Assembly (NCBI GenBank): GCA_903854195.1
Contig: CAINVO010000040.1
Span: 1-33,176, forward strand
Direction: 5' to 3'
DNA length: 33,176 nt
Source of the DNA: an uncultured bacterium
Lineage (GTDB): Bacteria; Patescibacteriota; Minisyncoccia; Phycocordibacterales; CAINVO01
Under the pieces are notes generated by a model that was given only the letters and a program-made list of their open reading frames with translations, had not been told where the DNA came from and did no database searches. Every line of letters begins with the position of its first letter. The stretch's first letter is position 1. A program made the position numbers and the translations under genes. Positions 1 to 33,176 of this stretch are shown here, one piece after another.

Positions 1-336
1 AACGGAACCAACACCGGAAACAACGGTTCAACAAACCCAGCAGGACTAATACTTAAAGCAACAACAAAATTTGTTTCAAACAACACATGTTCACTACAAT
101 ACTCAGTAGGAGGAATAGTAGGAGGGACTTGTGAAATCACTTCAGCTGATGGATCCAAACCATCAATTCCAATCACACTAAGTTCTCTTGGAAACAGTAC
201 TTCACCTGCAACACCAATTAGTATCAGTGGTGTAACTCATACAACTAAGTTCACTCTGTCATGTTTGAAGAGTGACAACACCACAGTTGCAACCTCAACT
301 ACTTGTCAGTTGCCACCAGGGTTTAAGGAGTTTTAG
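1..336 (+). CDS. C-terminal fragment of a probable secreted/surface protein
   Basis: Reading frame 1 is open from the first base to a TAG at 334-336 (111 codons), and the gene begins outside the window. The visible product is rich in Asn, Thr, Ser and Gly. It has four cysteines spaced like two pairs (NTCSLQYSVGG, GGTCEIT, LSCLKSD, TTCQLPPG) and short beta-strand-like stretches such as SIPITLSSLG. This composition is typical of extracellular Ig-like or adhesin domains, and the paired cysteines could form disulfides. No family can be named. It is followed by a long perfect inverted repeat that probably ends transcription. The ORF track omits it because its start is missing. Confidence 0.75.
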   Translation, partial: NGTNTGNNGSTNPAGLILKATTKFVSNNTCSLQYSVGGIVGGTCEITSADGSKPSIPITLSSLGNSTSPATPISISGVTHTTKFTLSCLKSDNTTVATSTTCQLPPGFKEF

Positions 337-343
337 GTGGTAA

Positions 344-382
344 ATTCGAGCCCCATTGTCAAGTTGACAATGGGGCTCGAAT
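344..382. terminator. Perfect 19-bp inverted repeat after the surface-protein gene
   Basis: ATTCGAGCCCCATTGTCAA is followed after one base by its exact reverse complement. It lies 7 bp after the TAG of the upstream CDS. There is no strong T-tract after either arm (GATTTAG on the plus side), so it would be an atypical intrinsic terminator or a barrier hairpin that separates the surface gene from rpoB. Confidence 0.6.
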
Positions 383-413
383 GATTTAGAATGGTTCATC
401 TACGCTCTACCGA

Positions 414-443
414 TTGTGTAAAGGCTCTGGGCTGCATTATTAG
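414..443 (+). promoter_or_regulatory. Weak candidate promoter upstream of rpoB
   Basis: TTGTGT and TATTAG are separated by 18 bp, about 58 bp upstream of the rpoB start. The match to the sigma-70 consensus is modest. A promoter is expected here because the preceding gene ends in a strong hairpin. Confidence 0.25.
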
Positions 444-458
444 TGATTTATTAGCGCC

Positions 459-490
459 AAATAAGGTTTAACAAACCCTTATTTTTATTT
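459..490 (+). terminator. Terminator-like hairpin in the rpoB leader
   Basis: AAATAAGGTTT and AAACCCTTATTT pair around a 3-nt loop with one bulged C. The right arm runs into a T-rich tract (TTTTTATTT). It ends about 10 bp before the rpoB ATG, so it either terminates upstream transcription or acts as an attenuator of rpoBC. A ribosome-binding site cannot be seen between it and the start codon. Confidence 0.5.
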
Positions 491-500
491 CTTAATAACA

Positions 501-3500
501 ATGCGTCCACAAAAATATTTCTCGCATTTCAAGGAGCCTCTTGCAGAGCTCCCAAGTTTGGTAGAAGGTCAGTTAACATCATATAAATGGCTTATTGAGA
601 AAGGTCTCAAAGAAGTCTTCGCAGAGTTCTCATCAATCAAGGACTACTCCGATAAAAAGTTTGAACTCGATTTCACAGGCTTTGAGCTTTCTGAGCCAAA
701 GAATGATGAATTTTATGCAAAGGAAAATAAAATGTCCTATGAGGCACCTCTAAAAGTAAAGGTGCTTCTAAAGAATAAAACATTTGCTTCATCAAAGGAG
801 CAAGAAATTTTCATGGCAGATTTTCCACTCATGACATGCCATGGAACTTTTATTATTAATGGTATCGAACGTGTAATTGTACCCCAACTGGCTAGATCCT
901 TTGGGGTTTTCTTTACGTCTGAGGAAGCCAAAGGACGTCAATACTTTGGAGCAAAAATCATTCCTGCTCGTGGCGCATGGGTAGAAATTGAAAGTGATGC
1001 TGACGGTGCTATTTACGTTCGTATCGACAGAAAGCGAAAGTTTGCTATCTCATCACTTTTTCGTGTTCTTGGAGTAAAGACAGACAAGGAACTTAATGAC
1101 TTGTTTAAGGACAATGAAAATGCAAAAAGTTATATTGAAACATCTCTTGTAAAAGACCATGCAAAAACTCCTGATGAGTCATACATTGAAATTCACAAGA
1201 GACTTCGTGATGGAGATCTTGCTACAGTAGACAACGCTCGTGAGTTTATTAACTCTATTTTCAGTAAAGAGAGATATGATCTTTCTCGTGTTGGAAGATT
1301 CCGTTTTAACAAGCGTTTCGGCAAATCAATGGACGAAAAGGATCTTGTAAAAGGCACCGTTTCCATTGAAGATCTAGTTGTTATCGTAAATCAGATTATA
1401 GAGCTCAACAATAATGGTGAGGCTGTAGCTGATGATATCGACCACCTAGGTTCACGACGTGTAAGATATGTCGGAGAACTTCTACAACAGAAGATTCGTG
1501 TTGGTATGACACAAATCAAACGAAACATTCAAAATAGAATGTCTACTATTGATGCTGATGCTACACTTCCTGTGCAGTTTATTTCTCCACGACCTCTTCA
1601 GGCTCGTATCAAAGAATTTTTTACAACAAACCAGTTGTCACAGTTTATGTCTCAGGAAAACATTCTTGGAGAAATTGAGCACTTGAGACGAGTTTCTGCT
1701 CTTGGTCCTGGCGGTCTATCCCGTGAACGAGCAGGTTTTGAAGTTCGTGACGTGCACCCATCTCACTATGGTCGCCTATGTCCTATTCACACACCTGAAG
1801 GTCAAAACATTGGTCTCGTGCTTCATCTTTCAACATATGCTCGTGTAAACGAGTTCGGAATGATTGAGACACCTTATGTAAAAGTTAAAAATGGAAAAGT
1901 TACAAAGGAAGTCATTTATGTTAACGCTCTTGAAGAAGAGGGTTCAACTATCGCTCATGCTGCAACAAAATATGATAAAGATGGAACAATCACAGAGGAG
2001 CAGGTAGAAGTTCGTATCAAAGGAAAGCCAGGAATGGTTTCTCCAGCGGAAGTTGATTTTCTAGATGTATCTACAAACCAGGCATATTCTATTGCTACAT
2101 CTATGATTCCTTTCCTAAACCACGACGATGCTAACCGAGCATTGATGGGTTCGAACATGCAAAAGCAGGGTACACCTTGTATCATTCCAGAAGCCCCTCT
2201 AGTTGCTACAGGTATTGAAGGAAAAGCAGCTCTAGACACAGGACGTGTAGTTGTTGCTCCAGAAGAGGGAACAATTTCACATGTTGATGCTCGCAAAGTT
2301 ACATTTAAAAATACAAAAGGAAAAGAAACAGAATACAAACTTGTTTCTTTCAGCCGAACAAACCAGTTCACAGCTTTTCACCAGAGACCTACAGTTTCAC
2401 TTGGTCAGAAAGTAAATAAGGGTGACGTTTTGGTAGATACTTCAACATCAGACGGTGGTCAGATGGCTCTTGGGCAAAATGTTCTTGTTGCGTTTATGAC
2501 ATGGTCAGGTGCTAACTACGAAGATGCCATCATTGTTTCAGAGCGTCTTGTAAAAGAATCAAAATTTACATCTATTCACATCGAAGAGTTTGTGATTAAT
2601 GTTCGTGATACAAAGCTCGGACCTGAAGTTACAACTCATGATATTCCAAATGTCGGTGAAGCTCGTCTTAAGAATCTTGATGAAGACGGTATTGTCCGCA
2701 TCGGAGCTGAAGTTCATCCAGGAGATATTATTGTTGGAAAAATTACACCAAAGGGTGAAACACAACTTACTCCTGAAGAAAGATTGCTTAGATCTATTTT
2801 CGGCGAAAAATCACGTGACGTAAAAGACACATCAAAGCGTCTTGAAAATGGAAAGAGAGGAAGAATTATTTCTGTGAAAGTATTTTCAAGAGAAAAAGGT
2901 GACAAGCTTGAGTCAGGTATTATCAAGCGCATACACGTAGAAATTGCACAACTCCGAAGTGTATCTGTAGGTGACAAGCTTGCAGGACGACACGGAAACA
3001 AAGGTGTTATTTCAAAAATTCTTCCAGTAGAAGATATGCCTTACATGGCAGATGGTACTCCTATCGATATTGTTCTTACACCTCTTGGAGTTCCTTCTCG
3101 TATGAACCTCGGACAAATCATGGAGCTTCACCTTGGTCTTGCTGCAAGTACTCTAAACTATCAGGCAGTCGTGCCTCCATTTGCTGGAGCAACTGATAAG
3201 GAAATCAAAGAGGAGCTAGTAAAGGCTGGATTCAATTCAAATGGAAAGATGAAATTGTTTGACGGACGTACAGGTCAAGCTTATGAACAAGATATTGCAG
3301 TTGGATATATGTATATTCTAAAACTTCACCACATGGTAGAAGACAAGATCCACATGCGATCAATTGGTCCTTACTCTCTAATTACTCAGCAACCGCTTGG
3401 AGGAAAGGCTCAGGGAGGAGGTCAAAGATTTGGAGAAATGGAAGTGTGGGCACTCTCAGGCCACGGCGCTGCATATACTTTGCGCGAAGTGCTCACTATC

Positions 3501-3689
3501 AAGTCAGATGATATCGTCGGACGTTCTGCAACCTTCGATGCTATCGTTAAAAATGAAAGAATTAAAGATCCAAACGCGCCCGCGTCGTTTAGTGTTCTTT
3601 TGAACAACTTACGAGGTCTTGCTCTTGATGTCGAACTAGAGAAGCTCAACAAAACAGAAGAAGAAAGTGATGAAGATTATAACAACTAA
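501..3689 (+). CDS. rpoB: DNA-directed RNA polymerase subunit beta
   Basis: This is the beta subunit of RNA polymerase, which forms half of the catalytic cleft with RpoC. The N-terminus (MRPQKYFSHFKEPLAELPSL) and the rifampicin-pocket region (SQLSQFM..., RRVSALGPGGLSRERAGFE, HPSHYGRLCPIHTPEGQNIG) are clear. So are the GDKLAGRHGNKGVI segment and the C-terminal PLGGKAQGGGQRFGEMEVWAL clamp region. At 1062 aa it is shorter than E. coli beta (about 1342) and lacks the large lineage-specific insertions. Residue 384, equivalent to E. coli Asp516 in the rifampicin pocket, is Ser (QFMSQEN). The ATG has no Shine-Dalgarno sequence. rpoC follows 11 bp downstream, and no ribosomal L10/L12 genes precede it in the window. 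Confidence 0.99.
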   Translation: MRPQKYFSHFKEPLAELPSLVEGQLTSYKWLIEKGLKEVFAEFSSIKDYSDKKFELDFTGFELSEPKNDEFYAKENKMSYEAPLKVKVLLKNKTFASSKEQEIFMADFPLMTCHGTFIINGIERVIVPQLARSFGVFFTSEEAKGRQYFGAKIIPARGAWVEIESDADGAIYVRIDRKRKFAISSLFRVLGVKTDKELNDLFKDNENAKSYIETSLVKDHAKTPDESYIEIHKRLRDGDLATVDNAREFINSIFSKERYDLSRVGRFRFNKRFGKSMDEKDLVKGTVSIEDLVVIVNQIIELNNNGEAVADDIDHLGSRRVRYVGELLQQKIRVGMTQIKRNIQNRMSTIDADATLPVQFISPRPLQARIKEFFTTNQLSQFMSQENILGEIEHLRRVSALGPGGLSRERAGFEVRDVHPSHYGRLCPIHTPEGQNIGLVLHLSTYARVNEFGMIETPYVKVKNGKVTKEVIYVNALEEEGSTIAHAATKYDKDGTITEEQVEVRIKGKPGMVSPAEVDFLDVSTNQAYSIATSMIPFLNHDDANRALMGSNMQKQGTPCIIPEAPLVATGIEGKAALDTGRVVVAPEEGTISHVDARKVTFKNTKGKETEYKLVSFSRTNQFTAFHQRPTVSLGQKVNKGDVLVDTSTSDGGQMALGQNVLVAFMTWSGANYEDAIIVSERLVKESKFTSIHIEEFVINVRDTKLGPEVTTHDIPNVGEARLKNLDEDGIVRIGAEVHPGDIIVGKITPKGETQLTPEERLLRSIFGEKSRDVKDTSKRLENGKRGRIISVKVFSREKGDKLESGIIKRIHVEIAQLRSVSVGDKLAGRHGNKGVISKILPVEDMPYMADGTPIDIVLTPLGVPSRMNLGQIMELHLGLAASTLNYQAVVPPFAGATDKEIKEELVKAGFNSNGKMKLFDGRTGQAYEQDIAVGYMYILKLHHMVEDKIHMRSIGPYSLITQQPLGGKAQGGGQRFGEMEVWALSGHGAAYTLREVLTIKSDDIVGRSATFDAIVKNERIKDPNAPASFSVLLNNLRGLALDVELEKLNKTEEESDEDYNN

Positions 3690-3700
3690 TATAAAACACC

Positions 3701-6700
3701 ATGACTACACAAACTAAAGTACACAAGAAAGAGATTAGTGACTTTGACGCAGTGGTGTTGAAGGTTGCTTCACCAGATCGTATTCGCGAATGGTCATATG
3801 GCGAGGTTACAAAGCCTGAAACTATGAACTATCGAACACAACGTTCAGAAAAGAACGGATTGTTTGATGAGAAAATTTTCGGACCAGATAAAGATTTTGA
3901 ATGTTACTGTGGAAAATATAAAGGTATTCGATACAAAGGTATTGTCTGTGAAAAGTGTGGAGTGGAGATCACTCGCTCAATTGTAAGACGAGAAAGAATG
4001 GGACACATAGAGCTTTCAACTCCTGTGTCACATATCTGGTTCCTACGAGCTATGCCATCACGTATCGCTATGATACTTGGTATGAATAGTGGTGATCTAG
4101 AAAAAGTAGTTTACTTCGCAGGATACTTGGTAGTAAAAGTAAATGAAGAAGAAAAAATAAAATTCCTAAAGGAACTTGATTCCGAATACAAATCAAAAGT
4201 TAAATCAGTTCAGGATGAAAAAACAAAAGAAGCTATCACTGAACTTTTGATGGGAGCAAAATCTGACATTGAAAGTATTCAGGTTGGAAGAGTTCTAGAT
4301 GAAATTCAGTATCACAAGTTTTCTCTAAAATACGGTACAACTTTTGAGGCATCTATTGGTGCTGAAGCTGTTTACACTATTTTCAAGCAGTTGGATTTGA
4401 AAAAACTTTACACAGATTTAAGTGAGCAGGTCTCAAAGGCTTCATCACTTGAGCGTGAAAAACTTATCAAACGTTTGAGTTTGATTAAGGCTATGATTCG
4501 TTCAAAAGTTCGTCCAGAGTGGATGTTCCTTACTGCACTTCCTGTTATTCCTGCAGCACTACGTCCTATGGTTGCTCTAGAAGGAGGACGTCATGCAACA
4601 TCAGATGTGAACGATCTTTACCGACGTGTTATTAACCGTAATAATCGTCTAAAGAAACTAAAAGAAATTCACGCACCGGATGTTATTCTTCGAAATGAAA
4701 AGCGTATCTTGCAGGAAGCTGTGGATGCTCTTATCGACAACTCTATCCGTCATGGTAACCAGCTTTTTGCTGGAGTAAACCAGGCGCAAAGACGACCACT
4801 TAAATCTCTAGCTGATAACCTAAAAGGTAAGCGCGGTCTATTCCGTCAGAACCTTCTTGGTAAGCGTGTAGACTATTCAGGTCGTTCTGTTATCGTTGTG
4901 GGTCCAGATCTTAAACTAAATCAATGTGGTCTTCCAAAACACATGGCTCTCGAGCTTTTCCGACCTTTCGTTATTTCAGGACTACTTCAGAAAGAATTAG
5001 CATTCAACATTCGTGGAGCATCTCGTCTTATTGACGACAGTATTCCTGAAGTTTGGGCAATTCTTGAAGATGTTATTAAAGAAAAATATGTACTTCTAAA
5101 CCGTGCTCCTACATTGCACAGATTGAGTATTCAGGCTTTTAAGCCAGTACTTATCGAAGGCAACGCTATTCAGGTTCATCCACTTGTATGTAGTGCTTTC
5201 AACGCCGACTTCGACGGAGACACAATGGCCGTACACGTTCCTCTGTCTGCTGAAGCACAAAAGGAGGCTTCTGAGATTATGGCCGCTGACAAAAACATTC
5301 TAAAGCCAGGAAGTGGAGATCCTACAGTTACAGCAAAACTTCTTGACGTGGTTCTTGGTTGTTACTGGATGACAAAGACAGTAAAAGATCAGAAGGGTGA
5401 AGGCAAATATTATGGAAGTCCAGATGAAGCAATTGCTGCTTTCAACTATGACCAAGTTGCTTTCCGAGCTCAGATCAAGGTTTTGCCAACAGCTAGTGCA
5501 AAATATGCAGAATTTGATGGTAAACTTTTCGACACAACTGTTGGACGACTTTTGTTCAATGCTATTTTCCCTGAAGAATATCCTTATATAAACAAAGAAG
5601 TTACAAAGTCAGTAATGAACTCATTGGTAGATGATTTGATCATTCGATACGGTATTGATGCTATCCCTCCAATCCTAGATGAAATTAAAACTTTTGGATT
5701 CAAGTACGTTACACAATCAGGTATTAGTTGGGGTATTGACGATGTTCTTATTCCAGAAGGAAAGACAAAAGTTGTAGATGCTGCTCAGAAAAAAGCTGAT
5801 GAAGTAGTTGAACAATACAATGATGGTCTTTTGTCAGAAGAAGAAAAACTAAGAAAAGAAATTGAAATTTGGCAAACAGCTAAGAGTGATGTAGAAAAAC
5901 TTATTCCTGCAACACTTGATCAAAACGGATCAGTTCATGACATGGTTCTCTCAGGTGCCCGAGGTTCCCTTGGAAACCTTACACAGATGGTTGGTATGAA
6001 AGGTCTTATCACAAACACAGCTGGAGAGACAATTGAGTTTCCAATTCTTTCATCATTCAAGGAAGGCCTTACACCTATTGAATACTTCATTACAACTCAC
6101 GGCGCTCGAAAGGGTATGACAGACACCGCTCTAAACACAGCTAAGGCTGGATATCTAACACGTAAACTATTCGTGGTTGCTCAGAATATTATTATTACTG
6201 AGGACGATTGTGGAACTAAAGAAAGTATTGTTATCCGAAAAGAAACAGCCTCAGGTATTGAACAATCTCTTGTTAAGACAGTAAATGGCCGAGTACTTGG
6301 AAAAGATATTCTTGGTAAAAATGGAGAGGTTATATTTAAACGAGGTCACTTGGTAAGTAAAGCTGATGCACGAGCAATAGAAGCTGAAGGAATATCTGAG
6401 GTTGTTGTTCGTTCACCACTAAGTTGTAAGAGTCCTCGAGGCCTATGTCGAATGTGTTATGGATTGGATCTTGGTAAAAACAAGATGATTGATCTAGGAG
6501 AAGCAGTAGGAACAGTGGCCGCTCAAGCTATTGGTGAGCCTGGTACACAGCTTACAATGCGTACTTTCCACTCAGGAGGTGTGGCTACAGCAGGTGGAGA
6601 CATTACTCAAGGTCTCCCTCGTGTGGAAGAAGTTTTTGAAAAGCGAAAACCAAAAAATCCAGCTCTTGTTAACCGAGTAGATGGAGTAGTTATTGAAATC

Positions 6701-7378
6701 AAAGAATCAGGAAAAGAAAAAATCATTAAAGTTATTCCAGAAATTGCAGAGAAGAAATCAAAAACTGGAAAGAATGAAATCGAATACACTATTCCTCATT
6801 TCCGTATTCCTCTAGTAAAAGTTGGTCAGGCTGTAAAGAAGGGTGAAATTATCACAGACGGATCAGCTGATATAGATGAAGTTTTCCAATATGCTGGACG
6901 TGAAAGAGCACAAGAATATATTATTTCTGAAGTTAAAAAACTTTATGAACTGCAAGGAGAATCAGTATCACGTAAACACATTGAGGTTATCGTGCGTCAG
7001 ATGTTCTCACGTATTAAAGTTAAAGAACACGGAGATACTCTATTTTCAACTGGAGAAATTATCGAAAGTCACGAACTAGACGAAGAAAATGCAAAGGCAA
7101 TTAAGGAAAATGGTATTGAAGCAAAGGGCGAATCAATAGTGATGGGCATCACAGATGTATCCCTTTCTCGTAGAAGTTTCCTTTCAGCCGCTTCATTCCA
7201 ACACACAAACAAAATTCTTATCAATGCTGCCGTTCGTGGAGCAGAAGACCAACTCTATGGTCTAATGGAAAATGTTATTATCGGAAGATTGATACCAGCA
7301 GGAACTGGTTTTCCAGGTAGTCCAAAGGCTGAAATGATTGCAGAAGTTAAAAGAGAATTAGATCGAGCACAACAGTAA
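3701..7378 (+). CDS. rpoC: DNA-directed RNA polymerase subunit beta'
   Basis: This is the largest RNA polymerase subunit and carries the catalytic Mg-binding loop NADFDGD, around residue 505. The N-terminal zinc site is intact (CYCGKYKG followed by CEKCG), and so is the second zinc site (CGT, then CKSPRGLCRMCYG). The trigger-loop/bridge-helix region (ARKGMTDTALNTAKAGYLTR) and the AQAIGEPGTQLTMRTFHSGG segment are also present. The 1225-aa length lacks the big proteobacterial insertions. It lies 11 bp after rpoB, so the two are probably one operon. A TATAAA box ends 5 bp before the ATG, so an additional promoter giving a nearly leaderless rpoC mRNA is possible, although it could be chance in this AT-rich gap. 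No Shine-Dalgarno is seen. Confidence 0.99.
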   Translation: MTTQTKVHKKEISDFDAVVLKVASPDRIREWSYGEVTKPETMNYRTQRSEKNGLFDEKIFGPDKDFECYCGKYKGIRYKGIVCEKCGVEITRSIVRRERMGHIELSTPVSHIWFLRAMPSRIAMILGMNSGDLEKVVYFAGYLVVKVNEEEKIKFLKELDSEYKSKVKSVQDEKTKEAITELLMGAKSDIESIQVGRVLDEIQYHKFSLKYGTTFEASIGAEAVYTIFKQLDLKKLYTDLSEQVSKASSLEREKLIKRLSLIKAMIRSKVRPEWMFLTALPVIPAALRPMVALEGGRHATSDVNDLYRRVINRNNRLKKLKEIHAPDVILRNEKRILQEAVDALIDNSIRHGNQLFAGVNQAQRRPLKSLADNLKGKRGLFRQNLLGKRVDYSGRSVIVVGPDLKLNQCGLPKHMALELFRPFVISGLLQKELAFNIRGASRLIDDSIPEVWAILEDVIKEKYVLLNRAPTLHRLSIQAFKPVLIEGNAIQVHPLVCSAFNADFDGDTMAVHVPLSAEAQKEASEIMAADKNILKPGSGDPTVTAKLLDVVLGCYWMTKTVKDQKGEGKYYGSPDEAIAAFNYDQVAFRAQIKVLPTASAKYAEFDGKLFDTTVGRLLFNAIFPEEYPYINKEVTKSVMNSLVDDLIIRYGIDAIPPILDEIKTFGFKYVTQSGISWGIDDVLIPEGKTKVVDAAQKKADEVVEQYNDGLLSEEEKLRKEIEIWQTAKSDVEKLIPATLDQNGSVHDMVLSGARGSLGNLTQMVGMKGLITNTAGETIEFPILSSFKEGLTPIEYFITTHGARKGMTDTALNTAKAGYLTRKLFVVAQNIIITEDDCGTKESIVIRKETASGIEQSLVKTVNGRVLGKDILGKNGEVIFKRGHLVSKADARAIEAEGISEVVVRSPLSCKSPRGLCRMCYGLDLGKNKMIDLGEAVGTVAAQAIGEPGTQLTMRTFHSGGVATAGGDITQGLPRVEEVFEKRKPKNPALVNRVDGVVIEIKESGKEKIIKVIPEIAEKKSKTGKNEIEYTIPHFRIPLVKVGQAVKKGEIITDGSADIDEVFQYAGRERAQEYIISEVKKLYELQGESVSRKHIEVIVRQMFSRIKVKEHGDTLFSTGEIIESHELDEENAKAIKENGIEAKGESIVMGITDVSLSRRSFLSAASFQHTNKILINAAVRGAEDQLYGLMENVIIGRLIPAGTGFPGSPKAEMIAEVKRELDRAQQ

Positions 7379-7382
7379 AACG

Positions 7383-7434
7383 TTAGAGCGAAAATTAGCA
7401 GTCCGGTTTAACTTTCTTAGGGCGCTTGCTCTAA
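7383..7434 (+). promoter_or_regulatory. Closed stem-loop filling the rpoC-dnaG gap
   Basis: TTAGAGC at the start and GCTCTAA at the end of the 59-bp gap are exact reverse complements and enclose a 38-nt interior. The interior contains GTCCGG and TTAACTTTCTTAGGGCGC. The stem ends 3 bp before the dnaG ATG and would sequester the start region. There is no T-tract, so it is not a simple terminator. It may be an RNA processing or translational control site in an rpoBC-dnaG transcript; its function is unknown. Confidence 0.4.
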
Positions 7435-7437
7435 AAC

Positions 7438-9327
7438 ATGTCATCATCAACCGTACAACAAATTAAGGATAAGTTGAGCATAGTAGATGTGGTTGGCTCA
7501 TACATCAAAACTGAAAAGGCAGGAGCAAATTATAAAGCTCGCTGTCCTTTTCATAATGAAAAAACTCCTTCATTTTTCATTTCACCATCTCGTAATTCTT
7601 ATTATTGTTTTGGTTGTGCAATGAAAGGGGATATTTTTACTTTCGTTCAAGATTTTGAAAAGGTTGATTTTCTAGGGGCATTAAAGATTCTAGCCGAAAG
7701 GGCAGGGGTGCCTATTGTAAATGAGAAGCCCGAAGTTAAAACTGAAAGAGATAGACTCTTTTCTGTACTTGAAGAAGCTACAAAATTCTTCGAGAAAAAT
7801 CTTGAGTTTACAAAGGATGGTGAGGAAGGTGGGGTAGTGAGCGTTGCGGGCGGTGGAGAATCAAATAATGTAAAGAGTGCTAAAAAATATTTGTTGAGCC
7901 GCGGCCTTACAGAGGAAACTATCACAGATTGGCGTTTGGGGTATGCTTCACCTGAGTGGAGATTACTCCTAGAGAATTTAAAGGGAAAAGGATACAGCGA
8001 ATCTGACATGGAAAAAGTTGGGTTGATAAAAAAAGCCGAACCTAAAGAAGGAGGTATTTCTGGACAGGGAATATCAAATCAAAGTGGACATGCAGAAGTC
8101 CGATATTATGATCGTTTTCGAGGTAGAGTTATTTTTCCATTGTTTGACCCATCGGGTCGAGTGATTGGATACTCAGGACGCATCTTGGATGATAACGGCA
8201 AAGAAGCAAAATATCTAAATAGTCCAGATACACCCCTCTTTAATAAATCAGAAATACTTTATGGATATCATAAAGCTAAGCATGATATTCGGAAAAGAGA
8301 TTATTCATTGCTAGTTGAAGGTCAAATGGACTTGCTAATGTCTCATCAGTCAGGGTTTACCAACACTGTCGCATCTTCTGGTACAGCTTTGACATTGGAT
8401 CACTTGATAAAACTCAATCAGATTTCTTCAAATCTCATGATCGCATACGATGCAGATCGCGCAGGTTTGTCAGCATCACTACGGGCATGGGCAAATGCAC
8501 TTTCTCTTGGAATGGAAGTAAAAATCGTTTCACTACCTGCAGGTGAGGATCCAGCATCTTTAATTTTAGAGGATTCTGATAAATGGAAAAATTGCTTACG
8601 TAGTGCGAAGCACATTATTGATTTTTATCTTGGTATCTTGATTGAAGAGAATAGGGTTAATCCCGACGAGCGGAAACTTTGGAAGGAAGTTGAAAAGAAG
8701 GTTTTGCCTTATGTAAGGGTTTTGCCGAGTGCGATTCAAAGGTCACATTTCATTTCTCGAATATCCGATGCTACTGATATCCCGATAAAAGCATTAACAG
8801 AAGAGTTAGAGAAAATTCAAGCAAATGAAAGTGAAACAAAAAATGGAACATCAGGGTATGTAGATAGACAGACCAGTGGATTTCAAAACGAAAGCGATAA
8901 AAAAGCTGCACAGGATGACAAAGAAAAAAATATAGGATCATTGTCAAACCACCCTTCACTTAAGCGCTTAAAAGCAATTATCGCTTGGAAGAGCGATGAG
9001 GAAGTTCGAAAGAGTTTAGAGAGTATTTTGGATTCTGCAGGGTTGAGAGATTTACTTATAATCAACCCGGATGATAAGGCGGAGCTTGCGGTAGAGGCAG
9101 AAGTTGTCTATGAGGGCATGACTGACCTGCTGCTTAAGGAGGATATCGAAAGTTTACTCTATCGTCTGGAGGAAGATGTAATTAAAGACCGTCTTTCAAA
9201 ATCAATGACGGCAATGCATCATGCAGAGAAGGAAAACAACGCGGACAAAATGGTTTTACTCAGGGTTGAGTCAGACAATTTATTCAAACAATTATCAGCG
9301 CTTCAAAAAAAGCTAAAGTCAGGATAA
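7438..9327 (+). CDS. dnaG: DNA primase
   Basis: DnaG synthesises RNA primers at the replication fork. The N-terminal zinc-binding domain has the expected ligands C36, H39, C57 and C60 (CPFH...CFGC). The catalytic core follows, with a TOPRIM fold: LLVEGQMDLL carries the catalytic Glu and AYDADRAG the metal-binding Asp pair. The C-terminal part, from about residue 450, is variable and presumably binds DnaB. The 629-aa length is normal for the family. It sits between rpoC and rpoD, and dnaG-rpoD adjacency matches the well-known macromolecular synthesis operon. No Shine-Dalgarno precedes the ATG. Confidence 0.98.
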   Translation: MSSSTVQQIKDKLSIVDVVGSYIKTEKAGANYKARCPFHNEKTPSFFISPSRNSYYCFGCAMKGDIFTFVQDFEKVDFLGALKILAERAGVPIVNEKPEVKTERDRLFSVLEEATKFFEKNLEFTKDGEEGGVVSVAGGGESNNVKSAKKYLLSRGLTEETITDWRLGYASPEWRLLLENLKGKGYSESDMEKVGLIKKAEPKEGGISGQGISNQSGHAEVRYYDRFRGRVIFPLFDPSGRVIGYSGRILDDNGKEAKYLNSPDTPLFNKSEILYGYHKAKHDIRKRDYSLLVEGQMDLLMSHQSGFTNTVASSGTALTLDHLIKLNQISSNLMIAYDADRAGLSASLRAWANALSLGMEVKIVSLPAGEDPASLILEDSDKWKNCLRSAKHIIDFYLGILIEENRVNPDERKLWKEVEKKVLPYVRVLPSAIQRSHFISRISDATDIPIKALTEELEKIQANESETKNGTSGYVDRQTSGFQNESDKKAAQDDKEKNIGSLSNHPSLKRLKAIIAWKSDEEVRKSLESILDSAGLRDLLIINPDDKAELAVEAEVVYEGMTDLLLKEDIESLLYRLEEDVIKDRLSKSMTAMHHAEKENNADKMVLLRVESDNLFKQLSALQKKLKSG

Positions 9328-9361
9328 AGGAAGTTAATCACAGAAAGATAAGCGGATAGGG

Positions 9362-9390
9362 TTTCATTAAATTAAGTTTTCATATATAAT
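9362..9390 (+). promoter_or_regulatory. Promoter of rpoD
   Basis: A perfect TATAAT at 9385-9390 has a weak -35 (TTTCAT, 17-bp spacer). The -10 ends 13 bp before the rpoD ATG, so the predicted 5' leader is only about 7 nt. Confidence 0.6.
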
Positions 9391-9403
9391 CCACACCATA
9401 CAA

Positions 9404-10690
9404 ATGTCAAAATCGCCATCAAAAAATAATAAAAAAGTCCTCAAAAAAGTGGTTAAAAAAACCACTCCTAAATCTGTAAAAGTTGCTCCAAAAGCATCAG
9501 CAAAAAAAGTTTCAGAAAAAAAGATAACAAAAACTGATAAGGTTGTTGTAAAAAAGGCATCAGTAAAATCACCAAAAGCTGCAGGTGTTGCAAAGGTTTC
9601 AAATAAAGCAAAGGAGCTAGAATTAAAGGCACAAAAACTACTCGTAAAAGGTAAGGCGCGCGGCTTCGTTACATATGATGAAATTTTAAAAGAATTTCCA
9701 ACAATTGAGGAGGATGTTTTTTTCCTAGATAATTTATATGAAAAGCTTTCAGTAGCCGGTATTGATGTTTTAGAAGGAGGAGGTCTTTTGGAAGTTAAAC
9801 AAGATGAGGACGAGATCATCAAAAAATACGCATATGGTAATAGTAGAAGTTCTGATTCCAACTATGATTCAATACAAATGTATTTGAAAGAAATTGGTCA
9901 GTACCCATTGATTCATGCTCATGAAGAAAAGGAACTAGCTAAGCGAATCGAAGACGGTGATGAAGAAGCAAAAAATCTTCTAGCAAAAGCAAACCTTCGT
10001 CTTGTTGTTTCTATTGCTAAAAAATATGTAGGGCGTTCTCCAGATCTTACTTTGCTTGATTTGATTCAAGAAGGAAACCTAGGTCTCTTTAAGGCTGTAG
10101 ATAAGTTTGACTGGACAAAAGGATATAAATTTTCAACATATGCCACTTGGTGGATTCGACAGTCTATTACTCGAGCTTTAGCTGATCAATCAAGAACTAT
10201 TCGTGTGCCTGTACATATGGTTGAGACTATTGCAAAATACAAACAAGTTTATCGTCGTTTGAGTCAGGACTTAGGGCGTGATCCTTTGCCTGATGAAATA
10301 GCGGTAGAGATGGGTCTCGATGTAGATAAGATTTACACTATTGAAAAGATTGATCAAAACACAGTATCCCTAGATACTCCTGTTGGAGATGATGATGATG
10401 GCAAGTCTACCTACGGAGATTTTATTTCTGATGATAAGATCTTGTCACCGGATCAAGAATCTTCACGTCGTATTTTGTCAGATCAGGTTAGAGAAATTCT
10501 AGATGATCTTTCTGAAAAGGAGCGTGAAATTTTGAAAATGCGTCACGGACTTGATGATGGTGTTCAACACACATTGGAAGAGGTGGGACGTATCTTCGGG
10601 GTAACTCGTGAACGTATTCGTCAAATTGAAGCCAAAGCTCATGAGAAGATAAGACAGCATGAGAAGGTAAATCGATTGAAAAACTACTAA
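9404..10690 (+). CDS. rpoD: Primary sigma factor RpoD (sigma-70)
   Basis: This is the housekeeping sigma factor that directs RNA polymerase to -10/-35 promoters. Residues 1 to about 70 are a Lys/Ala/Val-rich basic tail ([13 protein letters not shown] and similar). A sigma 1.1-like domain follows ([18 protein letters not shown]). Region 1.2/2 ([64 protein letters not shown]), region 3 ([13 protein letters not shown]) and region 4 ([20 protein letters not shown]) are complete. The start is placed by the TATAAT box 13 bp upstream. A perfect 44-bp palindromic terminator follows the stop. The 428-aa length is typical of compact group-1 sigmas. Confidence 0.98.
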
Positions 10691-10691
10691 C

Positions 10692-10735
10692 AAAATAATA
10701 ACCCCGTTGTTCTAGAACAACGGGGTTATTATTTT
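10692..10735. terminator. Intrinsic terminator after rpoD
   Basis: This is a perfect 44-bp palindrome, with a GC-rich core (ACCCCGTTGTTCTAG...) flanked by A-tract and T-tract (AAAATAATA / TATTATTTT). It begins one base after the rpoD stop. Confidence 0.92.
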
Positions 10736-10763
10736 GTAGTAATTCTATCCAGAATGAGCCTAA

Positions 10764-10782
10764 TATAATGCTATGTTATAAT
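10764..10782 (+). promoter_or_regulatory. Tandem -10 boxes upstream of the helicase gene
   Basis: Two perfect TATAAT hexamers lie at 10764-10769 and 10777-10782. The second ends 9 bp before the ATG at 10792, so transcription from it would start about 3 nt before the start codon. The longer ORF-track start at 10768 falls inside the first -10 and is unlikely. Confidence 0.6.
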
Positions 10783-10791
10783 CAAACAACG

Positions 10792-13700
10792 ATGCCAAAC
10801 ACCCCATTTGATAAAGAATTCGAAAGATTAAACAAAGAACAAAAAAAGGTTGTAGAAACCATTGATGGACCTCTTTTGGTTGTTGCAGGTCCTGGAAGTG
10901 GAAAAACTCAGGTCCTCTCTTTGAGGGTTGGTAGAATTTTACGTGAGACTGACATGAGACCTTCAAATATTCTATGTCTAACATTTACTGAGTCTGCTGC
11001 TGTTAATATGAGACAACGCCTCGCAGGTCTTATTGGCCAAGAAGCATATCGTGTAGCAATTCACACCTTTCATAATTTTTGTGTAGATATTATTGGACGT
11101 TACCCACATTTTTTTTATGGCGGAGCTTTTTTTCAACCAGCTGACACGTTAGTGCAGTACGACATTCTTGAAGATATTATAAAATCTTTACCATCTGGTG
11201 ATCCATTGAGATCGGAACATCCTGAACAGGGTTTTGTCTATTTGAAGCCAGCACTTGATGCTATAGGCGCTCTTAAAAAAGGAGGTATGTCTCCAGCTGA
11301 GTTTTCAGATTTGCTTGATAAAAATAATGAAGAGTATGAAAAATGTCAGGATTTAGTCGGTGAAGTGTTCGGTGGAACTTTAAGTAAAAAAAGTTTTGGG
11401 GCGGTTTCAGGACTTCTAGATGAGCTTAGAAGAATTTATTCTGGAAACGTAAAATCTAAAAAAAGTTTGGAAGGGACGGAGGATTTGAATCTTGGTGATT
11501 ATCGAAAATCTTTTACATACCACTTGGCTGAATCTCTCGCTCGAGCTCTTGATGAAAGTGTAAACGCTGAAAACACAAAGGCTCTTTCATCATGGAAATC
11601 AGAGCGAACTACAAAAGAAGATTTGGGTGGGGGAGAAACATGTCGAATTTTAAAGGAAGTCTCACAACAGGATAGACTCCGCTCTCTGTCACATATTTAT
11701 AAATTATATCGTGAGGAAATGCACCGCAGAGGTTTTTATGATTTTGATGACATGCTCCTTGATGTTATTTCTGCTATAGAAAAAAATCCTACACTTAGAT
11801 ATGAAATTCAAGAGCAGTTTCAGTATATCTTGGTAGATGAATTTCAAGATACAAACGGCGCTCAAATGAAGCTTATAGAGCTTATTGTATCAGCTCCTGT
11901 GAATGAAGGTCGGCCAAACATAATGGTAGTCGGTGATGACGACCAAGCTATCTATAAGTTTCAAGGTGCTGATGTTTCAAACATACTTGATTTCAAGAAA
12001 AATTTTGTTGATGTTACGACTGTAACTTTGACTGCTAACTATCGATCTACTCAGGATATTTTGGACGTGGCTTCAGAAATTATTTCAAAAGGTGAACATC
12101 GTTTGTCTAGACTTTTGCCTGATATGGAAAAAGTTTTAGTATCAAAAAATAAAGAACTTGGTGGAGGGCGAATTGTCAGTCGAGTTTTTCCAACTAATGC
12201 ACATGAGTTTCATTATGTCTCGCGTGAAATTGCTAAGCTTATAGAGGATGGGGTAAAGCCAAGTGATATTGCTATCATTACTCGTAGACACCGTGAGCTT
12301 GAGGCAATGGTGCCATACTTAAAGGGTTCAAATGTTCCAGTTTCTTATGAAAGAGAACAGGATGTTTTTTTGGAGCCTCATATTATACAGCTCATTTCGA
12401 TGGCTAGGTTTACAGCTTCTCTTTTGCAAAAAGAACAAGATGAAGCTGACATTTTTCTACCTGAGATTTTAAGTTTTCCTTTTTGGGAAATACCTAGACA
12501 AAAAATATGGGAAATTAGCCGCGCCGCTCGCGGCGCGGCATGGATAGGTGTAATGCTCGATGATATAGATTCAAAAATACAAAACATCGCAAGATTTTTT
12601 CTAGACCTTTCGGCAAAGGCCAACTATGCACCACTTGAGATGATTCTGGATGATCTTATCGGTGCCCATACCCCTCTCGCAGTAGACAATGAAAATGATG
12701 ACGGTGGTGATGATATTGATGATGATACAAATGATGAACATAACAGTGGTGATAAAAGTGGCGATAAAAATATTTCTAAAAATTCACAAAAGAATCAAGC
12801 ATTTTTTAGTCCATTCAAATCATATTATTTTAGTAAAGAAAAATTTGATCATTCTCGAGCTGAATATTTATCATTTCTTTCATCCCTTAGAGTTTTTGTT
12901 CGGTCACTCCGAGAATATAAGAGTGGAGAAATTCTTTCACTCAAGGACCTCATAGAGTTTGTTGATATTCACAAAAAAAATAAAATTCCATTGAATGATA
13001 GAAGTCCTTTTGTAAACGCAGATCAGGCAGTAAACTTGCTGACTGCTCATAAGGCAAAAGGCCTTGAATTTGATACTGTTTTTATACTTTCATGTCAGGA
13101 CGAAGTTTGGACTGGGCGTGGCAGAGTAAAAATGCTTCCGTTTCCTTTAAATCTTCAGATATATCCTGCGGGGGATAATATTGATGACCAGCTCAGACTT
13201 TTTTATGTGGCGCTTACTAGAGCAAAAAAACATTTGTATTTAACTTCATATAAAAATGATGAATCAGGAAGTGAATCATTACGCTTACAATTTTTAGTAC
13301 CTAAAGAAAAATCAGAGACAACATCGGATATTCTTCAAAATATATATAATCCGGAAATCATTACTGGGACTGAGGCAGGTGCTCCTACTACACATGATGT
13401 TCTTACCGCTTCATGGCTCAGGTACAATACAGCACCATTTTTGGGTGAAGAAGCTGCACTACTTAAAACTCTGGTGAAGGATTATAAAATGTCAGTGACG
13501 CATTTAAATAATTTTTTAAATGTTAGTAGAGGTGGACCGGAGCTTTTCCTCGGGCAGAATTTACTTCGTTTTCCTCAGGCTAAAACAACCAGTGGTTCAT
13601 ATGGGACAGCCATGCATAAAGTGATGGAAAAAATATATTCCATTGTTAAAAATGATTCAAAAGGGAAGGCCCCTGAACTCACTGAAGTGCTGGAATGCTT

Positions 13701-14337
13701 TGAGGAGTCTCTTCGTCGAGAAAGAATGACAAAACTAGATTTCGCTGAATTTCTTGAAAAAGGGAAAAAAGCGCTCACAGAATTTTATACAAAAAAGAGT
13801 GATAAATTTTTATCAACAGACAGATCTGAGGTTGATTTTAAAGAACAAGGTGTTGTTGTTCACCCATATAGTCCTAGAGAAAAGGAGCCAGCATTCCTAA
13901 CAGGAAAGATAGATAAAATGGTTGTTGGTGGTGTTTTAAATAGCTCTACACCTATTGGCACAATAGAAGTGCATGATTTTAAAACAGGGAAGCCAAAAGA
14001 AAAATGGACCGGAACAAACCCTGGTGAAAAAATCCAACTTTATGAATACGAACGCCAACTTACTTTTTATAAAATCCTGGTAGAAGGATCTCGAGAGTTT
14101 GGAGAAAAATATAAAGTTAATAAAGGTGTTCTTGAATTTGTTCAACCAAATAAGAGAGACCAGCTTTTGGACTTATCATTAGATATTGATAGCGAGAAAT
14201 CAGAGAGACTTCAGAAACTTATTTCTATTGTCTATAACAAAATATTAAATTTGGATTTTCCTGAGACAAAAAAATACCCTCAAGATCTTGAGGGTATTAA
14301 AGCATTTGAAGAAGATTTGCTTTCAGGAAATATTTAG
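10792..14337 (+). CDS. UvrD/PcrA-like superfamily 1A helicase with C-terminal RecB-like nuclease
   Basis: This is a predicted ATP-dependent 3'-5' DNA helicase-nuclease for recombination or repair, comparable in layout to AddA/RecB-type proteins. Helicase motifs run in order: Q motif (FERLNKEQKKVVE), Walker A (GPGSGKTQVL), Walker B (LVDEFQDTNGAQ), motif III (VVGDDDQAIYKFQGAD), IV (LTANYRSTQ), V (LLTAHKAKGLEFDTVFI) and VI (LFYVALTRAKKHLYL). The C-terminal PD-(D/E)XK nuclease has GTAMHKVMEKIY, LTGKIDKM, EVHDFKTGK and the Q-x-Y motif QLTFYK, so it looks active. An Asp/Asn-rich low-complexity insertion (DDGGDDIDDDTNDE) lies mid-protein. The start MPNTPFDKEF is chosen because it follows TATAAT by 9 bp. 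The product is 1181 aa. Which complex partner it uses, if any, cannot be told. Confidence 0.93.
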   Translation: MPNTPFDKEFERLNKEQKKVVETIDGPLLVVAGPGSGKTQVLSLRVGRILRETDMRPSNILCLTFTESAAVNMRQRLAGLIGQEAYRVAIHTFHNFCVDIIGRYPHFFYGGAFFQPADTLVQYDILEDIIKSLPSGDPLRSEHPEQGFVYLKPALDAIGALKKGGMSPAEFSDLLDKNNEEYEKCQDLVGEVFGGTLSKKSFGAVSGLLDELRRIYSGNVKSKKSLEGTEDLNLGDYRKSFTYHLAESLARALDESVNAENTKALSSWKSERTTKEDLGGGETCRILKEVSQQDRLRSLSHIYKLYREEMHRRGFYDFDDMLLDVISAIEKNPTLRYEIQEQFQYILVDEFQDTNGAQMKLIELIVSAPVNEGRPNIMVVGDDDQAIYKFQGADVSNILDFKKNFVDVTTVTLTANYRSTQDILDVASEIISKGEHRLSRLLPDMEKVLVSKNKELGGGRIVSRVFPTNAHEFHYVSREIAKLIEDGVKPSDIAIITRRHRELEAMVPYLKGSNVPVSYEREQDVFLEPHIIQLISMARFTASLLQKEQDEADIFLPEILSFPFWEIPRQKIWEISRAARGAAWIGVMLDDIDSKIQNIARFFLDLSAKANYAPLEMILDDLIGAHTPLAVDNENDDGGDDIDDDTNDEHNSGDKSGDKNISKNSQKNQAFFSPFKSYYFSKEKFDHSRAEYLSFLSSLRVFVRSLREYKSGEILSLKDLIEFVDIHKKNKIPLNDRSPFVNADQAVNLLTAHKAKGLEFDTVFILSCQDEVWTGRGRVKMLPFPLNLQIYPAGDNIDDQLRLFYVALTRAKKHLYLTSYKNDESGSESLRLQFLVPKEKSETTSDILQNIYNPEIITGTEAGAPTTHDVLTASWLRYNTAPFLGEEAALLKTLVKDYKMSVTHLNNFLNVSRGGPELFLGQNLLRFPQAKTTSGSYGTAMHKVMEKIYSIVKNDSKGKAPELTEVLECFEESLRRERMTKLDFAEFLEKGKKALTEFYTKKSDKFLSTDRSEVDFKEQGVVVHPYSPREKEPAFLTGKIDKMVVGGVLNSSTPIGTIEVHDFKTGKPKEKWTGTNPGEKIQLYEYERQLTFYKILVEGSREFGEKYKVNKGVLEFVQPNKRDQLLDLSLDIDSEKSERLQKLISIVYNKILNLDFPETKKYPQDLEGIKAFEEDLLSGNI
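12518..12539. repeat. GC-only palindrome inside the helicase gene
   Basis: GCCGCGCCGC, a TC spacer and the exact complement GCGGCGCGGC form a 10-bp all-GC stem in an otherwise AT-rich gene. It is in frame and encodes SRAARGAAW between helicase motifs. It may be a REP-like insertion that preserved the frame. Confidence 0.7.
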
Positions 14338-14345
14338 TTTTTTAT

Positions 14346-15053
14346 CTATTTTAACAATTGATCAATCACTGAAGATAGTGCGTCAAATGGAATGGCGCCT
14401 TGAGTGATAGGGATTTTCTTGCCACCTGCAAGGATAACTGTGTAAGGAGTACCTTGACCACCAGCTGCTATTGCGTCAGCGTGCTGAGATTCAACTTTTG
14501 CAGAATATTTTCCACTTGATAAACAAGTATTAAATTTAGCTACATCAAGTCCTAGACTTTCTGCAATCTTAGGAAGTTGTAGAGGATCAAGGTTGTTGTT
14601 TGATGGGGTAATGCTGTAAACCTGATCTGTGTATTTCCAAAACATTGAATCTCCGCCAAGTTCAGTTGCACATTCTGTTGCTTCTGATTCTTTTCGTGAT
14701 TTTGGATGAAGTTGGTCAATAGGGAAATGTCTGTAGACCCAAGCAACCTGTCCGGTAGATGTTCCATATTTATTCATAATCTGATGAAGCGTGTTGTGAA
14801 ATTGCTTACAGAATGGACATTCTAGGTCAGAATATTCTACTAATATAACCTTTGCATCTTTACTTCCAATAATGTGATCTGCATCTGTAACAGGTGCAAT
14901 TGTAATATCCTGTGCTGGTGTCGCAGGTTGTACCCCAGTGTCTGACTGTTTTGAAGGTGCTTTACCTCCTAGAAAAATAGCACCAGCAATGAGTGCTCCA
15001 GCAATAACTATTGCTACCGGAAGAATAACTTTATTTGTTGTTGATGTTTCCAT
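14346..15053 (-). CDS. Membrane-anchored DsbA-like thiol oxidoreductase
   Basis: This is a predicted extracytoplasmic thioredoxin-fold protein that makes or rearranges disulfides in exported proteins. Residues about 8-28 form a single N-terminal membrane anchor (VILPVAIVIAGALIAGAIFL), followed by a Pro/Thr/Gln-rich linker. The active site C79-P-F-C82 (DLECPFCKQF) and the cis-proline loop GTPYT near residue 207 are both present. Two further cysteines (ATECAT, NTCLSS) lie in the helical insertion, as in other DsbA/BdbD-like proteins. The 235-aa length fits the family. It converges on the helicase gene (8 bp between stops), and its own promoter is visible upstream. Surface proteins with paired cysteines, such as the fragment at 1-336, are plausible substrates (inference). 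Confidence 0.92.
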   Translation of the reverse strand: METSTTNKVILPVAIVIAGALIAGAIFLGGKAPSKQSDTGVQPATPAQDITIAPVTDADHIIGSKDAKVILVEYSDLECPFCKQFHNTLHQIMNKYGTSTGQVAWVYRHFPIDQLHPKSRKESEATECATELGGDSMFWKYTDQVYSITPSNNNLDPLQLPKIAESLGLDVAKFNTCLSSGKYSAKVESQHADAIAAGGQGTPYTVILAGGKKIPITQGAIPFDALSSVIDQLLK

Positions 15054-15075
15054 AATATTTTATTAATTTTATAAA

Positions 15076-15106
15076 ATTATATCATAATAAATGCTAATTT
15101 TGGCAA
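15076..15106 (-). promoter_or_regulatory. Promoter of the DsbA-like gene
   Basis: On the minus strand TTGCCA (-35) and TATAAT (-10) are 19 bp apart, and TGA just before the -10 makes it an extended -10. The predicted leader to the ATG at 15053 is about 15 nt of A/T. Confidence 0.6.
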
Positions 15107-15120
15107 AATTCCAATAATGC

Positions 15121-15699
15121 CTAAAACGGCATAGTGAAGGTCATTTTTGTGTCCTCAACTTTTTCCCATGATGACGTGTCTAGTGGTATTTCTTTTGGTG
15201 CCCCTGTGTCATCAAGATATTTTAGGTGGCCGTTTTTCATAGCAAAATCGTAAACTTCCTTTGTAATTTTTACATCTTCAAGTCAGTATTTTATGATTTT
15301 ATCTACTTCACCTTTTTTCCACCATGTTACTGCCTCAAGCCCATGAGCAATTTTATTTTTTCCAAGAGTACCTTCTGCGATATCATCGAGTTTGATTCGT
15401 CGTCCAAGGGATTGTCTGATTTCTTTCAGTAGATCTAAACTTTTTATTTTAGTTAGATCTCCTGGGTAGTATTTATTTAAAAGTGGAATATCAAAATGAT
15501 CGCTATTGTATCCAATGAGCATGTCTGCCTGTTCAATAATAGGCCACAGCTTTGGAAGATCCTCTTGAATATATGATGAATACGTGTCTGTGGCCTCATC
15601 ATAAATACAAACAACAGATACATCTAGATCAGCTGGGTCGTTTGACTCAGCTTCCTGAAATGTATTCCTAGTTTCAATATCAAAAACAATTTTTCGCAT
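15121..15699 (-). CDS. DEDD-family 3'-5' exonuclease ORF interrupted by in-frame TGA
   Basis: This is a predicted RNase H-fold 3'-5' exonuclease acting on nucleic acid. ExoI motif FDIETR (D7, E9) and ExoII motif GYNSDHFDIPLL are clear. The ORF track ends it at a TGA (15283-15285) after 138 codons, at ...KIIKY. Reading on in the same frame gives LEDVKITKEVYDFAMKNGHL and further family-like sequence to a TAG at 15121-15123, 192 residues in all. The TGA sits inside the ExoIII motif Y-x3-D (Y-[TGA]-L-E-D), in a position where I recall related proteins often carrying Cys, so the short product would lack its last catalytic Asp. A fresh nonsense mutation, a sequencing error or UGA readthrough are all possible. 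The downstream frame shows no decay. It diverges from truB with a 23-bp gap. Confidence 0.75.
15283..15285 (-). other. In-frame TGA codon in the exonuclease catalytic motif
   Basis: Seen directly: TGA separates Tyr138 from Leu-Glu-Asp in the Y-x3-D motif. A small hairpin (TGTAA, 3-nt loop, TTACA) lies about 8 nt downstream on the coding strand; it is too weak and AU-rich to count as a bacterial SECIS. Confidence 0.85.
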
Positions 15700-15722
15700 T
15701 TTGGGTTGGTTTTTTAGGTGTT

Positions 15723-16556
15723 ATGGCGTACATTGTATCAATAATGTTGTTGATGCACAAAAACAAGGGAGAGACCCCACTACAGGCTCTAAAACGCCTC
15801 AAAATAGGTAATTTAGAGGCATATCCACAAGGAATACCAGATAGCGAACCACTAACGTACGCGGGCCGTTTAGACCCTATGGCGGAGGGGTTACTTTTAG
15901 TGTTAATTGGTAAGGATGAGAATCGCCGAAGGGAAGATTTCATGGGGCTAGATAAGGAATATGAAGTAGATATTTTACTCGGAGTTTTGACTGATACGGG
16001 GGATGTTTTGGGGGTGGTTGGGGGTGGCTTAAAATCAGAAGGTGAAGATAAGGAAAATTCGAAATCAAAAAATAAAGAAAGTTTAATTGAAAAGTTAAAA
16101 GAAATAAATCAAGAAAAAATAAAAGAAGTTTTGCGGAGTTTTGTTGGTGAGCGGGAGCAGTTTTACCCTGCTTTTTCTTCAAAGCCGGTAAACGGTGTGC
16201 CTCTTTTCCAGTTAGCGAAGCAAAATATTTTTCCAAAAGTTTCTAGAAAGGTAAATATTAACTCAATAGGTTTGATAGAGTTTTCAAATGTTTCTAAAGA
16301 GAGTTTAAAGAGTTTAATAGAAAGTGATTTTCCATTGATGAAAAGTGTTGATGGTGATTTTAGACAGGATCAGGTGATTGAAAGTTGGAATAACTTTTTT
16401 AATAAAACTGAAATCCGTGATTTTATTGTTTGCAAAATAAAAGTCAGTTGTGGAAGTGGTACATACATGAGACAGATTGCCATGGAGGTGGGGAAGACTT
16501 TGGGTGTTGGGGGGATAGCAATGAGAATAAATAGAGTAAAAATAGGCAATTTTTAA
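15723..16556 (+). CDS. truB: tRNA pseudouridine-55 synthase TruB
   Basis: TruB isomerises U55 in the T-loop of tRNAs. The catalytic motif is YAGRLDPMAEGLLLVLIG with Asp51, the equivalent of the family GTLDP motif. The N-terminal LLMHKNKGETPLQALKR matches the usual lDKPkG-T-S region, and the C-terminal part has the family KVSCGSGTYMRQIAMEVG segment. The 277-aa length is normal. A Lys/Glu/Asn-rich insertion (GEDKENSKSKNKESLIEK) sits after about residue 100. The start could instead be the ATG at 15744 (MLLMHKNKG), which better matches canonical TruB N-termini. The annotated start is kept because nothing excludes it. Confidence 0.95.
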   Translation: MAYIVSIMLLMHKNKGETPLQALKRLKIGNLEAYPQGIPDSEPLTYAGRLDPMAEGLLLVLIGKDENRRREDFMGLDKEYEVDILLGVLTDTGDVLGVVGGGLKSEGEDKENSKSKNKESLIEKLKEINQEKIKEVLRSFVGEREQFYPAFSSKPVNGVPLFQLAKQNIFPKVSRKVNINSIGLIEFSNVSKESLKSLIESDFPLMKSVDGDFRQDQVIESWNNFFNKTEIRDFIVCKIKVSCGSGTYMRQIAMEVGKTLGVGGIAMRINRVKIGNF

Positions 16557-16657
16557 TAAAAGACCTTTTGAGCGGTTTAGTTGGCACTTATAAAAAAAGG
16601 TTTATCTCTTTATTTAATATTAATATTTCGTTGTCGGTTATTTTATCTACCATGTTT

Positions 16658-16663
16658 TAGTAT
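16658..16663 (+). promoter_or_regulatory. -10 box of the type IV pilus operon
   Basis: TAGTAT ends exactly 6 bp before the GTG start at 16670, a spacing that would place the first transcribed base on the start codon. No good -35 is visible. Confidence 0.45.
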
Positions 16664-16669
16664 CTATAC

Positions 16670-17764
16670 GTGGTAAAAAATCAGTTTACATTTTTAGATA
16701 AAAAACTTTTCAAAGTTAATTCTGCGCCAGATATTGTTGATGCATTAATGGATGCAGCTTTATTGGAAAATGCTTCTGACATACATATAACACCCACTTC
16801 ATCTTTCGTTAGAGTTAGGTTTCGTGTAGATGGTATTTTGTACGACGGTATTAATTTACCTTTAACTTTTCATCATGCAATTATTTCAAGATTCAAAATT
16901 CTTGCACGATTGCGTAGTGATTTGCATACGATTCCTCATGATGGCCGATTTTTTTATGAAGCTATGGATGGTCCGTTGGGTGGTCAGAGAATTGATGCAC
17001 GCATTTCTATCGTACCGACGTATTATGGTGAAAATGCAGTGATTAGATTGCTTGTCGCAAGATTTTTGCCTAAAAATTTAGCAGAGCTAAATTTTTCTGA
17101 AAGAGATCAGTTTGAAATCATGAAGGCTTTGAGGAAACAACAAGGGTTGGTGGTAGTTGCTGGGCCAACTGGTTCTGGAAAAACAACAACGTTGTATACG
17201 ATTATAAGGGTTCTATCATCTCCAGATGTTTCTATAGTTACGATTGAGGACCCAGTCGAGTACGCATTAGAAGGCTCAACACAAATACATATTTCTCCAG
17301 ATAAAAATATAAGTTTTGCCTCTGCTTTAAGGTCAGTTCTTAGACAGGATCCTGACATTATTATGCTTGGTGAAATCAGAGATGGAGAAACAGCAAAGAT
17401 TGCAGTTCAAGCTGCACTTACTGGTCATCTAGTTATTTGCACAATCCACACGTATGAATCATCCGCAGTAATCCCGAGACTAATTGATATTGGAATAGAT
17501 CCATATCTGATTGTTTGTACTCTAAGGTTGGTTATTTCACAACGCTTGGTCAGGGGTACATTCTTAAGTGGCAGGATAGGTATAAATGAAGTTATGGTAG
17601 TTGATGAAAAAATTCGCACAGCTATTAAAAATGATATTGATGCAGATTTAATTAAAGACTTGGCAATACAGGGTGGAATGACAACCTTGCATCAAGACGG
17701 TTTAAGAAAGGCTGAGTGTGGACTTACAACAGAAGAAGAAATTGTTAGAGTTTTGTCGGAGTAA
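16670..17764 (+). CDS. GspE/PilB-like type IV pilus assembly ATPase
   Basis: This is a cytoplasmic hexameric secretion ATPase powering pilus assembly. The N2 domain (SDIHITPTSSFVRVRFRVDG) is followed by the RecA core: Walker A GPTGSGKTT (165-173), Asp box TIEDPVEYALEG, Walker B DPDIIMLGEIRD and His box TGHLVICTIHT. The C-terminus (GRIGINEVMVVDEKIR, GMTTLHQDGLRK) is GspE/PilB type, not PilT. Two parts of classic PilB are missing. The N1 domain is absent (364 aa in all), and so is the tetracysteine zinc loop, where RLVISQRLVRG runs straight into GRIGI. It starts with GTG after a -10 box 6 bp upstream and overlaps the next gene by one base (TAATG), so they are translationally coupled. Confidence 0.92.
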   Translation: MVKNQFTFLDKKLFKVNSAPDIVDALMDAALLENASDIHITPTSSFVRVRFRVDGILYDGINLPLTFHHAIISRFKILARLRSDLHTIPHDGRFFYEAMDGPLGGQRIDARISIVPTYYGENAVIRLLVARFLPKNLAELNFSERDQFEIMKALRKQQGLVVVAGPTGSGKTTTLYTIIRVLSSPDVSIVTIEDPVEYALEGSTQIHISPDKNISFASALRSVLRQDPDIIMLGEIRDGETAKIAVQAALTGHLVICTIHTYESSAVIPRLIDIGIDPYLIVCTLRLVISQRLVRGTFLSGRIGINEVMVVDEKIRTAIKNDIDADLIKDLAIQGGMTTLHQDGLRKAECGLTTEEEIVRVLSE

Positions 17765-18849
17765 TGATTTTTATAAATAAAATGAAGAAAAAATTAAAAT
17801 TTTCAAAAAAGGATCAAGAAATATTTTTTAGGTCTTTAGGTTTTCTCCTCAAGTCTAGTATTACTTTAATGGAATCTTTGGATATTTTATACAGTCAAGA
17901 AAGTGATTTGCGCAGAAAAAATTTAATAAAAAATATAAAAGAAAATGTTGTTCTTGGATATTCATTATCTGAAAGTTGTGAACTTTTTCCAAAAATATTT
18001 GATTCAGTTACCTTGGCTCAGATTAAGAGTGGGGAAGTTTCAGGACATTTATCGTCAATCCTAGTAGACTTGTCAAACAACATGAGGCTTGCTAGGCAAT
18101 CAAAAGAAAAAATTGTCGGTATCTTAATCTACCCAAGTATTATTATTTTGGTAGGAGTAATTTTGGTTTCTTGTCTTATTGTTTTTGTCTTTCCTAGAAT
18201 GATCTCAGTATTTCAAAGTTCCTCCGCTCCTTTGCCTTTGTTTACAAAAATAGTTCTGAATATTAGTAATTTTTTGGGGAACTTTGGTTTGTGGATTTTC
18301 CTTTTAATTTTAAGTATTGCAATGCTTGCTAGGCAATTAGTAAAAAAAAAGACCAGAGCTAGATTGTTTTCAGAAGCATTGGTTGTAAACATTCCAATTA
18401 TTGGAAATATTGTTTGTGGTCTATCGGTCATATCTTTTTTAAAAACAATCGCAATGCTTATGCAATCGGGTTTTACTTTATCTGAGGCATTAGAAATTTC
18501 AGAAAAAAATCACAGATTAATGATTGGCAGGAATATGGCTAGACATGCGTTAAGGCTTGTTTCCAATGGATTATCTTTTTCTGAATCCCTAGATCATTCC
18601 CCATATGCCCCAGTGTTGATTCCAAATTCAATTTTGCAAATGATAAAAATTGGAGAAAAATCATCATATTTGGCCGAAACTATTCAGAACACAATCGATT
18701 ATTACAACATAGATCTAGAAGAAAAAATTAATAGAGCCACTCAGTTTATTGAACCAGTCGTGATGATATTTATAGGTGTGATTGTCGCTGTAATTGCACT
18801 TTCGATTATTACTCCAATGTATTCATTGACCCAGCATGTCTACCATTAA
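17764..18849 (+). CDS. GspF/PilC-like type IV pilus inner-membrane platform protein
   Basis: This is the platform protein that connects the assembly ATPase to growing pilin. Two homologous GspF domains are visible: FFRSLGFLLKSSITLMESL, and SFLKTIAMLMQSGFTLSEAL followed by SNGLSFSESLDHSP. Three hydrophobic membrane segments occur: ILIYPSIIILVGVILVSCLIVFVF, FLGNFGLWIFLLILSIAMLA and the C-terminal VVMIFIGVIVAVIALSIITPM. The 361-aa length fits. The ATG overlaps the ATPase stop (TAATG), and GGAG just upstream is one of few Shine-Dalgarno-like motifs in the window. Its 3' end overlaps the next ORF by 14 bp. Confidence 0.93.
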   Translation: MIFINKMKKKLKFSKKDQEIFFRSLGFLLKSSITLMESLDILYSQESDLRRKNLIKNIKENVVLGYSLSESCELFPKIFDSVTLAQIKSGEVSGHLSSILVDLSNNMRLARQSKEKIVGILIYPSIIILVGVILVSCLIVFVFPRMISVFQSSSAPLPLFTKIVLNISNFLGNFGLWIFLLILSIAMLARQLVKKKTRARLFSEALVVNIPIIGNIVCGLSVISFLKTIAMLMQSGFTLSEALEISEKNHRLMIGRNMARHALRLVSNGLSFSESLDHSPYAPVLIPNSILQMIKIGEKSSYLAETIQNTIDYYNIDLEEKINRATQFIEPVVMIFIGVIVAVIALSIITPMYSLTQHVYH

Positions 18850-20230
18850 AATTAGAAAGAAGGGTAGCCTCATGTTGGAGCTACTAATAGCTTTGTTTGT
18901 TGGAACAATTATTTTGTCTTCTCTAAATCAACTTGTTTTAGGTAATCAAATAATTTATCAAGATATATTAAAAAATGATTCTTGGATTTCCAAGGTGGAG
19001 GCAACATCCAGTCTGGCCTTTTCTGATGAACAGTCCGTAGCAAAACAAATATCAGATTTTGTATGGCAAAAAATTTTTTTTGATCTTTCAGTTTTGTTTA
19101 CAACAAAGACGCATGATTGGAGTGATGATTTTGGCAAAAACACATGTACTTTCGGGACTGATCCATCCTCGGATTATAGTAAACCAATAGTTTCTATGTT
19201 TAACATAGTGATGGATCCAAGTAATACGCCAACACAGATTTTTTCAAGGGGACGATATTTATATATGACAACAAATAGTTCAAGATCTACAAGTACAGAT
19301 TTTTATATTATTGATAAATATTCTAATGCAGCAAAAGGTGACTGGAGCTTTAACCCACGTCTTGTTTATGCTTTGGATACAGGTCCAGGACTCGCTGCTA
19401 TATATGTCGTCGGCACGATTGCTTATGTTGGAAATACTAGTTCAACAAATCAACTTAGAATCATTGATGTCAGTGACCCAACTCATCCACAAATTCTTTC
19501 ATCTTTAAAAATGTCCCATTTAACTAATGGGGTAACGACAATGGCTCAAAGTATTTTTTATGATAATGGTTTTGTTTATTTAGGGTTAGCAAAAAATTCA
19601 GGAGAAGAATTAAGGGTGATAGATGTATCGAGTTCAACTTTCCCAGTTGAAGTTGGAGGGTTTGAATTGGGTGCTGGAGTAAACTCAATCTATGTTCAGG
19701 ACGGTTATGTTTATGTTGCTACCCCAAACAACCCAGAGCTTGTGGTTCTTTCTGTTAATTTTTTTGGCAAGATTGTTGTATTGAAACAAGTCGGATCTTT
19801 TGATGCCACAGGGTCGTCAGGAAATGGTAAAAGTTTAGATTTTTCCATGGGTAATATTTATCTTGGTAGAACAAAGGGGGGAGGAAAGGAGGTCTATAGC
19901 TTGTCTTCCAGTTCCTTGATGCAATCAGCAGTTGTAGATGATTCGAGTTCAGTTTTAAAATCATTTGTCGTTGATTCTAGTGTAGATGCTATTGCAGGTA
20001 GGGGATCATTGATTGCCTTGGCGTCTGCAAGTACCACTGGGCAGTTTGAAATATGGAAAGATTCTGTAATTCAATCAGGGATAAATTTTTCAAACTCAAT
20101 AGACCATGTGAAATACAGGCCAGCATCTTTGTCCTGTGACGGAAATTCATTCTTTGTTGCTACCGCCACATCGTCGTATTTTTTGTATAAAATAGATTTC
20201 CAAAAAAATAAATTAACTGCGAAAATTTAA
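18836..20230 (+). CDS. Type IV pilin-like protein with a predicted beta-propeller (LVIVD-like) head
   Basis: The N-terminus is a prepilin signal: basic leader MSTIKIRKKG, cleavage G10|S11, Glu at mature position 5 (SLMLE), then a hydrophobic stretch (LLIALFVGTIILSSL). About 400 residues of exported sequence follow, with repeats resembling LVIVD beta-propeller units: LRIIDVSDPTHPQILSSL, LRVIDVSSSTFPVEVGGF and LVVLSVNFFGKIVVLKQVG. Intervening strands such as IYVVGTIAYVGNT, IFYDNGFVYLGLA and IYVQDGYVYVATP fit the same pattern. Such a large head would suit a minor pilin or tip adhesin. It overlaps the GspF-like gene by 14 bp and is followed 17 bp later by a tiny pilin. The fold is inferred from the repeat pattern, with no structural comparison made. 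Confidence 0.8.
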   Translation: MSTIKIRKKGSLMLELLIALFVGTIILSSLNQLVLGNQIIYQDILKNDSWISKVEATSSLAFSDEQSVAKQISDFVWQKIFFDLSVLFTTKTHDWSDDFGKNTCTFGTDPSSDYSKPIVSMFNIVMDPSNTPTQIFSRGRYLYMTTNSSRSTSTDFYIIDKYSNAAKGDWSFNPRLVYALDTGPGLAAIYVVGTIAYVGNTSSTNQLRIIDVSDPTHPQILSSLKMSHLTNGVTTMAQSIFYDNGFVYLGLAKNSGEELRVIDVSSSTFPVEVGGFELGAGVNSIYVQDGYVYVATPNNPELVVLSVNFFGKIVVLKQVGSFDATGSSGNGKSLDFSMGNIYLGRTKGGGKEVYSLSSSSLMQSAVVDDSSSVLKSFVVDSSVDAIAGRGSLIALASASTTGQFEIWKDSVIQSGINFSNSIDHVKYRPASLSCDGNSFFVATATSSYFLYKIDFQKNKLTAKI

Positions 20231-20247
20231 AACAAATCCACAAAAAA

Positions 20248-20430
20248 ATGAAAGGATTCACCTTATTAGAATGTATTATTTATATAAGTTTGTTGTATGT
20301 TATTTTATCCACACTTATTGTGACTTTCTACACCTTCACATTTGAAAGTCAAAAAAGTAATCAGTGGGCACAAGATTTTATAAATAAAAAATCGACAGAG
20401 TTAGAAAATCTAAGCTCTATCGATTTTTAA
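20248..20430 (+). CDS. 60-residue type IV pilin-like protein
   Basis: The leader MKG ends in the classic cleavage site G3|F4 followed by TLLE with Glu at mature position 5, then a hydrophobic helix (CIIYISLLYVILSTLIVTFY). A short polar tail (QKSNQWAQDFINKKSTELEN) completes the protein. At 57 mature residues it is little more than the N-terminal pilin helix, so it is either a minimal minor pilin or a truncated gene. The last 14 codons are also the left side of the operon terminator, which argues that the stop is native and not a recent mutation. Confidence 0.75.
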   Translation: MKGFTLLECIIYISLLYVILSTLIVTFYTFTFESQKSNQWAQDFINKKSTELENLSSIDF

Positions 20431-20438
20431 TTTTTTTA
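20387..20438 (+). terminator. Terminator of the pilus operon, overlapping the last CDS
   Basis: AAAATCGA pairs with TCGATTTT, with inner pairs AGAG/CTCT and TTAG/CTAA. The right arm is followed by AATTTTTTT. The left arm lies inside the 60-aa pilin reading frame. Confidence 0.8.
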
Positions 20439-20450
20439 TGTATGTGAATA

Positions 20451-21998
20451 TTACTCTACTAGGCTTTTTCCTGTCATGGCGTCAGGAATATTTACGCCAA
20501 GAAATTTTAAGGTTGTAGGCGCAAGATCTGATAGACCTACACCATCTTGTCGAAGTTTCAAACCTTCTTCAGTGATGATACATGGTACAGGGTTTGTTGT
20601 GTGGGATGTGTGTCGGATACCTGTAATTGGATCAACATTTACTTCTGCATTTCCATGGTCCGCTGTGATGATGGCGATACCGTGTTCACCGTTCTCATCT
20701 TTCTTTTCAACAAGTGCATCAATTACTCGCTTGAGCTGAGTATCTACTTCTTCTACCGCAGTGATGATGGCAGGAACATTTCCAGTGTGACCAACCATGT
20801 CAGCGTTTGCAAAGTTAATAAAAATAAAATCAGTCCCTGCATTTATTTCTTCTATCGCCTTGTCTGCAATACCCTCAGCTCGCATTTTTGGAGCTAGGTC
20901 ATGTGTCGGAACATCCTTATGGCTTGGAAGCATGATGTGTTTTTCTCCTGGATAAGGATTTTCTACTCCGCCATTTAGAAAATATGTAGCATGGGCAAAT
21001 TTTTCTGTCTCGGCAATGTGAGCTTGAGTTAGTCCTGCTGCGGATATTTCTTTTGCTAAAGTCGTATCAACTTTTATGGGTGGAAAGGCAACAAGACATT
21101 TGAACTCTATTTTGTATTCTGTCATGGTCACAAAACATACATCTTCCTTTGGGGCCATTTCCAAAATTTTCTGTGAAAGCATGCGAGCTCGGTCCGCGCG
21201 GAAGTTGAAAAAGAAAACACCATCATGAGGTTGAATTGAACATCCTTTTCCGTTTATATCTAGACAAACAATTGGTTCGAGTTGTTCATCCATTTTTCCT
21301 TCTTTGTATAGATTTTCTACGTACTCTGATGGTTGAATATCTTTGAGCTGACAAATATTTCCTTTGCATTCAAACATAGCTTGTTCAACTTTCTCTAGAC
21401 GATCCCAGTTATTGTCTCTGTCCATAGCGTAAAATCTTCCGGACACTGTAGCGATAAAAGCAATTTTTACTTCTTGCAAAACCTTCTCAAGTTCACGTAG
21501 GTATTCTGCTGCACTTTGCGGAGGAGTATCGCGACCATCTGTGAAAACATGAATAGCAACTCTTTCAATACCTGCATCTTTTGCTGCACGAAGGAATGCA
21601 AAAAGATGATCTTGGTGAGAGTGTACTCCGCCATCACCAATTAGACCTTGCACATGAAGTGTGGAGTTGTTTTTCTTTACATGATCAAATAGTGCAGCGA
21701 AGGCAGGATTTTTTGCATACTCACCTGTGTCTATGGCTTTACCAATACGTACAAGTTCTGTATCTACTGGTCGTCCTGCACCAATGGTTGTGTGACCCAC
21801 TTCACTATTTCCCATTTGACCTTCGGGTAGACCAACAGCATCACCACTAGCTTTTAGGAGTGTGTGTGGGTATTTTCCCCATATTTCATGGAAAAAAGGA
21901 GTTTTAGCTTCTGCAATCGCATTATTTTTTGGATCTTCCCTGTAGCCCCAACCATCGAGGACTATTAGAGTAACTTGTGGGTGATTTTTTTGTGTCAT
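20451..21998 (-). CDS. gpmI: 2,3-bisphosphoglycerate-independent phosphoglycerate mutase
   Basis: GpmI interconverts 3- and 2-phosphoglycerate using two metal ions, usually Mn. The first metal site begins at LIVLDGWGYRED. The phosphoserine nucleophile is Ser65 in QMGNSEVGHTTIGAG, and the C-terminal metal ligands lie in FINFANADMVGHTG and IITADHGNAE. The middle phosphotransferase-domain insertion, with HVFTDGRDTPPQSA, is present. The 515-aa length is standard. With eno nearby on the same strand it covers two consecutive steps of lower glycolysis. The promoter lies in the arm of a large inverted repeat. The ATG follows the -10 by 8 bp with no Shine-Dalgarno. Confidence 0.97.
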   Translation of the reverse strand: MTQKNHPQVTLIVLDGWGYREDPKNNAIAEAKTPFFHEIWGKYPHTLLKASGDAVGLPEGQMGNSEVGHTTIGAGRPVDTELVRIGKAIDTGEYAKNPAFAALFDHVKKNNSTLHVQGLIGDGGVHSHQDHLFAFLRAAKDAGIERVAIHVFTDGRDTPPQSAAEYLRELEKVLQEVKIAFIATVSGRFYAMDRDNNWDRLEKVEQAMFECKGNICQLKDIQPSEYVENLYKEGKMDEQLEPIVCLDINGKGCSIQPHDGVFFFNFRADRARMLSQKILEMAPKEDVCFVTMTEYKIEFKCLVAFPPIKVDTTLAKEISAAGLTQAHIAETEKFAHATYFLNGGVENPYPGEKHIMLPSHKDVPTHDLAPKMRAEGIADKAIEEINAGTDFIFINFANADMVGHTGNVPAIITAVEEVDTQLKRVIDALVEKKDENGEHGIAIITADHGNAEVNVDPITGIRHTSHTTNPVPCIITEEGLKLRQDGVGLSDLAPTTLKFLGVNIPDAMTGKSLVE

Positions 21999-22006
21999 AG
22001 AGCCGT

Positions 22007-22035
22007 ATTTTACACCAAAAATATAAAAATGAAAA
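22007..22035 (-). promoter_or_regulatory. Promoter of gpmI
   Basis: On the minus strand TTTTCA (-35) and TAAAAT (-10) are 17 bp apart, and the -10 ends 8 bp before the ATG. The -35 and most of the spacer lie within the left arm of the 22016-22151 inverted repeat. Confidence 0.5.
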
Positions 22036-22151
22036 TTATGATATTTTTCGTCAAACAGAATAAATTTTTGCTAAAATTTTTCTTCTTGCTCGGGGCCAAG
22101 CCCCTGCGCAAAGTTTCCTTAAAATACATAATTTTCATTTTTATATTTTTG
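22016..22151. repeat. 136-bp compound inverted repeat between gpmI and the GNAT gene
   Basis: The outer arms are perfect 25-bp complements (22016-22040 and 22127-22151), extended by six more pairs after one bulged base. The core has a second nested hairpin, TTGC-TC-GGGGC-CAA-GCCCC-TGC-GCAA (22086-22111). No ORF with coding character lies inside. The architecture resembles a MITE or palindromic repeat element. Confidence 0.8.
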
Positions 22152-22203
22152 ATATAGAAATACTTATTGTTGATTAGGACCATGTTTTTTGTTTTCATTG
22201 TGA

Positions 22204-22219
22204 TATCATTTGCAATACT
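22204..22219 (+). promoter_or_regulatory. Overlapping extended -10 boxes for the GNAT gene
   Basis: TGA-TATCAT (to 22209) and TGC-AATACT (to 22219) both match the extended -10 pattern. The latter ends 8 bp before the ATG at 22228. Confidence 0.4.
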
Positions 22220-22227
22220 AAAAATAA

Positions 22228-22734
22228 ATGAAGATAAAAGAAAAAAATTCTAGTAGGCCAAGTAAGGTTGCCTTTGAGGAACTTGTTGGTTTTTTAAAGG
22301 ATGAGGAAAAGATAATGCAATCTCGTGTTAATTTGAAAAGTCTTTTGGGATTGTATAAAAATAAAAAAGCATATTTTTGTTTTAGCTCCGATATTCCGGT
22401 TGCTTTTGCAGGTCTTTGGTCAACAAAAAGTAAGGAGTGGTTAGAGTTTGGTACCTTGTGGGTTAATCCAAATTTCAGAGGGATGGGTTTCTCGTTGGAA
22501 GCTTTTGAGGAATGCATTTCTCTTGCTCCACCTAAGAAGAATATTTTTCTTATCACGCGAAGTAAAAGGGTAATGGATATAGCAAAATCTTATGGATGGT
22601 TTGAATGGAAATCACAGGATTGGACTAAGGATTCATTGTGGCAAAAAATTGCAGAGCCGTGGGGAAAGAATGAGAAGCTTCCAAAGGCTACAAGAATGTT
22701 TCCATCTGGAGGTAGGTTGTTTATCAAGCCATAG
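22228..22734 (+). CDS. Putative GNAT-family N-acetyltransferase
   Basis: This is a 168-aa single-domain protein. The segment EFGTLWVNPNFRGMGFSLEAF has the beta4-alpha3 layout of GNAT enzymes, with R-G-M-G-F-S in place of the acetyl-CoA-binding R-x-x-G-x-G/A. The following strand and loop NIFLITRSKRVMDIAKSYGW matches the usual beta5 and alpha4. The substrate cannot be predicted. The gene stands alone between the large inverted repeat and a strong bidirectional terminator, and it converges with eno. The family call rests on the motif only. Confidence 0.65.
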   Translation: MKIKEKNSSRPSKVAFEELVGFLKDEEKIMQSRVNLKSLLGLYKNKKAYFCFSSDIPVAFAGLWSTKSKEWLEFGTLWVNPNFRGMGFSLEAFEECISLAPPKKNIFLITRSKRVMDIAKSYGWFEWKSQDWTKDSLWQKIAEPWGKNEKLPKATRMFPSGGRLFIKP

Positions 22735-22777
22735 AAAAATAAAAAGCCCCGGCGAAGGCCGGGGCTTTTTATTTTTT
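22735..22777. terminator. Bidirectional intrinsic terminator between GNAT gene and eno
   Basis: AAAAAGCCCCGGC, loop GAAG, then GCCGGGGCTTTTT, with A-tract before and T-tract after. It serves both convergent genes, starting right after the GNAT-gene stop and ending 5 bp before the eno stop. Confidence 0.93.
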
Positions 22778-22781
22778 TCAG

Positions 22782-24119
<1,338 letters not shown>

Positions 24120-24127
24120 TTATTTAA

Positions 24128-24583
24128 TTAATTATTTTTATAATTACTACAGCTACAATGGCTTTCACATTTATCATCTTTGCAATTTTTACAATGTTTG
24201 CATGTCCACAAACAAATGTGACCAGGACCTGAAATGATTACTGAGATTAATGCCAAGACAAGTATGAATGCATATTCATATCCACCTTGCGCAATGAAAC
24301 CATTTTTGAAATGAACAGTGATAATAGCTCCAATCATGTCTATTGCCAAAAGTAGAGCTGAAAAGCGACTCGCTACACCAAGTAGTAAAGAAATACCTCC
24401 AAGAAATTCAACATAGGCAACTAGGTAAGCTGTAAAAACTGGCCATGGAATACTTATTGCTGTAAAAAAACCAATTGTTCCAGGCATGCTTGTAATCTTT
24501 GCGTATCCGTGTGCAATAAAAATTAACGCAAGCCCAACACGAATGAGCAAAAGCGCTAAATGTGAATGATGTGTTTTTTTCAT
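24128..24583 (-). CDS. DoxX-like membrane protein with cysteine-rich C-terminal tail
   Basis: This is a small integral membrane protein of the DoxX/SURF4-like type. Four hydrophobic helices are visible: LALLLIRVGLALIFIAHGYAK, WPVFTAYLVAYVEFLGGISLLL, FSALLLAIDMIGAIITV and YAFILVLALISVIIS. The first has the family's RxGLALIFIAHGYAKI pattern. After the last helix comes a 25-residue tail with seven cysteines (CLWTCKHCKNCKDDKCES, then CSC), which looks like a metal- or cluster-binding appendage and is unusual for DoxX proteins. I chose the start MKKTHHSH at 24583 because it follows an extended -10 (TGG-TATCAT) by 9 bp; the track start at 24622 lies upstream of that promoter. It is probably cotranscribed with eno. 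Confidence 0.8.
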   Translation of the reverse strand: MKKTHHSHLALLLIRVGLALIFIAHGYAKITSMPGTIGFFTAISIPWPVFTAYLVAYVEFLGGISLLLGVASRFSALLLAIDMIGAIITVHFKNGFIAQGGYEYAFILVLALISVIISGPGHICLWTCKHCKNCKDDKCESHCSCSNYKNN

Positions 24584-24591
24584 AGTGCGCA

Positions 24592-24601
24592 TATGATACC
24601 A
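24592..24601. promoter_or_regulatory. Shared -10 region for divergent DoxX-like gene and 87-aa ORF
   Basis: ATATGATACCA reads TATGAT on the plus strand and TGG-TATCAT on the minus strand. The same few bases could therefore serve both directions. The plus-strand box ends 15 bp before the ATG at 24613, while TATAGA at 24602-24607 is a nearer alternative. Confidence 0.4.
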
Positions 24602-24612
24602 TATAGATATAT

Positions 24613-24876
24613 ATGTATACAAAACATTCGTATTATTGGTTTAAGCCAAAAAAAGTTGGAGTTTTTGCAATCTATTATCCAACTAATTTTCCAGGATGGG
24701 TTGTAACTCTATCGTGTTTATTCTACCTTTTTTATTTTGTTTCCATTGCTAGTCAGATTTCATCAAATATCTCATCTTATATTTATTGGTTTCTGCCTAG
24801 AGCTATTATTGTTCTTATTGTTTATGATTTATTTTGTTTCAGAGCAGGAGAGTATCCTTATTGGTGGAGAAAATAG
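24613..24876 (+). CDS. Small integral membrane protein of unknown function
   Basis: This 87-aa product has two hydrophobic segments, WVVTLSCLFYLFYFVSIAS and YIYWFLPRAIIVLIVYDLF. They are separated by a short Ser/Asn loop and flanked by aromatic-rich ends (HSYYWFKPKKVG; GEYPYWWRK). The FKPKKVGVFAIYYPTNFPGW segment looks structured and non-random. I do not recognise the family. It is divergent from the DoxX-like gene with a shared promoter region and ends 60 bp before a terminator. Confidence 0.65.
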   Translation: MYTKHSYYWFKPKKVGVFAIYYPTNFPGWVVTLSCLFYLFYFVSIASQISSNISSYIYWFLPRAIIVLIVYDLFCFRAGEYPYWWRK

Positions 24877-24936
24877 AAAAAGAAATTTAAGTTCGGGTTT
24901 GTGTTTAAGATAACATCAAATGTTTAGTATAAAAAG

Positions 24937-24974
24937 AAACAGCCTGTTTTTGAGATAACAGGCTGTTTTATTTT
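24937..24974. terminator. Bidirectional terminator between two convergent small genes
   Basis: AAACAGCCTGTT, an 8-nt loop and AACAGGCTGTTT, then TATTTT on the plus strand. AAAAAG before the left arm gives a U-tract on the minus strand. It can serve the 87-aa gene and the minus-strand gene ending at 25015. Confidence 0.85.
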
Positions 24975-25014
24975 GGCTCAGTTGAGTGAGCTAGTTTCTT
25001 GGAGGCCTTTTGTT

Positions 25015-25404
25015 TTAGGCTGCAGTTTCAACCTTGTCGTCGGGGTGAGGTTCGACGTAGTTTTCTTCCAGGTACCTCTCAATTGATTGTGAGGCTTTGT
25101 TCATCCAGGTGTGCGGCGTGTTTCTGATGATGTTTTTCCCTTCGATCAGTTCGCAGGAATGTGTCTCGTAGGACCCATCCGTTTCAGTGATGTGAAAATC
25201 AACTTTGCCATTGGTGATGTCGATGTCGACAATGATAAAGCAGTTGTTTCTGAGGGGGTGTTCATAAATCAAAATTCCGAGCTCTTCCCGTATACAATGA
25301 ATCTTGCTCATTTCGGGCAAAGTTCCAAAGTCGATGATGTTTCCGTTGTAGTCCATTACCACAACGTTGCCATAAAGGCGCTTCAAATTTTTGTGTGCCA
25401 ACAT
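25015..25404 (-). CDS. Hypothetical protein, 129 aa
   Basis: I do not recognise this protein. It reads as a soluble alpha/beta domain with alternating strands (NVVVMDYNGNIIDFG, LGILIYEHP, CFIIVDIDITNGKVDFHITE), then a helix (MNKASQSIERYLEENY) and an acidic tail (EPHPDDKVETAA). There is no signal peptide or membrane segment. G/C-ending codons such as GTC, GAC and ACC are more frequent than in the core genes, which may mean separate origin. The opposite-strand ORF (25111-25413) has a less protein-like composition. A bidirectional terminator lies just beyond its stop, which supports this strand. Confidence 0.6.
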   Translation of the reverse strand: MLAHKNLKRLYGNVVVMDYNGNIIDFGTLPEMSKIHCIREELGILIYEHPLRNNCFIIVDIDITNGKVDFHITETDGSYETHSCELIEGKNIIRNTPHTWMNKASQSIERYLEENYVEPHPDDKVETAA

Positions 25405-25495
25405 ACTAAATAAATCTAAGAAAACATTACCACTCTTTATGAAATAGTCAAAGTTTATAGGGTGTGGTAGTGTGAGTAAAAATATCAGTTTTCGG

Positions 25496-25501
25496 TATCA
25501 T
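25496..25501 (+). promoter_or_regulatory. -10 box of the dihydrouridine synthase gene
   Basis: TATCAT ends only 4 bp before the ATG at 25506, so an mRNA from it would begin at or within a base or two of the start codon. Confidence 0.4.
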
Positions 25502-25505
25502 ATTT

Positions 25506-26606
25506 ATGTTAAAAAAACAGGAAAAAAAATCTAAAAATTTTTGGCAGGAGCAAAAAAATAAGGCTGACAAAGCTAGTCGCCCCATTGTTGTGCTTGCACC
25601 TATGGCAGACGTAACGGATGCTCCTTTTCGTCGTGTCATTGCAAAGTATGGCAAGCCAGATGTTTTGTGGACAGAGTTTGTTTCTGCTGATGGATTGATG
25701 AGAGCAACACCAGAAGGTAAAGAAAAACTAAAAAAAGGTTTGATTTTTGATGAGAGTGAACGACCTATAGTTGCTCAGTTTTTTACATCAAATCCAGAAC
25801 ATATGAAAAAAACTGCTGAACTTGCGGTTGAACTCGGTTTTGATGGCATTGATATCAATATGGGTTGTCCAGATAAAGGGATAGAAAAGCAAAATGCTGG
25901 GGCCGCAATGATGAAAAATCCAAAACTTGCTAGAGAAATAATTCGTGCAGCGAAAGATGGTGCAGGATCTTTGCCTGTATCTGTAAAAACCAGAATTGGA
26001 TTTAATAAAGTTGAACTTGAGACTTGGTTACCTGAGCTGCTTGCGGAATGTCCCGCGGTCATTACCATACATGCTCGTACTCGTAAGGAGATGTCAAAAG
26101 TTTTAGCACGTTGGAAATTTGTTAAGAGGGCTGTTGAAATACGAGATGAAGTTCAAAAAGATTTGGATCCCAAAGAAAGAACTCTTATTTTTGGAAATGG
26201 AGATGTTAAAGATGTTGCAGATGCAAAGCGACTTGCAAAGGAAACCGGATGTGACGGAGTAATGCTCGGGCGTGCTATTTTTGGAAATCCTTGGCTTTTT
26301 GCAGAACTTGGAAATAATAAAAAAGATATAAAAAATGAAAGTAAAAATAAAACAAAAGTCACAGAAAAAGAATTTGTCCCAGTGTCATTAGTCTTGCGCC
26401 TAAAAGCTCTTCTGGAACACACAAAGCTTTTTAATAAGTTGCTCGGAGATACAAAGAATTTTGCAATAATGAAAAAACACTTTAAGTCCTATGTTTCAGG
26501 TTTTGATGGGTCAAAGGATCTCAGGGAAAAATTGATGGAGGCAAATAGTTTTAAAGATGTTGAAAAAGTCATTAAAAATTTTATCTCTTTACAAAAAACA
26601 AAGTAG
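25506..26606 (+). CDS. dus: tRNA-dihydrouridine synthase
   Basis: This flavin enzyme reduces specific uridines in tRNA D-loops. The TIM-barrel motifs appear in order: LAPMADVTDAPFRR (FMN phosphate and substrate entry), GIDINMGCPDKG with catalytic Cys121, VSVKTRIGF, ITIHARTRKEM, and the FMN-binding FGNGDVKD and GVMLGRAIFGNPWLF. A lysine-rich 24-residue N-terminal extension precedes the barrel, and the C-terminal helical tRNA-binding domain is present (366 aa). Which of the DusA/B/C specificities it has cannot be decided here, though the general pattern is DusB-like. It stands alone behind its own -10 box. Confidence 0.93.
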   Translation: MLKKQEKKSKNFWQEQKNKADKASRPIVVLAPMADVTDAPFRRVIAKYGKPDVLWTEFVSADGLMRATPEGKEKLKKGLIFDESERPIVAQFFTSNPEHMKKTAELAVELGFDGIDINMGCPDKGIEKQNAGAAMMKNPKLAREIIRAAKDGAGSLPVSVKTRIGFNKVELETWLPELLAECPAVITIHARTRKEMSKVLARWKFVKRAVEIRDEVQKDLDPKERTLIFGNGDVKDVADAKRLAKETGCDGVMLGRAIFGNPWLFAELGNNKKDIKNESKNKTKVTEKEFVPVSLVLRLKALLEHTKLFNKLLGDTKNFAIMKKHFKSYVSGFDGSKDLREKLMEANSFKDVEKVIKNFISLQKTK

Positions 26607-26638
26607 GTGTAGTATATTCGACAGATCAAGTTCCAGAT

Positions 26639-26923
26639 ATGTCAGGACTAAACATGTATGGGTACTCTCACGGGTATTCGTTGATCGGATTTCTTTCGAT
26701 TGTCTTTTTCTGTCTGATGTCGCTGGGTTTTCAATCATTGAGTTTCTGGTCTTGGCAACAAGATTATGAGGTTCTTGATGTGATGAATGAGAGGCCTTCA
26801 AGCTTCTCCTTTGTTACTGATGTCTTAAATCTTTTCCGTTTTAAACATTCAGGTTTCAATTTGGGACCAAAAATGTCGTCGACGACTAGAAGGATTCAAG
26901 AGGTCTATGACCATCCAACGTAG
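26639..26923 (+). CDS. Hypothetical small membrane protein, 94 aa
   Basis: I do not recognise this protein. It has one strong hydrophobic segment (LIGFLSIVFFCLMSLGF) after a Gly/Tyr-rich N-terminus, then an amphipathic region and a basic C-terminus (PKMSSTTRRIQEVYDHPT). A single-pass orientation with a cytoplasmic tail is plausible. TATATT occurs 20 bp upstream of the ATG. Competing ORFs in the same stretch (26557-26769 plus, 26589-26801 minus) are shorter and less protein-like. Codon choice (TCG, ACG, CTG, GTC) is less AT-biased than in rpoBC, as in the 25015-25404 gene. Confidence 0.45.
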   Translation: MSGLNMYGYSHGYSLIGFLSIVFFCLMSLGFQSLSFWSWQQDYEVLDVMNERPSSFSFVTDVLNLFRFKHSGFNLGPKMSSTTRRIQEVYDHPT

Positions 26924-27100
26924 AGGGGTAACTCCCAATACATCATTTATGCGGCTTCGCACCAAGCCACAACAACTGTTGGTGCATTAATATCTACCAA
27001 ACTCTAAACCGGAACCTGACGCTAGTTATAGGCGTTCTAAAAAAGGAGGGGATAGAAAAATAGGGGCAACGCATGCTGAATGCGTTGCCCCTTTTCATTT
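26924..27100 (+). ncRNA. Candidate structured RNA ending in an intrinsic terminator
   Basis: No convincing ORF fills this stretch, but it contains successive hairpins: TGCG-GCTT-CGCA; CACCAA...TTGGTG enclosing AACA/TGTT; ACGC...GCGT. A near-perfect anti-anti-SD string AAGGAGGGG (27043-27051) has no suitable start codon. It ends with GGGGCAACGCAT, loop GCTGA, ATGCGTTGCCCC, then TTTTCATTT (27063-27100). It could be a small RNA or the long 3' UTR of the 94-aa gene. No known RNA family is recognised. Confidence 0.35.
27063..27100 (+). terminator. Intrinsic terminator upstream of dnaX
   Basis: A 12-bp perfect GC-rich stem (GGGGCAACGCAT / ATGCGTTGCCCC) with a 5-nt loop, followed by TTTTCATTT. Confidence 0.9.
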
Positions 27101-27167
27101 GTCTATTTAGAATTCAGCCAAAGTTCTTTAGCCTAAATTGGCTATATTTTTATATTAATTTCCATTC

Positions 27168-27176
27168 TGGTATACT
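27168..27176 (+). promoter_or_regulatory. Extended -10 promoter of dnaX
   Basis: TGG-TATACT ends 6 bp before the ATG at 27183. The expected transcription start coincides with the A of ATG, so the mRNA should be leaderless. Confidence 0.6.
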
Positions 27177-27182
27177 TTCGAC

Positions 27183-28286
27183 ATGGCATCATCTAATACT
27201 CCAACTTCACAGCACTTATCTTTATATAGAAAATATCGACCTACAGTTTTTGATCAGGTTGTGGGGCAGGAACAAGTTGTTGAAGCTCTTAAGGGTGCAC
27301 TTCAAAATGGAGCTATTGCTCATGCATATCTTTTTTATGGTACACGTGGTACTGGAAAAACTTCTGTTGCTCGTATTTTTGCTGCAGCTCTCGGCACATC
27401 CTCAAATGATCTTTATGAAATAGATGCCGCATCAAATAACAGTGTCGATCAGATTCGTGATCTTAATGAGTCAATCAATACTGTTCCACTTCAGTCTAGA
27501 TATAAAGTATATATTTTGGATGAGGTACATATGCTTTCAAAAGCGGCTTTCAATGCGTTTTTGAAAACTCTTGAAGAACCTCCAAAACATGTTGTTTTTA
27601 TTCTAGCTACCACAGAGCTTGAGAAAGTTCCAGAAACGGTGATATCTAGATGTCAGGTTTTTACTTTTAAAAAACCAAACCGTACAGTTCTTCGTCAGGT
27701 GGTGGAGAGTACTGCAAAGAGTGAAGGGTTTGCTATTGATGGAGATGCTGCAGAGCTCGTGGCACTACTCGGCGATGGATCTTTCCGTGATACTCATGGA
27801 GTGCTACAAAAAGTTTTGTCAGGTGCAAAAAAAACAGTCAAACGCAAAGATGTTGAACGTTTAACGAATGCACCCAAAGGGGAATTGGTAAATGATCTGA
27901 TAAATTCAATTGCAATTGGAGATCTGAATAAGGCCCTTTTTGTTGTATTGGAAGCTTCTCGTGCAAACATTGATATTTCACTTTTTGTCACACTGATTAT
28001 TCAAAAGGTGCGTGCTTTTCTTTTATTAAAATACAGCCCATCTGCGGAGAGTTTTTTGAAAGAAGATTTTTCTTCGGAGGATTTTAATATGTTGAAAGAA
28101 TTGGTAAAAAAAGCAGGGGATCAGAGTGGCGCTTCTTCTGCGAACGCCTCGGGTATTAATTCCTTAGTTCTGTCTGAGCTTTTGTCTGTCTCAGCGGCTA
28201 TTTCTCGTTCTGTGGTGCCCCAAGCCCCACTTGAGCTTGCATTGATTCGGCTTATCGGGCAGAATATCAAAGCGACCGAAAAGTAG
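27183..28286 (+). CDS. dnaX: DNA polymerase III clamp-loader subunit (gamma/tau), zinc-less short form
   Basis: DnaX is the AAA+ ATPase of the clamp loader that places the sliding clamp on DNA. Present are LYRKYRPTVFDQVVGQE, Walker A FYGTRGTGKTS (51-61), IDAASNNSVDQIRDL, Walker B YILDEVHMLS, FNAFLKTLEEPP, sensor 1 FILATTE and the SRCQVF arginine-finger motif, then the helical collar. The four-cysteine zinc module that normally sits between Walker A and IDAAS is missing: ARIFAAALGTSSNDLYEIDAAS bridges directly. At 367 aa it corresponds to a gamma-like form without the tau C-terminal domains. Its leaderless-type promoter is given separately. Confidence 0.95.
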   Translation: MASSNTPTSQHLSLYRKYRPTVFDQVVGQEQVVEALKGALQNGAIAHAYLFYGTRGTGKTSVARIFAAALGTSSNDLYEIDAASNNSVDQIRDLNESINTVPLQSRYKVYILDEVHMLSKAAFNAFLKTLEEPPKHVVFILATTELEKVPETVISRCQVFTFKKPNRTVLRQVVESTAKSEGFAIDGDAAELVALLGDGSFRDTHGVLQKVLSGAKKTVKRKDVERLTNAPKGELVNDLINSIAIGDLNKALFVVLEASRANIDISLFVTLIIQKVRAFLLLKYSPSAESFLKEDFSSEDFNMLKELVKKAGDQSGASSANASGINSLVLSELLSVSAAISRSVVPQAPLELALIRLIGQNIKATEK

Positions 28287-28331
28287 GGTAAATACTGAAG
28301 GGTAAAAAGGGAAGTCGCAAATAAAATAAAT

Positions 28332-28402
28332 TGGGGGATCGTCTAATGGTAGGACAACAGATTTTGGTTCTGTTTATCGGGGTTCGAGTCCCTGTCCCCC
28401 AG
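28332..28402 (+). tRNA. tRNA-Gln (anticodon TTG)
   Basis: The cloverleaf is complete: acceptor TGGGGGA/TCCCCCA, D-arm with TAATGGTA, anticodon arm ACAGA-TTTTGGT-TCTGT giving anticodon TTG, and T-arm CGGGG-TTCGAGT-CCCTG. The discriminator base is G, as expected for Gln, and CCA is not encoded (GCAG follows). It lies 45 bp after dnaX and marks the edge of the accessory region. Confidence 0.97.
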
Positions 28403-28574
28403 CAGTCATCTGAGACCGACCGAGGTCTATATATCAACACTTTTTTGAGAGCAGAAGTTCGCACCAGTCATGGACACGAACTTTGTACAAGAGAGTGAAG
28501 AAATGTAGAATCTCGTTTGAATTATCACACGATACTATTCCGTAAATTGCATACCTGCTTAGAGCAGTATTCAG
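28403..28574 (+). other. Non-coding spacer with several small hairpins downstream of tRNA-Gln
   Basis: No convincing ORF is present. Visible inverted repeats are AGACC-GACCGA-GGTCT (28413-28428), which with the T6 run further on may end the tRNA transcript. The others are AAGTTCG...CGAACTT with inner CCA/TGG (28455-28483) and CTGCT-TAG-AGCAG (28555-28567). It could be a relic of an integration event or a small RNA. Confidence 0.4.
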
Positions 28575-28608
28575 AACTAAAAAGCACCCAATTGGGTACT
28601 TTTTAGTT
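28575..28608. terminator. Palindromic terminator before the accessory cassette
   Basis: AACTAAAAAG-C-ACCCAA / TTGGGT-A-CTTTTTAGTT forms a near-perfect 34-bp palindrome with A- and T-tracts at its ends. It insulates the cassette from upstream transcription. Confidence 0.8.
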
Positions 28609-28621
28609 TATAGTTCAAAAA

Positions 28622-28630
28622 TGGTAAAAT
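28622..28630 (+). promoter_or_regulatory. Extended -10 promoter of the first cassette gene
   Basis: TGG-TAAAAT ends 6 bp before the second of two adjacent ATG codons (28637), matching the spacing seen at dnaX and 29441. This favours the second ATG as the leaderless start. Confidence 0.55.
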
Positions 28631-28636
28631 TAAATG

Positions 28637-29404
28637 ATGGATTCATCTACAATAAATAAGATATCACAGCTTAAGATTGCTCTTGAAAAAGTAGATGGCT
28701 TTTCTGCTGAATTTGGTTTGCGGATTCAAAATATCGTTAATGAACACAAGACAAACGGTGGACATCTGGAATACGCTTATGTTGAGCATTTTCATAAAGA
28801 GATTGTTGGTCTCTCAAAGTTATTTCAGTATCTTTTAAAAGATGACTTTAATCAGAAGTATGTTTTCTTTGCTGTCAGAGCATCTTTTGAGGTCATTTTT
28901 TATCTTGAATATGTATTACGATTAGCTAAGGAAGACAGTAAAAAAGTACTCGAATTGCTTTCTCGGGATATGGCACAAATTGGATCGGCAATAGATGCTG
29001 CGATTCCACCCAAAGAAGAACATGATATGCACAAGACACTTAAAGCCGTTGGTGTTGTAAATAAAATTCTTAAAACAGATTTTGATTTAGCAAAAGTAAA
29101 ATCAAATACAAAAGTGTTTCCATCAATCAAAGATTTATGTGACAAAAGCTCGCTCAATCTTAAGGATCAAAGAGATTCGAGTATGTATCACATTTATGTT
29201 CTTTATAGTGAATCAAACCATCTTCGCTTGGGTAACCAGCACGCCATTACAGATGATGTGGATTTGTTAACTTGTTGGGCGTTGGAATACTTCTTAGAGA
29301 TTTACATAAAATTTTATCAACAACTCATAGATACAAAAATCTTTCCTGAAAAATACACTAGTGACTTAATGGCAATAAAGCAATCTATAGGTATGAGTTG
29401 GTAG
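28637..29404 (+). CDS. DUF5677-like helical protein (first cassette copy)
   Basis: This is a 255-aa, mostly helical soluble protein of unknown biochemical function. The pattern FFAVRASFEVIFYLEYVLRL and, about 100 residues on, MYHIYVLYSESNHLRL resembles DUF5677-type proteins, with R-x3-E in one helix and Y-x-x-Y-S-x-x-N/x-H in another. It shares this layout with the gene at 30729. RLGNQH would fit the loose R-x4-H signature of HEPN ribonucleases, but the partner gene lacks it, so I do not claim nuclease activity. The start at 28637 is chosen from the -10 spacing, and 28634 is the alternative. It is first of three same-strand genes (36 bp to the next). Confidence 0.7.
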   Translation: MDSSTINKISQLKIALEKVDGFSAEFGLRIQNIVNEHKTNGGHLEYAYVEHFHKEIVGLSKLFQYLLKDDFNQKYVFFAVRASFEVIFYLEYVLRLAKEDSKKVLELLSRDMAQIGSAIDAAIPPKEEHDMHKTLKAVGVVNKILKTDFDLAKVKSNTKVFPSIKDLCDKSSLNLKDQRDSSMYHIYVLYSESNHLRLGNQHAITDDVDLLTCWALEYFLEIYIKFYQQLIDTKIFPEKYTSDLMAIKQSIGMSW

Positions 29405-29425
29405 AGCGTTTATATAAGTTAAAAA

Positions 29426-29434
29426 TGTTAAAAT
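29426..29434 (+). promoter_or_regulatory. Extended -10 promoter of the PIN-like gene
   Basis: TGT-TAAAAT ends exactly 6 bp before the ATG at 29441, predicting a leaderless mRNA separate from the upstream gene. Confidence 0.55.
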
Positions 29435-29440
29435 GTATTT

Positions 29441-30724
29441 ATGTCTGGACCAGCACTAATATTTGATAAATCCGCGCTTCAAGGGTTAAGTGCAGATGAA
29501 TCCATGTGGCTTGAAAATTTCTATACTACAAATATAACCCCATTATTTTTTGTGGAGACTCTTGCTGATCTCGAAAAAGAAGTACGCTCTAAAAGAAAAC
29601 CAGAAGATATTGTCGGAGATATTGCTCACAAGACACCCGATATGGGATGTGTAAATACTCACCACAGAGATTTAATGGCTGGAGAATTAATGATGAAAGG
29701 AAAAATAAAAATGGATGGAAGACCTCTTCTTTCTGGAGGAAGAACTGTAGAGTTAGGGGGTAAATTAGGAGTGCTTTTTCAAGATGCTCCTGAGGTAGAA
29801 GCATCCAAACGCTGGGAAAAAAGGCAGTTTTTAGAAATAGAAAGAACCATTGCGAAAGGTTGGAGAGAAGAACTTTCTTTAATGGGGCAAGAAGATTTTA
29901 CATATTTTGAAAAACTTTTTGATGCGATGGGTAAACCAAAAACATTTAAAGAATTAAAAACTCAGATTGACTTAATGATTAATGAGAAAACAGGAGAAAC
30001 CCTTTTTGAATTTGGAATGACTCTTTTGGGTGTTATGCCTGAAACTAGAGCTAGGGTCATTGAGATTTGGAAGGCTTCTGGCTCTAAACCAATAAGAGAA
30101 TATGCTCCATATTTTACATTCGTATTTTCAATAGATTTATTTTTCTATGTTGGAACAGCTGGTAAACTTTTTAATCAGTTTCCACATGCCCAAACTCACA
30201 AAGTAGATATAGCTTATCTTTACTATCTTCCATTTTGTAAGATATTCACATCAAGCGATAAACTTCACATTACACTGGCTCCAATATTTATGGAGCCAGA
30301 TCAAACTTTTATCTCAGGATCTGATCTAAAAGCTGATTTTGCAAAACTTGATGCTCTTTATGATTTACTACCCGATGAAGTGAAAAATAGAGGCTCAGTG
30401 GTATTTGCACCATGTCCTCCTGATGATGTTTCATTTCTCACTACTCAAATGTGGGATAAATACATGGCAAAAGAATGGAGAAAAATAAAAGATCGCATGC
30501 GTAAATTTGATGGAACAGATAAAGTTAATCCAGAATTAGAACAGGCTCTTTTTGAAAAACTGAAAAAGTTCGCAAAGGAATCAAAAACAGTAAGTCCAGA
30601 TAAGCTTCCAGATTCCGACGAAGCTGATAGCATGATGACTAGACACATGGTTTCTATACAAAAAGGTAAATGGAAAAAGTTTCCACCTGAAGTAATAAAT
30701 AGTAATAAAAGGATCCTTGAATAA
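29441..30724 (+). CDS. Predicted PIN-like nuclease domain protein
   Basis: This 427-aa soluble protein has a PIN-like arrangement of acidic residues. Strand 1 ends in Asp9 (ALIFDKSAL) and a second strand is followed by Glu39 and Asp43 (FFVETLADLEKE). Far downstream, Asp256 heads a helix and Asp273 follows a strand (VDIAYLYYLPFCKIFTSSDKLH), the usual final PIN block D...vfvT-x-D. About 210 residues intervene, with a conserved-looking HKTPDMGCVNTHHRDL and a helical region. If active it would be a metal-dependent ribonuclease. The family call is from motif order only. It lies between two DUF5677-like genes; the next gene begins within or 4 bp after its stop. Confidence 0.65.
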   Translation: MSGPALIFDKSALQGLSADESMWLENFYTTNITPLFFVETLADLEKEVRSKRKPEDIVGDIAHKTPDMGCVNTHHRDLMAGELMMKGKIKMDGRPLLSGGRTVELGGKLGVLFQDAPEVEASKRWEKRQFLEIERTIAKGWREELSLMGQEDFTYFEKLFDAMGKPKTFKELKTQIDLMINEKTGETLFEFGMTLLGVMPETRARVIEIWKASGSKPIREYAPYFTFVFSIDLFFYVGTAGKLFNQFPHAQTHKVDIAYLYYLPFCKIFTSSDKLHITLAPIFMEPDQTFISGSDLKADFAKLDALYDLLPDEVKNRGSVVFAPCPPDDVSFLTTQMWDKYMAKEWRKIKDRMRKFDGTDKVNPELEQALFEKLKKFAKESKTVSPDKLPDSDEADSMMTRHMVSIQKGKWKKFPPEVINSNKRILE

Positions 30725-30728
30725 AATT

Positions 30729-31493
30729 ATGGAACAAAAATTGAAAAACATTATTGAAAAGACTTTGAAAGTTACGGATCCACTTGTTAATGTGGGAGCT
30801 CCTTCAGATTCTAAATTCATTAATGTAATTCTTGGTATATATAGGGTATCGTTTGGAACACTTAGAGATATTTATTATCTCTCTAGTAATGAAGATGTTG
30901 GTAGTAGTTCCTTGGCCTTAACTAGAAAAATTATTGAATACGGAATTACAGTTGAATACATGCTTTGGAAAGGAAAAGAAAAAATGGCTGAGCAATTTCA
31001 AAAGCACTTATATAAGGAAATCCATGAAGAGATTGAATTTTTAAAATTTATAGGACAAAATCCTGCAGATCAAAGTGGTGAACTAAAAATTGGAGTTGAA
31101 GACTCTGAAGAGAAATACAATAATCTTAATTCCGAAGCGAAAAGTAGAAATAGCTGGGCTGGAATATCAGTAGATAAAATGGTTGAAAAATTGCACGAAG
31201 CAAACCAGTTAAAAGATTTTGATTTTTCACGTATAAGCCAAGCGTATATATGGGGATGTCGTTTAAATCACGTAAGCCCTATGGTGGTTCAAAATTATAT
31301 GAGTCAAACAGAAGCTGTTGTAGCAAGTAGTTTTTATCTGCGACAAGCACTTATGATCGCAACTCTTTTTCATATCCGTCTAACGACAAGATATATAGAT
31401 GAAATTCGTTTAATTAAAGGTGTAGATGATCACAAAGATATAGCTGATGAAATATTATTAATTTGGGATGATATTAATGCTATAAAAGAGTAA
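30729..31493 (+). CDS. DUF5677-like helical protein (second cassette copy)
   Basis: This is a 254-aa helical protein. SSLALTRKIIEYGITVEYMLW followed by a long charged coiled region (MAEQFQKHLYKEIHEEIEFLK), then WAGISVDKMVEKL and YIWGCRLNHVSP, matches the DUF5677-like layout of the 28637 gene. The match here is more canonical, including the W-x-G-x-S motif and the Y...R/S-x-x-x-H motif. The ATG at 30729 is 4 bp after the PIN-like stop; the track's TTG at 30717 overlaps that stop. AAAAGGA sits upstream, so translation coupling is likely. Its 3' end overlaps the convergent recombinase gene by 14 bp, so no terminator fits between them. Confidence 0.7.
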   Translation: MEQKLKNIIEKTLKVTDPLVNVGAPSDSKFINVILGIYRVSFGTLRDIYYLSSNEDVGSSSLALTRKIIEYGITVEYMLWKGKEKMAEQFQKHLYKEIHEEIEFLKFIGQNPADQSGELKIGVEDSEEKYNNLNSEAKSRNSWAGISVDKMVEKLHEANQLKDFDFSRISQAYIWGCRLNHVSPMVVQNYMSQTEAVVASSFYLRQALMIATLFHIRLTTRYIDEIRLIKGVDDHKDIADEILLIWDDINAIKE

Positions 31494-32769
31494 TTTTCTT
31501 ATCTTTTAGGATTAACTTGCTTCTCAGGTGACTTAATAGTTCTCTTTTTTCATACATAGATTTTTTTCTCAGGATATGTTTTGCATAATTTCTGATGTCT
31601 ACTTCTTTAATCTTCACTTTCTCTTGAACTGCTCGTCCGAGTACTGATTCTTGAAATTCATTATGTGACTCTATTTCAGATTTAATTTTGTCTTTCATTC
31701 CTATCTCATCAAGTGAAACTGTATCGAGTATATTCGCTAGTTGTTCAATCAGCTCTTCCTCGCGTACATATCCACAAGGACAATTTTTGTCCTTGAATTT
31801 TGTACATCCGTAGTAAACATATCTATTTGTTGTACCATCTTTAAGTTTTTTAAATTTTTCATCTGCGGTGATTCCTGATTCGCACAACCCACATGTAATC
31901 ATTCTGGTGAAAGCGAACTCTTTATCTTGTGCTCGCACCGTATATTCATTAGTTATCTTATTTTGTACTTGGTTATATAAATCTTTTGTAATAATTGGCT
32001 CGTGTTTTCCTACATACCACAATCCACCTCCTTTTGGATATTCAAACTCTCCATAATAGAAAGTGCTTTTGAGGATGATATAAATATTACTTAGTGTTAA
32101 CGGTTTACCACTTTTTGTTTTGAATAGTATATCTTCCTTAAGCCATCTGAAGAGTTTTCGTCCAGACCAACCATCGTACGCAACTTTTTCAAACATCTGC
32201 TTGATTACACAAGCTCTTTGTTCGTCGAGAACTACTTCACATTTTCTTCTTCTGTCTGAATGGTTCAAGTACCCAGTTGGTGCTACTGATGGCCACAATC
32301 CCATTTCAACTCTTGCTCTCAAACCTCTCTTCACATTAACCATCTTGTTGTCGTTTTCAAGTTTGGCTTGTGACCCAAGAATCATCAGAAGGAATTTTTC
32401 ATTTGGGTTATTTGTAAACTTTTGTCCGTAAGTTCGTATTTCAATTAAGTGTTTTTGATCCATTAGATCTACTACACTTCCGAGATCACCTGCATTTCTT
32501 GATAGGCGATCTGGTGCCCATGTAAGTATTCCATTAAACTTTCCTTGTCTGATTTCATTGATAAGTTCGTTGTACACAGGTCTTTGACCAACCTCTTTAG
32601 AAGAGTGTGATTCACGCTTTATTTCTACTATTTCAAGCCCCTCACGTTCCGCTAGTGACTGCATTTCCTTCACTTGAGACTCTATCGAAAGAGCCTGTTT
32701 ATCCTCCTGTTCTGTTGATTTTCGGGCGTATAAACAGTACTTTATTTGTTCTTTTTCCATACACATCAT
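31480..32769 (-). CDS. Large serine site-specific recombinase
   Basis: This enzyme exchanges DNA strands through a serine-DNA intermediate, as in phage-type integrases and transposon resolvases. The catalytic domain has YCLYARKST with Ser18, then SIESQVKEM and TWAPDRLSRNAGDLG. A recombinase domain (GLWPSVAPTGYLNH) and a zinc ribbon (CGLCESGITADE...YYGCTK...CPCG) follow, with a coiled-coil-like C-terminus. The 429-aa length is within the range for large serine recombinases. The protein begins MMCMEKEQ, so 32760 is an alternative start. It is divergent from an XRE regulator, and a CTAG-rich inverted repeat lies 24 bp upstream. Matching attachment sites were not found by eye. Confidence 0.93.
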   Translation of the reverse strand: MMCMEKEQIKYCLYARKSTEQEDKQALSIESQVKEMQSLAEREGLEIVEIKRESHSSKEVGQRPVYNELINEIRQGKFNGILTWAPDRLSRNAGDLGSVVDLMDQKHLIEIRTYGQKFTNNPNEKFLLMILGSQAKLENDNKMVNVKRGLRARVEMGLWPSVAPTGYLNHSDRRRKCEVVLDEQRACVIKQMFEKVAYDGWSGRKLFRWLKEDILFKTKSGKPLTLSNIYIILKSTFYYGEFEYPKGGGLWYVGKHEPIITKDLYNQVQNKITNEYTVRAQDKEFAFTRMITCGLCESGITADEKFKKLKDGTTNRYVYYGCTKFKDKNCPCGYVREEELIEQLANILDTVSLDEIGMKDKIKSEIESHNEFQESVLGRAVQEKVKIKEVDIRNYAKHILRKKSMYEKRELLSHLRSKLILKDKKITLL

Positions 32770-32792
32770 TAATGACGCAATGCCCTGTATGA

Positions 32793-32810
32793 GTCTAGAG
32801 CGTCCTAGAC
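32793..32810. repeat. CTAG-containing inverted repeat upstream of the recombinase
   Basis: GTCTAG-AGCGTC-CTAGAC is a perfect 6-bp inverted repeat with a 6-bp centre, followed at once by a third CTAG. It lies in the recombinase-XRE intergenic region. It may be a recombinase binding or crossover site, or a regulator operator. Confidence 0.45.
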
Positions 32811-32847
32811 CCTAGTTTGTTGATAACTAATATATTTAAATACAACG

Positions 32848-32877
32848 TTTCAATATAATGTAACAAATGTTATATTG
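32848..32877 (+). promoter_or_regulatory. Promoter and palindromic operator of the XRE regulator
   Basis: The dyad CAATATAA...TTATATTG (32851-32877, 11-bp centre TGTAACAAATG) overlaps a TTTCAA (-35) and TATATT (-10) pair with a 17-bp spacer. The -10 ends 6 bp before the GTG start, so the mRNA should be leaderless. A dyad over the promoter of an XRE gene suggests autorepression and possibly control of the divergent recombinase. Confidence 0.55.
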
Positions 32878-32882
32878 ATATA

Positions 32883-33089
32883 GTGAAAAATGAGTCAGCA
32901 AAATTGGGTAAAAACATGAAGAAAATTCGAACTGAGAAAGGTATCTCTCAGGGTGATATTGCTCGTGCACTAGGGCTTGGGCGAGGATATATAAGTAATA
33001 TTGAAAATGGAAAAACAAATCCTACACTTTCAACAATTACTAATCTAGCAAAAGCTCTTGGAGTCTCAACTAACGAACTCCTAAAATAA
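32883..33089 (+). CDS. XRE-family HTH transcriptional regulator
   Basis: This 68-aa protein is a single Cro/C1-type helix-turn-helix: LGKNMKKIRTEKGISQGDIA, LGLGRGYISNIENGKTNPTL and ITNLAKALGVSTNELLK. Nothing beyond the DNA-binding domain is present, as in phage or toxin-antitoxin repressors. It starts with GTG 6 bp after TATATT and is divergent from the recombinase, with a symmetrical operator over its promoter. It probably represses its own transcription and perhaps the recombinase. Confidence 0.92.
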   Translation: MKNESAKLGKNMKKIRTEKGISQGDIARALGLGRGYISNIENGKTNPTLSTITNLAKALGVSTNELLK

Positions 33090-33093
33090 ATTT

Positions 33094-33176
33094 ATGGAAA
33101 AAGAATTATCAAATTATATAAAGTACTGTCTTGGATATATTAAACTCACAAGAGAGCGCACTGTAGCTGCTCAACA
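33094..33176 (+). CDS. N-terminal fragment of an unidentified protein
   Basis: The ATG at 33094, 4 bp after the XRE stop, opens a frame that runs to the window edge (27 codons and 2 bases). The sequence is MEKELSNYIKYCLGYIKLTR followed by ERTVAAQ. It is too short for assignment. The amphipathic start could be the N-terminal helical domain of a tyrosine recombinase, but this is a guess. Tight spacing suggests cotranscription with the regulator. Confidence 0.5.
   Translation, partial: MEKELSNYIKYCLGYIKLTRERTVAAQ

Follow-up and report, generated by a model that had tools for sequence, protein, structure and literature searches.

A palindrome upstream of gpmI as a probable member of a dispersed family of structured repeats in Patescibacteria

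The palindrome and its surroundings

The window (the whole stretch of DNA that was analyzed, 33,176 nucleotides from an uncultured bacterium of the Patescibacteriota) carries a long palindrome in the space between two divergent genes, gpmI and a GNAT-like gene, and 5' of each (Table 1). The gpmI and eno genes were confirmed by Pfam, the GNAT-like ORF weakly so. In the window this ORF and an ordinary bidirectional terminator (together 22228-22776, the terminator at 22735-22776) separate eno from gpmI, and in the congener G001 eno and gpmI directly neighbor each other and no element intervenes. Another of the ordinary long palindromic terminators of the window, at 10690-10737, is a loopless perfect palindrome of 24 bp, formed by ACAAAATAATAACCCCGTTGTTCT with its complement and unusually long for an ordinary terminator.

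Table 1. Coordinates of the palindrome, its parts and the neighboring genes in the window.
Feature	Position	Strand	Remarks
Left outer arm, 25 bp	22016..22040		Reverse complement of 22127-22151; no second copy in own genome
Right outer arm, 25 bp	22127..22151		Pairs with 22016-22040
Conserved repeated core (three-way junction and outer-stem base)	22040..22129	-	Covariance model R1, 65.4 bits, E 1.9e-18 in window
Core hairpin A, GC-rich, tip GGGGC-CAA-GCCCC at 22092-22104	22085..22113	-	Varies among copies, compensatory changes
Core hairpin B, AAAATTTT-AGCA-AAAATTT	22057..22083	-	AGYA loop conserved; unpaired A on 3' side
Entire folded element with imperfect outer arm extension	22008..22159	-	Inverted repeat and fold
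gpmI, 2,3-bisphosphoglycerate-independent phosphoglycerate mutase	20451..21998	-	Pfam iPGM_N, Metalloenzyme
GNAT-like acetyltransferase ORF	22228..22734	+	Weak, slightly below Pfam cut-off

The two outer arms are perfect reverse complements of each other for 25 bp, as the first-pass annotation had described for a nested inverted repeat, and the longest perfect inverted arm in 40 first-order Markov versions of the window did not exceed 14 bp. With mismatches the inverted repeat reaches 33 nt at 91% identity (22008-22040/22127-22159), and on the minus strand pairing runs beyond these 33 nt arms if G-U pairs and a bulge are allowed. The folding energy of the palindrome was -49.8 kcal/mol on the plus strand (z -8.2) and -58.2 kcal/mol on the minus strand (z -9.7), values which no shuffle equalled on either strand. 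The GC hairpin that had been noted within the core was found, together with an AT hairpin that had been missed (AAATTTT-TGCT-AAAATTT on the plus strand). Because this second inner hairpin is present besides the GC hairpin, the core of the window copy is a three-way junction.

A conserved core in many genomes

DNA searches of the own genome with the whole element or with its arms returned self matches alone. BLASTN matches in relatives fell in the core, and those that shared the fold carried different, equally long paired arms. A covariance model (R1) was built from 18 cores with the same fold, the named ones among these loci coming from Paceibacterota, Zambryskibacteria, Nomurabacteria, Yanofskybacteria and Vogelbacteria; its E-values are rough, owing to a short calibration, with strong matches lying far from any threshold. 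This model identified 10 core copies in the own genome (E <= 1.3e-4); the congener G001 has about 35 and G272 has 31. Within the order 127 of 247 genomes gave matches, and of 287 genomes drawn from the phylum, 11 that lie outside the order did so too. Copy number thus ranges from 0 to about 35 across related genomes. The core measures ~90 nt and the whole element often 110-200 nt. There were 11 occurrences of the 19-mer AAATTTTTGCTAAAATTTT among 397 genomes of the order, and its reversed control gave 0 matches.

The exact core pattern also had 63 matches in viral contigs, and those inspected were without an adjacent stem. The same 19-mer is present in many viral contigs (e.g. L163, L168, L185, L215) in another conserved context (AGRTTAGAATTT...) that is apparently unrelated to the family.

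A search of Rfam 15 yielded only tRNAs over the gathering threshold and no family matching the element. Our literature searches found no paper on MITE or REP sequences in Patescibacteria or the candidate phyla radiation, and for transcription terminators in Parcubacteria they gave a single match, which was unrelated. The element belongs to a small folded DNA repeat family which has apparently been undescribed so far. It is short, non-coding, multi-copy and dispersed, as expected of a MITE, and the proposal of a MITE or palindromic repeat stands to the extent that the core recurs in the genome and throughout the order; the arms are locus-specific, and the repeated part is the core. The palindrome is not a single copy conserved in all relatives, because the core recurs and the copy upstream of gpmI is missing in the relatives examined.

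The recurrence of the core also refutes the view that the palindrome belongs to no family and arose by chance or by mutation (quasi-palindrome template switching). The arms taken by themselves are unique and AT-rich, which speaks for such an origin, but their length is far over chance and the core has homologues, with covariation, in >100 genomes, and we give this explanation practically no credence.

Structure and covariation of the core

When 103 distinct copies were aligned, 94.2% of the cells paired in the three-way-junction structure. The covariation score was 0.717 compared with 0.207 +- 0.008 in shuffled alignments, and far above slid controls, and double-sided changes numbered 739 against 206 in the shuffles. 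This alignment was fitted to the model; an independent first alignment also exceeded its controls. Conserved letters of the core are ACTNGNGA, GAGCNCGAGGAA, the AGYA loop and ATCCGTG, and the unpaired A on the 3' side of hairpin B is likewise conserved. Visual inspection also showed, in several genomes, a recurring internal loop of UUGA/GAAA type at the core base.

A first count of G-U pairs against A-C mismatches, made for the functional strand, was biased by the model, and a recount was taken outside it. Hairpins A and B contained 21 G-U pairs and 6 A-C mismatches, so that G-U pairs account for ~1.5% of the pairs (21/~1,440 cells), which is low for an RNA helix varying as strongly. In the outer arms 38 G-U pairs stood against 40 A-C mismatches in the recount, indicating no strand bias. 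Judged by the general behavior of RNA helices, so few G-U pairs in the hairpins would be easier to reconcile with a DNA-level or two-strand constraint than with an RNA made from one strand.

An alternative is that a structure-recognising enzyme, either a HUH/Y1 transposase or an integron-integrase-like recombinase, acts on the element as folded single-stranded DNA, with structure and an unpaired base conserved and sequence left free. The nearly pure Watson-Crick pairing despite heavy sequence change, the conservation of the unpaired A and the loop, and the placement directly after stop codons, as in integron attC sites, are consistent with this. However, Y1 genes (PF01797) were only weakly associated with the element (86 of 127 genomes with elements vs 64 of 120 without, p = 0.027), and by eye no ends of the attC type (GTTRRRY/RYYYAAC) were present. 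Y1 was moreover missing from 14 of the 37 genomes with 7 or more copies, the own genome and G001 included, and a Y1 transposase was rejected as a required mobiliser on this count. We regard the single-stranded substrate as improbable.

Outer arms and traces of insertion

Most copies have long, perfectly paired outer arms which differ in sequence by locus. The arms were locus-specific in G000, G001, G066, G272 and G274, while in G139 they were conserved among copies. In the tested genomes the paired left-arm columns contained 570 A vs 306 T (49% A, 26% T), and the A-rich left arms imply T-rich right arms, as in bidirectional terminators; some arms are without a T-tract.

Six copies at different loci of G139 showed mostly 91-98% identity over 110-136 nt, arms included, with one copy at 88-93%, and in G272 near-identical 120-nt elements were found within unrelated, locus-specific perfect palindromes. 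Near-identical copies at different loci indicate recent dispersal. At the ends of three of the six G139 copies there were direct repeats of 7-10 nt, which are candidate target-site duplications; direct repeats flanking copies in the other genomes were not above a mismatched control. The G139 arm was absent from two congeners of G139, and a search for an autonomous element with the G139 arm pattern in G139, G078 and G180 returned only complete or truncated element copies, all in G139. We found no locus with the same arms that would be an exact empty site.

Several arrangements of copies were recorded besides. Three copies in the same orientation at ~110-nt spacing form a small tandem array (L355 329-637, G012:C14), and close pairs of oppositely oriented copies occur at L360 219-431 and L249 1294-1589. 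Truncated copies were present at L385 (G139:C76) and L377 (G139:C31). The L385 copy is joined to a different palindromic element, the end of which also adjoins the L317 copy, an arrangement suggesting mosaic exchange between palindromes. At L009 1717-1793 a further hairpin, which is also long and has extended perfect arms but another core, possibly represents a second repeat family of the same genome.

Position relative to genes and terminators

A stop codon reading toward the element was located within 60 nt in 54 of 66 copies, compared with 25% of random positions in the same loci, as determined with crude ORF calling (ORFs of 80 codons or more). In one-sided cases the antisense side was preferred (31 vs 12), and both orientations relative to the gene occur. 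Elements were found at the ends of ribosomal-protein and elongation-factor genes. At the 3' end of rplL, G001 has the element where G000, G033 and G005 have ordinary terminators, and in G019 an element lies in the other orientation (E 1.2e-5). At rplI/rpmA G001 again has the element and G000, G005 and G033 have ordinary intrinsic terminators, while at efp/rpsR the element of G001 had no recognisable counterpart in the examined stretches of the other genomes. On average the copies have the form of an intrinsic terminator, with a stable hairpin, a T-rich tract and a gene 3' end; some copies do not, and the window copy lacks the 3'-end position.

Since some arms overlap stop codons (L274, rplL), we considered whether the arms arose by inverted duplication of target flanks. 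Pre-existing terminators fit better, given that the arms are terminator-like and that relatives have ordinary terminators at these gene ends.

At two loci, L257 (G000:C24 near 6766) and L036, the element directly adjoins a long terminator-like hairpin. The arm of the L257 hairpin could pair with either side, so that the two structures might exclude each other in a switch-like manner.

The window copy, on the 5' side of both of its neighbors, is atypical for the family. At 14 gpmI loci of relatives the covariance model detected no element upstream of gpmI, so that the window copy is lineage-specific; two weak copies were detected downstream of gpmI in G017. The first-pass annotation had assigned the -35 region of gpmI to the left arm, and a consensus match is indeed present there (TTTTCA-17-TAAAAT, minus strand, 22035-22007), but the region contains 10 such matches where 10.0 are expected. 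The further suggestion that insertion of the element could have rewired the gpmI promoter was built on this chance-level match, and the family favors gene 3' ends and not promoters. A regulatory leader or promoter element of gpmI would account for the location directly upstream of the gene and for the match inside the palindrome; with promoter matches at the shuffled expectation, a preference of the family for gene 3' ends and no upstream element in the relatives examined, we consider it very improbable. That the window copy drives gpmI is not supported, and most likely it only insulates the gpmI and GNAT-like transcription units.

A functional RNA of the 3'-UTR, either an mRNA stabiliser or a protein-binding RNA, which is under selection, rarely copied and not mobile, would explain the deep covariation, the conserved AGYA loop and junction, the position at gene 3' ends and the excess of G-U over A-C mismatches in hairpins A and B. 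Against it are the near-identical recent copies at unrelated loci, the variation in copy number between related genomes, the occurrence of both orientations relative to the gene, a proportion of G-U pairs that is low for so variable an RNA helix, and the outer arms without strand bias, and we judge it unlikely.

Discussion

The repeats form a family with a covarying core, which has spread recently and lies at gene 3' ends where relatives have ordinary terminators. The window copy probably belongs to this dispersed, non-coding, structured family of Patescibacteria as a MITE-like core in predicted terminator hairpins, and the earlier interpretation of the palindrome as a whole is partly supported. 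In the mechanism that we propose, the outer stem is long and perfectly paired and carries as its cap the conserved core, a three-way junction of ~60 nt. Being A-rich on its 5' side and T-rich on its 3' side, this stem would act as a bidirectional intrinsic terminator. The core itself would be a non-autonomous, MITE-like mobile element that is tolerated or selected in terminator hairpins, may spread by inserting at or into such hairpins or by replacing them, and would be mobilised by an enzyme acting in trans.

A more far-reaching and tentative reading, which we hold to be rather doubtful, is that of a distinct class of mobile element kept by its structure and not by its ends. The core would enter the tips of terminator hairpins and the host arms would become the outer stem, giving mobile terminator caps moved by a putative structure-recognising enzyme.

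The genomes of Patescibacteria are small, and to our knowledge almost nothing is known of the way in which transcripts end there or of the small mobile elements they contain. Both matters become open to testing through a structured repeat that about half of the order's sampled genomes carry. The conservation of the inside, while the long outer arms change fully yet stay paired, bears on the making and upkeep of palindromes.

Among known systems, the element resembles REP/BIME sequences (RAYT transposases) as extragenic palindromic repeats near gene ends, but it is ~130 nt or longer with a three-way junction, and Y1 genes are missing in many high-copy genomes. Integron attC sites are folded, sequence-variable palindromes directly after stop codons with an unpaired base, a form shared with the element. 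The likeness is one of form alone, as the element, its ends read by eye, is without RYYYAAC...GTTRRRY core boxes and without a cassette array.

Uptake signal sequences in the terminators of Neisseria and Pasteurellaceae are likewise genome-wide repeats within intrinsic terminator hairpins; in the part of the source available to us they are described as fixed sequences of 9-11 nt which form the stem and have about 1,000 or more copies (PMC1852404). In contrast, the core of the element is a structured cap with at most some tens of copies and with helices that change with compensation, and a DNA uptake signal was not favored, the core not being a fixed sequence. With the RUP, BOX and Correia MITEs, as presented in the available parts of two articles (PMC3049150, PMC10969869), the element shares a short, palindromic, AT-rich, multi-copy, non-autonomous and intergenic character. 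Unlike these MITEs it is, in most genomes, without terminal inverted repeats that are fixed across copies, with the inside conserved and not the ends, and no consistent target-site duplication and no matching IS were found. A terminator function is raised as a possible role of MITEs in the portion available to us of a review of prokaryotic MITEs (PMC10969869).

The closest known system in behavior, to judge from the accessible part of its description, is the pneumococcal SPRITE, a small terminator-like repeat of gene 3' ends for which no target duplication or parent IS is established there (PMC3049150). Both are small, dispersed, non-coding repeats with a long terminator-like stem and a T-rich side, and both show enrichment at gene 3' ends and in the space where two genes converge. 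SPRITE is, in the same partial account, a simple duplex of 18 bp that carries a U tract and belongs to one species group, the pneumococci (PMC3049150), whereas the element has a three-way-junction core conserved across many genera of another phylum and a locus-specific outer stem; it works alike without being a member. As far as seen in the available parts of these sources, none of SPRITE, MITEs and uptake-signal terminators combines a conserved core of three-way-junction form with outer arms that change freely and with compensation.
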